A stretch of DNA of 64,000 bases, taken from assembly GCF_003234965.1 (NCBI RefSeq), contig NZ_QKVK01000007.1, forward strand, positions 124,001 to 188,000, read 5' to 3'. The DNA is from Aestuariivirga litoralis (GTDB lineage Bacteria > Pseudomonadota > Alphaproteobacteria > Rhizobiales > Aestuariivirgaceae). Position 1 is the first letter of the stretch. Each line of letters opens with the position of its first letter. The notes below the pieces were generated by a model. That model searched no databases, was not told the origin of the DNA, and saw only the letters and a program-made list of their open reading frames with translations. The position numbers and the translations under genes were made by a program. Positions 1-64,000 of the stretch are shown piece after piece.

Positions 1-955
1 AGCCCGTGGGCTCCAGCGTTGCCTGTGGATGAACCCAGCCGGCCCCCGCCTGCGCGAAGCTTTCGGCATTGCGCAGCTGGTCATTGTCCAGTGCATGCGG
101 CAGCGGCACCATCACCGCCGGCCGGCCGATGACGCCCAGCTCGGCAATTGTCGAGGCGCCGGACCGGCAGACCACGAGATGCGCGTCCGCAATGCGCCGG
201 GGCATGTCCATGAAGAAGGGATTGAGCTCGCAGTCGAGCCCCAGCGCCTCGTAGGCGGCGGAAACCGCCGCCATGTTCTCCGCCCGCACCTGCTGGGTGA
301 GCCTGATGCCCTTGCGCTGATCGGGCGTCATCGCGTTGAACACCTTCGGCATGAACTCGCCGAAGAACTGCGCGCCCTGGCTGCCGCCGAAGACGAGCAG
401 GTTGAAGGTGTCGAAACCCGGATAGGGAGCACCCATCTCCTTCAGCGCAATGTCGCGCACCGGATTGCCGGTAAAGGTGAGCTTCGATTTCGCCTCCGGC
501 GGAAGTCCCATCAGCGTCGGGAAGGAGGACGCCACTGCATCGGCCCATTTTGCCAGCACGCGGTTGGCGCGGCCCATCACCGCATTCTGGTCATGGACGC
601 AGGAGGGAATCCTGAGCCGTGCTGCCGCCATGATCGGCGGGAAGGACGGATAGCCGCCGAAGCCGATCACGGCCAGCGGCTTCACGCGCGTGAGGACCGA
701 ACGCGCCGCGCGATAGCCGGAGTAGAGCCTGAGCACACGGCTCGGTACCAGCCACGGCTTCGAGAGCGAGAGCGTGGCCGATGGCACGATGTGCGTCTCG
801 GTGCCAGGGAAGGACTTGCCATAGTCGCGCACCCGCTCGTCCGTCATCAGGTGAATCGTGTAGCCGCGGCGGATCAGCTCCTCCGCCAGCGCCTGGGCGG
901 GGAAGAGATGCCCGCCGGTGCCGCCAGCCGCGAGGACGAAGGTTCCCTTGCTCAT
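1..955 (-). CDS. murG: MurG, UDP-GlcNAc:undecaprenyl-PP-MurNAc-pentapeptide GlcNAc transferase (C-terminus cut by window edge)
   Basis: MurG transfers GlcNAc from UDP-GlcNAc to lipid I to give lipid II at the inner face of the cytoplasmic membrane (family knowledge). The protein starts MSKGTFVLAAGGTGGHLFPA, with the glycine-rich GGTGGH loop typical of the N-terminal lobe. Near the window edge the frame still reads the family-like segment GAGWVHPQATLEPTG, so about 318 codons are seen and the C-terminal end is missing. The ATG at 955 overlaps the ftsW stop by one base (TGATG), so translation is probably coupled. It is the last gene of this dcw run inside the window; murC, murB, ddl and ftsQAZ are expected beyond position 1. 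Confidence 0.95.
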   Translation of the reverse strand, partial: MSKGTFVLAAGGTGGHLFPAQALAEELIRRGYTIHLMTDERVRDYGKSFPGTETHIVPSATLSLSKPWLVPSRVLRLYSGYRAARSVLTRVKPLAVIGFGGYPSFPPIMAAARLRIPSCVHDQNAVMGRANRVLAKWADAVASSFPTLMGLPPEAKSKLTFTGNPVRDIALKEMGAPYPGFDTFNLLVFGGSQGAQFFGEFMPKVFNAMTPDQRKGIRLTQQVRAENMAAVSAAYEALGLDCELNPFFMDMPRRIADAHLVVCRSGASTIAELGVIGRPAVMVPLPHALDNDQLRNAESFAQAGAGWVHPQATLEPTG

Positions 956-2106
956 CAGGCGTAGGACACGTTGAGCTCAGGAACGCTCGAGCGACCGCCG
1001 AAGCGCTTGCGCCCCAGCGCCAGCACGAGGCCCATGCCGAAGGCCATGCCGAGGAGCGAGGAGCCGCCATAGGAGATGAAGGGCAGCGTCATGCCCTTGG
1101 CGGGCAGCAGCGCCACGTTCACGCCCATGTTGATCACCGCCTGGAAGCCGAAGATCAGCCCGAGGCCCGAGAGGGCAAGGGCCGCGAAGGGATCCGGCTC
1201 CTGCTTGGCACGCACCAGGATCTTCAGCACCACGAAGGCGAAGAGCGACATGAGCAGGATGCAGGCGATGAGGCCGAATTCCTCGCCCACCACCGCGAAG
1301 GTGAAGTCGGTGTGGGCGTCGGGCAGAACGAGCTTCGCCTCGCCGCCGCCGGGTCCCGTGCCCATCAGGCCTCCATTCTTGAAGGCCTGCATGGCGGTGT
1401 CGACCTGGAAGGTGTCGCCCTTGTCCGGGCTCATGAAGCGGTCGATGCGCGAGCGCACGTGGTCGACCAGCTCATAGGCGGCGAAGACGCCGACGACGCC
1501 GAGTGCGCCGAGGCCCAGCACGGTGAACCACGAGATGCCATAGATCAGCAGCATCGAACCGAAGGTGAGGATGACGAGGGCCGTCTGCCCGAAGTCCGGC
1601 TGGATGATGAGCAGGCCGATGAAGGCCACCGCGAAGAGCAGCGCGATCACCTGCCCTGGCATTTCCGGCCGCCGCGTATGCTCGGCGAGGAACCAGGCCG
1701 CGACGATGACGAAGGCGGGCTTGGCGAATTCCGAGGGCTGCAGGTTGATGGGACCGATGTTGATCCAGCGATGCGCACCCTTGATCTCCGGCCCGAAGAA
1801 CAGTGCGGCCACCATCAGGCCGAGGGCACCGAAGAACACCAGCAGGCCCGCCCGGCGCGCATAGCGCGGCGGGAAGAAGGAAAGCGTCACCAGCACCGGC
1901 ACCGCGAGGGTGAGATAGAAGAGCTGGCTCTTGATGAAGTGGAAGGTATCCGCCCCGATGCGCTCGGCAACCGGCGGGCTCGCCGCCATGGAGACGAGCA
2001 CGCCCGATGCCATGAGGAGAAGCACGGCGAACATCAGGCCGCGGTCCACCGTGAACCACCAGCGCGCGAGCAGGCCGCGGTCGCTACGTCCGAGCAGCAT
2101 GGGCAT
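955..2106 (-). CDS. ftsW: FtsW, septal SEDS peptidoglycan glycosyltransferase
   Basis: A SEDS-family polytopic membrane protein of 383 aa that polymerises lipid II at the septum together with the class B PBP FtsI. The sequence has about ten hydrophobic segments, the GAHRWI loop and the QPSEFAK motif (residues about 109-129), and the conserved C-terminal FISYGGSS stretch before a basic tail. Two ATG codons are possible (2106 and 2100); both lie inside the 3' end of murD, an overlap of 23 or 17 bases. Membership of FtsW rather than RodA follows from its place between murD and murG. Confidence 0.95.
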   Translation of the reverse strand: MPMLLGRSDRGLLARWWFTVDRGLMFAVLLLMASGVLVSMAASPPVAERIGADTFHFIKSQLFYLTLAVPVLVTLSFFPPRYARRAGLLVFFGALGLMVAALFFGPEIKGAHRWINIGPINLQPSEFAKPAFVIVAAWFLAEHTRRPEMPGQVIALLFAVAFIGLLIIQPDFGQTALVILTFGSMLLIYGISWFTVLGLGALGVVGVFAAYELVDHVRSRIDRFMSPDKGDTFQVDTAMQAFKNGGLMGTGPGGGEAKLVLPDAHTDFTFAVVGEEFGLIACILLMSLFAFVVLKILVRAKQEPDPFAALALSGLGLIFGFQAVINMGVNVALLPAKGMTLPFISYGGSSLLGMAFGMGLVLALGRKRFGGRSSVPELNVSYA

Positions 2107-3505
2107 CTCCTGGAATGGTCATCTCGACACCGGGAAGCAGGGACACGGCCTTGACGAAGGCATCTCCCCGCACCTCGAAATTGGGATACTGGTCGAAGCT
2201 CGCGCAGGCGGGTGACAGCAGCACCACCGCGCCGGGCTTGCCATCCTCCTGCGCATCGCGCAGTGCGGCAGCGACCGCCTTCTCCAGCGTGCCGCAATCC
2301 GCATGCGGAATGGCTGAGCCAATGGTCGCGGCGAAGTCCCTTGCCGCCTGCCCGATCAGATAGGCCCGCGCCACATTGCCGAAGAGCGGCGTCAATGGTT
2401 CGATGCCACCCGCCTTGGCGATGCCGCCGGCGATCCAGTAGATGTTGGTGAAGGACGAGAGCGCCTTCTCCGCCGCATCGGCATTGGTGGCCTTGGAGTC
2501 GTTGATGAAGGGAATGGCTCCCACCCGCGCCACCTGCTGCATGCGGTGTGCAAGGCCGGGAAAGCTCGTCATCGCAGCGGCCATGGCCCTGGCGTCGACA
2601 CCCAGCGCCGTCGCCGCGCCATAGGCCATGCAGGCATTCTGCCAGTTGTGCCGCCCCTTCAGCGCCGGCATGGCGCGGAGGTCGATTTCGGCCTTCACCA
2701 CACCCGCACGCTTGTCGCGCAGCACGCCGTCATGCGCGGTGATGCCGTCGTCCAGATCCTTCACCACTGACACGCGCCTGACATCGGCACCCGTGACCAC
2801 CACCTGCTCGGCGATTGCCGCGCACCAGTCGTCGTCGACGCCACAGAGTGCCGTGTCGCCCTTGTGCTGGCTGGCGAACATGCGCGCTTTCACCGCGGCA
2901 TAATTCTCCATGCTGCCATGGCGGTCGAGATGGTCCGGCGTGATGTTGGTGAGGATGCCGACCTCGGGGTCGAGCCGCGGCATCAGGTCGATCTGGAAGG
3001 AGGAGAGTTCGAGCACATAGACGCGGCCCTTCACCGGCTGGCGCAGCAGGAACACCGCCTTGCCGATATTGCCGCCCACCTCGACGTCGAGCCCCGCCTG
3101 GCTCAGTACATGGCCCGTCAGCGCGGTCGTGGTCGATTTGCCGTTGGTGCCGGTGATGGCGACGATGCGCGCGCCTGCCGCATCAGCCTCGCGCGCGAAG
3201 ATTTCCGTGTCGCCGATCACCTCGATCCCGGCATGGCGCGCCTTCAGCACGGTCCAGTGCGGCTCGGGGTGGGTGAGCGGCACGCCCGGGCTCAGCACCA
3301 GCGCATCGAGCGTCGCGAAGTCGAGCTGGTGCAGGTTGCTGATCGGCAGGCCCGCGGCCCGGGCCTTCTCGACGGCGGGTGCTGAATCATCCCAGCCATG
3401 CACGGTGGCCCCGCCCAGCTGCAGCGCCTCGATCGTCGCAGTGCCGGAGCGCGCGAGGCCGAAGACGGCGACGGACTTGCCCTTGAATGTGGTGGCTGGG
3501 AACAA
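2084..3505 (-). CDS. murD: MurD, UDP-N-acetylmuramoylalanine--D-glutamate ligase
   Basis: Cytoplasmic ATP-dependent ligase adding D-Glu to UDP-MurNAc-L-Ala. The 473-aa protein has an N-terminal Rossmann-like domain (KGKSVAVFGLARSG), the Mur-ligase P-loop GTNGKST at about residues 119-125, and a C-terminal domain carrying LLSPACASFDQY. The start is a TTG at 3505: a GAGG Shine-Dalgarno lies over the last codons of mraY just before it and no upstream ATG exists in frame before the mraY stop. Only three bases separate the mraY stop from this start. Confidence 0.95.
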   Translation of the reverse strand: MFPATTFKGKSVAVFGLARSGTATIEALQLGGATVHGWDDSAPAVEKARAAGLPISNLHQLDFATLDALVLSPGVPLTHPEPHWTVLKARHAGIEVIGDTEIFAREADAAGARIVAITGTNGKSTTTALTGHVLSQAGLDVEVGGNIGKAVFLLRQPVKGRVYVLELSSFQIDLMPRLDPEVGILTNITPDHLDRHGSMENYAAVKARMFASQHKGDTALCGVDDDWCAAIAEQVVVTGADVRRVSVVKDLDDGITAHDGVLRDKRAGVVKAEIDLRAMPALKGRHNWQNACMAYGAATALGVDARAMAAAMTSFPGLAHRMQQVARVGAIPFINDSKATNADAAEKALSSFTNIYWIAGGIAKAGGIEPLTPLFGNVARAYLIGQAARDFAATIGSAIPHADCGTLEKAVAAALRDAQEDGKPGAVVLLSPACASFDQYPNFEVRGDAFVKAVSLLPGVEMTIPGDAHAART

Positions 3506-3508
3506 GGC

Positions 3509-4597
3509 CTACCTCAGCTTCAGCGTCGAGAGCCCGATGAGGGCCAGCACGATGGCGATGATCCAGAAGCGGATGACGATGGTCGGTTCCTTCCAGCCCT
3601 TCTGCTCGAAATGATGGTGCAGCGGCGCCATGGCGAAGACGCGCTTGCCCGTCATCTTGAACGAGGCGACCTGGATGATGACCGAGAGCGTTTCGAGCAC
3701 GAAGAGCCCGCCGATGATGCCAAGCACGATCTCGTGCTTCGCGGCCACCGCGATGGCACCCAACGCGCCGCCGAGCGAGAGCGACCCGGTGTCGCCCATG
3801 AAGATCATCGCAGGCGGCGCATTGAACCACAGGAAGCCCAACCCTGCCCCCACGATCGCCCCGCAGATGATGGCGAGCTCGCCTGCCCCGCGCACGAAGT
3901 GAAGCTCGAGATAATTCGAGAAGTTATAGTTGCCGACGAGATAGACGATCAGGCCGAGGCTCGCCGCGGCGATCATCACCGGAACGATTGCGAGACCGTC
4001 GAGTCCATCCGTCATGTTCACCGCATTGCCAGCCCCCACGACGACGAACATCCCGACGAAGATGAAGAACATGCCGAAGGGAATGAGCAGGTCCTTGAAG
4101 AAGGGCACGGCCAGCGACGTCGACAGCGGCTTGCCGCCGATCCACATGAAGATGCCGACCGCGATGCCGGCGATCACGAATTCCGCCAGCAGGCGCACCT
4201 TGCCGGAGAAGCCCTTGGTCGTCGCCTTGGTGACCTTGAGGTAGTCGTCATAGAAGCCGATGGCGCCGAAGCCCAGCGTGACGAAGAGCACCGCCCAGAC
4301 ATAGAGGTTGCGCAGGTCCGCCCAGAGCAGCGTGCCGACGAAGATGCCCGACAGGATCATCAGCCCGCCCATGGTCGGCGTGCCCTGCTTTTCCACGATG
4401 TGGCGCTGCGGGCCGTCGGAGCGGATGGGCTGGCCCCGGCCCTGCTTCACCTTCAGGAGCGAGATGATGCGCGGCCCGAACAGGAACACGAAGATGAGAG
4501 CCGTGATGATCGCAAGCCCGGTGCGCGATGTCTGGTAGCGGAAGACGTTGAAGGGCGACACCTCATCCGCGAGGCTGCTGAACAGAAGGAATAGCAT
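3509..4597 (-). CDS. mraY: MraY, phospho-N-acetylmuramoyl-pentapeptide transferase
   Basis: Integral membrane enzyme forming lipid I from UDP-MurNAc-pentapeptide and undecaprenyl phosphate. The 362-aa sequence has about ten membrane segments, an early [10 protein letters not shown] stretch, the Asp-rich FYDDYLKV cytoplasmic loop, the [13 protein letters not shown] motif and the APLHHHFE signature near the C-terminus. Its ATG overlaps the murF stop by one base (TGATG). The gene has the family's usual length and there is nothing unusual in it. Confidence 0.97.
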
Positions 4598-6021
4598 CAG
4601 GTCTCCTTGGCAAGCGGCGGATGGGCCGCGCGGATCGCCTCCACCAGCGGCCCCATGCGGCTGCCGAGCGAACCCTTGATCATCACCACATCACCGGGCC
4701 TGAGGCCCTTGAGCAGCTGCTCGCGCAGTCCTTCGGAGTTTTCCGCATAGGCGCCGCGCCGGCTCTCCGCCACGCGCGACCAGAGATTCGCCATGAGAGG
4801 ACCAGCCGCGTATAGGACATCGACCTTGGCGGCGTCCATCGGTTCCAGCAGGCCTGCGTGCAGTTCCGGGCTGTGCTCGCCCAGTTCCAGCATGTCGCCC
4901 AGCACCGCGATGCGGCGGCCACCGCGCGGCGGTTGTGCAGCCCCGAGAAGACCGAGCGCTGCCGCTACGGAAGCCGGGTTGGCGTTGTAGCTTTCATCGA
5001 TCAGCAGCAATTCGCCATCGCCGATCGACAGCCTTTCGCGCACGCCGCGGCCCTTGGCGGGCGCGGCCTTCGCCAGCGCCAGCGCGGCCCGCGCCAGGTC
5101 GGCGCCGGTGAGCTTCGCGGTGGCGAGAACGGCGAGGCTGTTCACCGCCATGTGCTCGCCGGGAAGGCCCAGCCGGTAGGTCACCGTTTCGCCCATCACG
5201 TCGGCGGTGATGCAGCAGCAGTCAGGGAGCAGCGCCACGCGCTCCATGCGCACATCGGCGTTGGGGTGCTTGCCGAAGGAGACGACACTGCGCACGCCGG
5301 CCGCCCAGGCGGCGGCCGCAAGCCGCTCGAAATAGGGGGTGTCGCGGCTGATGACGGCGCTGCCCAGCGGCACGATGCCGGAGAAGATCTCCGCCTTGGC
5401 ATCGGCGATCTCGTCGAGCGAGGCGAAATTGCCAAGGTGGCTCGCGGCGATCGTGGTGATGATCGCCACATGCGGGCGCACCATGGAGACGAGCGGCGTG
5501 ATCTCGCCCGTGTGGTTCATGCCGATCTCGAACACGCCGAAGGCCGCACTCCGCGGCATGCGGGCCAGCGTCAGCGGCACGCCCCAGTGATTGTTGAAGG
5601 AGGCGGCGGAGGCGTGCGTCTCGCCCGAGGCGGAGAGTGCGGTGCGAAGCATTTCCTTGGTCGAGGTCTTGCCCACGCTTCCCGTCACCGCGACAATCTG
5701 CGCCTCGGACCTGGCGCGCGCCGCAAGGCCCATCGCCTCCAGCCCGCGCAGGGGATCATCCTCCACCTCGAGCACGGGGCCTGCTGCCAGCATCTCCGGC
5801 GTCACGCGCGACACCAGGCCAAGGCCGGCGCCGGCCTTCAGCGCGCTGGCGACGAAATCATGCCCGTCATGCTTCTCGCCCTTGATGGCGACGAAGATAT
5901 CGCCCTGCCCCACGGCGCGCGAGTCGATGGTGACGGCGGTGAGCGACTTCGTGACGCTGCCATGCAGCCTGCCGCCGGTGGCGGCAAGCAGTTCGTCAAT
6001 CGTCCACAGTGCCTCAGCCAT
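4597..6021 (-). CDS. murF: MurF, UDP-MurNAc-tripeptide--D-alanyl-D-alanine ligase
   Basis: Adds D-Ala-D-Ala to UDP-MurNAc-tripeptide, the last cytoplasmic step of the stem peptide. The protein (474 aa from the ATG at 6021) carries the Mur-ligase P-loop [10 protein letters not shown], the [11 protein letters not shown] motif and [15 protein letters not shown] at 6030 would add three residues; I prefer the ATG at 6021, which gives [12 protein letters not shown] and overlaps the end of murE by eight bases. The C-terminal domain ends with a [15 protein letters not shown] stretch as usual for MurF. Confidence 0.95.
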
Positions 6022-7474
6022 GATAGTCACGCCCTTGAATGGCGGCCTTCACGGCCTCGTGGTCGCTGAAGGGAAGAACCTGCTTGCCGATCTTCTGGCC
6101 TTCCTCATGGCCCTTGCCGGCGACGATGAGCACGTCACCCGCTTGCAACGCGTCGACTGCGGCACGGATCGCGGCAGCCCGGCTGCCGATCTCGATGGCT
6201 CCCGGCGCGGCGGCCATGATGGCAGCGCGGATGGAAGCAGGTTCCTCGGTGCGCGGATTGTCGTCCGTCACGTAGACCCTGTCGGCGAGCCTGGTCGCGA
6301 TCTCGCCCATGATCGGGCGCTTGGCACGGTCGCGGTCGCCGCCGCAGCCGAAGACCACGAAAAGCCGGCCCCTGGTATAGGGCCTGAGCGAGGCGAGGGC
6401 ATTCTCCAGCGCGTCGGGCTTGTGGGCATAGTCGACGAAGACCGGCGCTCCCGTCCTGCTGCGCCCAACGAGTTCGAGGCGCCCCTTGGCACCCTTCAGC
6501 GACTGCAGCGCATGCATCACCTGTGGCTCGTCGCCACCCGTGGCCAGTACGAGGCCGGCGGCGATCAGCGCATTGGAGACCTGGAAATCCCCAGCCAGCG
6601 GCAGGTCCACGTCATAGCGTCGGCCATGCACAGAAACCGTGATGTGCTGGCTCCCCGCATCGCGGCGCACGCCTTCGACGCGGATCGTCTGGCCCTTGAT
6701 GCCGACGCTCCACACCTTGAGCCCATGGGCGGCCGCGCGCTTCGCCGCCTCTTCGCCGCGCGGTGTATCGACATTGATCACCGCTGCGCCACCCGGCGCC
6801 ACGAGGTCTTCGAACAGCCGCATCTTGGCATTGAAATAGTCATCGACCGTCGGGTGATAGTCGAGATGGTCGTGCGACAGGTTGGTGAAACCTGCCGCCG
6901 CGATGCGCAGGCCGTCGAGCCGATACTGGTCAAGCCCATGGCTCGAGGCCTCGATGGCGAGGTGCTCCACCTTTTCCGCGGCCAGCAGCGCGGCGATCTC
7001 CTGCAGCTTCATCGCATCGGGTGTCGTGTGTTCGAGTTCGATCGTGCCCGACGGCGAGACGACGCCCACCGTGCCAAGGCTCGCGGCGCGGAAGCCCATG
7101 GCCGTCCAGATCTCGCGTACGAAGGTGGCGACCGATGTCTTGCCGCTGGTGCCGGTGACGGCGACGATGGTGTCGGGCTGGCGGCCGTAGAAGCGTGCGG
7201 CCATGTGGGCGAAGAGCCGGCGCGGATTGGCCGATGCAATGAGCGGCACACCGCCGCTGTCCGTTCCCGGGGCTGCAACCACGGCGGCGGCCCCGGCGGC
7301 GACGGCCTGCGGAATGAAGGCGGTGCCGTCCACATGCGTGCCCGGCAGTGCCGCGAACACGAATCCGGGCTTCACGGCGCGGCTGTCGGCCGTGAGGCCG
7401 GCAACCGACAGGGCCTCCGCCTCCGCGGTGAGTGGAGCGTCGCGCTCAACGAGATGGCCGAGGCGCATGTTCAT
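6014..7474 (-). CDS. murE: MurE, UDP-MurNAc-dipeptide--meso-diaminopimelate ligase
   Basis: Adds the third stem-peptide residue. The 486-aa sequence has the P-loop GTSGKTSVATF (residues about 129-139), the lysine-containing catalytic region, and the DNPR motif inside YVTDDNPRTEEPASI, which in this family marks meso-diaminopimelate specificity rather than L-lysine. The ATG at 7474 overlaps the ftsI stop by one base. This fits a Gram-negative DAP-type wall. Confidence 0.95.
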   Translation of the reverse strand: MNMRLGHLVERDAPLTAEAEALSVAGLTADSRAVKPGFVFAALPGTHVDGTAFIPQAVAAGAAAVVAAPGTDSGGVPLIASANPRRLFAHMAARFYGRQPDTIVAVTGTSGKTSVATFVREIWTAMGFRAASLGTVGVVSPSGTIELEHTTPDAMKLQEIAALLAAEKVEHLAIEASSHGLDQYRLDGLRIAAAGFTNLSHDHLDYHPTVDDYFNAKMRLFEDLVAPGGAAVINVDTPRGEEAAKRAAAHGLKVWSVGIKGQTIRVEGVRRDAGSQHITVSVHGRRYDVDLPLAGDFQVSNALIAAGLVLATGGDEPQVMHALQSLKGAKGRLELVGRSRTGAPVFVDYAHKPDALENALASLRPYTRGRLFVVFGCGGDRDRAKRPIMGEIATRLADRVYVTDDNPRTEEPASIRAAIMAAAPGAIEIGSRAAAIRAAVDALQAGDVLIVAGKGHEEGQKIGKQVLPFSDHEAVKAAIQGRDYHG

Positions 7475-9186
7475 CAGTTCTGCTTCTTCTTCTTTTCCTT
7501 CTCCTCGAGCTTGGCAAGCTTCTGGAGGTCTTCGGCGGAGAACACGGGTTCGACGCCAAGCATGGGCGCGATGCGTTCGATGATGTTGGCGGCGGTGGGC
7601 ACGGCATTCCAGCCGGCGGTGGCGAAGCCATAGGTGCCCGGAATGGCCTTCGGCTCGTCCAGCATCACCATTACCAGGTACTTCGGGTTGTCCATCGGGA
7701 AGGCGCCGATGAAGGAGGAGAGCCGCTTGTTCTTGTCATAGCGTCCAGCCACCACCTTTTCGGCAGTACCGGTCTTGCCGCCCACGCGATAGCCGATGAC
7801 ATCGGCCTTGGAGGCGGAGCCCTCCTCGGCGTTGCGGCGGAACAGGTAGCGCAGCGTCTCCGACGTCGCCTCGCCAATCACGGTGGTGGCCATGGCAAGC
7901 GCCTCCTCCTCGTTCCGGCGCAGGAAGGTGGGGGTGATGAGGTGACCGCCATTGAGAAGCCCTGCAACCACCGCGGCACCCTGCAGCGGCTGCACGGCAA
8001 AACCGTGGCCGAAGGCCGTCGTGGCAGTGACCAGCTTGCTCCAGCGCTTGGGCAGCAGGGGCCGCGCCGCCTCGGGCAGTTCGGTCTGCAGCTTGTCGAA
8101 CAGGCCGACCTTGCGCAGGAAGGCCTGGTGCTCCTCCAGCCCCACCTCCAGCGCCATCTTGGCAGTGCCGATGTTGGAGCTTTCGCAGAACACTTCCTCC
8201 GTGGTCAGCGGGTGGTTCTGCGGGTGGAAGTCGTGGATGCGCGCGCTGCCGATGACGAGGGGGTAGCGCGTGTCGAACACGCTCTTCAGCGTCACCTTGC
8301 CGGAATCGATGGCCATCGCGAAGGTGACCGCCTTGATCACCGAACCCAGTTCATAGACACCGCTTGTCATGCGGTTCTGCTGGTCCTTGGAGAAGTTCTT
8401 GTTCTCCTGGTTCGGGTTGAAGTCGGGGAGCGACACCATCGACAGCACCTCGCCGGTGCGGATGTCCATCACAATGCCGCCGCCCGCGATGGCGTGGAAC
8501 TTCTCGATGGCCTTGCCGACCTCGTCGATCACCGCCGCCTGCACGCGGATATCGAGGGAAAGCTGGGCTGGCTCGGTGCGGTGCTCGGTCGGCTCCGCCA
8601 GCGAGGCGGTGTAGAGCGCGCCGCGGTCGTCGAGATATTTCTCCACCCCGGCGATGCCCTTGGTATCGAGGTCGACATAGCCGACGACATGCGAGGAGAG
8701 CCGCCCCTGCGGATAGACGCGGCGGCGCTCGTTCACATAGCTGACGCCCGGAATGCCGAGGTTGTAGACCGCGTCGCGCTCCTCCGGCGACACCTGGCGC
8801 TTGATCCAGGCAAAGCGCTTGGCCGTCGAGAGCTTGCGGCGCAGTTCCGTGGCATTGAGGTCGGGCATGGTGGCGGTCAGCGCCTCCACGGCCTCGTCGA
8901 TGTCGATGATCTTGGACGGATCGGCGAAGATCGAGGCGACCGCCACGTCGGTTGCCAGCAGCACGCCGTTGCGGTCCACGATGTCGGGGCGCGGCAGCGG
9001 CGCCTCGGTGATCGGCCGCACCGGTCCTTCCTCTTGCGCCGGGAAGATGGTGAGGTGCGTCAGCTGCCCGGCAATGGTCAGGAAGGCCGCGGCAAAGCAG
9101 ATGCCGATGAGTCGCAGCCGGTTCTGCCCCGCCAGCCGCGGCGGCGCATCCTCCGCCATCTGATGATCTGTGACGGGCTCGGTCAT
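7474..9186 (-). CDS. ftsI: FtsI (PBP3), septal peptidoglycan transpeptidase
   Basis: Class B penicillin-binding protein that cross-links septal peptidoglycan with FtsW. From the ATG at 9186 it is 570 aa: a short cytoplasmic tail, one membrane anchor (IGICFAAAFLTIAGQL), a PBP-dimer domain, and a transpeptidase domain with SVIK (SxxK), SSN (SxN) and KTGT (KTG) motifs in order. The start is set by a four-base overlap (ATGA) with the ftsL stop; a longer open frame upstream is just antisense-like coding over ftsL. The C-terminus ends in an unusual lysine-rich KEKKKKQN tail. Confidence 0.95.
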   Translation of the reverse strand: MTEPVTDHQMAEDAPPRLAGQNRLRLIGICFAAAFLTIAGQLTHLTIFPAQEEGPVRPITEAPLPRPDIVDRNGVLLATDVAVASIFADPSKIIDIDEAVEALTATMPDLNATELRRKLSTAKRFAWIKRQVSPEERDAVYNLGIPGVSYVNERRRVYPQGRLSSHVVGYVDLDTKGIAGVEKYLDDRGALYTASLAEPTEHRTEPAQLSLDIRVQAAVIDEVGKAIEKFHAIAGGGIVMDIRTGEVLSMVSLPDFNPNQENKNFSKDQQNRMTSGVYELGSVIKAVTFAMAIDSGKVTLKSVFDTRYPLVIGSARIHDFHPQNHPLTTEEVFCESSNIGTAKMALEVGLEEHQAFLRKVGLFDKLQTELPEAARPLLPKRWSKLVTATTAFGHGFAVQPLQGAAVVAGLLNGGHLITPTFLRRNEEEALAMATTVIGEATSETLRYLFRRNAEEGSASKADVIGYRVGGKTGTAEKVVAGRYDKNKRLSSFIGAFPMDNPKYLVMVMLDEPKAIPGTYGFATAGWNAVPTAANIIERIAPMLGVEPVFSAEDLQKLAKLEEKEKKKKQN

Positions 9187-9539
9187 GGCTGCTTCATCTC
9201 GTCGATGATGGCGCCGATGGGGTCGGAACCTTCGGCCTGGAGGTTCATCACCGGCTCGGCGGGAACGTGCTGGGAAATGGCGTCGAGCGTCACGATCTGC
9301 TGGGCCTTCAGCGTCGACAGCCCGAGGAATCGTTCCGCCAGCGTGCGGATGCGGTCCGGCCTGATCAGGCTCGACCATTCGGCATTGAGGAGCCGCATGT
9401 TCTCGACCTCCTCGCTGATCCCGCGCTGGTACCTGGCCGCCTCGCGCTCGAGGCCGCGCGTCTCGTGTTCCAGCGAATAGAGGATGAAGCCGGAGACCAG
9501 CACCGCCGTCACGAGCATCAGGTTGAGGAGCTTGTGCAT
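9183..9539 (-). CDS. ftsL: FtsL, cell division protein
   Basis: Short bitopic division protein of 118 aa. It has a very short N-terminus, one membrane segment (LMLVTAVLVSGFILYSL), then a charged heptad-like periplasmic region (HETRGLEREAARYQRGI) typical of the FtsL coiled coil that pairs with FtsB/DivIC and recruits FtsW-FtsI. Sequence identity in this family is low, so the call depends on size, topology and its position between rsmH and ftsI. It abuts the rsmH stop and overlaps ftsI by four bases. Confidence 0.9.
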   Translation of the reverse strand: MHKLLNLMLVTAVLVSGFILYSLEHETRGLEREAARYQRGISEEVENMRLLNAEWSSLIRPDRIRTLAERFLGLSTLKAQQIVTLDAISQHVPAEPVMNLQAEGSDPIGAIIDEMKQP

Positions 9540-10538
9540 CTAGTGTCGCGTTCCCCGGACGCTGAGCCCGATCTCGTCGGCAATGGCCGGCATGGCAGGC
9601 GCCGCAGTGCGGACGCCGGCGCGGAGCTTGGCAGAGCGGGCACGCGGGTTCATCCGCGCCTCTTCGTCAGTGGCGCCGAGATGGCCCTTGAAAGGCAGCG
9701 TGAAGGACGGCTCCGGCCCCTCGACCGTGCCCGGCAGGTGGCGAGAGCCCGACGGCAGCTTGCCGGCGCGCGAAGCGAAGAAGCGCTTGACGATGCGGTC
9801 CTCCAGCGAATGGAAGGTGACGACCACGAGGCGTCCGCCCTCCGGCAGCATGCGCTCGGCGGCGTGCAGCGCCTCGACCAGTTCATCGAGTTCGCCGTTC
9901 ACATGGATGCGCAGCGCCTGGAAGGTGCGCGTGGCGGGGTGGATCTTGTCGGGCCGCGGCCGGCCCGTGGCGCGCTCGATCGCCTTGACGAGGCCTTGCG
10001 TCGTGGTGATCGGCGCGTCCTTGCGCGCCTCCACGATGGCCCGCGCGATGGCGCGCGAGCGCGGCTCCTCGCCGAAGACATAGATGATGTTGGAGAGCAT
10101 CTCCTGCGGCAGCGTGTTGACCGCGTCGGCGGCGGACGTTCCCGCCTGCGCCATGCGCATGTCGAGCGGTCCGTCGCGCAGGAACGAGAAGCCGCGCTCG
10201 GCCTCGTCGAGCTGCATCGATGAGACGCCGATGTCGAGCACGATGCCGTCGATGCGCGCATCGCCGGCGAGCGCCTCCATGTCGGCGAAGCGCCCCTCGC
10301 GCAGGCTGAGGCGCGGCATGAATTCAGCCACCATGGCCTGGCCAGAACTGATCGCCGAAGGATCGCGGTCGATGGCGATCACCCGGCAGTCGGCAGCGCC
10401 CAGGATGGCGCGCGTGTAGCCGCCGGCCCCGAAGGTGCCATCGACGTATACGCCCCAGTCACGTGGCGAAAGTGCACTCAGCACTTCGGCCAGCATCACG
10501 GGCACATGCGGCGGGTTGATCGTTTCTCGGGCGGCCAT
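9540..10538 (-). CDS. rsmH: RsmH (MraW), 16S rRNA m4C1402 methyltransferase
   Basis: SAM-dependent methylase of 16S rRNA C1402. The 332-aa protein begins with [10 protein letters not shown], has the SAM-binding [14 protein letters not shown], the [16 protein letters not shown] signature and the [13 protein letters not shown] motif. It is the first gene of the dcw run; mraZ, which normally precedes it, is not present. Only about 110 bp separate its start from the 3' end of rnpB, so the dcw promoter must lie in that space or transcription must come through rnpB. Confidence 0.96.
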
Positions 10539-10651
10539 GGCAAGCCTAAATCACGGTGAAAAAGGCGTTAATCGTCAGGCTGACATTGCAATCGGCCTGC
10601 TTAACAATTGGTTTCGATTGCCGCGATTTCGCAGCATTTGGCGGGGGATAA

Positions 10652-11051
10652 TGCCAGCCGGCCTGTAAGCCGGGTTCTGTCCATGCGGATCGCTCCGCAC
10701 TGGATGACCATTCATCTGGAACGCCCGTTGCCGGACGCTTCACGCAACCTACCCGGGCGGCTGGAACGGAAACGTCCCTGGGGGCCGAAACCCCCGCGCC
10801 ACCCCTATTCGGTCTTGCTCCCGGTGGGGTTTGCCATGCCGTCCCCATTGCTGGGGCCGCGGTGCGCTCTTGCCGCACCTTTTCACCCTTGCGTCAGGCC
10901 GAAGCCCGGATCCGCGGTATCATTTCTGTGGCACTGTCCCTGGGGTCGCCCCCGCCGGGCGTTACCCGGCACCGTGTTTCCATGGAGCCCGGACTTTCCT
11001 CCCCCGCACCCTTTCGGGCGTAGCGGCAGCGGTCATCCAGCCAGCTGGCCA
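10652..11051 (-). ncRNA. rnpB: RNase P RNA (rnpB), bacterial class A
   Basis: Catalytic RNA that matures tRNA 5' ends. Read on the minus strand, the region near 11010-10990 contains the conserved GAGGAAAGTCCGGGCTCC block; further on are the ACAGAAA region, the AAGGGTGAAAAGGTGCGG stretch (P7-P10 area), GAGCAAGACCGAATAGGGG (CRIV/P8 region), and the 3' block GACAGAACCCGGCTTA. The 5' arm GCCAGCTGGC (about 11049-11040) pairs with the 3' arm GCCGGCTGGC (about 10662-10653) to form P1, which sets the ends to within a few bases. Length is about 400 nt, usual for alphaproteobacteria. Confidence 0.95.
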
Positions 11052-11056
11052 GGGGG

Positions 11057-11084
11057 AGGTAGGGGATTGGCAGGGGAATAGCAA
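11057..11084 (-). promoter_or_regulatory. Possible sigma-70 promoter of rnpB
   Basis: On the minus strand TTGCTA (11084-11079) and CTACCT (11062-11057) are 16 bases apart. A start about seven bases downstream falls at about 11050, which is where the P1 helix predicts the RNA 5' end. Both hexamers are weak matches, so the agreement in position is the main support. Confidence 0.35.
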
Positions 11085-11129
11085 TGGCGGAGTGGCGGGC
11101 AGGCCGGATGAGGGCTGCCAACCCGGGTC

Positions 11130-12791
11130 TCACCCCTCGAACACCACCCGCCCGTCGCACACCGTCATCCGCGGCCTGATGCCCTTGAAGGTCGTGGGGT
11201 CCGTGCGCTGCAGGTCCACCGGCAGCACGCAGATGTCGGCCAGCATGCCCTCCTTCAGCACGCCCGTCCTGCCCTCCATGAAGCCAGCCCAGGCGCCGTC
11301 GGCGGTGTAGGAGTGGATGGCCTGGTGCAGGCTCTGGCGGTTGTCGGGCATGGCCTCGTTCCAGCGCCCCCGTGTCATGGCGGACTGGAGGGACCACATC
11401 GGATCGATGTCGGAAACCGGCCAGTCGGTGCCGAAGACCAGCCGCGCACCCTGCGCGCGCAGAGCCGTCCAGGCGAAGGCCCATTGCCAGCGCGCCTCGC
11501 CGATGTTGGAGAGATAGGGCTCGAGCGGCAGGCCATGGCATCCGGGCGGGTGGGGCGGCTGCATCGAGGCGATGACGCCGAGCTTTCCGAAGCGCCCGAT
11601 GTCGTCGGGGTGGATCACCTCCACATGCTCCACCCGGTGGCGCGAGTCGCGCCGGCCATTGGCCTTCTGCGCGGCCTCATAGCCGTCGAGCACGATCCGC
11701 ACCGCGCCATCGCCGATGGCATGGACGGCGATCTGCAGCCCCCGCCGGTCGGCCTCGGTGGCGATCGCGGCGAAGCGGTCGGGCTCGAACAGCGGCTCGC
11801 CCTTCCAGCCGGGCCGGTTGGCGTAATCCTCGATCATCACCGCCGTCTGGCTGTCGGCCACCCCGTCCATGAACAGCTTCACGAAGCCCGAGCACAGCAT
11901 GTCGCCCTGCCAGCGCGCCGCCATCTGCGAGGCCTTCTCGAGCATCGCGATGTCCATGAAGTTCTTGAAATGGAACGGCACGCGCACGCGCGCGGTGAGT
12001 TCGCCGCGGCGCTGCAGTTCCTCAAGCAGTTCAAGGGTGTAGATGTTTCCGTCCATGTTCTGCACGAAGGTGATGCCATGCGCCGCGCAGTGCCGGAGCC
12101 CCACCCGCATGGTCTCGAGATCGGCCTCGAATTCCGCCTTGCTCGGGTAAGGATCGGGCTCGCCGCCGGTGGTGAGGCCCAGCCTGTCGCGCGAGCCCTT
12201 CTTCGACAGCTTGCGGACGGGGTCGATCGCCTCGCCCTCGCGCAGTTCGCCCTGGGCGAGCCCGTCCGGCCCCATCACGATCTCGTTGCCCGGCCCCAGT
12301 TTCTTGCCCTTGAGCAGCCCCACCTTCTCCAGCGCCAGGGTATTGGCCCAGGCCGTGTGATGGTCGGGCGAGAAGACGAGGATCGGCCGGTCCTTCACGA
12401 TCCGGTCAAGGTGGTGGCGCGACAGCGGCTCGTGCTCGGAGATGATCACGTAATCCGCCTGCTCGCCGATGATCAGGTCATCGCCGGGGTTCTGTCGGAT
12501 GTAAGCCTCCGTCCGCGCCTTCAATTCGTCGAAGCCGCGCGTGCCGAAGAGCTGCAGGTGCGAGAGCTCGGCCGCGCCCGCGAAGAGGTGCATGTGCCCC
12601 TCGACGAAGCCGGGGATCACCGTGCCGCCTCCGGCATCGACCACGCGGGTGTTGGCCCCGGCCTCACGCATCACCTCAGCATGAGTCCCCAAGCTCATGA
12701 TTCGATTCCCGGAAACGGCAATGGCTTCCGCGGCGGGCCGGGCCCCATCCATGGTCATGATGGCGGCATTGGTAATGATGAGAGACGTCAT
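11130..12791 (-). CDS. YtcJ-type amidohydrolase (Amidohydro_3 family)
   Basis: Metal-dependent hydrolase of the amidohydrolase superfamily, 553 aa, substrate unknown. It starts with the composite sheet MTSLIITNAAIMTMDG, has GGGTVIPGFVEGHMHLF with the HxH metal ligands at about residues 66-68, further conserved histidines in AVHAIGDGAVR and HRVEHVEVIHPDD, and the C-terminal FGTDWPVSD aspartate. This layout matches the YtcJ/AepA-like group, often annotated as amidohydrolases of unknown substrate. Its ATG overlaps the stop of the upstream GST gene by four bases, so the two probably form an operon. No signal peptide is visible. Confidence 0.85.
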   Translation of the reverse strand: MTSLIITNAAIMTMDGARPAAEAIAVSGNRIMSLGTHAEVMREAGANTRVVDAGGGTVIPGFVEGHMHLFAGAAELSHLQLFGTRGFDELKARTEAYIRQNPGDDLIIGEQADYVIISEHEPLSRHHLDRIVKDRPILVFSPDHHTAWANTLALEKVGLLKGKKLGPGNEIVMGPDGLAQGELREGEAIDPVRKLSKKGSRDRLGLTTGGEPDPYPSKAEFEADLETMRVGLRHCAAHGITFVQNMDGNIYTLELLEELQRRGELTARVRVPFHFKNFMDIAMLEKASQMAARWQGDMLCSGFVKLFMDGVADSQTAVMIEDYANRPGWKGEPLFEPDRFAAIATEADRRGLQIAVHAIGDGAVRIVLDGYEAAQKANGRRDSRHRVEHVEVIHPDDIGRFGKLGVIASMQPPHPPGCHGLPLEPYLSNIGEARWQWAFAWTALRAQGARLVFGTDWPVSDIDPMWSLQSAMTRGRWNEAMPDNRQSLHQAIHSYTADGAWAGFMEGRTGVLKEGMLADICVLPVDLQRTDPTTFKGIRPRMTVCDGRVVFEG

Positions 12792-13468
12792 GATGCGAGG
12801 GGTCCGTTCCAGTCGATGCCCTCGGCCAGCATCATCGCGGCCCAGGCAGGGCGCGCGGTGACGAGGCCGATCAGGCGGTTGAGGTTGGCGTACGAGGTGG
12901 CGGGCAACGCCATGGCCCTGGTCCAGCGGCAGAGCATGACGAGGAAGACGTCGAGGGCGGAGAAACGATTGCCGAGCATGTAGGGGCCGCCTGCCGCAAG
13001 ATGTGAATCAAGTTGCGAGAACATGCGCTCAAGTCTGCGTTCTGCAACGATTTTCATTTCGTGGCGACAGGCTTCGCCATCGAGGTAATTGTCGGCATGC
13101 CACCAGTGCTGCAGGTCTTCCTGCAGGGTATTGGTCATCCAGAACAGCCATTGCAGAAAGGCGCCCCGGTCCGGGTCGCCCGGCAGTGGCATCAACCCGG
13201 CGTCCGGGTGCGCCTCGCAGAGATACATGAGGATCGCCGCGGATTCATAGATCACGCGGCCGCCATGGACCAGCGTGGGCACCCGGGCATTGGGGTTCAG
13301 CGCGAGGTAGGCGGGCGCCCGGTTCTCGCCCTTCGAGATATCCACACGTATCAGCTCGAACCGGCAGCCGATTTCGCGGAGCACCGCGTGGGGCGCCATA
13401 TTGGCACTTCCCCGATCCCAGAAGAGCCGATAGACAGGCCGCTCATTTCCGGGTTCTTCACGCACCAT
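12788..13468 (-). CDS. Glutathione S-transferase family protein
   Basis: A 226-aa cytosolic GST. The N-terminal thioredoxin-like half has YRLFWDRGSANMAPHAVL, the cis-proline NPNARVPTLV and ESAAILMYLCEAHP, which contacts the glutathione gamma-Glu in this fold; the C-terminal half is helical with SALDVFLVMLCRW. The ATG at 13468 is chosen because the first beta strand starts nine residues later; its start codon shares CATG with the divergent gene at 13467. It is coupled to the amidohydrolase gene. It resembles the second GST of the window (20331-20951) in the segment ESAA...PLPG. Confidence 0.85.
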   Translation of the reverse strand: MVREEPGNERPVYRLFWDRGSANMAPHAVLREIGCRFELIRVDISKGENRAPAYLALNPNARVPTLVHGGRVIYESAAILMYLCEAHPDAGLMPLPGDPDRGAFLQWLFWMTNTLQEDLQHWWHADNYLDGEACRHEMKIVAERRLERMFSQLDSHLAAGGPYMLGNRFSALDVFLVMLCRWTRAMALPATSYANLNRLIGLVTARPAWAAMMLAEGIDWNGPLAS

Positions 13469-13931
13469 GCACCGCTCCCTCGCCGCCGTTTTTGCCCTTG
13501 GCCTGATCACCGGCCAGGCCCTCGCACAGGAGCGCGAATGGTCGCTCGATGCAAGCGACCAGGAGGCATATCTGATCTTCGGCGTCGCCGATAGCGACGA
13601 CGTGGGGGTGAGCCTGTGGTGCCCGGCGAAGAAGGGCATCGTCAATCTCTATGTCCCCCGCCCCACGCCGGAACTGCAGCGGCCCGGTCGCCGCAAGCTG
13701 CCGATGACCGTGTCGGCCGGCGGCGAGACGGCAACCTTCGCTGGCAAGGTGGATATCATTGCCAGTTCGCCCACCTCCAGCATCGAGGTGGAGATCCCGG
13801 TGGACAGCCCGCTGCTCAAGGCTCTGGAAAAGGCCGACCGCTTCACCGTCACCGTCAATTCCGAACAGGTGGTGTTCCCGCTTTACGATGCCGACGTCAC
13901 CGCCCTGCTGGGGCTCTGCCGCAAGTCCTGA
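13467..13931 (+). CDS. Secreted protein of unknown function
   Basis: A 154-aa protein I do not recognise. It has a clear Sec signal peptide, MHRSLAAVFALGLITGQALA followed by QE, so it is exported to the periplasm. The mature part (about 134 aa) is beta-rich with two cysteines (SLWCPAKKG and the C-terminal LGLCRKS) that could form a disulfide. It contains no known catalytic motif. It ends exactly one base before the stop of the convergent amidase gene. The start codon overlaps that of the divergent GST gene. Confidence 0.75.
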   Translation: MHRSLAAVFALGLITGQALAQEREWSLDASDQEAYLIFGVADSDDVGVSLWCPAKKGIVNLYVPRPTPELQRPGRRKLPMTVSAGGETATFAGKVDIIASSPTSSIEVEIPVDSPLLKALEKADRFTVTVNSEQVVFPLYDADVTALLGLCRKS

Positions 13932-14660
13932 TCAGGCTGCGGCAGCCACCAGCCGTTCCGCCGTCCTGAGGCAGGACAGGTCGGGCACGCCGTTGACGAG
14001 GCCCGGCCGGAAGTGCCGCTGGAAGGCGTCCGTCACCTTGCGCGTCGCTTCGTCCGCCTCGCCCGTCGCCTCGATGCCGTAACCGTAATTCCTGAGCAGG
14101 TGCTGGAACCGCACCAGGTCTGCCCCCGCCAGAAGCCGGCCGTCGGCTTCCGCCGGGGGCACCCAGTGGCCGACCCCGGCGGCGTGCAGCAGCGGCCAGT
14201 CGAACAGCTCGCCCGGGTCGATCTTGCGGCCCGGCGCCACGTCGGAATGCGCCAGCACGTTGCGCGGCGCAATGTCATGGCGCGACAGGATGTCCTGGCA
14301 CAGGGCCACCACCGCCTGCATCTGCGCGGCCGGAAACCTTCGATAACCGATGCCGTGGCCCGGGTTGTGGATCTCGATCCCGATGGAGCGCGAATTGGTG
14401 TCGGTCTCGCCCTGCCAGACCGAGGCCCCGGCATGCCAGGCGCGCGCCTCCTCGCCCACCATCTGGGTGATGCCGCCGTCCTCGTCGACCAGATAATGGC
14501 AGGACACGCCGGACTGGGCGCTGCACAGCAGGTCACAGGCGGCTGCGGCACTGTTCATGCCGGTATAGTGGAGGAGCAGCATGTCCACGGCGCGGCCATT
14601 GCGGCGCGGCTCATGGTTGGCGGCCGGCACGAAGCGCTGCGCCAGCGGCGAGACGATCAC
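13932..14660 (-). CDS. N-acetylmuramoyl-L-alanine amidase, AmpD/AmiD type with peptidoglycan-binding domain
   Basis: Zinc amidase of the Amidase_2 family, 242 aa, cutting the bond between MurNAc and L-Ala of peptidoglycan or anhydro-muropeptides. Visible motifs are LLLHYTGM (first His ligand), the substrate loop ARAWHAG, the IGIEIHNPG strand and NVLAHSDVAPGRKIDPG with the second His and Asp ligands. A C-terminal region (about 175-235) with FQHLLRNYGYGIEATG looks like a PG_binding_1 domain. No signal peptide is seen, so a cytoplasmic recycling role is plausible. The start overlaps the J-protein stop by four bases. This amidase lies near rnpB and the dcw cluster in several rhizobial genomes (recalled, not checked). 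Confidence 0.88.
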   Translation of the reverse strand: MIVSPLAQRFVPAANHEPRRNGRAVDMLLLHYTGMNSAAAACDLLCSAQSGVSCHYLVDEDGGITQMVGEEARAWHAGASVWQGETDTNSRSIGIEIHNPGHGIGYRRFPAAQMQAVVALCQDILSRHDIAPRNVLAHSDVAPGRKIDPGELFDWPLLHAAGVGHWVPPAEADGRLLAGADLVRFQHLLRNYGYGIEATGEADEATRKVTDAFQRHFRPGLVNGVPDLSCLRTAERLVAAAA

Positions 14661-15340
14661 GCCGCCATCTCCCTGATGCGGTCATAGGCTTCGTTGATCT
14701 TCTGCAGGCGCCGGGTGGCGAGCTCGATCATCTCCTCCGGCACGCCCGCCGCGATGTGGCGGTCCGGATGGTGCTCGCGCACGAGGTGGCGATAGCGCTG
14801 GCGCACCGCATCGGGCGTCGCATCACGCGGCAGGCCGAGGATCAGGAACGGATCGTCCGGCACGTCCACGTGGCGGGCCCGGATGCGCGCGAAATCGGCC
14901 TCGGAAAATCCGAAGATGGCGGCAACCTTCGCCAGGAAGCCGTGCTCGCCCGGGTGGAAGGCATTGTCCGCCTTGGCGATATGGAACAGCCCGTCGAGCA
15001 CGTCCTCCAGCACCTCGGCCCTGGCCTCGAACAGCTTGGCGATCTGCCTCGCATAGGTTTCGTAACCCGCCACGTCCTGCTTGGCGAGGTTGAACACGCG
15101 GGCCACCGCGGCCAGTTCATTTTCGGGAATGTGGAAGACCTGCTTGAAGGCCCTGATCTCGTCCTCGGTCACCACGCCGTCGGCCTTGGCCATCTTGGCG
15201 CCGAGCCCGATCATGCCGATGGTGAAGGCCACCGACTTCTCGGGCGGCGTCGGATCGCGGTTGACGATCGACTGCAGGAAGGCGCCGACCGACTCGCCGA
15301 TGGAGGCGAGGGCTTCGGCGATGCGGGTCCAGATGGACAT
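14657..15340 (-). CDS. TerB-like and J-domain protein (DjlA-like, soluble)
   Basis: A 227-aa protein with an N-terminal TerB-like helical domain (residues about 40-145, with KADGVVTEDEIRAFKQVF) and a C-terminal J domain (about 160-225) containing the HPD motif in REHHPDRH. J domains stimulate DnaK-type chaperones. Unlike E. coli DjlA there is no N-terminal membrane anchor. The ATG at 15340 follows a GGGAGG-like stretch; a longer reading frame upstream is antisense-like coding over the neighbour. It overlaps the amidase gene by four bases, so the two are co-translated. Confidence 0.87.
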   Translation of the reverse strand: MSIWTRIAEALASIGESVGAFLQSIVNRDPTPPEKSVAFTIGMIGLGAKMAKADGVVTEDEIRAFKQVFHIPENELAAVARVFNLAKQDVAGYETYARQIAKLFEARAEVLEDVLDGLFHIAKADNAFHPGEHGFLAKVAAIFGFSEADFARIRARHVDVPDDPFLILGLPRDATPDAVRQRYRHLVREHHPDRHIAAGVPEEMIELATRRLQKINEAYDRIREMAA

Positions 15341-15360
15341 CGGATCGGGAGGGGCCGGCC

Positions 15361-15693
15361 TCAGCCGTTCTTGAAGTAATAGGTCAGGCTGAACACGGGG
15401 ACGTCGATGTCCTTGTGCTGGGCGAGCAGCTTTTCCACGTGCCAGGCGCGGCCCGCGGTCCAGATCGTCACCCACAGCACGGGCAGCACGCCCACCGCCA
15501 TCAGGCCATACATCATCATGTCGGGCAGGCCGATCAGCTTGGCGATCGCCCACACGGTGGCCACCATCGAGGAGCCGGTGAAGCACAGCATCAGAAGCGT
15601 GGCGCCGAAGGCCGCCATCAGGCTTCCGGTGCGGCTGAAGGCCTGCGAGCCTGCCTTCGGGGCAGCATCGGGCTTGAGGATTTCCTGTTCCAT
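15361..15693 (-). CDS. Small membrane protein of unknown function
   Basis: A 110-aa protein (MEQEILKPDAAPKAG start at 15693; an ATG at 15729 would add 12 residues). It has two membrane segments, roughly GSLMAAFGATLLMLCFTGSS-MVATVWAI and MMMYGLMAVGVLPVLWVTIW, followed by a charged cytoplasmic-looking end (KLLAQHKDIDVP). I do not recognise the family. It lies 20 bp upstream of the J-domain gene on the same strand and is probably in its operon. Confidence 0.65.
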   Translation of the reverse strand: MEQEILKPDAAPKAGSQAFSRTGSLMAAFGATLLMLCFTGSSMVATVWAIAKLIGLPDMMMYGLMAVGVLPVLWVTIWTAGRAWHVEKLLAQHKDIDVPVFSLTYYFKNG

Positions 15694-15738
15694 GGCCGCC
15701 CATATGCGCCGGATGGGCGGAAATTGCAATGATCGAGC

Positions 15739-16395
15739 CTAGCGGCAGTAGGTTGACCCGTTCTCGCGGTTCTGCAGGTCGAGGTGCAGGTGGTCGCGGT
15801 GCGCCCGGCCGGAATCGGGCCCCAGCACGGTGTGGAACTCCCCGCAGGCGCGGTCATGCACGGTATGCAGGAAGCGGCGCTCGTCGGCACTGCCCCACCA
15901 GCCCTGCTCCACCGTGATCCTGCGGCCGCTTTCCAGCGTGAAGGCGGAAATGTCGAGGGCATTGCCGAAGCCGTGCTCGCTCATCTTGGCGCCGCTCTGG
16001 TTGTTGCGCGGCCGGCAGGCATAGGAGGCGGCCACGTCGATGCTGACGATGCTCTCGCCGAAGCTCCGCTGCGCGGTTGGCTGCACCACGTCCTCGAGCC
16101 AGCCGTAGACGGGCTCGGCCATGCCGCAGTTCAGGATGACGGGCTGGCTGAAGGTGACCGAGCCCAGCGACTGCACCTTCCAGGCATTCGGCACCTGGCA
16201 GCCATTGTGCTCGTTGATGTTGCGGATCTTCTCGGCCAGCCCGATGCGCGACGGCTTGACCCGGCAGGAGGCTTCCGGCGGGCGCAGCCCCTTGGTGGAA
16301 AAGTTTCCGCCCTTCTTCGACGAGCTGCACGCCGCCAGCACGGCGGCAATGGCCACGGCGATGAGGATCTTGCGCAGGAACGGGGTCGGGGACAC
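15739..16395 (-). CDS. Extensin-like C-terminal domain lipoprotein
   Basis: A 218-aa exported protein of the extensin-like family (PF06904 type), common in alphaproteobacteria and thought to act on the cell wall. The N-terminus is a lipoprotein signal ending LAACSS (lipobox cysteine at about 23). The body has NEHNGCQVPNAW, YACRPRNNQSGAKMSEHGFG and the C-terminal GRAHRDHLHLDLQ; the SEHGFGNALDIS and HRDHLHLD histidines and aspartate look like a metal site of the LAS peptidase fold. Six or more cysteines suggest disulfides. It is probably transcribed with the downstream wall-related genes. Confidence 0.85.
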   Translation of the reverse strand: MSPTPFLRKILIAVAIAAVLAACSSSKKGGNFSTKGLRPPEASCRVKPSRIGLAEKIRNINEHNGCQVPNAWKVQSLGSVTFSQPVILNCGMAEPVYGWLEDVVQPTAQRSFGESIVSIDVAASYACRPRNNQSGAKMSEHGFGNALDISAFTLESGRRITVEQGWWGSADERRFLHTVHDRACGEFHTVLGPDSGRAHRDHLHLDLQNRENGSTYCR

Positions 16396-16461
16396 GGGAC
16401 AACGCCACTCACGAAGGGAACGAGGACGGAGTTAAGTCGCCCAGGGTTAGCGAAGCCTTAA

Positions 16462-16475
16462 TTGACCGATGTCAA
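16462..16475 (+). promoter_or_regulatory. FNR/FixK-type box upstream of the cytochrome c gene
   Basis: TTGAC-CGAT-GTCAA, a symmetric match to the TTGAY-N4-RTCAA consensus of CRP/FNR-family oxygen regulators (FnrL/FixK). Its centre is about 57 bp before the start codon at 16526, so an activated start near 16510 would fit a class II site at -41.5. A very similar box is found before ccoN. Confidence 0.75.
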
Positions 16476-16525
16476 GGCTCTGTTCCGGCCCGGGCGCGAT
16501 GCTTCCGGGTGATGCGGAGGATTGA

Positions 16526-16990
16526 ATGATGAAGCGCAAGTATCTCGTCCTGGCACTGGCAGTGGCCGGCCTCATGGTGGCTGGCGCGCATGACGCCGTG
16601 GCCGAGGGCAGCGTCGTGGGCGCGCCCCTCCTCAGCGAAGGCATCAGCCTCCAACTCGGACAGCGCGACTACATGAACTACTGTGCCGCCTGCCACGGCG
16701 CCGACGCCAAGGGCGACGGCACGCTGGGCGAGTTCCTCACCCTCGCGGTGCCGGACCTCACCAAGCTCTCGAAGCTCAACGCCGGCAAGTTCCCGGAAGA
16801 GCGCGTGATGGGGGTGATCGACGGCCGTGCCGACGTGAAGGTTCACGGCATGCGCGACATGCCGGTGTGGGGCGACTGGTTCAACCGCGAGGCAGCAAGT
16901 TCCGACACAAGCTCCGCCGCGCGCGAGCTGATCGTCAATGATCGCATCGCCTCGCTGATGAACTATCTGAAGAGCATCCAGGTGAAGTGA
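16526..16990 (+). CDS. Periplasmic c-type cytochrome, single heme
   Basis: A 154-aa protein with a Sec signal peptide (cleavage after AHDAVA, about residue 26) and one heme-binding CAACH motif at about residues 53-57 followed by GADAKGDG. A methionine in RDMPVWGDWF probably supplies the sixth heme ligand. The size and the DMPVWG motif fit the soluble class I cytochrome c group that carries electrons to terminal oxidases or reductases. A GGAGG lies five bases before the ATG at 16526; an ATG at 16529 is equally placed. The FNR/FixK box upstream indicates induction at low oxygen. Confidence 0.88.
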   Translation: MMKRKYLVLALAVAGLMVAGAHDAVAEGSVVGAPLLSEGISLQLGQRDYMNYCAACHGADAKGDGTLGEFLTLAVPDLTKLSKLNAGKFPEERVMGVIDGRADVKVHGMRDMPVWGDWFNREAASSDTSSAARELIVNDRIASLMNYLKSIQVK

Positions 16991-17000
16991 GGCGCATGCC

Positions 17001-17591
17001 TCAGCGGTTCAGTGCCGCCACCAGCTGCGCCACGTCGCCGTTGCGCTTGGACAGGAAGGACGTGAAGATGCCGCGCTGCAGGTAGGTGAGCGAGAAGCCC
17101 ATCACCTTGGCATCCTCCACCTTGAAGCCGCCCCCCCTTTTGCCGAGCCGCCACACCACCGTGTAGGACTGCCCGTTCATCAGATAGACCTTGGTGTCGA
17201 CGTTGATGTCGCTGCCATCGGCGTCGGCATCGCCGATCTCGTATTTCGACACGACATAGTCGCGCGACTGGTCGGCGAAGTAGCGCGCCATGAAGCTGGC
17301 GGTACCGCTGTAATAGGCCTGCTTCTGCGACGGCTGCAGCTTGCTCTTGTACTGGCCCAGTGAATAGTCGGCGATCGAAGCCACGTCGGCATGGCGCTGA
17401 ATGGCGCGCTTGAAGCTCGCCACGGTGCCCTGCCGGTGCGCCGCGAGCATGTCCTTGGCCACCTTCTTCATGTAGGCGATGGCGGCCTCCTCGGGGCCGG
17501 CCAAGGCAGGCGATGCGAAGGCCACGGCAAGCCCCGCAAGCGCGGCGCGGCGCGTCAGTGCGGCGGACAGGAGCGGGCGGGTCTTCGACAT
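17001..17591 (-). CDS. MlaC/Ttg2D-family periplasmic lipid-binding protein (paralog 1)
   Basis: A 196-aa member of the MlaC (toluene tolerance Ttg2D) family, which carries phospholipids between the outer membrane and an inner-membrane MCE transporter. The signal peptide has a Tat-like ALTRRAALAGL start and an ALA cleavage site. Family-like segments are IADYSLGQYKSKL in the middle and VVWRLGKRGGGFKVEDAKV followed by MGFSLTYLQRGIF near the end. No mlaFEDB genes are nearby. It lies 73 bp downstream of paralog 2 on the same strand and may be co-transcribed with it. Confidence 0.85.
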   Translation of the reverse strand: MSKTRPLLSAALTRRAALAGLAVAFASPALAGPEEAAIAYMKKVAKDMLAAHRQGTVASFKRAIQRHADVASIADYSLGQYKSKLQPSQKQAYYSGTASFMARYFADQSRDYVVSKYEIGDADADGSDINVDTKVYLMNGQSYTVVWRLGKRGGGFKVEDAKVMGFSLTYLQRGIFTSFLSKRNGDVAQLVAALNR

Positions 17592-17664
17592 GATTCGCTT
17601 TCTTTGAAGCCGTCCTTTCCGCCATAAAGGACAGGTTGCGGCGGCGTCAACAACGCCGCCCCGC

Positions 17665-18273
17665 TCACCACGTATTGGCTTCCTTCAGCTCGGCGAAGAG
17701 CGGGCCGAAGTCGCCCTTGGACGCCTTCAGCACCTTGGAGAAGCGGTCCTTCATCGAAATCGTCAGCCACACGCCCTTGACGTTGACGTCGGCGACGCGG
17801 AACCCGCCGCCCGACGGCACCAGCCGCCACCTCACCTGCTCGCGCCCGCCGCCACCGGTGATGGCCGACTGGATGACGGTGAACTTGCCCTGCTTGGTGG
17901 TCGAGATGATGTCGAGCTTGGTGCCGCGGAAGTCATCGACATAGTAATTGAACAGGGCCGCGGCGTAATTGTTGACCAGGGCATAGAATTCCGACCGCTT
18001 GCCGGCCGGCAGCTGCTTGGCATAGGGGCCCAGCGCATAGTCGGCGATGCCCTTGAGGTTGATGTAGCGGTTCAGCAGCGAGGCGAACTGCGATTTCAGG
18101 GCCGGTCCCTTCTTGCCGTTGTTGGCAAGCCGCATCACCTGCTCGGCGATGCCGGAAACATAGTCCTCGGCCGCCGTATTGGCCATGGCCGGCGTTGCGA
18201 GCCCGAAGGCCGCCGCAGCCGCCAGTCCAAACAGTGCCCGCCGGGTCAGCGGACCATTCACCCCGTCCATCAT
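17665..18273 (-). CDS. MlaC/Ttg2D-family periplasmic lipid-binding protein (paralog 2)
   Basis: Second MlaC-family protein, 202 aa from the ATG at 18273 (an adjacent ATG at 18270 is also possible). The signal sequence GPLTRRALFGLAAAAAFGL-ATPAMA is Tat-like. IADYALGPYAKQL and WRLVPSGGGFRVADVNVKG align directly with the same segments of paralog 1, so the pair arose by duplication and then diverged. A lipid-shuttling role is inferred from the family only. Confidence 0.85.
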   Translation of the reverse strand: MMDGVNGPLTRRALFGLAAAAAFGLATPAMANTAAEDYVSGIAEQVMRLANNGKKGPALKSQFASLLNRYINLKGIADYALGPYAKQLPAGKRSEFYALVNNYAAALFNYYVDDFRGTKLDIISTTKQGKFTVIQSAITGGGGREQVRWRLVPSGGGFRVADVNVKGVWLTISMKDRFSKVLKASKGDFGPLFAELKEANTW

Positions 18274-18411
18274 CAATCCTCCACCACAGGGCCGCAGCGG
18301 CACCCCAACTCACGCCCTAATACGCCGTGAAATCGTGACGAATGCAAGACCGGGAGGGGCGCCTTCACAGCTTGCTGAAAACGCCATCATCCACGCGCCA
18401 CAATAGGCGTC

Positions 18412-18440
18412 TTGCGAGCAACATAAAGATATGTTTATGT
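18412..18440 (+). promoter_or_regulatory. Promoter and palindromic operator of the ArsR-methyltransferase/metF operon
   Basis: TTGCGA (18412-18417) and TTATGT (18435-18440) are separated by 17 bases and could be -35 and -10 hexamers. Covering the spacer and the -10 is a near-perfect 20-bp palindrome at 18421-18440 with arms ACATAAA and TTTATGT; 18 of 20 positions are symmetric. It ends 18 bp before the start codon. This is where an autoregulatory ArsR-family repressor would be expected to bind. Confidence 0.6.
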
Positions 18441-18458
18441 GGTTATGGAGGTTCATGG

Positions 18459-19445
18459 ATGGAAGAGCTGCTCTCCGGCCTGCGCGCTGCAGCGGAATCG
18501 ACCCGCGTGCGCATCCTGTTCATCCTCGCCCATGGCGAGGCCAATGTCAGCGAGTTGACCCAGATCCTGGGCCAGAGCCAGCCGCGCGTCAGCCGCCACC
18601 TGAAGCTCATGGCCGAAGCGGGCCTCATCAGCCGCCACAAGGAGGGCAACTGGGTGCTCTTCCGCCTCCGCGAGGAGGACATGGGCGGGGCGCTCGCCCG
18701 CGCCATCGTTGACCTGCTGCCCGGTGCCGATGCCGTGCTGGCGGGTGACCTTGCCCGGCTGGAGGAGATCCGCAGCCGCCGCGCCGAGGCCGCCTCGCGC
18801 TATTTCGCCGAAAACGCCGCCCGCTGGGAACAGCTCCGCTCCCTCCATGTGCGCGAGGAGGATGTCGAGCAGGCCATGGAAAGGCTCGCCGGGCCCGCGC
18901 CCATCCGCCTCCATGTCGACCTCGGCACCGGCACGGGCGCCGTGCTGCGCCGCTTCGCCGGCCTTGCGCAGCAGTCGATCGGCATCGATTCGAGCCGCGA
19001 CATGCTGGCCATGGCGCGAGTGAACCTCGATGCCGCGGGCGTGCGCAACGCCCAGGTCCGCCACGGCGAGATCTATGCCCTGCCCTTTCCCGACGGCTTT
19101 GCCGACTTCGTCACCATCCACCAGGTCCTGCACTTCCTCGAGGACCCGGTGCGCGCCTTGACCGAAGCCGCCCGCATCCTCGAGCCGGGCGGCCGCCTGC
19201 TCATCGTCGACTTCGCCCCGCATGACCTCGATGAACTCCGCTCCGAGCATGCCCACCGCCGCCTCGGCATCGCGGCCGAACACATGGCGCAATGGCTGGG
19301 CCGCGCGGGCCTTGCGCTTGCACAGCATGACGTGCTGGCCCCGCCATGGCGGCCGCAGGGCAAGGGCCTCACCGTGTCGCTGTGGCTCGCCACGCAGCCG
19401 CGTCCCGCCGTCACCATGCCTGCATTGAAGGACCACGCCACATGA
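18459..19445 (+). CDS. ArsR-family regulator fused to a SAM-dependent methyltransferase domain
   Basis: A 328-aa fusion. Residues about 5-85 form an ArsR-type winged helix (ESTRVRILFILAHGEANVSEL, QPRVSRHLKLMAEAGLISRHKEG). Residues about 140-290 form a class I methyltransferase fold with VDLGTGTGAVLRRFAG (SAM site), FADFVTIHQVLHFLEDP and LLIVDFAPHD. The gene overlaps metF by four bases. ArsR-family regulators of methionine metabolism (SahR, SamR) are known in Proteobacteria, and this gene probably senses SAM or SAH through its second domain; that ligand is inference. The start at 18459 gives the expected winged-helix N-terminus; a longer frame would extend through the operator. Confidence 0.88.
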   Translation: MEELLSGLRAAAESTRVRILFILAHGEANVSELTQILGQSQPRVSRHLKLMAEAGLISRHKEGNWVLFRLREEDMGGALARAIVDLLPGADAVLAGDLARLEEIRSRRAEAASRYFAENAARWEQLRSLHVREEDVEQAMERLAGPAPIRLHVDLGTGTGAVLRRFAGLAQQSIGIDSSRDMLAMARVNLDAAGVRNAQVRHGEIYALPFPDGFADFVTIHQVLHFLEDPVRALTEAARILEPGGRLLIVDFAPHDLDELRSEHAHRRLGIAAEHMAQWLGRAGLALAQHDVLAPPWRPQGKGLTVSLWLATQPRPAVTMPALKDHAT

Positions 19446-20323
19446 TCGCCTTCGCGGAAGACGTTTCCGGCATCACCGTCTCCTTCGAGTTCTTCCCGCC
19501 CAAGGGCGATGCGCAGGACAGTTTCTGGCAGACCATCCGCAAGCTCGAAACGGTGAACCCGTCCTTCGTCTCCGTGACTTATGGTGCCGGCGGCACCACG
19601 CGCGACCGCACGCTGGAGACGGTGCGCCGCATCGCCGGCGAGACGACGCTGAAGCCCGCCGCCCACCTCACCTGCGTCGGCGCCTCGAAGGCCGAGGTGA
19701 ATGCCACGGTGAACGACTTCGCCAAGGCCGGTGTGCGTCACATCGTGGCGCTGCGCGGCGATCCGCCGGGCGGCGTGGGCACCCGCTTCACGCCGCACCC
19801 TGATGGCTACCGCAACGCCGCCGATCTGGTGCGCGGCATCAAGGAACTGGGCGACTTCGAGGTCTCGGTCTCGGCCTATCCCGAGCGCCATCCCGAATCC
19901 GTCTCGATCGAGGAAGACCTTGCCTTCATGGCCGACAAGGCGGAGCATGGCGCCAGCCGCGCCATCTCGCAGTTCTTCTTCCACAATCCCTTCTTTCTCA
20001 GGCTCAGGGACCGCATCGCGGCGCGCGGCATCGACATCGAACTGGTGCCGGGCATCCTGCCCATCACCTCCTTCGCGCGCGTCAGCGAATTCGCCGCGAA
20101 GTGCGGCGCGCATGTGCCGCCCGCACTCGCCACGCGCTTCGCGGGCCTCGATGACGAGCCCGAGACGCGCAACCTCGTGGCCGCCATGGTCGCTGCCGAG
20201 CAGGTGGATGCGTTGCGGCGCGAGGGCGTCAAGCACTTCCACTTCTACACGCTCAACCGCGCCGACCTCGTCTATGCCATCTGCCGGGTGCTGGGCCTCG
20301 GCGCGGAAAAGAAGGCGGCGTAG
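19442..20323 (+). CDS. metF: MetF, 5,10-methylenetetrahydrofolate reductase
   Basis: Flavoprotein reducing 5,10-methylene-THF to 5-methyl-THF, the methyl donor for methionine synthase. The 293-aa protein has VSFEFFPPKGD near the N-terminus, FVSVTYGAGGTTRDRT (the folate/FAD site), HLTCVGASKAEV and VALRGDPPGGVGT, all typical of the family. The ATG overlaps the regulator's stop (ATGA). metH is not in the window. Regulation probably comes through the operator at 18421-18440. Confidence 0.95.
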   Translation: MIAFAEDVSGITVSFEFFPPKGDAQDSFWQTIRKLETVNPSFVSVTYGAGGTTRDRTLETVRRIAGETTLKPAAHLTCVGASKAEVNATVNDFAKAGVRHIVALRGDPPGGVGTRFTPHPDGYRNAADLVRGIKELGDFEVSVSAYPERHPESVSIEEDLAFMADKAEHGASRAISQFFFHNPFFLRLRDRIAARGIDIELVPGILPITSFARVSEFAAKCGAHVPPALATRFAGLDDEPETRNLVAAMVAAEQVDALRREGVKHFHFYTLNRADLVYAICRVLGLGAEKKAA

Positions 20324-20330
20324 CGAGGCG

Positions 20331-20951
20331 TCACATCTCGTTTCGGGCCCACACCTTCTTCACCGCCTCATTCGCCAGCACGGCGTCATACATGCGCTTC
20401 AGGTTCGGGTGCCTCGCGAACAGCGCGCCCATGTCCGGCGCCCAGGTGCACAGCATGGCGGCATAGATGTCCACCGCGCTGAACCTGCCCAGCATGAAGG
20501 TCTTCTCGCCCAGCGCGTCGGCATAGATGGCGAACTCATGCAGCATCATCTCGGCCGCCCGCGCCTTCACGCCGTCCGCGCCGCCGGCATCCGTGGTGAA
20601 GCGCTGCGGGTAGAACAGCCGCAGGTCGCTGCCATAGAGCGCCGCCGCGAGATAGACCTGCCAGCGCAGGAACTGGGCCCGCCCCGCCTCCCCCGGCAAC
20701 GGCGCCATGCCCGCCCTCGGGAACTGCTCGGCGATGTGGATCATCATCGCCGCACTTTCCGTCATCACGCTGCCGTCGGGCAGCACCAGGGTGGGCACCT
20801 CGGCCTTGGGGTTGATGGCAATGAAGAAGTCCTCGAAACTGCCGTCCGGCTTCCGGTCCAGCACGGTGACCTCGTAGTCCGCCCCGCAGGCGGCCAGCAG
20901 CGCCTCGACGGCCACCGACCCGGCACCGTTCCGGGCATAAAGCTTGTACAT
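20331..20951 (-). CDS. Glutathione S-transferase family protein (second)
   Basis: A 206-aa GST convergent with metF. The thioredoxin-like half starts MYKLYARNGAGSVAVEALL and includes NPKAEVPTLVLPDGSVMTESAAM, which holds the cis-Pro and the glutathione-binding acidic-Ser pair; the C-terminal helical half has FSAVDIYAAMLCTWAPD. The start is supported by GGGGAGAG just before the ATG at 20951. Substrate unknown. Confidence 0.87.
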   Translation of the reverse strand: MYKLYARNGAGSVAVEALLAACGADYEVTVLDRKPDGSFEDFFIAINPKAEVPTLVLPDGSVMTESAAMMIHIAEQFPRAGMAPLPGEAGRAQFLRWQVYLAAALYGSDLRLFYPQRFTTDAGGADGVKARAAEMMLHEFAIYADALGEKTFMLGRFSAVDIYAAMLCTWAPDMGALFARHPNLKRMYDAVLANEAVKKVWARNEM

Positions 20952-21115
20952 GTCTCTCCCCTCGGCTTTGCGATTCCCGCCAGATTGGACCGCCCCTGCC
21001 CCGCTTGGCAATGCGCCCGCACGCGCCGTTCACATGTTCCGCCACCCGTCACACGCCCGTCATCGGGCGGCCGGAAGGATGACGGCAACGAACCCGGCGC
21101 GAATCGGCAAATTCC

Positions 21116-22120
21116 ATGGCGGAACTCCCCTTCTTTGACGTGTCTCCATTGCATCGGCACACGCGAAGTGCGATGGGTGGTTGGATTTATGACGGTCGGC
21201 CGCCCATGCCAAAGAGCATCGCACTCGCCCCCAAGAAGGTCCGCTTCAGCTATTCCACCGCTGACCAGCCGGTGCTGCAGCGCGCCGTCATCCAGGCCAT
21301 CGAGAAGATCGGCGGCCAGCGCAAGCTCAAGAAGCTCTATGTCCAGCACCAGAAGAACCTGAAGGACGGGCAGAACTTCTTCGATTCCGCCCTGCGCCTG
21401 CTGCGCATGCGGCTCGAATATGACGAGGCGGCCCTGGCCCGCACGCCCAAGACCGGCCCCGTGATCTTCATCGCCAACCACCCCTATGGCGTGCTGGACG
21501 GCATCACGCTGACCTGGCTTGCCACCAAGGTCCGGCCGGACACCAAGGTTCTGGCCAATGACGTGCTCTGCCAGGCGCCGGAGGCCGCCGAGAATCTGCT
21601 TCCCGTCGCCTTCGCCCCCACCCGCGAGGCGCGCGAAACCAATGTGCGCTCGCGCATCGAGGCGCAGAACTGGCTGCGCCAGGGCCATGCCATCGGCATC
21701 TTCCCCGGCGGCGGCGTCTCGACCTCCGAGAAGCCGCTGAAGGGGCCGGCGGTTGACCTGCCCTGGGCGCCCTTCACGGCCAAGCTGCTGCGCTCGTCGA
21801 AGGCCACGGTGGTGCCGGTGTTCTTCGTCGGCCAGAATTCGCGCCTCTTCCAGCTGGCCAGCCACCTCAGCCTCACGCTGCGGCTGTCGCTGGTGTTCCG
21901 CGAAACCGCCCGGCGCATCGGCTCGCGGCTGAAGATCAGGGTGGGCGAACCCATCCCCTTCGAGGAGATCGCCCACATCGAGGACCGCGCCGAACTGGTG
22001 AAGGAACTCAGGAAGCGCACCTTCGCGCTGGCGCGGCCCGAGGACATCAAGGGCTCGAACCTCGATCTCCATCTGCGCGAGGCGAAGATTGCCGGGGCCA
22101 AGTCGCGCCCCGAGGAGTGA
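21116..22120 (+). CDS. PlsC-like lysophospholipid acyltransferase family protein
   Basis: Acyltransferase of 334 aa or slightly less. It carries the catalytic NHPYGVLDG block (the NHxxxxD motif of PlsC-type enzymes, at about residues 122-128), RSRIEAQNWLRQGHAIGIFPGGGVS (the substrate-phosphate FPGG region) and VVPVFFVGQNS. It would esterify a lysolipid or related acceptor at the inner membrane; the acceptor is unknown. There is no signal peptide or clear membrane anchor. The start is uncertain: ATGs at 21116, 21173 and 21206 all lack a good Shine-Dalgarno. Confidence 0.82.
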   Translation: MAELPFFDVSPLHRHTRSAMGGWIYDGRPPMPKSIALAPKKVRFSYSTADQPVLQRAVIQAIEKIGGQRKLKKLYVQHQKNLKDGQNFFDSALRLLRMRLEYDEAALARTPKTGPVIFIANHPYGVLDGITLTWLATKVRPDTKVLANDVLCQAPEAAENLLPVAFAPTREARETNVRSRIEAQNWLRQGHAIGIFPGGGVSTSEKPLKGPAVDLPWAPFTAKLLRSSKATVVPVFFVGQNSRLFQLASHLSLTLRLSLVFRETARRIGSRLKIRVGEPIPFEEIAHIEDRAELVKELRKRTFALARPEDIKGSNLDLHLREAKIAGAKSRPEE

Positions 22121-22220
22121 CGCCGGTCACATCGGTCCCGTTGCACGGAACTTAAGTCTTCCTCAATCGTGTTATGGTGCAGTTTCCAACACAGCCGATG
22201 CTTTACCCAGGGTGATTCCC

Positions 22221-22769
22221 GTGCGCCGTTTTGTCCTCGCTCTCCTTGCAATCGCTTTCTCGACCTTCGGCCTCTCCAGCGCGGCGCTGGCGGACAAGTG
22301 CCCGGCCGAGGGCTTCGTCAAGAGTGCGGGCCAGGCCTATGACCGGGCTGCGGCGGCAGGCTCCGCCTCGGCCTTCGCCTCCGCCGCGGCGCGCTTTTCC
22401 GACCTCCGCTCGCTCAGTTTCTTCGCGCTCGGCCAGTACCGCAAGGACCTGCCCAAGTCGCGCGAGGCGGAGTATCTCGACCTCACCCGCAACTTCATCG
22501 GCAACACGCTGAAGCGCCACGGCAGCGGCCTGCGCGGCGGCAATCTCGAAGTCATCGACTGCGACGCCTCCGGCAGCGGCCTCGTCGTCACCACGCGCTC
22601 GGCCAGCGGCAAGAAGATCGTCTTCCGCCTGGCCAGGGCGGGCGGCGGCTACACGGTGAAGGACGTCAACATGCAGGGCATCTGGCTGGCCCAGCAGATG
22701 CGCTCCAAGTTCACCGGCACCGTGTCGCGCAAGGGCATCGACGGGCTCTTCGCCTATCTCGGCGGCTGA
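22221..22769 (+). CDS. MlaC/Ttg2D-family periplasmic protein (paralog 3)
   Basis: Third MlaC-like protein, 182 aa from the GTG at 22221, which has an AGGG eight bases upstream. The signal peptide is MRRFVLALLAIAFSTFGLSS-AALA. FFALGQYRKDL and FRLARAGGGYTVKDVNMQG match the other two paralogs at 17001-18273. It differs in having two cysteines in the mature part (DKCPAEGF and IDCDASG) that may form a disulfide. It stands alone on the plus strand after the acyltransferase gene, an association that fits a lipid-related role but does not prove it. Confidence 0.83.
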   Translation: MRRFVLALLAIAFSTFGLSSAALADKCPAEGFVKSAGQAYDRAAAAGSASAFASAAARFSDLRSLSFFALGQYRKDLPKSREAEYLDLTRNFIGNTLKRHGSGLRGGNLEVIDCDASGSGLVVTTRSASGKKIVFRLARAGGGYTVKDVNMQGIWLAQQMRSKFTGTVSRKGIDGLFAYLGG

Positions 22770-22775
22770 GCCGCC

Positions 22776-23546
22776 TCAGCGCACGCCCACCAGGAACAGC
22801 CGCGGAAAGCGCAGCAGCACCTTGCCGTCCGCCTGCGGCGGATAGGCCCTTGCCAGCATCGCGCGATAGGCCGCGAGAAACGCCCCGGCCTCATCCGCCG
22901 CGAGCGGCGCCAGGAACGGCCTGAGTCCCGTCGCTCCCAGCCAGTCCACGATGCCGTCCACGCCGTCCAGCGGATGGTTGTAGATGGTGTGCCAGATGTC
23001 GAGCCGGGAAAAATGCGGCTTCAGCCGCGCATAATAGGTGTCGGCGCCGGGCAGCACGTCACGCGCCGCTGCCGCAGCCTCCAGCCTTGCCGCCCACGGC
23101 CCCAGCGCCGCCGCCTTCTGCATCAGCCGGTGGCTGGGTTCGCCCAGATTGTCCGGCATCTGCACCGCCAGCACGCCGCCCGTGCCCAGCGAGGCGGCCA
23201 GCCGCTCCAGCACGTGAAGGTGATCGGGCACCCACTGGAAGGTGGCGTTGGAGAACAGCAGGTCCGGCTGCTCCGGCGGCAGCCAGATGGAGAGGTCGCC
23301 AAAGCCGAAGTCGGCCCCCGGGCAGGCCGCGCGCGCGGCCTCCAGCATGGCGGGTGAATTGTCGATCCCCGTCACATGCGCCTGGCGGAACTTCGTCACC
23401 AGCAGGGCCGTCGAATTGCCGGGCCCGCAGCCAAGGTCATAGATCCGGCGCGCCGCCACCAGCGGCACATGGGCCAGAAGGTCCCGCGCCGGCCGCGTCC
23501 GCTCGTCGGCGAAGGTCAGGTAATGCGAAGGGTTCCAGTCGCTCAT
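22776..23546 (-). CDS. tam: Trans-aconitate 2-methyltransferase
   Basis: Class I SAM-dependent methyltransferase of 256 aa. It starts with the family signature MSDWNPSHYLTFADERTRPA, followed by IYDLGCGPGNSTALL (SAM site), VTGIDNSPAMLEAA and LLFSNATFQWVPDH. In characterised members the enzyme methylates trans-aconitate, an inhibitor of aconitase. The N-terminal WNPxxYxxFxxxRxRPA block makes this a specific assignment rather than a generic methyltransferase. It is divergent from the LysR gene. Confidence 0.9.
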   Translation of the reverse strand: MSDWNPSHYLTFADERTRPARDLLAHVPLVAARRIYDLGCGPGNSTALLVTKFRQAHVTGIDNSPAMLEAARAACPGADFGFGDLSIWLPPEQPDLLFSNATFQWVPDHLHVLERLAASLGTGGVLAVQMPDNLGEPSHRLMQKAAALGPWAARLEAAAAARDVLPGADTYYARLKPHFSRLDIWHTIYNHPLDGVDGIVDWLGATGLRPFLAPLAADEAGAFLAAYRAMLARAYPPQADGKVLLRFPRLFLVGVR

Positions 23547-23627
23547 GGCGCAAGCCTAGCACGTGCCGGGCGGCACCGCCTGCCCGTCCTCTGGCCTGAG
23601 CCATCGAACTGCCTTATAGCTTGCCCC

Positions 23628-24512
23628 ATGCGTGACCTCCCGCCCCTGGCCTCCATCCGCGTCTTCGATGCCGCCGCCCGGCACCAGAATCTCTCCCGCG
23701 CCGCGGAGGAGCTGAACATGACGCAGTCGGCGGTCAGCTACCAGATCAAGCAGATCGAGGCCTTCGTCGGCGCTCCCCTGTTCCTGCGCGAGGCGCGCGG
23801 CGTCAGGCTCAATGCGCGCGGCGAGCAGCTGGCGCCCATGGTGCAGGCGGCGCTTGCCAGCCTGTCGCGCGCCTTCCGTGCGGTGTCCGACAAGGCCCAT
23901 TCGGTGCTGACGATCTCGACCATGCAGACCATCGCCGGCAACTGGCTGGCCCCGCGCATCGGCTCCTTCCAGATGCTGCACCCGGAATTCGCGGTCAGGC
24001 TCGACATCTCCTCGACCCTCGCCGATTTCGCCGTCGACGGCATCGACGTGGCGATCCGCTCCGGCAGGGGCCACTGGCCCGGCCTCGAGCAGCACCTCCT
24101 CTTCGAGCAGACCTTCACTGCCGTTGCGAGCCCCGCCTATCTCGCGCGCGCGGGCCGCCCGAAGACGCCGGAGGACATGCTCAGTCACGTCCTCATTGCC
24201 CCGTCGGATGAATGGTGGGACATCTGGTTCCGCGCCGCCGGTGTCGCGACGCCCATCACCTTCACCCGCCCCGGCATCGACGTCGAAACCCAGCAGATGG
24301 CGGCCAGCGTGGCGCTGGCCGGCCACGGCATCGCCATCATCACCCCGCGCTTCGAGGCGCAGAGCTTCGAAACCGGCAGGCTCGTCGCGCTGTTCGACGT
24401 CACCGCCTCGAGCGGCGAGAGCTATTATCTCGCCTACCCCCGTGAACACCGCGCCAGCCGCAAGATCCGCCTGTTCCGGGACTGGGTACTGAAGGAGGCC
24501 GCGTCGGACTGA
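23628..24512 (+). CDS. LysR-family transcriptional regulator (GcvA-like)
   Basis: A 294-aa LTTR. The N-terminal helix-turn-helix reads LASIRVFDAAARHQNLSRAA with EELNMTQSAVSYQIKQIEAF, the form typical of the GcvA/AmpR-like subgroup; the rest is a periplasmic-binding-type effector domain (residues about 92-294). A TTATAG stretch ends only eight bases before the ATG, so the transcript may be leaderless. The divergent neighbour tam is the first candidate target, but no operator stands out. Confidence 0.88.
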   Translation: MRDLPPLASIRVFDAAARHQNLSRAAEELNMTQSAVSYQIKQIEAFVGAPLFLREARGVRLNARGEQLAPMVQAALASLSRAFRAVSDKAHSVLTISTMQTIAGNWLAPRIGSFQMLHPEFAVRLDISSTLADFAVDGIDVAIRSGRGHWPGLEQHLLFEQTFTAVASPAYLARAGRPKTPEDMLSHVLIAPSDEWWDIWFRAAGVATPITFTRPGIDVETQQMAASVALAGHGIAIITPRFEAQSFETGRLVALFDVTASSGESYYLAYPREHRASRKIRLFRDWVLKEAASD

Positions 24513-24522
24513 CGCCGGCTTC

Positions 24523-25125
24523 TCAATACTCCAGCACCACCACCTTGGTGCCAAGCTGGACGCGGTTGTAGAGGTCGATGATGTCGACGTTCAGCAGGCT
24601 CACGCAGCCGGCCGTCTTCTTGCGGCCGATCAGCGAGGGATCATGCGAGCCGTGGATGCGGTAGATGGTGTCGACGTCGCCCTGGTAGAGATAGAGAGCG
24701 CGCGCACCCATCGGGTTTTCGGGCCCGCCCGGCATGCCGCCGTTCTGCCACTTCACGAGCTTGGGGAATTCCGCGATGTGCTCGGGCGTCGGCGTCCAGG
24801 TCGGCCACTTCTCCATGCGGCCGATGGTGGCGGAGCCTGACCAGGTGCGGCCCTGCTTGCCCACCGCCGCGCCATAGCGGATGGCCTTGCCATTGCCGAG
24901 CACGAGGAACAGGAAGCGCTTCTTGGGATCGACGACGATGGTGCCCGGCGCCTCGGTGGTGTCGAAGTCCACTTCCTTGCGGCGGAACTTGTATTCGATC
25001 TTGTTTTCCTCGTCCTTGACCGGGAATGGCTCCTGGCTGAGGTCGACGGCAGCCTCCTGCGCGAAGGCAGGGGTGGTCGCTGCGGCGGCAAGCGAGGCGA
25101 GGAACAGGCGGCGGGTGAGGGTCAT
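24523..25125 (-). CDS. L,D-transpeptidase-like (YkuD/ErfK) exported protein with altered catalytic motif
   Basis: A 200-aa exported YkuD-domain protein; the family makes 3-3 cross-links in peptidoglycan or anchors proteins to it. The signal peptide has a Tat-like TLTRRLFLASL start and an AFA cleavage site. The domain contains RIHGSHDPSLIG and the Cys motif KKTAGCVSLLNVDIIDLYNRV. The cysteine is present, but the usual SHGCIR/SSGCIR reads TAGCVS, so the conserved Arg is replaced by Ser. The protein may be active with a variant site or may only bind peptidoglycan. Confidence 0.85.
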   Translation of the reverse strand: MTLTRRLFLASLAAAATTPAFAQEAAVDLSQEPFPVKDEENKIEYKFRRKEVDFDTTEAPGTIVVDPKKRFLFLVLGNGKAIRYGAAVGKQGRTWSGSATIGRMEKWPTWTPTPEHIAEFPKLVKWQNGGMPGGPENPMGARALYLYQGDVDTIYRIHGSHDPSLIGRKKTAGCVSLLNVDIIDLYNRVQLGTKVVVLEY

Positions 25126-25156
25126 GGTCTGAATCGCTCGGGTTGAGATTTCGCGC

Positions 25157-25185
25157 TTCCTAGCACGCAGCGCGGGCGGCGTCAC
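25157..25185 (-). promoter_or_regulatory. Putative sigma-70 promoter of the L,D-transpeptidase-like gene
   Basis: On the minus strand GTGACG (25185-25180) and TAGGAA (25162-25157) are exactly 17 bases apart, placing the start about 25 bases before the ATG at 25125. The -10 sequence followed by GCGCG resembles other promoters in this window. Confidence 0.5.
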
Positions 25186-25300
25186 CTTACCGGTTCCCAG
25201 GGTTATCAGGCACCCAGCGTCCCCCGGATCATCACGCCCATTCTCCATCCATCGGCATGTGCATCCCCCCCCGATCATCATGCCCGCTCCCCCCCCCCGC

Positions 25301-25376
25301 TCATCATGCCCGGGCTTGTCCCGGGCATCCTTTTGGCGGCCAAAAGCGATCGCCGGGACAAGCCCGGCGATGATGA
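25301..25376. repeat. Palindromic double-hairpin element (copy 1)
   Basis: Two adjoining hairpins: GCCCGGG-CTTGT-CCCGGGC (25308-25326) and CGCCGGG-ACAAG-CCCGGCG (25351-25369), flanked by TCATCAT and ATGATGA. The two halves are also inverted copies of each other, so a single large stem could form instead. It lies between ettA and the L,D-transpeptidase-like gene. The preceding bases 25267-25300 hold several long C runs. Confidence 0.85.
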
Positions 25377-25400
25377 ATCGGAGAGAGGTGGAGCAGTCCC

Positions 25401-27056
<1,656 letters not shown>

Positions 27057-27095
27057 CGCGTGACGTCTTTCCTGCAAATTCGGGGATCGGCGCGC

Positions 27096-27124
27096 CTTCT
27101 AGCCGAGCCGGGGGATAAGGGCAA
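27096..27124 (-). promoter_or_regulatory. Putative sigma-70 promoter of ettA
   Basis: On the minus strand TTGCCC (27124-27119) and TAGAAG (27101-27096) are separated by 17 bases; the expected start is about 27089, some 33 bases before the ATG. Confidence 0.55.
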
Positions 27125-27147
27125 CCGGGCGGTGTCCCGCCCCCTGC

Positions 27148-27225
27148 TCATCATGCCCGGGCTCGACCCGGGCATCCTTTGCGCCGCCCGCAAGAGGGTC
27201 GCCGGGTCAAGCCCGGCGAAGGTGA
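27148..27225. repeat. Palindromic double-hairpin element (copy 2)
   Basis: Same design as copy 1: GCCCGGG-CTCGA-CCCGGGC (27155-27173) and CGCCGGG-TCAAG-CCCGGCG (27200-27218), starting with TCATCAT. It lies between the TerC-family gene and ettA, just downstream of the former and about 25 bp upstream of the ettA promoter. Confidence 0.85.
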
Positions 27226-27247
27226 GGTGTCAACACGCGGGAGGCCC

Positions 27248-28012
27248 TCAGTGCCCCGTGTCTGCCGCCTTCTTCCGCCGTGCCCGGCGCGCCAGCATGT
27301 TGAGCAGTTCCACAAGGGCCGAGAAGCCCATGGCGGCATAGACATAGCCCTTGGGCACATGGAAGCCCATGCCGTCGGCGATCAGCGTCATGCCGATCAT
27401 GAGCAGGAAGCCCAGCGCCAGCATCACGATCGTCGGGTTGGCATGGATGAAGCGCGCCAGCGGGTCGGCCGCCAGCAGCATCACCGCCACCGCCACGATC
27501 ACGGCGATGTACATGATGGCGAGATGGTCGGTCATGCCCACGGCGGTGATGATCGAGTCGACCGAGAATACGAGGTCGAGCAGCAGGATCTGGAAGATGG
27601 CCCCGCCCACGGTGAGGGTGGCGGTCTGGCCCACCAGCGTGTCCTTGGTGTCCTCGGGGTCGACGGAGTGGTGGATCTCCTTGGTCGCCTTCCACACCAG
27701 GAACAGGCCACCGGCGATCAGGATCATGTCGCGCCACGAGAAGCCGTGGTCCATCAGCGTGAAGACCGGCGCGGTCAGCTGCGCGATGTAGGACACGGTG
27801 GCCAGCAGCAGCAGGCGCATGACAAGGGCGGCCCCGATGCCCAGCTTGCGGGCGCGCGAGCGGTCGGCCTCGGGCAGCTTGTTGGACAGGATCGAGATGA
27901 AGATCAGGTTGTCGATGCCGAGCACGATCTCCATGGCCACCAGCGTTGCCAGCGCCACCCAGCCCTCGGCCGAATAGACGAAGGTGAAATGCTCCGCGAA
28001 GAAGTCCTGCAT
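27248..28012 (-). CDS. TerC-family integral membrane protein
   Basis: A 254-aa polytopic protein of the TerC (YgdQ/YoaE) family, implicated in metal ion (for example manganese) export during protein secretion in studied members. The family signatures are visible: [16 protein letters not shown] in the first membrane segment and [15 protein letters not shown] later, each with the conserved acidic residue inside the membrane. About seven membrane segments are present, ending with a basic RRARRKK tail. Substrate unknown. Confidence 0.9.
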
Positions 28013-28074
28013 GCTGTTCCCGCTTCCCCTGAAAGATCCCCGGCCCGGCTATATGGACCAGCCGGGTGTAACGT

Positions 28075-28458
28075 TCAACCCTGAGGCGGGTTTCCGCGCT
28101 CCGGCAGTTTCCTTGCCACCAGCACCGTCAGCACCGCCTTCAGCAGCAGCACGCCGATCACCGGCACGGCGAGCGTCCAGATGTCGCTTACCTGGAAGGA
28201 GATCGACGACCATAAGATCGCCATCACGATGGCGCCGATCACGTCGAGAACGGCCAGCACGTAGAAGGCCCAGCGCTGCGGCTGCGACCTGCCGAACAGC
28301 GCCATCAGCACCAGTACGTTGAGTGCCGCGATGCCACCGGGAATCAGCGCCAGGGGGGCAGCCCCGCTGTCGGTGAACTCGGCGAAGACCAGCAGCAGGG
28401 CGCAGCCGCCGGCGAACAGCACCACGAGCCCGCAGATGATACCGAGGATGATCTTCAT
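28075..28458 (-). CDS. Small membrane protein, last gene of the radical SAM operon
   Basis: A 127-aa protein with four predicted membrane segments: GIICGLVVLFAGGCALLLVF, LIPGGIAALNVLVLMALF, AFYVLAVLDVIGAIVMAIL and IWTLAVPVIGVLLLKAVL. I do not recognise the family. The ATG at 28458 overlaps the radical SAM stop by four bases, so it is translated together with it. Such tight coupling suggests it acts with the enzyme, perhaps as a membrane partner. Confidence 0.75.
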   Translation of the reverse strand: MKIILGIICGLVVLFAGGCALLLVFAEFTDSGAAPLALIPGGIAALNVLVLMALFGRSQPQRWAFYVLAVLDVIGAIVMAILWSSISFQVSDIWTLAVPVIGVLLLKAVLTVLVARKLPERGNPPQG

Positions 28459-29867
28459 TGCTGCCCCCTGCTCCGCGCCATGCGCGCGCGTGCCGCCTCG
28501 TCGCGGTAGAACATGTTGTAGGTTTCGAACGGGATGATCTGCCCGTTGGGTGTCACGAAATGAATGCAGCTGCGCTTCACCCGGCCCACACAGAAATTGT
28601 GCCGGTCCATGAACTCGACGATGGCGATGCGGAAGATGTTCTCATAACCGAAGCCCTCCGGCACCGGCACCTCCGGCAGGCAGCACAGCAGGGCGTTGAG
28701 CTTCTCCGGATTGTTGCACTCGGCGGTGGAGAGCGAGAAGAAGTTCAGCACCTGGGAATGAAGCTCCGGGTATTTCTCGAAGGTGATGGCATTGGGCAGC
28801 GCCTCCACCAGCATGTCGCGCGGGAAGAAGGAGGTGATGGGCGCGATCTTGCTCCCCTTGCGCAGCGCATAGCCGATGGCGATCGATTCCGGGTTGCACG
28901 GCAGCGGGATGATGTCGCCCGCCCCGAAGGGTGTTCCCGCCTCCACGATGCGGCGGCGGATGTCGGAGAGCACGATGCGGTCGCGGCCCGGGTCGAAACC
29001 CTCGTTGCGGCCTGCATCCTGCACCGGCTGGAAGGTGATGCCGCGCACGCATCGCCACTGCAGCGCGAAGTCGATGATCTCGCCCAGTTCGTCGTCGTTC
29101 TGCCCGGCCTTCACCACCACGACGAGGGTGGTCGAGATGTTCTCCCGTTCCAGCGCCTCCAGTGCCTGGCGGCGGATGCGCGTCAGGTCCGCGCCGCGCA
29201 GGTTCTTCAGCACCGCGGGCCGCAGGGAATCGAACTGCAGGTAGACCTCGAAGCCGGGCTTGAAACCTGCCAGCGCCTTCACGAAGTCCGGCTCCTGGGC
29301 GATGCGGATGCCATTGGTGTTGAGCATGACGTGGCGGATCGGCCGCCGCTTGGCCGCGGCGATGATGTCCAGGATCTGCGGGTGGATCGTCGGTTCCCCG
29401 CCGGAAATCTGCAGGAGGTCCGGCTCGCCCTCGGAGGCCACCAGCGCGTCCATCATGCGTTCGATCTCGGCAAGCGGCCGGTGCGTGGTCTTCGCCGCCG
29501 ATGACGCCGCAAAGCACACCGGGCAGGTCAGGTTGCAGGCCTCGTTCACCTCGATCAGCGCCAGGCAGGAATGCTGCTCGTGGTCGGGGCACAGTCCGCA
29601 GTCATAGGGGCAGCCGTTCTCGGTGCGGGTCTGCGGCTGGAGCGGCCGGTCGCCCGGCTTCAGGTAGTCATGGCACAGCTTGTAATATTGCGCGTCGGTG
29701 GAGACGAGTGCCTTCTGCACGCCATGCTCGCGGCAGCGCTTGAGATAGTAGACGCTGTTGTCCTCGATGATGATCTTGGCTGGCACCAGCGCCATGCAGT
29801 CATCGCACATCGAGGTCGTCTGGCCATAGAAGACATAGGGCGCAACCTTGCGGACCGGCGCGTTCAT
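28455..29867 (-). CDS. Radical SAM enzyme of the COG1964/MJ0619 (tetraether synthase-like) type
   Basis: A 470-aa radical SAM protein. An N-terminal metal-binding part has MCDDC and KRCREHG (residues about 20-50), then an auxiliary-cluster region ENGCPYDCGLCPDHEQHSC (about 84-102), then the radical SAM cluster motif CNLTCPVC (CxxxCxxC, about 112-119), and QISGGEPTIHP for SAM binding. Further cysteines occur in the C-terminal part (LLCCLPEV, NFCVGRVKRSCIH). This order of a Cys-rich N-terminus, CPYDCGLCPxH and CNLxCPxCF matches the COG1964 group that includes archaeal MJ0619 and Tes, which joins lipid tails. Its own substrate is unknown. Both ends overlap neighbours by four bases. Confidence 0.88.
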   Translation of the reverse strand: MNAPVRKVAPYVFYGQTTSMCDDCMALVPAKIIIEDNSVYYLKRCREHGVQKALVSTDAQYYKLCHDYLKPGDRPLQPQTRTENGCPYDCGLCPDHEQHSCLALIEVNEACNLTCPVCFAASSAAKTTHRPLAEIERMMDALVASEGEPDLLQISGGEPTIHPQILDIIAAAKRRPIRHVMLNTNGIRIAQEPDFVKALAGFKPGFEVYLQFDSLRPAVLKNLRGADLTRIRRQALEALERENISTTLVVVVKAGQNDDELGEIIDFALQWRCVRGITFQPVQDAGRNEGFDPGRDRIVLSDIRRRIVEAGTPFGAGDIIPLPCNPESIAIGYALRKGSKIAPITSFFPRDMLVEALPNAITFEKYPELHSQVLNFFSLSTAECNNPEKLNALLCCLPEVPVPEGFGYENIFRIAIVEFMDRHNFCVGRVKRSCIHFVTPNGQIIPFETYNMFYRDEAARARMARSRGQQ

Positions 29868-30316
29868 GCCGTGCCCCTGCCCGGGCCGTTGCGGGTTGCA
29901 AAGAGGTCAGCCGTCCAGTCCGCCCCCATCACCGCCATCACCGCCGTGGCAAGGCCCAGCACCGAGAAGAAGCCGATGGGCGGCACATGCAGCCCGACGA
30001 AGCCCACGACCCCCGCCGACCACAGCCCAGCCAGCGCCGTCACCACGCGCAGGAACACGTGCTGCTCGTCGCGCTTGCCCTCGCGCGCCTGTTCCACCCG
30101 GTCGGCGAAGACCACGGTGAGCAGCCCCGAGAGGAAGGGCGGAAAGGCGAAGATGATGATCAGGATCCACTTGATGACGGTGAAGAAGCCCGGGTTCTCC
30201 ATCACGATCCAGCCGAAGATGAATTCCCACGCCGCATAGATCGCCGTGCCCACCGCCAGGGCACCCGCCACCTGCAGCCAGCCGATCACGCGGCACCAGA
30301 AATCGGCCCGGCTCAT
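29864..30316 (-). CDS. Membrane protein of the radical SAM operon
   Basis: A 150-aa protein, not recognised, with four membrane segments (starting WCRVIGWLQVAGALAVGTAI, then FTVIKWILIIIFAFPPFLSGL, then two in the C-terminal half). Between segments two and three is a charged loop ADRVEQAREGKRDEQHVF. The ATG at 30316 overlaps the stop of the Lgt-like gene and its stop overlaps the start of the radical SAM gene, each by four bases. A partner or scaffold role in the same membrane process is inferred from this. Confidence 0.78.
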   Translation of the reverse strand: MSRADFWCRVIGWLQVAGALAVGTAIYAAWEFIFGWIVMENPGFFTVIKWILIIIFAFPPFLSGLLTVVFADRVEQAREGKRDEQHVFLRVVTALAGLWSAGVVGFVGLHVPPIGFFSVLGLATAVMAVMGADWTADLFATRNGPGRGTA

Positions 30317-31002
30317 GACGCCTTCCCCCTCGCCATCATGGCCAGCGAGTAAATCACGAGTCCGGCGCAAATCAAATGGAACAGATTGAATGTTCCCACA
30401 ACGCTGCCATAGGGCTTGAGGAATTCCCACAGGAAGCGCTGGCCCGCATAGACCAGCACGAGGAGGTAGAAGCCGTTCTGCATGAAAAAGCCGTTGCGCC
30501 GCCCGATCAGCGTCAGCGCAACCGCCAGGAACACCGCCATGGTCAGGGACTCATAGAGCTGCACGGGGTGGCGCGCGATGCCGTCGCCGAAGTCATGGCC
30601 CCAGGGCAGACCTGTCGGCGTTCCATAGGTGTCGTCGCCGAGCCCCGCGAGGAAACAGCCCCAGCGCCCGACCACCACGCTGGTCGCGAAGGCCGGCACG
30701 AAGATCAGCCCCGTCGAACCCGAAATGCCACGCCAGCGCTTGAAGATCTCGACCGCGATGATCGCCCCCGCCAGTGCTCCCACGATGGAGCGGCCGATGC
30801 CCGGCGCGCCGGAGAGCCAGAGGTTGAGCGTCCCCGCCCCGAAGCCCCCGATCGCCGCGCCCATGACCAGTGCAAGGCCATAGAGCGGCCCGGCGGAATC
30901 GATCTTCCGCGCGGCATCTCTCAGCCGCCAGTGATAGACGAACAGGGTCATGCCCAGCGCGGCACAGGCGGCAAGTAGGTCGAATACGGTGTGGATCAGC
31001 AC
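30313..31002 (-). CDS. Lgt-like (prolipoprotein diacylglyceryl transferase family) membrane protein
   Basis: A 229-aa polytopic protein resembling Lgt (PF01790 type), the enzyme that moves diacylglycerol from phosphatidylglycerol to prolipoproteins. Family features are VVVGRWGCFLAGLGDD (the GRxxNF-like Arg motif) and the late ARHPVQLYES motif, with about seven membrane segments. It is shorter than typical Lgt and the usual HGG motif with its essential His is not evident (the aligned stretch reads AIGGFGAG). It may be a specialised lipid-transfer paralog rather than the housekeeping Lgt. It is the first gene of the four-gene operon. Confidence 0.8.
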   Translation of the reverse strand: MLIHTVFDLLAACAALGMTLFVYHWRLRDAARKIDSAGPLYGLALVMGAAIGGFGAGTLNLWLSGAPGIGRSIVGALAGAIIAVEIFKRWRGISGSTGLIFVPAFATSVVVGRWGCFLAGLGDDTYGTPTGLPWGHDFGDGIARHPVQLYESLTMAVFLAVALTLIGRRNGFFMQNGFYLLVLVYAGQRFLWEFLKPYGSVVGTFNLFHLICAGLVIYSLAMMARGKAS

Positions 31003-31070
31003 GAGCCGAGGTTAGGTGAGGAGTTCGACGCGGGCAACAAGACAGCCCATTCTGCGCTCCCGCCTTGATA

Positions 31071-31148
31071 CATCATCGCCGGACTTGTTCCGGCGACCCT
31101 TTTCGCCAACCACAAAGGGTGCCCGGGACGAGCCCGGGCATGATGATG
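31071..31148. repeat. Palindromic double-hairpin element (copy 3)
   Basis: CATCATCGCCGG...CCGGCGACC followed by GGGTGCCCGGGACGAGCCCG and closing GGCATGATGATG: the same two hairpins as copy 1 but in the opposite order. It lies between the Lgt-like operon and the small heme-copper-like gene, both read leftwards. Confidence 0.85.
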
Positions 31149-31171
31149 TGTCTTGCCGAGCGCCGACGCCC

Positions 31172-31549
31172 TCACGCCGCCTTCAGCACCGGCATGGCAT
31201 TCCACACGAAGATCAGCATGCCGACGAGGAATCCGACGGATGCCAGCGCCGTGACGGGCTCGATCGCCTCGTTGCCCTGCAGCAGGAAGAACAGCGACAC
31301 CACCAGCACCACGCCGCTCACCCCCTGCACCCAGAAATGCGCCCGCGCCAGCGGCCTTGCGCCAATCTCCGGGAACAGGTGGTAGAAGAAGGCGAAGACG
31401 GAGGACATCAGCCAGCCCGCCACCATGATGTGGGCATGGGTCGGCATCTGGCCGTGGTCGTGGCTCGCCGCCATGTAGATGCCGAGGCACATGCCCGCCA
31501 CCGCGTAACACAAGGCAAGAATGAAAAACGTTCGCGCCGCACCCTTCAT
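31172..31549 (-). CDS. Small four-helix membrane protein resembling part of heme-copper oxidase subunit I
   Basis: A 125-aa protein with four membrane segments. MPTHAHIMVAGWLMSSVFAF and FYHLFPE carry conserved histidines at the place and spacing seen in the short subunit I-like proteins often annotated as cytochrome c oxidase-like; the HAHIMVAGW segment resembles a heme-ligand helix. A function in heme binding or in nitric oxide or oxygen chemistry is possible but unproven. The ATG at 31549 is preferred over one 13 codons upstream. A near-perfect palindrome lies about 30 bp upstream. Confidence 0.7.
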   Translation of the reverse strand: MKGAARTFFILALCYAVAGMCLGIYMAASHDHGQMPTHAHIMVAGWLMSSVFAFFYHLFPEIGARPLARAHFWVQGVSGVVLVVSLFFLLQGNEAIEPVTALASVGFLVGMLIFVWNAMPVLKAA

Positions 31550-31579
31550 GATGCAGTCCCTCCCCAAGCCAGCCATCCC

Positions 31580-31599
31580 CTGGAACATGCATATTCCAG
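31580..31599. promoter_or_regulatory. Near-perfect palindrome upstream of the small heme-copper-like gene
   Basis: Arms CTGGAA and TTCCAG with the centre CATGCATA; 18 of 20 positions are symmetric. It lies 31-50 bp before the ATG at 31549 on the minus strand, a good position for an operator. It resembles sites of Rrf2-type regulators such as NsrR only in part, so the regulator is left open. Confidence 0.5.
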
Positions 31600-31649
31600 A
31601 TTCGCGATGTGTGACACTGACCGCGCGTTGCGCCCGCGCCTGCTTTCAC

Positions 31650-33641
31650 TCAGCGGTGGCCGGTCTCAGGCCGCCCGATGGCCTCGGCACGGATTTTCGC
31701 CTCCAGCAGCCCGTTGTCGTCCACCGCGTCCGGCAGGTGGCTCTTGGTCATGCTCACCTGCACCTGTGCATCCTGGGCGCCCAGCTGCTGCACCGCCTCG
31801 AGCGCCAGGGCGCGCGCCTGTTCCTCGCCCGCCAGCAAGGCCTGCGGGCCGGAGGTGAAGACGCTCGCTCCCCTGGGCCCATGCACGCGGAACAGCCCGC
31901 TGCCGTCGCCCTCGACCGACACCGTCACCACCTGCGCCACGACACCCGTCGCCGCGCCCACCGCATTGGCGACATCGAAGAAGGGCGGGAAGATCATCTC
32001 GCAATCGAGCCGCCGGCCTACCTCCTCGTAATAGACCCGCACCGGCCCGCCGACGGCCACCACGGGAACCGATGGCGACAGCGACACCTTGGCCAGTCCC
32101 AGCCGCGCCCGGCCGGAGCTCACCGCATCCACCAGCTCATGCTGGCCGAAGCTCTTGCCGAAGGCGGTGTCGAGGATCACCTTCGCCGTCAGCCGCACGG
32201 TTTCCGACCACACCTCGCGGCAGAAGCCCTGCACACGTTCGGCATCGCCCAGCTTCATGTCGCGGAAGCGCACCATCAGCTTCGCAGCCAGTTCCGCGGC
32301 AGGCCCCGGCCAGTTGTCCTGCAGGCCCAGCACATGCGCGGCGTCCGACGGGGTGAAGCTCCCCGTCTGCACCAGGCCCTTGCGCTTCAGCGAGGCCAGT
32401 GCCCGCTGCGCGGCCGATGACACGGCAATCTTGCGGATGGGCTTCGGCCGCTCGTCGATCATCGCGAGGATCTCGGCCTCCTTGGGCGTCACCTCCGCCG
32501 TCAGCGCCGCAGTGGCGCCGAAGGGCTTCAGCACGAAGCGTCCATGCAGCGACCCGCCTTCGGTATCGGCGAGGTCGGCCTCCAGCATCGCCACCACCTC
32601 GGGGTAGCGGTGCGCCAGCAGCGAAACAGGCGCCACGCGCTGCGGCCCCACGGTCAGGGCGCCGTTGAGCCCGATCGAAATCTCGCTGTCACCACCGAGG
32701 CCAACCGTCTTCACGTCGATGGCCTTCACCATGGTGCGCCAGCCGCCGACCTCCGCACCCTGTTCCGCCACCTGCGGGCGCCCGTCGAGCAGCACGCCAA
32801 GGTCCGTCGTCGTGCCGCCCATGTCGGACATGATGAAGTCTTTGGCGCCGCACAGCCACGAGGCGCCGACGAGGCTCGCCGCCGGGCCTGACAGCACCGT
32901 CTCGATCGGCCTGAGCGCCACGCGCTCGGCCAGCGCCAGCGTGCCGTCACCCTTCACGATCATCAGCGGGCAGTCGATGCGGAGATCCTTCATCGAGCGC
33001 CGCACGGCCGTGATCAGCATCGACACGCGCGAAATCAGCCGCGCGTTGAGCACCGCGGTGAGCGCGCGGCGCGGCGCATCGAGGGCGGAGGTCAATTCGG
33101 TCGACAGCGTCGCGGGCTTGCCCGTCGCCTGGGCCACGATGTCGCGCGCCCGCTGCTCATGCCTGGGGTTGCGCACCGCGAAGGCAGAGGCGATCGCGAA
33201 GGCATCGACCAGCATTCCCGCCACGGCGGTCGCCAGCGCCTCGACGTCGAGCGGCTTCGCCTCCTCGCCATTGTGGTCATGCCCGCCGCCGATCATGGCG
33301 ATCGGCATGCCCGGGAAGGCCTTGGCGATCCCCGTCCGCTCCGCCATGGCCTGGTCGAAGCCGATGAGGATCACGCCCACGGCGGAGCCATGCCCCTCCA
33401 CCACCGCATTGGTGGCGAGCGTGGTCGACACCGACACGAGCGAAATGTCCTCGGGCTTCAGCCCCTCGGGCAGCTTCGCCACCGCCGCGGTGATCGCACC
33501 CGTGACGCCGATCGAAAGGTCGCCCTTGGTGGTGATGGATTTCGCCGAGGCCACCACCCGGTGCCCCTGCGCCTCGATCACGGCGGCATCGGTATAGGTT
33601 CCCCCGGTATCGACGCCGATCAGGTAAGTCTTTGCTGTCAT
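31650..33641 (-). CDS. Hydantoinase/oxoprolinase-family protein (HyuA type)
   Basis: A 663-aa ATP-utilising protein of the HyuA group (N-methylhydantoinase A, 5-oxoprolinase and acetone carboxylase beta subunits). It has the N-terminal IGVDTGGTYTDAAV phosphate-binding loop, STTLATNAVVEGHG, the MSDMGGTTTDLGVLLDG motif and VGLGGDSEISI. The family normally works with a HyuB partner subunit, but none is next to it here. The substrate is unknown. It stands alone on the minus strand. Confidence 0.85.
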   Translation of the reverse strand: MTAKTYLIGVDTGGTYTDAAVIEAQGHRVVASAKSITTKGDLSIGVTGAITAAVAKLPEGLKPEDISLVSVSTTLATNAVVEGHGSAVGVILIGFDQAMAERTGIAKAFPGMPIAMIGGGHDHNGEEAKPLDVEALATAVAGMLVDAFAIASAFAVRNPRHEQRARDIVAQATGKPATLSTELTSALDAPRRALTAVLNARLISRVSMLITAVRRSMKDLRIDCPLMIVKGDGTLALAERVALRPIETVLSGPAASLVGASWLCGAKDFIMSDMGGTTTDLGVLLDGRPQVAEQGAEVGGWRTMVKAIDVKTVGLGGDSEISIGLNGALTVGPQRVAPVSLLAHRYPEVVAMLEADLADTEGGSLHGRFVLKPFGATAALTAEVTPKEAEILAMIDERPKPIRKIAVSSAAQRALASLKRKGLVQTGSFTPSDAAHVLGLQDNWPGPAAELAAKLMVRFRDMKLGDAERVQGFCREVWSETVRLTAKVILDTAFGKSFGQHELVDAVSSGRARLGLAKVSLSPSVPVVAVGGPVRVYYEEVGRRLDCEMIFPPFFDVANAVGAATGVVAQVVTVSVEGDGSGLFRVHGPRGASVFTSGPQALLAGEEQARALALEAVQQLGAQDAQVQVSMTKSHLPDAVDDNGLLEAKIRAEAIGRPETGHR

Positions 33642-33850
33642 TGGCTCAGATCACCAGAAATCGCACAAAATGCTGTCTCGGCAACGGCATAGCCGGGATT
33701 TTGGCGACACGCGAAGGCATTTCACGGATTGACGAGATTTATCACTTTTGGTTGCACTGGGGGTGGAAATCAGGATCGACGGCCGTCAAGCCCCCCGCTG
33801 GTCCGGTATCCGCGTTAAAGTCTCATCGATCAGAGTTCGGGAAAGCGAAC

Positions 33851-34222
33851 ATGATACTGTCCAAAGACCAAAGCAGAGGCTACCGGGGGCTTGGTTTCAT
33901 CGCCATTTTTTGGGGGGCATCGGCCGTCACCAGTGCGCGTGACTGGGTGCTGAAGCTTTCCGGATACCTGGGCTGGACGCTGGACGGATCCGACCATGGT
34001 GAAAGCATGTTCAGCGACCTTGCTCTGGTCACTTGGGTCATGCCGGTCAAGATCGTCTTTTGCGGAGCTGCAGCGGCAAGTCTGCACGGGCGCGCATTGC
34101 AAATGCTGTCCCCCGCTGAACTTTTACCGCGCTGGGTGATCAACTCAGAACGCGTTCTATTGGGGACATTGCTTTTGGGTCTATCCCTTCTGGCCATCTG
34201 GCTCGTCCTTCATTGGCCCTGA
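33851..34222 (+). CDS. Orphan membrane protein A
   Basis: A 123-aa protein I cannot assign. It has membrane segments at GLGFIAIFWGASAV, LVTWVMPVKIVFCGAAAASL and LLGTLLLGLSLLAIWLVL, with a polar loop DGSDHGESMF. A GGGAAAG lies about five bases before the ATG at 33851. The codon use is more AT-rich than that of both flanks. It starts a run of four small membrane-protein genes on the same strand. Confidence 0.6.
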   Translation: MILSKDQSRGYRGLGFIAIFWGASAVTSARDWVLKLSGYLGWTLDGSDHGESMFSDLALVTWVMPVKIVFCGAAAASLHGRALQMLSPAELLPRWVINSERVLLGTLLLGLSLLAIWLVLHWP

Positions 34223-34244
34223 CGGCGAATGGAGCCCCTGCCGA

Positions 34245-34487
34245 ATGGATAGCAACGACGCCACACAGCGCGAGGCTTTTCAAACAAGCATGTGGCAGCG
34301 TATTGCCCTTAGCGCATCCCCCAGACCCGCTGGACCGCACCGATCTGGGCCGATCCACGTTTCGGCATGGATCAAGTCCGGCGTTTTCGGTTTCATCGGC
34401 CTCGTGGCCCTGATCGGTCTCCTGTTGCAGAGGCTTCCGCAAAGCCAGCCGCCATCCGCACACAGCCACCTCGAGAGCGCGGGCTGA
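34245..34487 (+). CDS. Orphan small membrane protein B
   Basis: An 80-aa protein with a polar N-terminal half and one membrane segment (SGVFGFIGLVALIGLLL). It matches no known family. Support for it as a gene is its position between two other genes of the same type and a one-base TGATG overlap with the next start at 34487. No strong Shine-Dalgarno is present. Confidence 0.5.
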   Translation: MDSNDATQREAFQTSMWQRIALSASPRPAGPHRSGPIHVSAWIKSGVFGFIGLVALIGLLLQRLPQSQPPSAHSHLESAG

Positions 34488-34903
34488 TGAACATCCGGCT
34501 GTTCTTCGGCGTCTTCGTCTTTGGCATCATGGCCATGACGTCCGCGCTCATGTGTGCCACTGCGCTGTTCAGGTGGATCGGCGAGATTCACTTCTACTGG
34601 CAGTCGGGCTGGAATTTCGATCTCCCGCACCCGGTCCATGCAGGCGACGACAGCATTGCGCCCAAACAGGCCAGCAATTTCGATCGCATCGTCTATGGCT
34701 GGCCGCTGCGGATCCTTGTCTTCGCCTCGACGTATGTCTCCATGGAAAAGCTGCTGAAGCAGATCGTCTTCGCGCCACCTCCCGTCAATCCTCCCCCGCT
34801 GCACAAGCGCCCTGCTTTCTGGCTCGCCATAGTCCTGTTTGCGCTGGCCACGGGGCTGATGATCTCCGCGCCATTCATCGTGAAGTCCATGAGGCATCAC
34901 TGA
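34487..34903 (+). CDS. Orphan membrane protein C
   Basis: A 138-aa protein with three membrane segments: FFGVFVFGIMAMTSALMCA, WPLRILVFASTYVSM and AFWLAIVLFALATGLMI. Between the first two is a loop HFYWQSGWNFDLPHPVHAGDD. A similar YWQ element occurs at the matching place in protein D, so the two may be distant relatives. No family recognised. Translation is probably coupled to gene B. Confidence 0.62.
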   Translation: MNIRLFFGVFVFGIMAMTSALMCATALFRWIGEIHFYWQSGWNFDLPHPVHAGDDSIAPKQASNFDRIVYGWPLRILVFASTYVSMEKLLKQIVFAPPPVNPPPLHKRPAFWLAIVLFALATGLMISAPFIVKSMRHH

Positions 34904-34938
34904 ATGCCCATCCCATATCGGCTCAGAAGGAGGATCCC

Positions 34939-35493
34939 GTGAACATCGGCAACCGCCGCGCTGATTTGATATTGATGGCTGCCGCAACTCTGGCTCTGAT
35001 AGGGCTGATAGAACTTTTCGGCATTTCGCTAAAGTCTCAGTGGTATGCTTTGCCGATCGCGGCCTTGTGCCTCATTCCGTCGGAGAAGCTGCTCGCAAGC
35101 CATCCACGTCTCAGGCTTATGCGGCGCACGATTGCTTTCGCAATCCTTGGCGCGTTTACCTTTGCGCAGCTCTCACTCTGCGCTTACTTCGTCGCGAACT
35201 GGATGAGCCTGTTTTACCTCTATTGGCAAGAGCCTGTGAGATCAGCCGACGTAGAGCACAATTTGCTGCTGTCGCCTCCTATTCTTATTCTCCCCTGCCT
35301 CATCTCGCTTTCCTTTCTCTGGATCATGTGGTTGCTGTGGACAGATAGTCCGCAATTGGGGCAGCGCCCGTCCCGTTCCCAAAGACGTAGGGCCGTCCTT
35401 TTCCTGCTCGTGCTCCTGGCAGCGGTCCCTGTCACAGGAGGGGTCTTTTGGTTCTATTCATCTGCCATCCAACGCACGACAGCCCCCTTCTGA
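34939..35493 (+). CDS. Orphan membrane protein D
   Basis: A 184-aa protein starting at a GTG (34939) with a strong AGAAGGAGGA Shine-Dalgarno just upstream, which decides the start. It has five membrane segments, including LILMAAATLALIGLIELF, WYALPIAALCLIP, IAFAILGAFTFAQLSLCAYF and the last, VLFLLVLLAAVPVTGGVFWF. After the third there is FYLYWQEPVRSADVEHN, comparable with protein C. Its end lies six bases from the convergent maeB stop. Function unknown. Confidence 0.65.
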   Translation: MNIGNRRADLILMAAATLALIGLIELFGISLKSQWYALPIAALCLIPSEKLLASHPRLRLMRRTIAFAILGAFTFAQLSLCAYFVANWMSLFYLYWQEPVRSADVEHNLLLSPPILILPCLISLSFLWIMWLLWTDSPQLGQRPSRSQRRRAVLFLLVLLAAVPVTGGVFWFYSSAIQRTTAPF

Positions 35494-35498
35494 TGCAC

Positions 35499-37787
<2,289 letters not shown>

Positions 37788-37840
37788 CGGCACTTCCCCT
37801 CTTTACGCTGCCACGCATGCAGGCATGGCCCCCCCACATC

Positions 37841-37918
37841 CATCATCGCCGGGCTTGACCCGGCGATCCTTTCTCGCGACCGCCGCAAAGGATGCCCGGG
37901 TCAAGCCCGGGCATGACG
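37841..37918. repeat. Palindromic double-hairpin element (copy 4)
   Basis: CATCATCGCCGGGCTTGACC-CGGCGATCC, spacer TTTCTCGCGACCGCCGCAAA, then GGATGCCCGGGTCAAGCCCG and GGCATGACGA. It fills most of the divergent space between maeB and the gene at 37996. Confidence 0.85.
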
Positions 37919-37959
37919 AGGCTGAGGGCAATGTCTTCATGGCCCCGTTCGCCGCTGAT

Positions 37960-37989
37960 TTGCAAGCCTCGCCCCTCTGGGGCTAGAGT
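37960..37989 (+). promoter_or_regulatory. Putative promoter of the gene at 37996, predicting a leaderless transcript
   Basis: TTGCAA (37960-37965) and TAGAGT (37984-37989) are 18 bases apart. A start seven bases after the -10 falls on the A of the ATG at 37996, so the mRNA may have no 5' leader; there is also no Shine-Dalgarno. Confidence 0.5.
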
Positions 37990-37995
37990 GTCGCC

Positions 37996-38634
37996 ATGCT
38001 CACGCCCCTGAAGACCGAAGTGGAGAAAGTCGGCGACCTCGCCCATGAGGCCCGCCGCTTCCGCACCATCCTGTGGAGCTTCGAGAAGAACATCGAGCTG
38101 CTGTTCAAGGGCACGGGGCTCGCCGCCGAGGTGGACCATGCCGCCCTGGCCGAGGCCTTCTCGCGCTGGCGCCAGGCCTTCGACCAGTCGAAACACCTCG
38201 CTGACCTCGACCGCAAGGACTTCACCATCTTCGCTGCCGGCATGATGCTGAAGGAGCTGCTCGCCGCCCGCCCCATCACCGCGATCGTGCCTGATGAGCT
38301 GGGCCTCCCGGCCCTGCCCGCCACGCTGGACCACCGGTTGAAACGCTGGCCCGAGGGCTATGCCTATACCAGCTTCTGCCTGTCGGTCGCTGCTGCCGTT
38401 CTGCACGAGATGGGGGCGGCGGAGCCCACGGAATCGGGCGTGGCGGATGATCCCCGGTTTTGGGATTCGTTCCGCGAGAACGTGGCCGAAAACCCCGCCA
38501 ATGCCATCGCCTTCTTCGACATGGTGGTGGGGCTCCCGCCCAACTGGCAGGCGCCCGACGTGCCCTGGATGCGCCGCACCTTCCTCGATTCCAAGCGCCG
38601 GCTCGAGGCGGAACCCCGTAAAACCATCGAGTAA
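37996..38634 (+). CDS. Conserved-looking cytosolic protein of unknown function
   Basis: A 212-aa mostly helical, soluble protein with no signal peptide or membrane segment. It begins MLTPLKTEVEKVGDLAHEAR and has a central FTIFAAGMMLKELLAARP and a C-terminal NAIAFFDMVVGLPPNW. I do not recognise the family and see no catalytic motif. It lies 69 bp upstream of the response-regulator gene on the same strand and may be co-transcribed with it. Confidence 0.7.
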   Translation: MLTPLKTEVEKVGDLAHEARRFRTILWSFEKNIELLFKGTGLAAEVDHAALAEAFSRWRQAFDQSKHLADLDRKDFTIFAAGMMLKELLAARPITAIVPDELGLPALPATLDHRLKRWPEGYAYTSFCLSVAAAVLHEMGAAEPTESGVADDPRFWDSFRENVAENPANAIAFFDMVVGLPPNWQAPDVPWMRRTFLDSKRRLEAEPRKTIE

Positions 38635-38703
38635 CCCAAGCTTGCCAAGTGCTCCACCTTGGGTGAAGATCGACACCTGAAGGTTGGGGAGGACCTTTGA
38701 ATC

Positions 38704-39357
38704 ATGGCGGCAACGCGCATCCTGATCGTCGATGACCACCCGCTGTTCCGCGAGGCGCTGAAACAGGCCGTCGCCGGGGGTGTGTCCAACGCCCAGGTCA
38801 CGCTCGCCGGCTCGCTCGACCAGGCCACGGCCATTCTCGACAAGGACGACGACCTCGACCTGGTCCTGCTCGACCTGCGCATGCCCGGCGTCCAGGGCCT
38901 CTCGGGCCTCATCTATCTCCGCGCGCAATATCCCAATGTGCCCGTCGCCGTCATCACCGCGGCGGATGATCCGGGCCTGGTCCAGAAGGCGCTGAACCTC
39001 AACGCCTCCGGCTTCATCCCCAAGACCGCCGGCATCGACACCATCGTCGGCGCCGTCAACGCCCTCCTCCGGGGCGGCATCTGGGTGCCCGAGGGCGCCG
39101 CCCAGCCCTCCGCCGCCGACAAGGAGGCCGAGGAGATCGCGCGCCGCGTGGCGACGCTCACCGCCCAGCAGATCCGCGTGCTGATGATGCTGAAGGAAGG
39201 CCTCCTCAACAAGCAGATCGCCTATGAGCTCAACGTCTCCGAGGCCACCATCAAGGCCCATGTCTCGGCCATCCTGCAGAAGCTCAACGTCTCCAGCCGC
39301 ACCCAGGCCGTGATCGCCGCCGCCCGGATCGACGGCGTGGCAGCGGCTGAGCACTGA
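38704..39357 (+). CDS. NarL/LuxR-family response regulator (CrbR/ErdR-like)
   Basis: A 217-aa two-component regulator. The receiver domain has ILIVDDHPLFREAL and the phospho-acceptor Asp in LVLLDLRMPG (about residue 60); the C-terminal LuxR-type helix-turn-helix reads LLNKQIAYELNVSEATIKAH. The nearby SSF-type hybrid kinase at 39614-43132 is the likely partner: in gamma-Proteobacteria CrbS-CrbR (MxtR-ErdR) is such a pair and activates acetyl-CoA synthetase. The pairing here is inferred from neighbourhood and domain type. Confidence 0.88.
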   Translation: MAATRILIVDDHPLFREALKQAVAGGVSNAQVTLAGSLDQATAILDKDDDLDLVLLDLRMPGVQGLSGLIYLRAQYPNVPVAVITAADDPGLVQKALNLNASGFIPKTAGIDTIVGAVNALLRGGIWVPEGAAQPSAADKEAEEIARRVATLTAQQIRVLMMLKEGLLNKQIAYELNVSEATIKAHVSAILQKLNVSSRTQAVIAAARIDGVAAAEH

Positions 39358-39445
39358 GGCGGCAACCGCGCGCACCAGCGCAAGCAGCACGGCCACGGCA
39401 GAAGCCCCGCATCCCATCTCGTCACCCATTTTTGGAGAATGCGCC

Positions 39446-39474
39446 TTTCTAGCACAGCGAGCGCGCGCTGTCAA
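39446..39474 (-). promoter_or_regulatory. Consensus-like sigma-70 promoter reading antisense into the response-regulator gene
   Basis: On the minus strand TTGACA (39474-39469), a 17-base spacer and TAGAAA (39451-39446) make the best promoter match I saw in the window. The predicted start is about 39439. It reads leftwards, away from the kinase gene end at 39614 and into the 3' end of the gene at 38704-39357. No credible protein or RNA gene follows, so the product would be an antisense or small RNA. Confidence 0.55.
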
Positions 39475-39527
39475 GCTGTTTTTTCCTATTATAGGATGGT
39501 CTGATATGACCTCCACAAAGTCCCTCA

Positions 39528-39599
39528 CCCCAGCGAAAGCTGGGGCCCGGGTTCGGGCGGCCGTCACGTGGAAGGCTGGATCCCGGCCTTCGCCGGGAT
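39528..39599. repeat. Second type of intergenic palindrome pair
   Basis: CCCCAGC-GAAA-GCTGGGG (39528-39545) and ATCCCGGC-CTTC-GCCGGGAT (39580-39599). Different in sequence from the element at 25301 and its relatives. It lies at the 3' end of the kinase gene and may act as its transcription terminator or mRNA end. Confidence 0.7.
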
Positions 39600-39613
39600 G
39601 ACGGGCCAAAGGG

Positions 39614-42600
39614 CTAAACCCCCGCCTCCGCCCGGATCGCCACATGCGACATCGCGGCCCTGAGCGCCGCGGGCTTCACCGGCTTTCTCAGCATGTGCAC
39701 GTCATGCGCCACCGCGAGGTCGGCCACCGCCGGCGTGCGGTCCGCCGTGATCAGCACGGCGGGAATGGGCCGGCGCGCCCGGGTCCTCAGCGCCCGGATG
39801 ACCGAGATCCCATCCTCGTTGTTCAGGTGGTAATCGGCGAGGATCATGTCCACCTTGCCGTCCGCCGCGGCGAGCTGGGCCAGTGCCTCCTCGAGGCCCG
39901 TCGCGGTGTGCACGATGTTGCCCCAGCCCGACAGCAGCAGCTCCATCCCCTCGAGGATCGGCTGCTCGTTGTCGATCACCAGCACGCGCACCGCAGCGGC
40001 CAGCGCCGGCGGCTGCACCTTGCGCGGCTTCGGCGTCACGCGCACCCGCAGCTCCTCCGACGCGATCGGCACGTCGACCGCGAAGACCGAGCCCTTGCCC
40101 GGGGTGGAGCGCACATGCACCGGCGTCTCCAGTACCTTGGCCATGCGCTCGACGATGGACAGGCCGAGGCCGAGGCCCGAGGTCCCGTCGCCATCGGTCT
40201 GCAGACGCTGGAATTCCTGGAAGATGATCTCGAGCTTCGAATCGGGAATTCCCGGCCCCGTATCATGGACCTCGATCCTGAGCAGGTCGCCGTGGCGGCG
40301 GCAGCCCATCAGCACGCGGCCCTCCCGCGTGTACTTGATGGCATTCGACACGAAGTTCTGCAGCACGCGCCTCAGCAGCTTGCGGTCGGAGTTCAGCGTC
40401 AGCCCGCAGGGCACCACCGTGAACTTCAGCCCCTTCTTGCGCGCCGCGGGGCCGAACTCCAGCGCCAGCGCCTGCAGGATGTCGTCGATGCGGAAGGGCG
40501 CGGACTCGGCCTTCATGGCACCCGCATCGAGCCGCGAGATGTCGAGCAGAGCCGAGAGGATCTCCTCCACCGCCTCGAGCGAGGAGTCGACGTTGCGGAC
40601 GAGCTCGCCGTCCTTCGAGCGCTTCATGCGCTCGACGAGGGTCGAGGTGAAGAGCCGCGCGGCATTGAGCGGCTGGAGAATGTCGTGGCTCGCCGCCGCG
40701 ATGAAGCGCGTCTTCGACAGGTTGGCCGCATCGGCCTCGGCCTTGGCGGCGGCCAGCTCCTCGTTGAGGCGCGTCAGCTGCGCGGTGCGCTCGGTCACGC
40801 GGCGCTCGAGCGACTCGTTCACCCGCTGCAGTTCCTCCGCCGCCATCACGCTCTCGGTGGCGTCGATCACGGTCACGACCACGCCGCCATCGGGCATGGG
40901 GCTCGACCGGAACTCGAAGACCTGTCCCGTATCCGTGCGCCGTTCACGGAACACGTCCTGCGTCAGCGCGATCTTGCGCACCCGGTCATCGACCGCCCCC
41001 TTGCCCGCCGCGGTGCGCGCCAGGAAGGCGCCCAGCACCTCGGTGATCGGCGTGCCGACGCGGTTGAGGTCGCTGCCCAGCCCCAGGAACTCCTGCAGCG
41101 TCGAGTTCCAGCAGATCAGCGTCATGCCGGGCTCGAACACCGCGAGCCCCTGGTCCACGTTGTCGATCGCCGACTGCAGCAGGTCGCGGTTGTGCTGGAT
41201 CGCGGCGGAGGCATCGTCCAACAGCTTCATAGCGCCACGGGCGTGCGTCGAGTGCCGCTCCAGCATCAGCGCGATCACCAGCCGGGCCGAGGCGACACCC
41301 ACGGCCGAGGCCAGCAGGTGCTCGGCGAAGCGGATCAGCCGCACGTCGGCCTCGCCGCCCTTCACCCCGATCTGGCCCTGCTGGGCGCGGAAGCCCTCGA
41401 AGGCGGCATGCGCCCGGTCGGCGCCGATGTAGCGCGCCACCGTGTCCTCCAGCCGGTCCGCCGTCACCGCCGTGCGCCACAGCTTGAAGCCGGTGCCGGA
41501 GCCGGGCTGGATGTCACGCGTCACGAAGGAGGTGGCCTGCACCCGCTCGATGGGCGTCGGCTGGCGGGTCAGCGAGCCCGCCACATAGGCCGTGACATTG
41601 GCGATGAGGCTCCACACCACGCCATGGGTCAGCGTGTTGAACTCCATGGTGAAGAGGGCGCGTGCCTTGAGCAGGCTCAGCCCCCACGGCCCTTCCTCGA
41701 TGAAGCCGCGCCCGATCCAGCCCGCATCGGCGAAGGCCGGCAGCAGCAGCGTATAGGCCCAGACGATGAAGCCCGCCGTGATGCCCCACATGGCGCCGCG
41801 CGCCGTGGCCCGCTTCCACATCAGCCCGCCGAAGAAGGCCGGCGCGAACTGCGCCACCGCCGCGAAGGAGAGGAGGCCCACCTGCGCCAGCGCCACCGAG
41901 GCGCCGATCATCCGGTAGTAGGCATAGGCCAGGGCGAGGACGAAGATGATGGCCAGCCGGCGGATCAGGATCAGCGTCTCGCCCATGTCCTGGTGCACCG
42001 TGGCGCGATCCGCCTGGCGGCGCAGCATGAGCGGCACCACGAGGTTGTTGCACACCATGATCGAGAGCGCGATGCACTCGACGATCACCATGGCGGTCGA
42101 GGCCGAAAGCCCGCCGAGGAAGGCGATGAGCGCAAAGCCCTCGCTTCCGGCATGGACGGGGAGCGCCAGCACGAAGGTGTCGCCGTCCGAGCCCGGCGGC
42201 AGCAGCAGCAGGCCCGCCACCGCGATGGGGATGACGAAGATGTTGATGGCCACCAGATAGAGCGGGAACAGCCAGGCCGCGCGCTTCACCTCGCGGGCAT
42301 TGGCATTCTCCACCGCCGCCACGTGGAACTGGCGCGGCAGCAGCACGACCGCGAAGGCGGCGAGCAGCGTGAGGGTCAGCCATTGCCCGCCGTCGAGCCC
42401 GCCGGAGAACAGGCCCATCACCTGGGGGTCCGCCGTGGCGCGCTGGAGGAAGGGGCCCACGCCCCCCATCATGCCGAAGACCACGAAGGCGCCGACCGCC
42501 ACGAAGGCCAGCAGCTTCACCATCGATTCGACGGCGATGGCCAGGATCATGCCGTCCTGGTGTTCGGTCGTGTCGATATGCCGCGTGCCGAACAGGATGG

Positions 42601-43132
42601 CGAAGATGCCCATGGTGAGGACCACGAACAGCGACAATCCGTCCATGCCGGTCGACGGCGTCAGGATGTCGCGCGTCCATTGCGGTTCCGAGACCAGCGC
42701 CCCCAGCGCCACCGCCACGGCCTTGAGCTGGATCGAGATGTAGGGAACGATGCCGATCACCGCGATGACGGTGACAAGCGCGCCCAGCGCCTCCGACTTG
42801 CCGTAGCGGGCCGACAGGAAGTCGGCGATGGACGCGATGTTGTGCCGCTTGGTGAGGGTGGCAATCGACTGGATGAGCTTCCAGCCCAGCGCGAAGACCA
42901 GAATCGGTCCCAGATAGATGGGCAGGAAGTCGAGCCCGGTGCGCGACGCGATGCCGACGGAGCCGAAATAGGTCCAGGACGTGCAGTAGACGCCCAGCGA
43001 CAGGGCATAGATCAGCGGCCGGCCGGCCCGCGAGGTCCAGCCGCGCGACCGCCGGTCGCCCCAGGTCGCCACCGCGAAGAGCGCGCCCAGATAGGCCAGC
43101 CCCGCGCCCAGGATGGTCAATTGCCCAATCAT
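39614..43132 (-). CDS. CrbS-like hybrid sensor kinase: SSF transporter domain, STAC, PAS, histidine kinase, receiver
   Basis: A 1172-aa multi-domain membrane sensor. Residues about 1-490 form a sodium/solute symporter-like (SLC5) domain with some 13 membrane segments (starting MIGQLTILGAGLAYLGALF). A STAC-like helical linker lies around 560-680, a PAS-like region around 690-790 (DNVDQGLAVFEPGMTLICWN), then a coiled coil (ERRVTERTAQLTRLNEEL), the kinase H box AASHDILQPLNA (His at about 815), N and G boxes (NAIKYT, DTGPGIP, GLGLGLSIV) and a C-terminal receiver with the Asp in ILADYHL (about 1098). Layout equals CrbS. It is divergent from ccoN and convergent with the NarL-type regulator. Ligand unknown. 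Confidence 0.9.
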   Translation of the reverse strand: MIGQLTILGAGLAYLGALFAVATWGDRRSRGWTSRAGRPLIYALSLGVYCTSWTYFGSVGIASRTGLDFLPIYLGPILVFALGWKLIQSIATLTKRHNIASIADFLSARYGKSEALGALVTVIAVIGIVPYISIQLKAVAVALGALVSEPQWTRDILTPSTGMDGLSLFVVLTMGIFAILFGTRHIDTTEHQDGMILAIAVESMVKLLAFVAVGAFVVFGMMGGVGPFLQRATADPQVMGLFSGGLDGGQWLTLTLLAAFAVVLLPRQFHVAAVENANAREVKRAAWLFPLYLVAINIFVIPIAVAGLLLLPPGSDGDTFVLALPVHAGSEGFALIAFLGGLSASTAMVIVECIALSIMVCNNLVVPLMLRRQADRATVHQDMGETLILIRRLAIIFVLALAYAYYRMIGASVALAQVGLLSFAAVAQFAPAFFGGLMWKRATARGAMWGITAGFIVWAYTLLLPAFADAGWIGRGFIEEGPWGLSLLKARALFTMEFNTLTHGVVWSLIANVTAYVAGSLTRQPTPIERVQATSFVTRDIQPGSGTGFKLWRTAVTADRLEDTVARYIGADRAHAAFEGFRAQQGQIGVKGGEADVRLIRFAEHLLASAVGVASARLVIALMLERHSTHARGAMKLLDDASAAIQHNRDLLQSAIDNVDQGLAVFEPGMTLICWNSTLQEFLGLGSDLNRVGTPITEVLGAFLARTAAGKGAVDDRVRKIALTQDVFRERRTDTGQVFEFRSSPMPDGGVVVTVIDATESVMAAEELQRVNESLERRVTERTAQLTRLNEELAAAKAEADAANLSKTRFIAAASHDILQPLNAARLFTSTLVERMKRSKDGELVRNVDSSLEAVEEILSALLDISRLDAGAMKAESAPFRIDDILQALALEFGPAARKKGLKFTVVPCGLTLNSDRKLLRRVLQNFVSNAIKYTREGRVLMGCRRHGDLLRIEVHDTGPGIPDSKLEIIFQEFQRLQTDGDGTSGLGLGLSIVERMAKVLETPVHVRSTPGKGSVFAVDVPIASEELRVRVTPKPRKVQPPALAAAVRVLVIDNEQPILEGMELLLSGWGNIVHTATGLEEALAQLAAADGKVDMILADYHLNNEDGISVIRALRTRARRPIPAVLITADRTPAVADLAVAHDVHMLRKPVKPAALRAAMSHVAIRAEAGV

Positions 43133-43246
43133 TGGGCGGGCATGATCGGCGCGGCAGGGTTTCGAATCAAGGGCAGTCCGCCACGGCCCCCGCCTTTCGA
43201 CTTTCGGCGCAAAACTGCGCGCGGACGTGGCAGCGGGGCCGCCCGA

Positions 43247-43260
43247 TTGATCCAAGTCAA
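43247..43260 (+). promoter_or_regulatory. FNR/FixK-type box upstream of ccoN
   Basis: TTGAT-CCAA-GTCAA, matching the TTGAY-N4-RTCAA consensus of FnrL/FixK. It is centred about 70 bp before the ccoN start at 43323, so a class II start would be near 43295. It also lies 115 bp upstream of the divergent sensor-kinase gene and could affect it. Confidence 0.8.
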
Positions 43261-43322
43261 TGCCCGTGGCCGTCCCAAAACGCATTCGTGCAGATGAGTT
43301 TTTTTCAGAAAGGGGGTCTCCG

Positions 43323-44957
43323 ATGGGGGCTGATACAATGACACACAAGGGGCAGCCCTCCGGGGGTGGCGCCATGGTGATGATGGCCCTGTGGGGCCTT
43401 CTCGCCCTGCTCGCCATCACGCTGGGTGCCAAGGCGGTGGATACGCCCTACGCGATCCACATGTTCATCTTCGCGCTGGCCGCGATCCTGGCGCTCATCT
43501 TCAAGGCCCGCAGCTTCGGCAAGCCGGCGCCGGACACCTCGGGCTACATGGACGACGTGGTGCGCTACGGCGCCATCGCCACCGTGTTCTGGGGCGTGGT
43601 CGGCTTCCTCGTCGGCCTCGTCATCGCGCTGCAGCTGGCCTACCCGGCCTGGAACCCCAATCTCGAATGGTTCAACTTCGGCCGTCTCCGCCCCCTCCAC
43701 ACCTCGGCGGTGATCTTCGCCTTCGGCGGCAACGCGCTGCTCTGCACCTCCTTCTACGTCGTGCAGCGCACGAACCGCACCCGGCTTGCGCTCGGCAACC
43801 TCGCCTGGTTCGTGTTCTGGGGCTACCAGCTGTTCATCGTGCTGGCTGCCACGGGCTACCTCCTCGGCGTCACCGAGGGCCGTGAATATGCCGAACCCGA
43901 ATGGTACATCGACCTGTGGATCACGGTTGTCTGGGTGGCCTATTTCCTGGTCTTCTTCGGCACCCTGCTGAAGCGCAAGGAAAGCCACATCTACGTGGCC
44001 AACTGGTTCTACCTCTCCTTCATCGTGACGATTGCCATGCTGCACATCGTCAACAACCTGTCGATCCCCGTCTCGGTCTTCGGCTCGAAGAGCTACTCGC
44101 TGTTCTCCGGCGTGCAGGATGCGCTGACGCAGTGGTGGTACGGCCACAACGCGGTGGGCTTCTTCCTCACCGCCGGCTTCCTCGGCATGATGTACTTCTT
44201 CATCCCGAAGCGCGCCAACCGGCCGGTCTACTCCTACCGCCTGTCGATCGTGCACTTCTGGTCGCTGATCTTCCTCTACATCTGGGCGGGTCCGCACCAC
44301 CTCCACTACACTGCGTTGCCCGACTGGGCGCAGACCCTCGGCATGGTGTTCTCCATCATGCTGTGGATGCCGTCCTGGGGTGGCATGATCAACGGCCTGA
44401 TGACGCTCTCGGGCGCCTGGGACAAGCTCCGCACGGACCCCGTGCTGCGCATGATGGTGATCTCGGTCGCCTTCTACGGCATGTCCACCTTCGAAGGCCC
44501 GATGATGTCCATCAAGGCCGTCAACTCGCTGTCGCACTACACCGACTGGACCATCGGCCACGTTCACTCCGGCGCTCTCGGCTGGGTGGGCATGATCTCG
44601 ATGGGCTGCATGTATCACCTGATCCCGCGCCTCTACGGCCAGAAGGAAGTCTATTCGCTCCGCCTGGTCTCCTGGCACGTGTGGCTCGCCACGCTGGGCA
44701 TCGTGGTCTACGCCTCGGCCATGTGGGTCTCGGGCATCATGCAGGGCCTGATGTGGCGTGAGTACGATGCCAACGGCTTCCTCGCCTATTCCTTCGTGGA
44801 AACCGTCGAGGCCATGCACCCCTACTACGTGATCCGTGCCTTCGGTGGCGCGCTGTTCCTCGTGGGTGGCCTGATCATGGTCTACAACCTCTATCGCACC
44901 ATCAAGGGTGCCCAGCCCGTGACGCAGCCGGTCGGCGCGATCTCGGCTGCGGCATAA
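43323..44957 (+). CDS. ccoN: CcoN, cbb3-type cytochrome c oxidase subunit I
   Basis: Catalytic subunit of the high-affinity cbb3 oxidase, reducing O2 in the membrane. The 544-aa protein has about 12-14 membrane segments and histidines for heme b, heme b3 and CuB in [41 protein letters not shown] and [19 protein letters not shown]-containing AGAAAGGGGG stretch lies seven bases before the ATG at 43323; an ATG five codons later is an alternative. It heads the ccoNOQP operon, regulated by the FNR/FixK box. Confidence 0.97.
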
Positions 44958-44976
44958 GAACAAGGACACTGGTGCC

Positions 44977-45702
44977 ATGAAGCACGAAACACTCGAAAAG
45001 AACGCCACGCTCCTGCTGATCTTCAGCTTGCTCGTGGTGACCATCGGCGGCCTCGTCCAGATCGTTCCGCTGTTCTTCCTGCAGAACACGATCGAGAAGG
45101 TGGAGGGGATGCGTCCCTATTCACCGCTCGAGCTGGCGGGCCGCAACGTCTACATCCGCGAAGGCTGCTACGTGTGCCACAGCCAGATGATCCGCCCCTT
45201 CCGGGACGAGGTCGAACGCTATGGCCACTACTCGCTCGCCGCCGAGTCGCAGTTCGACCACCCCTTCCAGTGGGGCTCGAAGCGCACCGGGCCGGACCTG
45301 GCCCGCGTCGGCGGCAAGTACTCGGATGAATGGCATCGCCAGCATCTGGCCGACCCGCGCAACGTCGTGCCGGAGTCGATCATGCCGGGCTATGCCTTCC
45401 TGGCCTCGAAGCCCATCGATCCGAAGGGCTTCGGCGCCAACCTCGCCACCATGAACCTCACCGTCAACAACGGTAAGGGCACCATGTACACCGAGGACGA
45501 CATCGCCAACGCCGAGGCCGATCTCGTGGCCCAGGCGACCGGCGAGAACACCGACGGCCTGATGCAGCGCTATCCGAAGGCGGTTGCCCGCAACTTCGAT
45601 GGCGATGGCCAGATCACCGAGATGGACGCAGTCATCGCCTATCTCCAGGTGCTCGGCACGCTGGTCGACTTCTCCACCTTCAAGGCTGACATGTCGAGGT
45701 GA
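44977..45702 (+). CDS. ccoO: CcoO, cbb3 oxidase monoheme cytochrome c subunit
   Basis: Membrane-anchored cytochrome c of 241 aa. One N-terminal membrane segment ([19 protein letters not shown]), then the [20 protein letters not shown] region, and the heme motif CYVCH followed by [18 protein letters not shown]; later methionines ([12 protein letters not shown]) supply the axial ligand. This matches FixO/CcoO over its whole length. It lies 19 bp after ccoN. Confidence 0.97.
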
Positions 45703-45707
45703 TGGCA

Positions 45708-45869
45708 ATGGAACACTATACTTTCCTGCGCCAATTGGCGGATAGCTGGGGCCTCGTCGTGATGTTCCTGTTCTTCGTCGGCGCCATCCTCTTCGTCTTC
45801 CGGCCGGGTTCGAAAGAACAATATGCCGAACTGGCGAAGATCCCCCTGCAGAACGGTTCCGAGGACTGA
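45708..45869 (+). CDS. ccoQ: CcoQ, small cbb3 oxidase subunit
   Basis: A 53-aa protein, MEHYTFLRQLADSWGLVVM followed by FLFFVGAILFVFRPG and a polar end. One membrane segment, as in CcoQ/FixQ proteins that stabilise the cbb3 complex. A GAGG lies eight bases before the ATG at 45708; the ATG at 45702, overlapping the ccoO stop, is possible too. It is too short for most gene calls but certain from context. Confidence 0.93.
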   Translation: MEHYTFLRQLADSWGLVVMFLFFVGAILFVFRPGSKEQYAELAKIPLQNGSED

Positions 45870-45872
45870 GAA

Positions 45873-46760
45873 ATGGCACATCACATCGAAAAGGACGAAG
45901 TCTCGGGAACCCAGACGACCGGCCACACCTGGGACGGCATCAAGGAACTGAACACGCCGCTGCCCAAGTGGTGGCTCTACACCTTCTACGGCTGCGTGAT
46001 CTGGGCCATCGGCTACACCGTGCTCTACCCCGCATGGCCGCTGCCGGGTGGCGCCACGCCGGGCATTCTCGGCTGGTCGTCGCGCGGCCAGCTTGCCCAG
46101 CAGATGGAAGTGGCCGCCGCGGCGCAGAAGGACACGGTCGACAAGATCGCGGCCATGAGCGTCGATGACATCCTGAAGGATCCCAAGCTCCTCGCCTATG
46201 CCCAGGCGGGCGGTGCGGCGGCCTTCAAGGTCAACTGCGTGCAGTGCCACGGCGCGGGCGCTGCGGGTGGTGCGGGCTACCCGAACCTCAACGACGACGA
46301 CTGGCTGTGGGGTGGCACGCCCGACGCCATCTACACCACGCTCAAGCACGGCATCCGCTACACGGACGATCCCGAAACCCGTGATTCGCAGATGCCCAAC
46401 TTCGGCATCGACGGCATCCTGACGCCGGAACAGATCGACCAGGTCGCCAACTACGTCGTCTCGCTCTCGGGCGAGCAGGCGGATGCGGGCAAGGCCGAGG
46501 CCGGCAAGCAGATCTTCGCCGAGAACTGCGCCTCCTGCCACGGTGACGACGGCAAGGGCAACCGCGACTTCGGTGCGCCGAACCTCACCGACAAGCTGTG
46601 GCTCTATGGCGGCTCGATCGAGCAGGTGAAGGCACAGATCAACAAGCCCCGCATGGGCGTCATGCCGGCCTGGACCAAGCGTCTCGACGACGCCGAAATC
46701 AAGGAACTGGCGATCTACGTGCACTCCCTGGGCGGCGGCGAAGCGCCGGTCACCCAGTAA
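45873..46760 (+). CDS. ccoP: CcoP, cbb3 oxidase diheme cytochrome c subunit
   Basis: A 295-aa subunit with an N-terminal THTWDGIKELNTPLPKWW segment, one membrane helix (WLYTFYGCVIWAIGYTVL) and two cytochrome c domains with heme motifs CVQCH (about residue 119) and CASCH (about residue 219). It passes electrons from soluble cytochromes to CcoO. The gene lies three bases after ccoQ and is the last of the structural operon. Confidence 0.97.
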   Translation: MAHHIEKDEVSGTQTTGHTWDGIKELNTPLPKWWLYTFYGCVIWAIGYTVLYPAWPLPGGATPGILGWSSRGQLAQQMEVAAAAQKDTVDKIAAMSVDDILKDPKLLAYAQAGGAAAFKVNCVQCHGAGAAGGAGYPNLNDDDWLWGGTPDAIYTTLKHGIRYTDDPETRDSQMPNFGIDGILTPEQIDQVANYVVSLSGEQADAGKAEAGKQIFAENCASCHGDDGKGNRDFGAPNLTDKLWLYGGSIEQVKAQINKPRMGVMPAWTKRLDDAEIKELAIYVHSLGGGEAPVTQ

Positions 46761-46837
46761 CGACTTGCCGGGGCCGCGCGCTGTGACAACATGGCACGCG
46801 GCCTCTGGCCACTTTGCGGACGGCGGATCTCGGCTCT

Positions 46838-46853
46838 ATTAGTATCTCCTAAT
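46838..46853. promoter_or_regulatory. Short inverted repeat before ccoG
   Basis: ATTAG-TATCTC-CTAAT, 24 bp upstream of the ccoG start. It could be an operator or part of a promoter for the ccoGHIS genes. It does not fit the FNR/FixK, Irr or Fur consensus well, so no regulator is proposed. Confidence 0.3.
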
Positions 46854-46879
46854 GGAGTGCCCGGTTTCCGAGGGGAATG

Positions 46880-48403
46880 ATGGTTCAGATTATCAATACG
46901 GTCGACCCGCAAGAGGTCGACAGGGAAAATGCGACGGCCGTCAACAAGGCCGAGAATCGCTCGCTCTACGCCTCGCGCGAGGCGATCCACCCGAAGGCGG
47001 CGCATGGCCGCTTCCGCACCTTCAAGTGGACGATGGTGATCGTCCTCCTCGGCATCTATTACATCGCCCCCTGGCTGCGCTGGACCAGGCCCGGCGATGC
47101 GCCGGACCAGGCCATCCTCATCGACATGGCCAACCGCCGCTTCTATTTCTTCTTCATCGAGATCTGGCCGCAGGAATTCTATTACATCGCGGGCCTGCTC
47201 ATCATGGCGGGCGTCGGCCTGTTCCTCGTCACCTCGCTCTTCGGCCGCGCCTGGTGCGGCTATGCCTGCCCGCAGACGGTGTGGACCGACCTCTACATCT
47301 GGGTCGAAAGCAAGATCGAGGGCGACCGCAACGCCCGCATCAAGCTCGATGCGGCACCCTGGTCGGTGTCCAAGCTCTCGAAGCGCGCCTTCAAGATGCT
47401 GGTCTGGCTGCTGATCGCCATCGCCACCGGTGGCTTCTGGGTCTTCTACTTCGCCGATGCGCCAACCCTGCTGCATGACCTCGTGACGGGCCAGGCGCCG
47501 TCGGTCGCCTATTTCACAATCGCCATCCTGACGGCCACCACCTTCACCTTCGCCGGCTTCATGCGCGAGCAGGTCTGCACCTACATGTGCCCCTGGCCGC
47601 GCATCCAGGGGGCCATGCTCGACGAGGAGTCGCTCATCGTCACCTACAATGCCTGGCGCGGCGAGCCGCGCATGGCCGGCCGCAAGAAGGCCGAGGCGCA
47701 GGGGCTCAAGGTCGGCGACTGCATCGACTGCAACAACTGCGTCGCGGTCTGCCCCATGGGCATCGACATCCGCGACGGCAACCAGCTCGAGTGCATCAAC
47801 TGCGCGCTCTGCATCGATGCCTGCGATGCGGTGATGGACAAGATCGGCAAGCCGCGCGGCCTCATCAACTACACCACGGCCGACCTCTATGCCGCCAACG
47901 TCGCCGGCAAGAACGAGCACTGGAACTGGCGCCATCTCATCCGCCCGCGCACCATCATCTACTTCACGGCATGGGCTGGCGTCGGCCTCGCCATGCTCTT
48001 CACCCTCACCCACCGTACCCAGCTCGACGTGAACGTGGTGCCGGACCGGAACCCGCTCTTCGTCACCCTTTCGGACGGCGCCATCCGCAACGGCTACACG
48101 GTGAAGATCCTCAACAAGCGCCAGGAGCCGCGCACCTTCCGGCTCACGCTGGACGACCTGCCGGGCGCCACCATGGAAATGGTGGGCGAGTCTGGCGCCA
48201 AGGGCACCAGCTTCGACATCGCCGTCGAGCCGGACAAGCTGAAGGCGGTCAAGATCTACGTTTCGACCAACGACCCCGAGATCATCGAGCACGAGCGCAC
48301 CCGCTTCGAGTTCAAGGTCGAGGAGCTGAACCCCAAGGGCGACGCCCCGGCCGAATCCAGGACCTATGACGCCCTCTTCCACGGGCCTGACGGCAAGGAG
48401 TAA
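46880..48403 (+). CDS. ccoG: CcoG (FixG/RdxA), membrane ferredoxin-like protein for cbb3 assembly
   Basis: A 507-aa membrane protein with about five membrane helices and two 4Fe-4S cluster motifs in CIDCNNCVAVCPMGIDIRDG and CINCALCIDACD, plus FGRAWCGYACPQTVWTDLYI and CTYMCPWPRIQGAML. In characterised members CcoG acts as a cupric reductase for cbb3 oxidase copper insertion. The C-terminal IgG-like domain (about 380-500) is present. Two ATGs (46877, 46880) exist; GAGGGG spacing favours 46880. Confidence 0.95.
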   Translation: MVQIINTVDPQEVDRENATAVNKAENRSLYASREAIHPKAAHGRFRTFKWTMVIVLLGIYYIAPWLRWTRPGDAPDQAILIDMANRRFYFFFIEIWPQEFYYIAGLLIMAGVGLFLVTSLFGRAWCGYACPQTVWTDLYIWVESKIEGDRNARIKLDAAPWSVSKLSKRAFKMLVWLLIAIATGGFWVFYFADAPTLLHDLVTGQAPSVAYFTIAILTATTFTFAGFMREQVCTYMCPWPRIQGAMLDEESLIVTYNAWRGEPRMAGRKKAEAQGLKVGDCIDCNNCVAVCPMGIDIRDGNQLECINCALCIDACDAVMDKIGKPRGLINYTTADLYAANVAGKNEHWNWRHLIRPRTIIYFTAWAGVGLAMLFTLTHRTQLDVNVVPDRNPLFVTLSDGAIRNGYTVKILNKRQEPRTFRLTLDDLPGATMEMVGESGAKGTSFDIAVEPDKLKAVKIYVSTNDPEIIEHERTRFEFKVEELNPKGDAPAESRTYDALFHGPDGKE

Positions 48404-48406
48404 GTG

Positions 48407-48892
48407 ATGTCCATGGCAAGCACCCAGAAAGAGATCAAGGGCGGCCACGTGCTGGCCATGCTCCTCGCCTTCTTCGGCGTGATCATCGCCGTCAACCTGG
48501 TGATGGCCTGGTTCGCCAACTCCACCTGGTCGGGCCTCGTGGTCGAGAACGGCTATGTGGCCAGCCAGGAGTTCGACAAGAACCTCGCCCGCGCCAGGGC
48601 CCAGGAGGCGCTGGGATGGGACGTGGGCTTCTCCTTCGACAGGAGCAGCGTCAAGATCACCTTCACCGATGCCGCCGGCAAGCGCATCGACAGCCTGGAC
48701 CTCACCGGCAGGCTGCAGCGCACCGTCACCGACAAGGAAGACCAGCAGCTCACCTTCGGCTGGATGGGCTCGGGCACCTATTCCGCCCCCGCCCGCCTGG
48801 CACCCGGCCTGTGGGAGGTCGAGGTCGACGGCAAGGGCGACGGCGTTGCCGACTATCACAAGATCTTCCGCTTCGTGGTGAAGGCCGAATGA
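48407..48892 (+). CDS. ccoH: FixH/CcoH, cbb3 oxidase assembly protein
   Basis: A 161-aa protein with one N-terminal membrane segment (GHVLAMLLAFFGVIIAVNLVM) and a periplasmic domain with YVASQEFDKNLARARAQEALGW, typical of FixH. It is needed for assembly of the cbb3 complex in rhizobia. GTG 48404 and ATG 48413 are alternative starts. It overlaps ccoI by three bases (ATGA). Confidence 0.92.
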   Translation: MSMASTQKEIKGGHVLAMLLAFFGVIIAVNLVMAWFANSTWSGLVVENGYVASQEFDKNLARARAQEALGWDVGFSFDRSSVKITFTDAAGKRIDSLDLTGRLQRTVTDKEDQQLTFGWMGSGTYSAPARLAPGLWEVEVDGKGDGVADYHKIFRFVVKAE

Positions 48893-51180
48893 CCCTTCCC
48901 TGCTGCACCCTCGACGGCGAGTATTTCCAGCCCTTCAAGCTGGAGGGCGAGGATGCGGCACGCTGGATTTCCTCCGCCGGCCCCGGCCTGAAGCGCATCG
49001 AGTTCCTGGTGCCGCAGGCCAACCGGCCGGAAGCCATGGCCCACATCGAGACCGATCTCGGCGCCCTCGGCGGTGTGAAGTCCGCCCGCGTCAACCTCAC
49101 CGGACGCCGCGTCGCGGTGGTCTATGAGGATGGTGTCATCGCGCCACAGGCGCTGATCGACCGCCTCGGCTTCCTCGGCTACATGGCCCGCCCCTTCGAC
49201 CCGCGCGAAACGGGCCTCACCAAGGACGACAGGGAGAATGCCCGCCTGCTGCGCGCCCTTGCCGTGGCGGGCTTCGCAGCGGGCAATGTCATGCTGCTCT
49301 CGGTCTCGGTCTGGTCCGGGGCGGAGGGCGCGACACGCGACCTGTTCCACTGGCTCTCGGCCATGATCGCGCTTCCCGCCGTGGCCTATGCCGGGCGGCC
49401 ATTCTTCTATTCGGCGGTGAATGCGCTGCGCCTGGGCCGCGTCAACATGGACGTGCCGATCTCATTGGGCGTTCTGCTCGCCAGCTTCATGAGCCTGTTC
49501 GAAACCATCAACGGGGCCGAGCACGCCTATTTCGATGCGTCCGTCACGCTGCTCTTCTTCCTGCTTGCCGGGCGCTACCTCGACCACCTGATGCGCGCCC
49601 GCGCCCGCTCGGCCATTGCCCAGCTCATCTCGCTCTCGGCCGAAGGCGCCTCCGTCATCGAGGCCGACGGCACCCGCCGTTACGTTCCGGCGCGCGAGCT
49701 GAAGGCCGGCATGCTGGTCGCCGTCGCGGCGGGCGACCGGCTCCCCGCCGATGGCCTGATCCGCGAAGGCACCTCCGACATGGACCGCTCGCTGCTGACG
49801 GGCGAGACCGCACCCGAGACGGTGAAGCCCGGTTCCCTCGTCCATGCGGGCGAGATGAACGTCACCGCGCCGATCACGGTGGAGATCACCGCGGCGGGCA
49901 ACGACACCTTCCTCAGCGAGCTGGTACGGCTCATGGCCTCCGCCGAACAGGGCCAGTCGCGCTACATCCGCATCGCCGACCGGCTGGCGCGCTTCTATTC
50001 CCCCGCCGTCCACACGCTGGCCGCCATCACGCTTCTCGGCTGGCTGCTGCTCGGCCATGGCTGGCATGACTCGATCATGGCGGCGATCGCCGTGCTCATC
50101 ATCACCTGCCCCTGCGCGCTGGGCCTTGCCGTTCCGGCGGTGCAGGTGGTGGCGAGTGGCAGGCTGTTCCGTTCGGGCGTGATGATCAAGGATGGTGCGG
50201 CGCTGGAAAAGCTCGCGGGCATCGACACCGTGATCTTCGACAAGACCGGCACGCTCACCAAGGGCGAGCCTGCGCTGGTCTCGCCGCTGATGGTCTCGAC
50301 CGAGACCCTCGCCCTCGCGGCGGGCCTCGCGCAGGCCTCGAAGCACCCGCTCTCCCGCGCCCTGGTGCGCGAGGTGGCGAAACGCGGCCTCCAGCCCGTC
50401 AGCGTCTCCGACATCGCCGAACACCCGGGCCTCGGGCTCTCCGGCCAGTACATGGGTGAGGCCATCAAGCTCGGCAACCGCGCCTGGTGCGGCATGGAGG
50501 AGAGCGCCGATGACCACGGCCTCCTCGAATTCGCCTTCCGCCGTGGCGCCAAGGTCCCCGTGCTGTTCCAGTTCGAGGACAGGCTGCGCCCGGACGCCGC
50601 CGAAACCGTCGCCGCGCTGAGGCAGATGGGTCTCGCCGTCCACCTGCTCTCGGGCGACCGCGAGGCCGCCGTGGCCCGCGTGGCGCAAGCGGTTGGCATC
50701 GATACCGCCGTGTCCCGCGCCAGCCCGCAGGCCAAGCTCGCCTATGTCGATGCCCTGTCCAAGGCTGGCCGGAAAGTCCTGATGGTCGGCGACGGCATCA
50801 ACGACGCGCCTGCCCTCGCGGCGGGCTACACCTCCATGGCGCCGTCCTCCGCCTCCGACATCGGCCGCACCGCGGCGGAAACCGTGTGGATGGGCGAGTC
50901 GGCTGCGGCCGTGGCGCGCGCCGTCAGGGTCGGCCGCCGCAGCCAGCGCATCGCCAAGGAAAACTTCGCGCTTGCGGTGGGCTACAATGTCTTCGCCGTG
51001 CCGCTGGCCATGATCGGCTTCGTCTCGCCGCTGGTCGCTGCGGTTGCAATGTCCACCTCTTCCATCATCGTCATTGCCAACGCGCTGCGCGTGGGGCTGG
51101 GCCGGACGGCGGATGCCGGTTCTGCCAAGCGTGATGCCGACACCGCACCGGGCACACGCGCCCTGAGGGATGCCGCATGA
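48889..51180 (+). CDS. ccoI: CcoI (FixI), copper-transporting P1B-type ATPase for cbb3 oxidase
   Basis: A 763-aa P-type ATPase that supplies copper to the cbb3 oxidase. Core motifs are complete: ITCPCALGLAVP in the membrane (CPC), LLTGETAPE, the phosphorylated Asp in FDKTGTLTKGE, the SKHPLSRAL HP motif, and GDGINDAPAL. The N-terminus has two adjoining cysteines (LPCCTLDGE), but the heavy-metal-associated domain at about residues 35-105 lacks the usual CxxC (its place reads LVPQANRPEAM). About eight membrane segments. It overlaps ccoS by four bases. Confidence 0.95.
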   Translation: MTLPCCTLDGEYFQPFKLEGEDAARWISSAGPGLKRIEFLVPQANRPEAMAHIETDLGALGGVKSARVNLTGRRVAVVYEDGVIAPQALIDRLGFLGYMARPFDPRETGLTKDDRENARLLRALAVAGFAAGNVMLLSVSVWSGAEGATRDLFHWLSAMIALPAVAYAGRPFFYSAVNALRLGRVNMDVPISLGVLLASFMSLFETINGAEHAYFDASVTLLFFLLAGRYLDHLMRARARSAIAQLISLSAEGASVIEADGTRRYVPARELKAGMLVAVAAGDRLPADGLIREGTSDMDRSLLTGETAPETVKPGSLVHAGEMNVTAPITVEITAAGNDTFLSELVRLMASAEQGQSRYIRIADRLARFYSPAVHTLAAITLLGWLLLGHGWHDSIMAAIAVLIITCPCALGLAVPAVQVVASGRLFRSGVMIKDGAALEKLAGIDTVIFDKTGTLTKGEPALVSPLMVSTETLALAAGLAQASKHPLSRALVREVAKRGLQPVSVSDIAEHPGLGLSGQYMGEAIKLGNRAWCGMEESADDHGLLEFAFRRGAKVPVLFQFEDRLRPDAAETVAALRQMGLAVHLLSGDREAAVARVAQAVGIDTAVSRASPQAKLAYVDALSKAGRKVLMVGDGINDAPALAAGYTSMAPSSASDIGRTAAETVWMGESAAAVARAVRVGRRSQRIAKENFALAVGYNVFAVPLAMIGFVSPLVAAVAMSTSSIIVIANALRVGLGRTADAGSAKRDADTAPGTRALRDAA

Positions 51181-51329
51181 ATGTCCTGATCTATCTGATC
51201 CCCATCGCCCTGTTCATGGGCGGCATCGGTCTGGCGGCCTTCATCTGGTCGCTGAAGTCCGGCCAGTACGACGACCTCGAAGGGGCCGCCTGGCGCATCC
51301 TGCAGGACGACGACCAGCCGAAGCCGTGA
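51177..51329 (+). CDS. ccoS: CcoS (FixS), small cbb3 oxidase assembly protein
   Basis: A 50-aa protein, MNVLIYLIPIALFMGGIGLA then AFIWSLKSGQYDDLEGAAWR. One membrane segment and the conserved WSLKSGQYDDLEG end are diagnostic for CcoS/FixS, which is required for cofactor insertion into the oxidase. The ATG is inside the ccoI stop (ATGA). It closes the ccoGHIS run. Confidence 0.96.
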   Translation: MNVLIYLIPIALFMGGIGLAAFIWSLKSGQYDDLEGAAWRILQDDDQPKP

Positions 51330-51373
51330 CGCGCATCACTGCATTTCCGCCGCAAAGCACATGAAACTGTCAC

Positions 51374-51396
51374 CCGCCTGATTGACAAGCAGGCGG
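51374..51396 (+). terminator. Stem-loop after ccoS, possible transcription end
   Basis: CCGCCTG-ATTGACAAG-CAGGCGG gives a seven-pair stem 45 bp after the ccoS stop. No T-run follows, so it is not a clear intrinsic terminator. Confidence 0.35.
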
Positions 51397-51508
51397 CGGC
51401 GGACGGACACTTCCTCCACGCTTCACACGACGCTTGCGGAGGGCACCCATGACGGCGCACGGCGATTTCACCTCCTGTCATTCACCCTCGCGGGGCTCCC
51501 TCCCGCGG

Positions 51509-51588
51509 TCATCATCGCCGGGCTTGTCCCGGCGATCCTTTGCGCTGGCATCGGAAAAGGATGCCCGGGTCAAGCCCGGGCATGATGA
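51509..51588. repeat. Palindromic double-hairpin element (copy 5), ahead of the alpha-2-macroglobulin gene
   Basis: TCATCATCGCCGGGCTTGTC-CCGGCGATCC, a spacer, then GGATGCCCGGGTCAAGCCCG and GGCATGATGA, the same unit as copy 4. An open frame from 51434 runs through it and into the next gene, but the translation of the element (SSSPGLSRRSF and DARVKPGHDER) is what such elements give when read through, so I do not count it as coding. Confidence 0.85.
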
Positions 51589-51601
51589 GAGGTGGGGGTC
51601 G

Positions 51602-54600
51602 TTGCCACTCCTCACTGCCCTCTTCGCCCTTCTCCTCACCGCCGTCTTCTCCCTCATCGCAGATGCCCCCGCGCACGCCGCCGCCAAGCCCTTCCCCGTC
51701 GACCAGTTCAGCTGGTACCTGAGCGACTACGACTTGGACCTCGCCAAGATCGCGAAGGACCTGAAGCGCACCGAGCCCGAGATCCAGGCGGACCTTGCCG
51801 CCGCGCGTACCGCCAACAATGCGCGCCTCGCCGCATCCTCGCTCGAGCAGCTGCTGACGAGGCAGCCGACCAACGGAGCGCTGTGGCTCGACCTCGCGCA
51901 GGAACTTTCCGTCGCCACCCCCGTCAACGACAGCGACGGCTACACGCTCCCCTCCAAGCTCATCGGCGCGGCGCTCAAGGCCTATACGCAGCTCTCTTCG
52001 CCCCAGCAGGAGGGCCAAGCCCTCAACCTCGCTGCCCAGGGCTTCGCCAAGCGCGAGATGTGGCGGCCGGCGCTGACCGCCTACAAGGAAAGCCTGAGGC
52101 TCCAGGAAGATCCGGCGATCCGCGAGGCCTTCGAGCAGATGCGCGTCGATCATGGCTTCCGTGTCTCCGACTACAAGGTCGACACCGAGACGGTGCCGCC
52201 GCGCGCCTGCTTCGAGATGTCGGAGCCGGTGTCGCGCACGGTGAGCGACTTCACCTCCTACTTCACGCAGGAACCCGGCCCCGTCGCCGCCGTCACGGCG
52301 GAAGGCAACCGCCTCTGCGTCGAGGGCCTCAAATACGGCGAGCGCTATTCCATCACCGCGCGCCAGGGCCTGCCCGCCGCCATCGACGACACGCTGGCCA
52401 GGGACGTGAGCTTCGATTTCTACGTCCGCGACCGCCAGCCCTCGGTGCGCTTCGCCGGCAATGCCTATGTGCTGCCGCGCACCGGCCAGAACGGCATTCC
52501 GCTGATCTCGGTGAACAGCAAGGAAGCGGCCATCGCGCTCTACCGCATCGGCGACCGCAACATGATCGGCAGCGTGCTGGGCTCCGATTTCCGCGGCCAG
52601 ATCAGCGGCTATTCGGCCGAGGACATCGCCAACAGCAAGGGCCAGCTGGTCTGGGAGGGCACGCTCGAAACCCCCGCCCCGCAGAACCAGGACATCACCA
52701 CGGCGATCCCCGTGGACGAGGCGATGGGCAAGCTCGCGCCCGGCCTCTATGTCATGACGGCCTCGCCCGCCACGCGCGAGAGCGAGTCCTACGACAATGT
52801 CGCCACCCAGTGGTTCGTCGTCTCCGACCTTGGCCTCGCCACCATGTCGGGCAAGGACGGCCTGCACGTGAGCCTGCGCTCCATCGCCACGGCCGAGCCC
52901 GTCGCCAACGCGAAGGTCCGCCTCATCGCCCGCAACAATGAGGTGCTGGGCGAGGCGGCGTCCGATGCCGCGGGCAACGTGGTGTTCGACCCCGGCCTGA
53001 TGAAGGGCGACGGCGGCCAGGCCCCGGCCCTCGTCGTGGCGCAGGCCGAGGGCGGCGACTATTCCTTCCTCGACCTGCAGCAGCCCGCCTTCGACCTCAC
53101 CGACCGCGGCGTCACCGGCCGCGCCCCCTCGGGCGCCGTCGATGCCTTCGTCTATGCCGAACGCGGCGTCTATCGCCGTGGCGAGACGGTACATGCCACC
53201 GTCCTGCTGCGCGACGACAAGGCCAACGCCATCACCAGCCTTCCCGTCACCCTCGTGGTCGAACGCCCTGACGGTGTTGCCTATCTCACCGCCACGCTGA
53301 GCGACCAGGGTGCGGGCGGCTTCTCGCGCGATATCCAGATCGCCCAGGGTGCCCAGGGTGGCACCTGGCGCATCCGCGCCTTCACCGACCCCGCGGGCGA
53401 GTCCGTTGGCGAAACCTCCTTCCTCGTCGAGGACTACATCCCCGACCGCATCGCGTTCGACCTCGTGTCGAAGACGCCGCGCGTGAGGGACACGCTGCAG
53501 ATGAAGGTGGACGGCCGCTATCTCTTCGGCGCGCCGGGTGCGGGCCTCGACCTCGAGGCCACCGTCTCGATCACCGCCGACGCCACCCCCTTCCCGGAAT
53601 GGAAGGACTACAGCTTCGGCCTGATGGACGAACGCCCCGACACGGTCCAGTTCGCCGCCGCCGACCTGCCGCAGACCGACATCAACGGCCATGCCGACAT
53701 CGACATCGCGCTGCCGGAGCTTCCCGTCACCTCGCAGCCGCTGAAGGCCGATGTCTATGTCCGCATGCGCGAGCCCGGCGGCCGCGCGGTGGAGCGCACC
53801 GCCAGCCTGCCCATCGCCTCGCCCCAGCCGATGCTCGCCATCAAGGCGAATTTCGAGGATGGCTCGGCGCCGGAGGGCAAGCCCGCCGCCTTCTCCGTCA
53901 TCGCGGTGGACCCGGAGGGCAAGCAGGTCGCCGTCACGGGCGCCAACTGGACGCTGAAGCGCATCGTGCGCGACTGGCAGTGGTTCAACTCCGATGGCCA
54001 GTGGCGCTGGGAGGCCGTCACGCGCGCCACCAAGCTCGCCAACGGCACGCTCGACATTGCGGGCGACACGCCCACGGCCTTCGCGCAGACGCTCTCCTGG
54101 GGCGAATACCGCCTCGAGATCGATGCGCCGGGCATCACCCCGGCCTCGGTCGACTTCTCGTCGGGCTATTACAGCTTCGATTCCGCCAAGGCCAACACGC
54201 CGGACACCCTGAAGGTCGCCCTCGACAAGACCGACGTGAAGACGGGTGACACCGTCAACGTCAAGATCGAGGCCCGCTATGCCGGCAAGGCCACGGTGCA
54301 GATCGTCGGCGAAGGACTGCTCGCATCGCAGGAGGTGGATGTTCCCGAGGGCGGCCTCACCATTCCCTTCACCGTGGGCGAAGGCTGGGGCACGGGCGCC
54401 TATGTGCTGGCCAGCCTCTACAAGCCGATGGACGTGAAGGCCAAGCGCATGCCGTCGCGCGCCATGGGCCTCGCCTGGTTCGGTATCGACCGCGCCCAGC
54501 GCACGCTGGAGGTTTCGCTCGCCACGCCGGAGCTGATGAAGCCACGCACCAGGCTCACCGTGCCGGTGAAGCTCGGCAACCTCGCCGCCGGCGAGGAGGC

Positions 54601-56821
54601 CTTCGTCACGGTCGCTGCCGTCGATGTCGGCATCCTCAACCTCACGCGCTACGACCCGCCGGCGCCCGAGAACTTCTACTATGACCAGAAACAGCTCACC
54701 GCGCAGCTGCGCGACATCTATGGCATGCTCATCGACGGCATGCAGGGCGAGCGCGGCAAGCTGCGCTCCGGCGGAGATGGCGGAGCCGCCTTCAACGCCC
54801 CGCCTCCCGCACAGAAGCCGCTGGCGCTTTATTCGGGCATCGTCAAGGTGGCGGATGACGGCACGGCTTCGGTCGACTTCGACATTCCCGCCTTCAACGG
54901 CACCATCCGTGTGATGGCGGTGGCATGGGGCAAGACCAAGGTCGGCCACGCATCGAAGGACGTGATCGCGCGTGACCCCGTCGTCGTCTCCGGAACGCTG
55001 CCGCGCTTCCTCGCCGTGGGCGACAGCTCGCAGCTGCGTTTCGACGTGGTCAATGCCGAGGGCCCGGCGGGCGACTACACGCTCGGCGTCTCGATCGATG
55101 GCCCCGTCACGGCGGAGCCCAACACCGCGATCCAGAAGCTCACGCTCGGCGCGGCCGGGGCGCGGTCGACCATCATCGTGCCGGTCAAGGGCACGGGCTA
55201 CGGCACAGCCAGCATCGTGGCCACGCTGAAGGGCCCGGGTGACATCCTGCTCGACCAGGATTTCGTGCTCGGTGTCGAGCCGGCCAATCCGCTGGTCACG
55301 CGGCGCACCACCATGCCGCTGCAGGCCAGGGGCGGCTCGCTCACCATCGGCAAGGACCTGCTGTCCGACATGGTGCCGGGCACCGGCTCGGTGGCGCTCT
55401 CCATCAGCCCGTTGCCGCAGCTCGATGCAGCGGGCCTCGTCCGCGACCTCGACAAGTATCCCTATGGCTGCTCCGAGCAGACGGTCAGCCGCGCCCTGCC
55501 GCTGCTCTATCTCAGCGACCTCGGCGTCGACCCGAAGGACCTCGATGCCGCGATCCCGGACCGCATGCAAAAGGCGGTGACGCGTCTCATCAACCGCCAG
55601 TCCTCATCCGGGTCCTTCGGCCTGTGGTCGGCCTATGGCGATGACTCGAGCCTTTGGCTCACCGCCTATGTGACCGACTTCCTGCTGCGCGCCCGCGAGA
55701 AGGGCTTCGACGTGCCGGAGGACGTGCTGGTCGGCGGCCTCGACTACATCCGCAACATGGTGGGCAACGCACCCGACATCGAGGAGGGCGGCGGCCAGGA
55801 CATGGCCTATGCGCTTTATGTGCTGGCGCGTGCCGGCCGCGCTCCGGTGGGCGACCTCAAGTACCTGGCCGACACCAAGATCAACCAGTTCGGCTCGCCG
55901 CTGGCCCGCGCGCAGGTGGCCGCCGCACTCGCCATCCTCGGCGACAAGGAGCGTTCAGACGCTGCCTTCGCCGCCGCCATCGAGGAGCTGGGCGACGAGG
56001 TCGATTCCTCCGATCGTGGCGCCTACCGTGCCGACTATGGCTCGGTGCTGCGCGATGCTTCGGCGATCCTGGCACTCGCCACCGACTCGAAGGCCAAGCC
56101 CCAGGTCATCAAGACCGCCATGGGCGCCATCGAGGTGGAGCGCGCGCGCACCACCTATGCCTCCACTCAGGACATGGCATGGATGGTGCTCGCCGCCCGT
56201 TCGGTGATCAACGAGGCCAAGTCCATCCGGCTCGACGTCAACGGCACGCGCCATGACGGCGGCTTCAACCGCGTCTACTCCGCGGCGGCGCTCGCCACCG
56301 ACGTGAAGGTGCAGAACACCGGGCCGGACATCGTCAAGGCAGTGGTCGCCGTTTCCGGCTCGCCCACGGTGCCGGAACCCGAGGCCTTCAACGGCCTCGT
56401 CATCGAGCGCAAGTATTTCACGCCCGATGGCCAGCCGGCGGATCCGGCGACGGTCAGCCAGAACACCCGCCTCGTCGCGGTGCTGAGCGTGATGAAGCCG
56501 GTGGGCGATGCGGAGAATGGCCAGTTCCTGCTGGTCGACAGGCTGCCCGCGGGCTTCGAGATCGAGAACCCGACCCTCGTTTCGTCGGGATCGACTGCCG
56601 ATCTCGCCTGGCTCTCGGACACCACCTATGCGCCCTACACCGAGTTCCGCGATGACCGTTTCGTGGCGAGCTTCACCAGCTCCACCGCCAAGCTTGCCTA
56701 CATGGTGCGCGCCGTCTCGCCCGGGTCCTACGTGCATCCCGGCGCCACGGTGGAGGACATGTACCGCCCCGAGCTCAACGCCCGCACGGCGCCCGGCACG
56801 GTGACGGTCACGGCACCCTGA
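51602..56821 (+). CDS. Bacterial alpha-2-macroglobulin (YfhM type)
   Basis: A 1739-aa periplasmic protein of the large-MG family, a protease trap that works with PBP1C in envelope defence. The signal peptide reads LPLLTALFALLLTAVFSLIA-DAPAHA. MG and bait-like domains follow, and a thioester motif CSEQ lies in YPYGCSEQTVSR at about residue 1290, within an alpha-alpha toroid region that has LWSAYGDDSSLWLTAYVTDF. The TTG at 51602 is preferred as start because GAGAGGTGGGGG precedes it and the signal peptide then begins at residue 1; ATGs at 51434 or 51449 would put a repeat element inside the protein. It overlaps pbpC by one base. Confidence 0.9.
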   Translation: MPLLTALFALLLTAVFSLIADAPAHAAAKPFPVDQFSWYLSDYDLDLAKIAKDLKRTEPEIQADLAAARTANNARLAASSLEQLLTRQPTNGALWLDLAQELSVATPVNDSDGYTLPSKLIGAALKAYTQLSSPQQEGQALNLAAQGFAKREMWRPALTAYKESLRLQEDPAIREAFEQMRVDHGFRVSDYKVDTETVPPRACFEMSEPVSRTVSDFTSYFTQEPGPVAAVTAEGNRLCVEGLKYGERYSITARQGLPAAIDDTLARDVSFDFYVRDRQPSVRFAGNAYVLPRTGQNGIPLISVNSKEAAIALYRIGDRNMIGSVLGSDFRGQISGYSAEDIANSKGQLVWEGTLETPAPQNQDITTAIPVDEAMGKLAPGLYVMTASPATRESESYDNVATQWFVVSDLGLATMSGKDGLHVSLRSIATAEPVANAKVRLIARNNEVLGEAASDAAGNVVFDPGLMKGDGGQAPALVVAQAEGGDYSFLDLQQPAFDLTDRGVTGRAPSGAVDAFVYAERGVYRRGETVHATVLLRDDKANAITSLPVTLVVERPDGVAYLTATLSDQGAGGFSRDIQIAQGAQGGTWRIRAFTDPAGESVGETSFLVEDYIPDRIAFDLVSKTPRVRDTLQMKVDGRYLFGAPGAGLDLEATVSITADATPFPEWKDYSFGLMDERPDTVQFAAADLPQTDINGHADIDIALPELPVTSQPLKADVYVRMREPGGRAVERTASLPIASPQPMLAIKANFEDGSAPEGKPAAFSVIAVDPEGKQVAVTGANWTLKRIVRDWQWFNSDGQWRWEAVTRATKLANGTLDIAGDTPTAFAQTLSWGEYRLEIDAPGITPASVDFSSGYYSFDSAKANTPDTLKVALDKTDVKTGDTVNVKIEARYAGKATVQIVGEGLLASQEVDVPEGGLTIPFTVGEGWGTGAYVLASLYKPMDVKAKRMPSRAMGLAWFGIDRAQRTLEVSLATPELMKPRTRLTVPVKLGNLAAGEEAFVTVAAVDVGILNLTRYDPPAPENFYYDQKQLTAQLRDIYGMLIDGMQGERGKLRSGGDGGAAFNAPPPAQKPLALYSGIVKVADDGTASVDFDIPAFNGTIRVMAVAWGKTKVGHASKDVIARDPVVVSGTLPRFLAVGDSSQLRFDVVNAEGPAGDYTLGVSIDGPVTAEPNTAIQKLTLGAAGARSTIIVPVKGTGYGTASIVATLKGPGDILLDQDFVLGVEPANPLVTRRTTMPLQARGGSLTIGKDLLSDMVPGTGSVALSISPLPQLDAAGLVRDLDKYPYGCSEQTVSRALPLLYLSDLGVDPKDLDAAIPDRMQKAVTRLINRQSSSGSFGLWSAYGDDSSLWLTAYVTDFLLRAREKGFDVPEDVLVGGLDYIRNMVGNAPDIEEGGGQDMAYALYVLARAGRAPVGDLKYLADTKINQFGSPLARAQVAAALAILGDKERSDAAFAAAIEELGDEVDSSDRGAYRADYGSVLRDASAILALATDSKAKPQVIKTAMGAIEVERARTTYASTQDMAWMVLAARSVINEAKSIRLDVNGTRHDGGFNRVYSAAALATDVKVQNTGPDIVKAVVAVSGSPTVPEPEAFNGLVIERKYFTPDGQPADPATVSQNTRLVAVLSVMKPVGDAENGQFLLVDRLPAGFEIENPTLVSSGSTADLAWLSDTTYAPYTEFRDDRFVASFTSSTAKLAYMVRAVSPGSYVHPGATVEDMYRPELNARTAPGTVTVTAP

Positions 56822-58920
56822 TGACGACGAAGCCCCGCAGCAGATGGCCCCTACGCCTCTATGCGGGGCTGCTTCTTGGCGTGCTCGCGGTCAACGCCGC
56901 GGGCTTCACGCTGAGCGAGACGCTGCGCCGGCTGGGACCTGTGCCTCTCGGCAAGGACATTACCTATTCCACGCTGGTCACCGACCGTGACGGCAGGCTG
57001 CTCCGCCCATTCATCACCCGCGACGGCTACTGGCGCCTGCCGGTGACTTCGAAGGACGTGGACCCGCGCTTCCTGGCGATGCTCGTCGCTTATGAGGACA
57101 AGCGCTTCTATGAGCATGGCGGTGTCGACCCGAAGGCCCTGCTGCGTGCGGCCTGGCAGGCGGCCACCCATGGCCGCGTCGTCTCCGGCGGCTCGACGCT
57201 CACCATGCAGGTCGCCCGCCTGCTCGAGCCGCGCCCCGCCCGCAGCCTCACCGACAAGTTCGCCGAGATGGTCCGCGCCGTGCAGCTGGAGCGCCACCTC
57301 TCCAAGGCCGAGATCCTCGATCTCTATCTCGTGCTCGCCCCCTATGGCGGCAACATCGAGGGCACACGGGCCGCCGCACTGGCCTATTTCGGCAAGGAGC
57401 CGAAGCGGCTGTCGACCGCCGAAAGCGCCCTGCTCGTGGCGCTCCCGCAGGCGCCCGAAACGCGCCGCCCGGACCGCTTCCCGAAATCCGCTGCCGACGC
57501 GCGAAACCGCGTCATCGGCCGCCTCAGCGCCGACGGCATCGTCAATGCCGACCAGGCCGAAGCCGCCGCGTCCGAGGAAGCTCCCAAGGGTCGCCTCGCC
57601 TTCCCCATGCTCGCAGCACATGTGGCCGAACGGCTTGCCAGGGCCGTTCCCCCGGGCACCGTGGCCCCCACCACCCTGTCGCGTGACTTGCAGGCTGCCC
57701 TCGAGACGCTGGCGCGCGACCGGGCGCTGGCCATCGGCTCCGGTGTCGCCGCCGCCATTCTCGTGGCCGACAACCGCACCGGGGAGGTGCGCGCCCATGT
57801 CGGCGGCACCGGCTTCTTCGACACGCTGCGCGCCGGGCAGATGGACCTCGCGCAGGCGCTGCGCTCGCCGGGCTCCACCTTGAAGCCCTTCATCTACGGC
57901 CTCGCCTTCGAGGACGGCCTCGTTCACCCCGAAACCCTGATCGATGACCGCGCCGTGCGCTATGGCGCCTATGCGCCGGAGAATTTCGACGACTCGTTCC
58001 ACGGTACCGTCTCCGTGCGAACCGCACTGCAGCAGTCGCTCAACGTGCCGGCGCTGCAGATCCTCAATGCCATCGGCGCCGACCGCCTCATGGCGCGCCT
58101 CACCAATGCGGGCGTGAAGCTCGTGCTGCCGCAGAATGCCGGGCCGGGCCTCGCCGTGGGCCTCGGCGGCGCGGGCGTGCGCCTCACCGACCTCGCCACG
58201 CTCTATGTGGCGCTGGCCCGCGGCGGCGAACCGATCCAGCTCAGCTGGCAATTGTCGGAGGAGCGCGGCGCCAAGCCGCTGCGCCGCCTCTTCGAGCCCA
58301 CGGCAGCCTGGATGATCGGCGACGTGCTGAAGGGTGCTCCCACGCCGCAGAACGCAGTCGGCGGCCAGATCGCCTTCAAGACCGGCACGTCCTATGGCTA
58401 CCGCGATGCCTGGGCCGTGGGCTATGACGGCGCCAATACCATCGCCGTCTGGGTGGGCCGTCCGGATGGCGCGGCGGTGCCCGGCGTGGTCGGCCGCCTG
58501 GCGGCCGCCCCCATCCTGTTCGAGGCCTTCCAGCGCATCGGCGCGGCCCGCGTGGCGCTGGGCCCGGCCCCTCCCGGCACGGTCATCGCGCGCACGGCGG
58601 AACTCCCCGCCAACCTCCAGCGCTTCCGCCCCAATGCCCTGCCGGAGGTCGCCACCTCGGTTGAAGGCGCAGCGCCGCCCGCCATCGCCTTCCCGCCCGA
58701 TGGCGCGCGCATCGACCTCGACGGCGAGGCCGCCCCGGCGCTGAGCCTCAAGGTCTATGGCGGAACGCCGCCCTTCACCTGGCTTGCCGATGGCATTCCC
58801 ATTGCCGAGCGCGAATTCCGCCGCGACGCCTTCTGGGACCAGCCTTCGCATGGCTTTGCCCGCTTGTCGGTGATCGATGCGAAGGGCAAAACAGCATCGG
58901 CGCGCATCCGCGTCGAATGA
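56821..58920 (+). CDS. pbpC: PbpC (PBP1C), bifunctional penicillin-binding protein
   Basis: A 699-aa class A PBP. After an N-terminal anchor (LYAGLLLGVLAVNAAGFTL) comes a transglycosylase domain with AYEDKRFYEHGGVDPKALLR and GGSTLTMQVARLL, then a transpeptidase domain with SPGSTLKPF (SxxK), SLN and KTGTSYGYRDAW (KTG), and a C-terminal PBP1C-specific domain (about 620-699). In many Gram-negatives pbpC is coupled with the alpha-2-macroglobulin gene, as here (TGATG overlap). Confidence 0.95.
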   Translation: MTTKPRSRWPLRLYAGLLLGVLAVNAAGFTLSETLRRLGPVPLGKDITYSTLVTDRDGRLLRPFITRDGYWRLPVTSKDVDPRFLAMLVAYEDKRFYEHGGVDPKALLRAAWQAATHGRVVSGGSTLTMQVARLLEPRPARSLTDKFAEMVRAVQLERHLSKAEILDLYLVLAPYGGNIEGTRAAALAYFGKEPKRLSTAESALLVALPQAPETRRPDRFPKSAADARNRVIGRLSADGIVNADQAEAAASEEAPKGRLAFPMLAAHVAERLARAVPPGTVAPTTLSRDLQAALETLARDRALAIGSGVAAAILVADNRTGEVRAHVGGTGFFDTLRAGQMDLAQALRSPGSTLKPFIYGLAFEDGLVHPETLIDDRAVRYGAYAPENFDDSFHGTVSVRTALQQSLNVPALQILNAIGADRLMARLTNAGVKLVLPQNAGPGLAVGLGGAGVRLTDLATLYVALARGGEPIQLSWQLSEERGAKPLRRLFEPTAAWMIGDVLKGAPTPQNAVGGQIAFKTGTSYGYRDAWAVGYDGANTIAVWVGRPDGAAVPGVVGRLAAAPILFEAFQRIGAARVALGPAPPGTVIARTAELPANLQRFRPNALPEVATSVEGAAPPAIAFPPDGARIDLDGEAAPALSLKVYGGTPPFTWLADGIPIAEREFRRDAFWDQPSHGFARLSVIDAKGKTASARIRVE

Positions 58921-58936
58921 GTCTCAGGATTTTGCA

Positions 58937-60139
58937 ATGCCCGATAGCAACTGGACTGCCCGCCCCTGGCACCGTGACTGGCTGAAGGACCGGGCCAATG
59001 CCCTGTTCGACCTGTTCCAGCATAACGCGGTGAACCCCAAAGGCGGCTTCCATGATCTCGATGCGGCCGGCCGCCCCTTCGGCACCATCCGCCACATCCA
59101 CCAGACGGCCCGCATGGTGCATTGCTACGCCATCGCGGTGAAGCTTGGCCGGCCGGGGGCGGCGACGATCGTCGACCATGGCATGCGCTATCTCTGGGAG
59201 GGCCACCGCGACACGCGCTATGGCGGCTATTGCTGGTCGCTCGACGACGAGGGCTTCAAGGACGATTCGAAACAGGCCTATGGCCATGCCTTCGTGCTGC
59301 TGGCGGCGGCCGATGCGGCGATGATCGGCCATCCACTGGCGAAGAAGCTGCTGGCCGACGTGACGGACGTCATCAACATCCGGTTCTGGGACGCGAACTA
59401 TGGCGCGGTGTCGGAGGAGTACGCCCGCAACTGGGCGAAGATCTCGGACTATCGCGGCCAGAACTCCAACATGCACCTGACCGAAGCCCTGATGGCCGCC
59501 TTCGAGGCGACGCATGACGCGGCCTATCTCGACATGGCGAAGAGCATCGCCCGCCTCATCATCGGCCGCCACGCCAAGGACCTCGGCTATGTCGTGGCCG
59601 AGCACTTCGACGAGCAATGGAAGATCGACCGGACCTACAAGGGCTCCGACATGTTCCGCCCCGCCGGCACCACGCCGGGCCACTGGCTGGAGTGGTCAAG
59701 GCTCATGGCGCAGCTCTGGGTGCTCGACGGCCGCAAGGAAGGCTGGATGATCGAGGCGGCGGAGAAGCTGTTCCGCAGTGCCGTCAGCCATGGCTGGGAC
59801 AAGACGCAGGGCGGCTTCTACTACACGCTCGACTTTTCCAACCAGCCCGCCCTCACCCACAAGATCTGGTGGCCCGCCACCGAGGCCATCGGCGCTGCCG
59901 CCTTCCTCAACGCCCTGAAGCCCGACCGCTTCTACGAGGACTGGTACCGCAAGGTGTGGGACTTCTCGGCCCTCCATTTCATCGACCCCGCGACCGGCGG
60001 CTGGTTCCCCGAACTGGGCGAGGACCTGAAGCCCGTGGACCGCTTCTTCACCGGCAAGCCCGACATCTACCACGCGCTCCAGGCCTGCCTGATCCCGCTG
60101 TTCCCGGCCACCGGCAGCCTGATGAAGGCAGTGGGGTGA
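58937..60139 (+). CDS. AGE-family sugar isomerase/epimerase (YihS/mannose isomerase-like)
   Basis: A 400-aa (alpha/alpha)6-barrel protein of the N-acylglucosamine 2-epimerase family. Conserved parts are HIHQTARMVHCYAIA, YGHAFVLLAAADAAM, TPGHWLEWSRLMAQL and KIWWPATEAIGAA, and near the end GKPDIYHALQACLIPL; the histidines in GHWLEW and DIYHAL match the catalytic pair of YihS-type aldose-ketose isomerases. Substrate is probably a free hexose such as mannose, but it is not certain. It follows pbpC by 16 bp on the same strand, though no functional link is known. Confidence 0.87.
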   Translation: MPDSNWTARPWHRDWLKDRANALFDLFQHNAVNPKGGFHDLDAAGRPFGTIRHIHQTARMVHCYAIAVKLGRPGAATIVDHGMRYLWEGHRDTRYGGYCWSLDDEGFKDDSKQAYGHAFVLLAAADAAMIGHPLAKKLLADVTDVINIRFWDANYGAVSEEYARNWAKISDYRGQNSNMHLTEALMAAFEATHDAAYLDMAKSIARLIIGRHAKDLGYVVAEHFDEQWKIDRTYKGSDMFRPAGTTPGHWLEWSRLMAQLWVLDGRKEGWMIEAAEKLFRSAVSHGWDKTQGGFYYTLDFSNQPALTHKIWWPATEAIGAAAFLNALKPDRFYEDWYRKVWDFSALHFIDPATGGWFPELGEDLKPVDRFFTGKPDIYHALQACLIPLFPATGSLMKAVG

Positions 60140-60140
60140 A

Positions 60141-60710
60141 CTAGCCCCGCAGCGCCTCGCCTAAGAGCCGCGCCAGCCGCTCGCCCATCGGCACCTGCGC
60201 CGCAGCACAAAGGCCCGCGGCGGACATTTTCCGCGCCGTCTTGGCCAGGATGTCGCGCACCTTCTCGTCATCGTGCCTGGCGATGAAGGGCTCGGCCTCG
60301 TAGCGCAGGAAGACCAGGCAGATCACGTCCTCCAGGGTCTGCGCATCGGCATCCTGCTTCAGCCGCTCCTTCTTCAGCAGCGCGGCGGTGCGGGCGATCT
60401 CGTCGTCCGAGTAGCCGCATTGCGCCATGATCTCGCCGGCACGCCGCGCGTGCAGCTTCTGCAGGTCCTTGCGCCAGGTGAGATAGGCGATGCGGCCCTC
60501 CGGATAGGACGCGCGCGGAATGGTCCAGCGCTCGATGTGCTGGGCGCGCGCCGCGATCTTCAAGGCCTCCGGCGCATCGGGGCGGAACGCCGCGAGCGCC
60601 TCGCTCATCCGCCGCCCGTAGGGTTCTGCCTGTCCGGCCGGGTCCCGTGCATTGGCGGCATCGATCAGGGCAAGGGCCCGGGTGAGTCGGTCTGGCGCGG
60701 GGTCTGACAT
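60141..60710 (-). CDS. DUF4202 family protein
   Basis: A 189-aa soluble protein matching the DUF4202 family: ALALIDAANARDP at the N-terminus, RMSEALAAF, AARAQHIERWTIPRASYPEG and RIAYLTWRKDLQKLHARRA. The histidine and acidic residues in this helical protein (QHIERW, HARRAGEI, EDVICLVFLRYE) are reminiscent of HD-type metal sites, but the function is unknown. It is convergent with the isomerase gene (one-base gap) and divergent from bchI. Confidence 0.85.
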   Translation of the reverse strand: MSDPAPDRLTRALALIDAANARDPAGQAEPYGRRMSEALAAFRPDAPEALKIAARAQHIERWTIPRASYPEGRIAYLTWRKDLQKLHARRAGEIMAQCGYSDDEIARTAALLKKERLKQDADAQTLEDVICLVFLRYEAEPFIARHDDEKVRDILAKTARKMSAAGLCAAAQVPMGERLARLLGEALRG

Positions 60711-60762
60711 GGATCAAAACTGCCCGGGCCGGGCTGACAGCGCAACCGCCGCATTTGCCATG

Positions 60763-60780
60763 TGTCAGTTTCATGTTACA
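60763..60780 (+). promoter_or_regulatory. PpsR/CrtJ-type operator upstream of bchI
   Basis: TGT-N12-ACA (TGTCAGTTTCATGTTACA), the consensus form of sites bound by the photosynthesis-gene repressor PpsR/CrtJ. It ends nine bases before the bchI start codon. A second symmetric stretch TGTCATCATGACA (60783-60795) covers the start codon itself. Confidence 0.7.
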
Positions 60781-60789
60781 CCTGTCATC

Positions 60790-61803
60790 ATGACACTTCG
60801 CTATCCCTTCTCCGCCATCGCGGGCCAGGACGAGTTGCTGCAGGCCCTGCTCCTCACCGCCGTCGACCCGCTGATCGGGGGGCTTCTCGCCTTCGGCGAC
60901 CGCGGCACGGGAAAATCCACCGCGGTGCGGGCCCTCGCGGCCTTGCTGCCCGAGATCCGCGCCACCTCCTGCGCCTATCACTGCGATCCGGACAGCCCTT
61001 CGGCCCAGTGCGACGCCTGCCGCAAATCGGCCACCCACAAGCTCCGCAAGCTGCCGATCCCGGTGGTCGACCTGCCGCTCGGCGCCACCGAGGACCGGGT
61101 GCTGGGCGCCCTCAACCTCGAGCGCGCGCTGTCGCATGGCGAGAAGAGCTTCGAGCCGGGCCTGCTCGCCCAGGCCAACCGTGGCTATCTCTATGTCGAC
61201 GAGGTCAACCTGCTGGAGGACCACATCGTCGACCTGCTCCTCGACGTTGCCGCCTCGGGCGAGAACGTGGTGGAGCGTGATGGCCTTTCGGTGCGCCATC
61301 CGGCGCGCATCGTGCTCGTCGGCAGCGGCAACCCGGAAGAGGGCGAACTCCGCCCGCAGCTCCTGGACCGGTTCGGCCTCTCGGTCGAGGTCCGCACGCC
61401 CACCGAGGTCAAGACCTGGGTCGAGATCGTCAAGCGCCGCGATGCCTTCGAGCGCGACCCGGAAGGCTTCAGCGCGCAGTGGGCGAAGCAGGAAGACCAG
61501 ACGCGCCGCCGCATCGTCAAGGCACGGAAGGCCCTGAACGACGTCGAGGTGCCGGACAGCGTGCTCGAACGCGCCGCGGCGCTGTGCATCAACCTCAAGA
61601 CCGACGGGCTGCGCGGCCAGCTCACGCTGATGCGCGCCGCCCGCGCCCTCGCTGCCTATGAAGGTGCGAAACGCGTCACCGACGATCACCTGAAGCGCAT
61701 GGCCGCAGCCTCGCTCCGCCACCGCCTGCGGCGCAATCCGCTGGACGAGACCGGCTCCACCACCCGCATCACCCGCGCGGTGGCCGAGGTCCTGGGCGCG
61801 TGA
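60790..61803 (+). CDS. bchI: BchI, magnesium chelatase ATPase subunit I
   Basis: AAA+ ATPase subunit of the chelatase that inserts Mg2+ into protoporphyrin IX, the first committed step to bacteriochlorophyll. The 337-aa protein has YPFSAIAGQDELLQALLLTA, Walker A GDRGTGKST, the LPLGATEDRVLGALNLERAL stretch, Walker B YLYVDEVNLLEDHIVD and the sensor-1 segment VLVGSGNPEEGELRPQLLDR. It heads a bchI-bchD-bchO run and overlaps bchD by four bases (GTGA). A PpsR-type box precedes it. Confidence 0.96.
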   Translation: MTLRYPFSAIAGQDELLQALLLTAVDPLIGGLLAFGDRGTGKSTAVRALAALLPEIRATSCAYHCDPDSPSAQCDACRKSATHKLRKLPIPVVDLPLGATEDRVLGALNLERALSHGEKSFEPGLLAQANRGYLYVDEVNLLEDHIVDLLLDVAASGENVVERDGLSVRHPARIVLVGSGNPEEGELRPQLLDRFGLSVEVRTPTEVKTWVEIVKRRDAFERDPEGFSAQWAKQEDQTRRRIVKARKALNDVEVPDSVLERAAALCINLKTDGLRGQLTLMRAARALAAYEGAKRVTDDHLKRMAAASLRHRLRRNPLDETGSTTRITRAVAEVLGA

Positions 61804-63422
61804 GCGAGGCCGCCCTCGCCTGTGCCCTGCTGGCCCTTGACCCCACCGGGCTCAAGGGCGCCGTGCTGAAGGGTGATGCTGCCGCCTTCCTCTCCGCCCT
61901 GAAACAGCTTTCGGGGCGGACCTGCCACCGCGTGCCGCCGCATATCGGCATCGACCGCCTCGCCGGCGCGATCGACGTCGCCGCCACTCTGAAGTCCGGC
62001 GCTCCCGTCCACGACCACGGCCTGCTCGCCGAAGCGAGGGGCCTGCTGCTCCTCACCTCCGCCGAGCGGCTGCCGCTCGACAGGGCGGCGCTGATCGCTG
62101 CCGCCATGGACCATGGCGCGCCCTTCACCGTCATCGCCCATGACGAAGGCATCGACGACGAGCATGCACCGATGATCCTCATCGAGCGCGTCGCCTTCCT
62201 GCTCGACGTCAGCACCTATGAACCCCTCGACATCGACATCGGCGCGGCGCGGGCGCTCCTCCCCTCCGTCGTCATTCCGGACCGCATCACCGAAGGCCTG
62301 TGCCAGACGGCGCTCGCGCTGGGCCTGTCGTCGATCCGCCCCGCCGTCATGGCGCTGCGCGCCGCCCGCGCCGCCGCCGCGCTCGATGGCCGCCTGGCAG
62401 TCGATGACGATGACGCGGGCCTCGCCGCCCGCCTCGTCCTCGCGCCGCGTGCGGTCACCTATCCCGCCGTTGAGGACGAACCCGAACAGCCCGCCCCGCA
62501 GGATCAGCCCGACCCGGGCGATACCGAGGATGGCGCCCCGACGCCGCAGGACCTCGCCGACCGCCTGCTCGATGCGGTGAAGGCGTCGCTGCCGGAAGGC
62601 CTGCTCGCCGCGCTCGAAAGGAACCTTCGCCAGCCCGCATCCAGATCCGGCGCGGGGGCCGTTTCGCAGAAGGCGGGCCTCAGGCGCGGCCGCCCCGCCG
62701 GCACGCGCCAGGGCGAGCCGAAGAACGGGGCGCGCCTCAGCCTCATCGACACGCTGCGCGCCGCAGCCCCGTGGCAGCCGCTCCGCCGCCGCTCGAACCC
62801 TGTCCGCAAAGGACTCCAGGTCGAGAAGCCGGACTTCCGCATCCGCCGCTTCAAGGAGAAGCGCGAGACCACCGCGATCTTCGCGGTGGATGCCTCGGGC
62901 TCTGCCGCACTGCACCGCATGGCGGAGGCCAAGGGTGCGGTCGAGCTGCTGCTGGCGGATTGCTACGTGCGGCGCGACCGCACGGCCCTGATCGCCTTCC
63001 GTGGCAAGCAGGCGGAACTCCTCCTGCCGCCCACCCGCTCGCTGCAGCGTGCCAAGAAGTCGCTGGCCGACCTTCCCGGCGGCGGCGGCACGCCGCTGGC
63101 AGCCGGAATCGAACAGTCGATGCTGGTGGCCGATCAGGTGCGCCGCGCCGGCGGCGTGCCGCTCATTGTCTTCCTCACCGACGGCAAGGCCAACATCGCG
63201 CGGGATGGAACCGCTGACCGCGCGGCGGCATTGCGCGATGCCGAGGCCGCGGCCAGGGCGCTCCGCATCGCCGGGGTGAGGACACTGATGATCGATCTTT
63301 CCGACACGCGCACGGGCCCCGCCCGCAGGCTGGCCGAGGCGATGGGGGCCGACTACCTGCCGCTTCCGCATGCCGATGCCACGAAGATCTCGGCGCGCGT
63401 CAACGCCGCCATGCAGGCCTGA
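61800..63422 (+). CDS. bchD: BchD, magnesium chelatase subunit D
   Basis: A 540-aa subunit of magnesium chelatase. The N-terminal part is a degenerate AAA+ domain without a Walker A motif, then an acid/proline-rich linker (EDEPEQPAPQDQPDPGDTED, about 222-241), and a C-terminal von Willebrand A domain with the MIDAS motif DASGSAA. The start is a GTG at 61800 overlapping the bchI stop, giving MSEAALACALLALDPTGLKG. It forms the hexameric platform with BchI. Confidence 0.95.
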   Translation: MSEAALACALLALDPTGLKGAVLKGDAAAFLSALKQLSGRTCHRVPPHIGIDRLAGAIDVAATLKSGAPVHDHGLLAEARGLLLLTSAERLPLDRAALIAAAMDHGAPFTVIAHDEGIDDEHAPMILIERVAFLLDVSTYEPLDIDIGAARALLPSVVIPDRITEGLCQTALALGLSSIRPAVMALRAARAAAALDGRLAVDDDDAGLAARLVLAPRAVTYPAVEDEPEQPAPQDQPDPGDTEDGAPTPQDLADRLLDAVKASLPEGLLAALERNLRQPASRSGAGAVSQKAGLRRGRPAGTRQGEPKNGARLSLIDTLRAAAPWQPLRRRSNPVRKGLQVEKPDFRIRRFKEKRETTAIFAVDASGSAALHRMAEAKGAVELLLADCYVRRDRTALIAFRGKQAELLLPPTRSLQRAKKSLADLPGGGGTPLAAGIEQSMLVADQVRRAGGVPLIVFLTDGKANIARDGTADRAAALRDAEAAARALRIAGVRTLMIDLSDTRTGPARRLAEAMGADYLPLPHADATKISARVNAAMQA

Positions 63423-63424
63423 GC

Positions 63425-64000
63425 ATGGGTTACTACCTCGACTGGGCAAAGGACGGCCGCGACTGGCCGAACCATGCCGCCAGTCGTTTCGTCGATGCCG
63501 CCGGAATGCCGTGGCACGTCCAGATCATGGGCGAAGGCCCGGCGCTGCTGCTCCTCCACGGCACCGGATCCGCCACCCACACCTGGCGCGACGTGATGCC
63601 GAAGCTCGCCGCGCACTACACCGTCGTCGCCATGGACCTTCCCGGCCATGCCTTCACCCAGCCGCCGTCGAAGCACAGCCTGTCACTTCCCGGCATGGCC
63701 GCCGCCGTCGCGTCTTTGCTCCGCACACTGAAGGTCGAGCCGGTCCGCGCCGTCGGCCACTCGGCCGGGGCGGCGGTGCTGGTGCGCATGGCGGTGGAGC
63801 GGCTCTTCGCGCCCGCTGACATCATCAGCTTCAACGGCGCCTTCTTCCCGGTCTCGGGCGTCGCGGGCCAGTTCTTTTCGCCCCTCGCCAAGACCTTTGC
63901 CAACGCCACCATCGTGCAGAAGCTCTTCGCCCGCATGGCGGACCGCAAGGCGGTGGAGCGCCTGCTGCGCGACACGGGCTCCCACATCGATGCCGAAGGC
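63425..64000 (+). CDS. bchO: BchO, alpha/beta hydrolase of the bacteriochlorophyll cluster (cut by window edge)
   Basis: Starts MGYYLDWAKDGRDWPNHAAS, the usual BchO beginning, two bases after the bchD stop. About 192 codons are seen. It has the oxyanion-loop LLLLHGTGSATHTWRD, YTVVAMDLPGHAFTQPPS and the nucleophile elbow AVGHSAGAAVLVRMA of alpha/beta hydrolases. BchO is encoded with bchID in purple bacteria and is thought to assist magnesium chelation, but its reaction is not established. The C-terminus with the catalytic His lies beyond the window. Confidence 0.93.
   Translation, partial: MGYYLDWAKDGRDWPNHAASRFVDAAGMPWHVQIMGEGPALLLLHGTGSATHTWRDVMPKLAAHYTVVAMDLPGHAFTQPPSKHSLSLPGMAAAVASLLRTLKVEPVRAVGHSAGAAVLVRMAVERLFAPADIISFNGAFFPVSGVAGQFFSPLAKTFANATIVQKLFARMADRKAVERLLRDTGSHIDAEG

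Follow-up and report, generated by a model that had tools for sequence, protein, structure and literature searches.

The window, a 64,000-nucleotide stretch of the Aestuariivirga litoralis genome, carries on its minus strand a run of four open reading frames in the same direction, in the order Lgt-like, TM1, radical SAM (rSAM), TM2:

30313..31002, minus strand: membrane protein of the Lgt family, PF01790 match (229 aa, GTG start)
29864..30316, minus strand: TM1, hydrophobic, without family, a local extra (150 aa, ATG start)
28455..29867, minus strand: rSAM enzyme, a relative of Tes and TrsS (470 aa)
28075..28458, minus strand: TM2, a GxC membrane protein and candidate substrate (127 aa)

As the first-pass annotation had described, consecutive genes overlap by four bases (ATGA) at each of the three junctions (30313/30316, 29864/29867 and 28455/28458). 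A promoter scan of the locus gave zero sites, against 0.3 in shuffles; the single terminator-like site, against 2.4 in shuffles, lay within the Lgt-like gene. The description of the host as phototrophic holds, because two genes for the photosynthetic reaction centre lie in the same genome, some 14 kb beyond the window.

The proposal that these four genes form a conserved set did not survive comparison with relatives. TM1 was matched by tblastn in 8 of 108 loci (a count that includes the window's own locus and one genome present twice) and a direct sequence search recovered TM2 in 12 of 108, in both cases only among near kin of the window; a four-gene operon as the conserved unit is thereby ruled out, with TM1 a local feature. 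More than half of the TM1 substitutions fall at codon position 3, and neither TM1 nor TM2 matched a Pfam family above its cut-off. Two neighbours were also rejected as parts of the system, their matches being near kin or weak: a TerC gene (15 of 108 loci) and a COX1-like small gene (5 of 108).

The rSAM enzyme matches PF04055 (82.4 bits) and PF23545 (60.1 bits), bears all three cysteine motifs noted earlier (an N-terminal CxxC, CPYDCGLCPDH and CNLTCPVCF) and is, as had been suggested, kin to MJ0619/Tes (E 4.6e-62 to PDB 7tol). Curated cut-offs nevertheless rule out membership of Tes or TrsS. The profile check proposed for Tes went against it (NCBIfam NF045702, 285.4 bits, under the equivalog cut-off of 450), and TrsS, the top-scoring NCBIfam model, also fell short (NF045646, 301.4 bits over residues 16-454, under its equivalog cut-off of 490); three distant Lgt-linked relatives scored 245-328 bits against the same TrsS model. 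A sample of 398 genomes from the phylum yielded none over the Tes cut-off, and a Caulobacter vibrioides control genome had no match to the Tes model.

The excerpted text of PMC9433317 describes the ligands of the Tes rubredoxin site, N-cluster and SAM cluster, and a C-terminal cluster with a labile Met439. Our enzyme keeps all the Tes ligands of the rubredoxin site (C21x2C24x20C45x2H48), the N-cluster (C86x3C90x2C93x2H96) and the SAM cluster (C111x3C115x2C118), and these are invariant in 85 rSAM rows (the ones, out of 104, accompanied by a long Lgt row from the same locus). The homology spans the N-terminal two thirds and the C-terminal part; the window enzyme differs from Tes in being bacterial, in its linkage to Lgt-like and GxC genes and in its C-terminal cluster region, where Tes M439 aligns with V417 and Tes C470 with E448 (Glu or Asp in the family). 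Four further invariant cysteines, C324, C395, C396 and C434, could form a differently placed C-terminal cluster. Genomic context separates it from TrsS as well: a TrsS from the same order (L129, 588.6 bits, over the cut-off) has no Lgt-like or GxC match in 13 kb, and the three TrsS-like plasmid genes examined are followed by a methyltransferase gene instead. In a tree of 57 rows, a single branch (support 94/80, slightly below the starred level) sets the 46 Lgt-linked rows apart from the rest; the sole archaeal Tes was entered as two joined pieces, and we take the tree as weak evidence only, because the program warned of long branches.

The Lgt-like protein belongs to the PF01790 family, as the first-pass annotation had it (65.6 bits, cut-off 24.9), but its TIGR00544 score (26.2 bits, equivalog cut-off 118.9) rules out membership of the functional Lgt group; 30 of 41 family members match that model at E<=0.001, the best at 1e-9. 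Most of the residues with which Lgt holds its donor lipid are retained: R113, E151, Y185, R189 and E193 correspond to R143, E202, Y235, R239 and E243 of E. coli Lgt, and the equivalents of R143, Y235 and R239 are present in all 41 rows. The HGGL motif is missing, with V74 at the position of H103, which is unconserved across the family. N146 is replaced by Cys in 41 of 41 rows (C116 in the window, codon 30657-30655), and R246 by Lys, likewise in all 41 (K196). According to the accessible parts of PMC4728403 and PMC8689077, E. coli Lgt requires His103, R143, N146, Y235 and R239, and an R246K variant does not complement. Plain Lgt chemistry is therefore doubtful, since His103, Asn146 and R246 are all unkept here; the same genome also encodes a canonical Lgt that has both HGG and GRLANF.

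TM2 led us to a third component. Its first hydrophobic helix contains the motif LFAGGC, with Cys19 at codon 28404-28402, and it is the top match in its genome to a profile of small membrane proteins bearing a GxC motif (1.5e-4; the runner-up 0.3), which identifies it by sequence as a member of this wider family. The earlier annotation had named two membrane partners: TM1 proved a local extra, and TM2 represents the GxC family, a role that had been overlooked. The GxC proteins scanned fall outside named families: no Pfam match over cut-off was found for ten of them, for the window's TM2 or for three from L123 and L161, and an NCBIfam scan of 33 gave five scattered single-member matches (best E 0.0025).

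A strict GxC pattern, composed after examples had been seen, occurs directly 3' of the rSAM gene in 45 of 77 stretches (77 of 80 loci being long enough to score), compared with none of the 56-77 stretches in any of 11 control sets. A profile built from 75 pattern-chosen proteins matches 86 of 93 loci with both rSAM and Lgt, against 0 of 13 rSAM loci lacking an Lgt match, and recovers 35 of the 42 loci that contributed no sequence to it. Counted by cluster at 95% identity, 75 of 80 are matched; three of the five missed clusters (L036, L049 and L042) show the motif all the same, and no GxC protein was found in the other two, L092 and L041 (the contig of L041 stops 970 bases on). Further Lgt-rSAM loci gave matches in six of nine at 1.3e-5 or better (L123, L124, L125, L127, L158 and L159), a count that omits the repeat genomes L126, L130 and L131 among ten stretches fetched. 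In five remote loci (L161, L162, L163, L173 and L174) the profile misses or scarcely scores, and the motif was identified by reading alone.

The cysteine itself is strongly kept: it is present in 48 of 52 column-covering profile matches that were neither trained on nor pattern-chosen. Fourteen profile matches have L instead of G at -2, Cys-less paralogues occur once each in L097, L100 and L162, and a GxC copy elsewhere in genome G113 has Ser for Cys. The control sets, the untrained loci and the co-occurrence across genomes together rule out a chance origin of the motif.

Among 297 genomes of the host order, 13 have the rSAM enzyme (63-100% identity), and the identical 13 have the Lgt-like protein; because these two share their genomes, the separation in relatives that would have told against the original grouping did not occur, and that grouping stands for this pair while failing for TM1. 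At E<=4.3e-6 the GxC profile finds a match in 9 of the 13 pair-bearing genomes and in 0 of the 284 others (Fisher 1.6e-14), with up to 18 candidates scored per genome and with three of the nine (G036, G133 and G208) having contributed sequences to the profile; at E<=1e-3, four of the 284 genomes without the pair are matched too. Gene order varies (Lgt-rSAM-GxC, rSAM-GxC-Lgt, GxC-Lgt-x-rSAM and rSAM-GxC-GxC-Lgt-ICMT), as does the number of GxC proteins, from one to four divergent copies per module. Trios with altered order are present in MAGs of Planctomycetota and in distant Pseudomonadota, and by reading we found small motif-bearing genes beside the rSAM-Lgt pair in Actinomycetota and on Bacteroidota plasmids. 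In two Actinomycetota records (rSAM identity 29-30%) the small genes sit between or before the Lgt-like and rSAM genes and encode proteins with SGGLCT, VGVCT or AGICT ends. Outside the trio, no gene cluster exceeds 21 of 80 loci, the clusters being counted and unannotated. Judged by this comparative evidence, the conserved unit is an Lgt-family protein, a Tes/TrsS-related rSAM enzyme and GxC small membrane proteins, three parts that belong together and have outlasted rearrangement of their order; almost certainly they constitute one functional module.

The charge distribution of the GxC proteins suggests their orientation. K+R stands at 0.99 in the N-flank, 0.60 in the loop and 2.70 in the C-tail, and D+E at 0.28, 1.60 and 1.21. 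This pattern would place both termini of most members in the cytoplasm and therefore bring the cysteine, some 19 residues along the first helix, close to the periplasmic face. Lipobox lipoproteins follow the consensus [LVI]-[ASTVI]-[GAS]-C, after which comes a non-hydrophobic mature chain. GxC proteins resemble them in having a cysteine close to where an N-terminal helix meets the outer face; the next residue is mostly S, T, G or A. They differ in lacking Leu at -3 (S, C or A in 51 of 67 non-redundant proteins, a set selected to have G at -2), in having G or L before the Cys, and in a hydrophobic stretch that extends beyond it, with no sign of signal-peptide cleavage. The -3 residues and the continuing helix rule out a lipobox.

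We infer that the GxC proteins are substrates of the enzyme pair, which would lipidate their cysteine or alter it in some other way. Our tentative reading, to which we give somewhat less than an even chance, is that the Lgt-like enzyme lipidates the GxC cysteine and the rSAM enzyme then functionalizes or couples the lipid chain. The cysteine would lie at the membrane depth at which an Lgt active site operates; a glycerolipid or other lipid would be attached to it, without signal-peptide cleavage, by the Lgt-like enzyme, which retains most donor-lipid residues and would possibly employ its own invariant cysteine; and the rSAM would next act on the hydrocarbon chain, much as its relative Tes pulls alkyl chains into a hydrophobic tunnel, yielding a membrane hairpin tethered by lipid. 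Attachment of a lipid to a protein, one option raised in the first-pass annotation, is better grounded now that a conserved cysteine protein belongs to the set, though it is still an inference. Against the two-enzyme reading, the rSAM should be cytoplasmic and the GxC cysteine near the periplasmic face. An unlikely extension is that the Asn-to-Cys Lgt-fold enzyme lipidates the intramembrane cysteine and the rSAM forms a C-C bond at the tail, so that the tethered lipid is linked either with another lipid or with the protein in a covalent, membrane-spanning protein-lipid staple.

A complex for coupling membrane-lipid tails, the other option of the first-pass annotation, is rather doubtful. Here the rSAM would join phospholipid acyl tails into membrane-spanning lipids, with the Lgt-like protein handling glycerolipid and the GxC proteins as accessories. 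Tes is the nearest solved relative, its lipid pocket accepts bacterial phospholipids (PMC9433317, excerpt), and Zeng et al. have suggested Tes homologues in bacteria as a source of brGDGTs (PMC8941075, excerpt). Such homologues are taken as possible signs of branched-tetraether production, although a recent survey regards what they do in bacteria as unconfirmed (PMC11868695, excerpt). Our enzyme, moreover, lies under the Tes cut-off and has a different C-terminal cluster region with other invariant cysteines, although M439 is dispensable in Tes itself (PMC9433317, same excerpt), and tail coupling has no obvious need for accessory subunits in one to four divergent copies.

Maturation resembling that of RiPPs, in which the rSAM cross-links the GxC cysteine (by thioether or otherwise) and the Lgt-like protein is a membrane platform presenting the helix, is distinctly unlikely. 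Small, divergent, at times multi-copy proteins with one conserved motif adjoining an rSAM gene would fit it, as would the absence of Lgt His103, but the motif sits in a membrane helix, the Lgt-fold donor-lipid residues are retained, and beyond the trio no (unannotated) gene cluster goes past 21 of the 80 loci. A redox or stress sensor built on a reversible disulfide between the GxC cysteine and the invariant cysteine of the Lgt-like protein is very improbable: both membrane parts have a conserved Cys and one TrsS-like relative adjoins disulfide oxidoreductase and CcdA genes, but no additional gene (clusters unannotated) is widely common among the loci, and an rSAM in an unrelated cofactor role leaves its strict pairing without explanation.

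The literature available to us, in part as excerpts, contains a single passing mention of an rSAM-Lgt pair, with no function given: in Pseudarthrobacter single-cell genomes, a 3.5-kb stretch with an rSAM and a prolipoprotein diacylglyceryl transferase was lost in one of four (PMC12010503, excerpt). Our two other Actinomycetota records show a similar arrangement, and by its description the Pseudarthrobacter stretch may correspond to this module; that paper reports it as a strain difference only, with small proteins unnamed.

These results set apart a bacterial branch that is coherent and has partners of its own, the Lgt-like and GxC proteins, and we suggest that this branch is unfit as evidence for tetraethers unless lipid data support it. 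If the GxC cysteine is lipidated, the module would represent a second bacterial way of lipidating membrane proteins besides the lipobox pathway. The GxC proteins are the first testable substrate candidates for this rSAM branch; their size suits intact mass spectrometry, and matches occur in Caulobacter, Phenylobacterium and Reyranella isolates.

We conclude that the window carries a module of three parts: an Lgt-like protein, a radical SAM enzyme (rSAM) and a family of small membrane proteins with a G-x-C motif (GxC proteins), the last with no Pfam or NCBIfam model for the members tested. The first-pass annotation had described a four-gene operon that may modify lipids, with four co-directional genes, four-base overlaps and an Lgt-like membrane protein. 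The arrangement stands, with ATGA at all three junctions, and the operon reading is partly right, the unit being the three-part module and not the four genes, which are:

31002-30313 (-), Lgt-like protein
30316-29864 (-), TM1, small membrane protein of 150 aa
29867-28455 (-), rSAM
28458-28075 (-), TM2, GxC protein of 127 aa

A family scan assigned PF01790 LGT to the first gene and PF04055 and PF23545 to the third, and gave no family over cut-off for TM1 or TM2. Both small genes look coding, since more than half of the substitutions in all pairs of four close relatives fall at codon position 3 (144/64/322 by position in TM1, 101/79/228 in TM2). Reaction-centre genes and a separate canonical Lgt are present in the same genome.

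The order was sampled with 297 genomes, 26 of which contain an rSAM match at 1e-40. Thirteen of these matches are 63-100% identical along nearly the full length, one is 39% identical along the full length, and 12 are 36-39% identical along the N-terminal two thirds. A comparison of neighbourhoods had been proposed with the operon; an Lgt-like profile match at <=1.9e-91 coincides with rSAM in exactly the 13 genomes of high identity, the next best being 1.5e-14. These 13, with a further 80 kept of 565, gave 93 loci; in every one the Lgt-like gene shares the strand of rSAM and is no more than 903 bases from it (upstream in 88, downstream in 5).

The small hydrophobic proteins that adjoin rSAM vary by taxon (identity to the top row of their alignment 20-47%). 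What they have in common is hydrophobic-[SCA]-G-[GL]-C-[ST], frequently accompanied by GG[VIL]P in a second helix. Because the strict pattern was drawn up after examples had been seen, we used control sets: it occurs in 45/77 sense stretches downstream of rSAM, while all 11 control sets lack it (antisense 0/77; other distances and strands 0/56-67 each). A profile made from 75 proteins picked by the pattern matches 86 of the 93 loci, 51 of which gave it a sequence, and 35 of the 42 that gave it none; it matches 0/13 rSAM loci without an Lgt match. Counted as 80 clusters (95% rSAM identity), 75 have a match (whole-sequence E<=0.1); three of the other five (L036, L049 and L042) show the motif, which was not found at L041, a contig end, or L092. 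The Cys is present in 74/74 training matches covering its column (by construction), in 15/15 pattern-chosen untrained matches covering it, and in 48/52 neither trained nor pattern-chosen, three more not covering the column; fourteen matches have L in place of G at -2. Cys-bearing matches number none at 7 loci, one at 48, two at 26, three at 11 and four at 1, and at L096 and L105 the matches lie upstream on the opposite strand. At some multi-copy loci one paralogue has Val for the Cys (L097 7631-8119, L100 7726-8226) while its neighbours keep it.

In whole genomes, with at most 18 candidates scored in each, the profile matches at <=4.3e-6 in 9/13 rSAM and Lgt genomes versus 0/284 others, three of the nine (G036, G133, G208) having lent sequences to the alignment, and at 1e-3 in 11/13 versus 4/284. 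TM2 is the best match in its own genome (1.5e-4; next 0.3), and two genomes hold an extra copy elsewhere, with Cys in G036 and Ser in G113.

For further loci and REARRANGEMENT we turned to nine more Lgt and rSAM loci from Pseudomonadota and Bacteroidota, fetched after the profile was made. Six matched at <=1.3e-5, all with G-x-C (L123, L124, L125, L127, L158, L159); three remote loci were not matched (L161 0.012, L163 0.021, L162 none), their motif being found by reading. Most alphaproteobacterial loci run Lgt-rSAM-GxC, whereas L042-L046 (Planctomycetota by record title; MAGs, with binning errors possible) run rSAM-GxC(-GxC)-Lgt. L123, from another class of Pseudomonadota, has GxC-Lgt-(apparent repeat lipoprotein)-rSAM, and its genes overlap. 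L161 reads rSAM-GxC-GxC-Lgt-ICMT, its rSAM 30% identical, and in its sister L162 one of the two small proteins is without Cys. On a Persicobacter plasmid (Bacteroidota) overlapping Lgt-like and rSAM frames are followed by a frame of 59 aa in which GTGICG stands close to the end. Two of these arrangements include additional genes:

L123 4835-5653, protein of 272 aa that starts like a lipoprotein, encoded between Lgt-like and rSAM; repeats seen by reading
L161 3935-7466 and L162 7094-10752, small-genome alphaproteobacterial family; rSAM, small proteins, Lgt-like and ICMT-family methyltransferase in one run (ICMT by a Pfam scan of L161)

A cysteine-linked methyltransferase adjoining a cysteine module is suggestive.

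Against curated models rSAM scores best on TrsS, with 301 bits where the cut-off is 490, and on Tes, with 285 bits where it is 450, and so falls short of both. The description of the enzyme as tetraether-synthase-like holds for kinship, its closest solved relative being Tes (7tol, 4.6e-62). The rubredoxin site (C21x2C24x20C45x2H48), N-terminal cluster (C86x3C90x2C93x2H96) and SAM cluster (C111, C115, C118) are spaced exactly as in Tes (ligands from PMC9433317), and these ligands are invariant in the 85 of 104 alignment rows whose locus gave a long Lgt row. C324, C395, C396 and C434 are also invariant. The C-terminal cluster region differs, Tes M439 and C470 corresponding to V417 and E448.

The Lgt-like protein (41 rows) keeps the equivalents of E. 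coli Lgt R143, E202, Y235, R239 and E243. The R246 position is an invariant Lys, the N146 position an invariant Cys, and the H103 position has no conserved residue. In E. coli, H103 and R246 variants, R246K included, fail to complement, and N146A is inactive (PMC4728403, PMC8689077); the loss of these residues weighs against a normal Lgt activity.

Across 67 non-redundant GxC proteins a hydrophobic stretch extends from about position -19 to +9 relative to the Cys. Positive residues abound in the N-flank (K+R 0.99, D+E 0.28) and tail (K+R 2.70, D+E 1.21), and the loop is acidic (K+R 0.60, D+E 1.60; from the 42 proteins in which one could be recognised). From this charge pattern we infer that both ends are cytoplasmic and that the Cys lies close to the periplasmic side. 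A conserved Cys at that depth, partners of Lgt fold and Tes type, and one to four divergent copies suit the role of substrate more than that of subunit. Lgt acts on a Cys at the membrane's outer face with phosphatidylglycerol (PMC4728403, PMC8689077) and Tes on alkyl chains (PMC9433317), so we tentatively favour a scheme in which the Lgt-like enzyme would attach a lipid to the GxC cysteine and rSAM would then perform radical chemistry on the attached chain. The lost H103, N146 and R246 argue against simple Lgt chemistry here, and the invariant Cys at the N146 position is an obvious candidate for the basis of an altered mechanism. Coupling of lipid tails, with the GxC proteins as subunits, is rather unlikely. 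Peptide cross-linking we consider unlikely, and redox sensing by the conserved cysteines quite improbable. The function of the module, for which lipid attachment and chain chemistry remain our favoured reading, is directly testable.

Two Actinomycetota records have an rSAM 29-30% identical. Mycobacterium branderi is annotated, in this order, with an Lgt-family protein, two small hypothetical proteins and rSAM; the small proteins end SGGLCTGLNP and TVGVCTGLNP, plus a few further residues, and the Lgt-family protein (RSILGG, GRLGC) has no His and again a Cys at the N146 place. In Nonomuraea, in a stretch without annotation, a proline-rich membrane frame ending SAGICTGINP precedes Lgt-like and rSAM frames. 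The GxC profile gave no score on the small proteins of either; judged from a patch of basic residues ahead of the final helix, their cysteines would also face outward. The stretches with the Lgt-family, small membrane protein and rSAM genes on these Actinomycetota plasmid records are:

L174 2762-5955
L173 about 2509-5892

Their small proteins have a proline-rich start and a G-x-C-T-G-x-N-P end, and may represent the same module in a third architecture.

In the passages of open-access literature covered, one paper, PMC12010503, mentions an rSAM-Lgt pair: a 3.5-kb Pseudarthrobacter stretch with radical SAM and prolipoprotein diacylglyceryl transferase genes, lost in 1/4 single-cell genomes and given no function there. 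PMC8939145, PMC7641849 and PMC3877243 contain both terms, and their passages covered describe no such pair. Bacterial Tes homologues have been counted at 456, various Proteobacteria included, with brGDGTs suggested (PMC8941075); they occur in organisms from which such chains are not known (PMC9433317), and their bacterial role is described as unconfirmed (PMC11868695).

TrsS is listed in a table of PMC13188914. Unlike the module, TrsS-like relatives on three plasmids are followed by a methyltransferase gene, and one TrsS of the order that scores over cut-off has no Lgt-like or GxC match nearby. On two haloarchaeal plasmids (L165, L166) a methyltransferase gene directly follows a Tes-type rSAM; the one scanned, from L166, scores 337 for TrsS and 284 for Tes, both below cut-off. 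In haloarchaea, "Tes homologues" whose role is unclear may be TrsS-like.

ARAGORN found no tRNA genes in the window. Its other features include a 17-bp interspersed repeat near AACAAGTCCGGCGATGA (4 copies versus 0.16 expected), one copy falling in the intergenic gap that precedes the Lgt-like gene:

31073-31089, repeat copy
25357-25373, repeat copy
37843-37859, repeat copy
51512-51528, repeat copy
31172-31588 (-), 138-aa membrane protein with a COX1 match below threshold (26.7 bits against a cut-off of 34.8)
10650-11048 (-), class A bacterial RNase P RNA (294 bits)

The COX1-like gene is matched in 5/108 loci, all near kin, mostly directly upstream of the Lgt-like gene.
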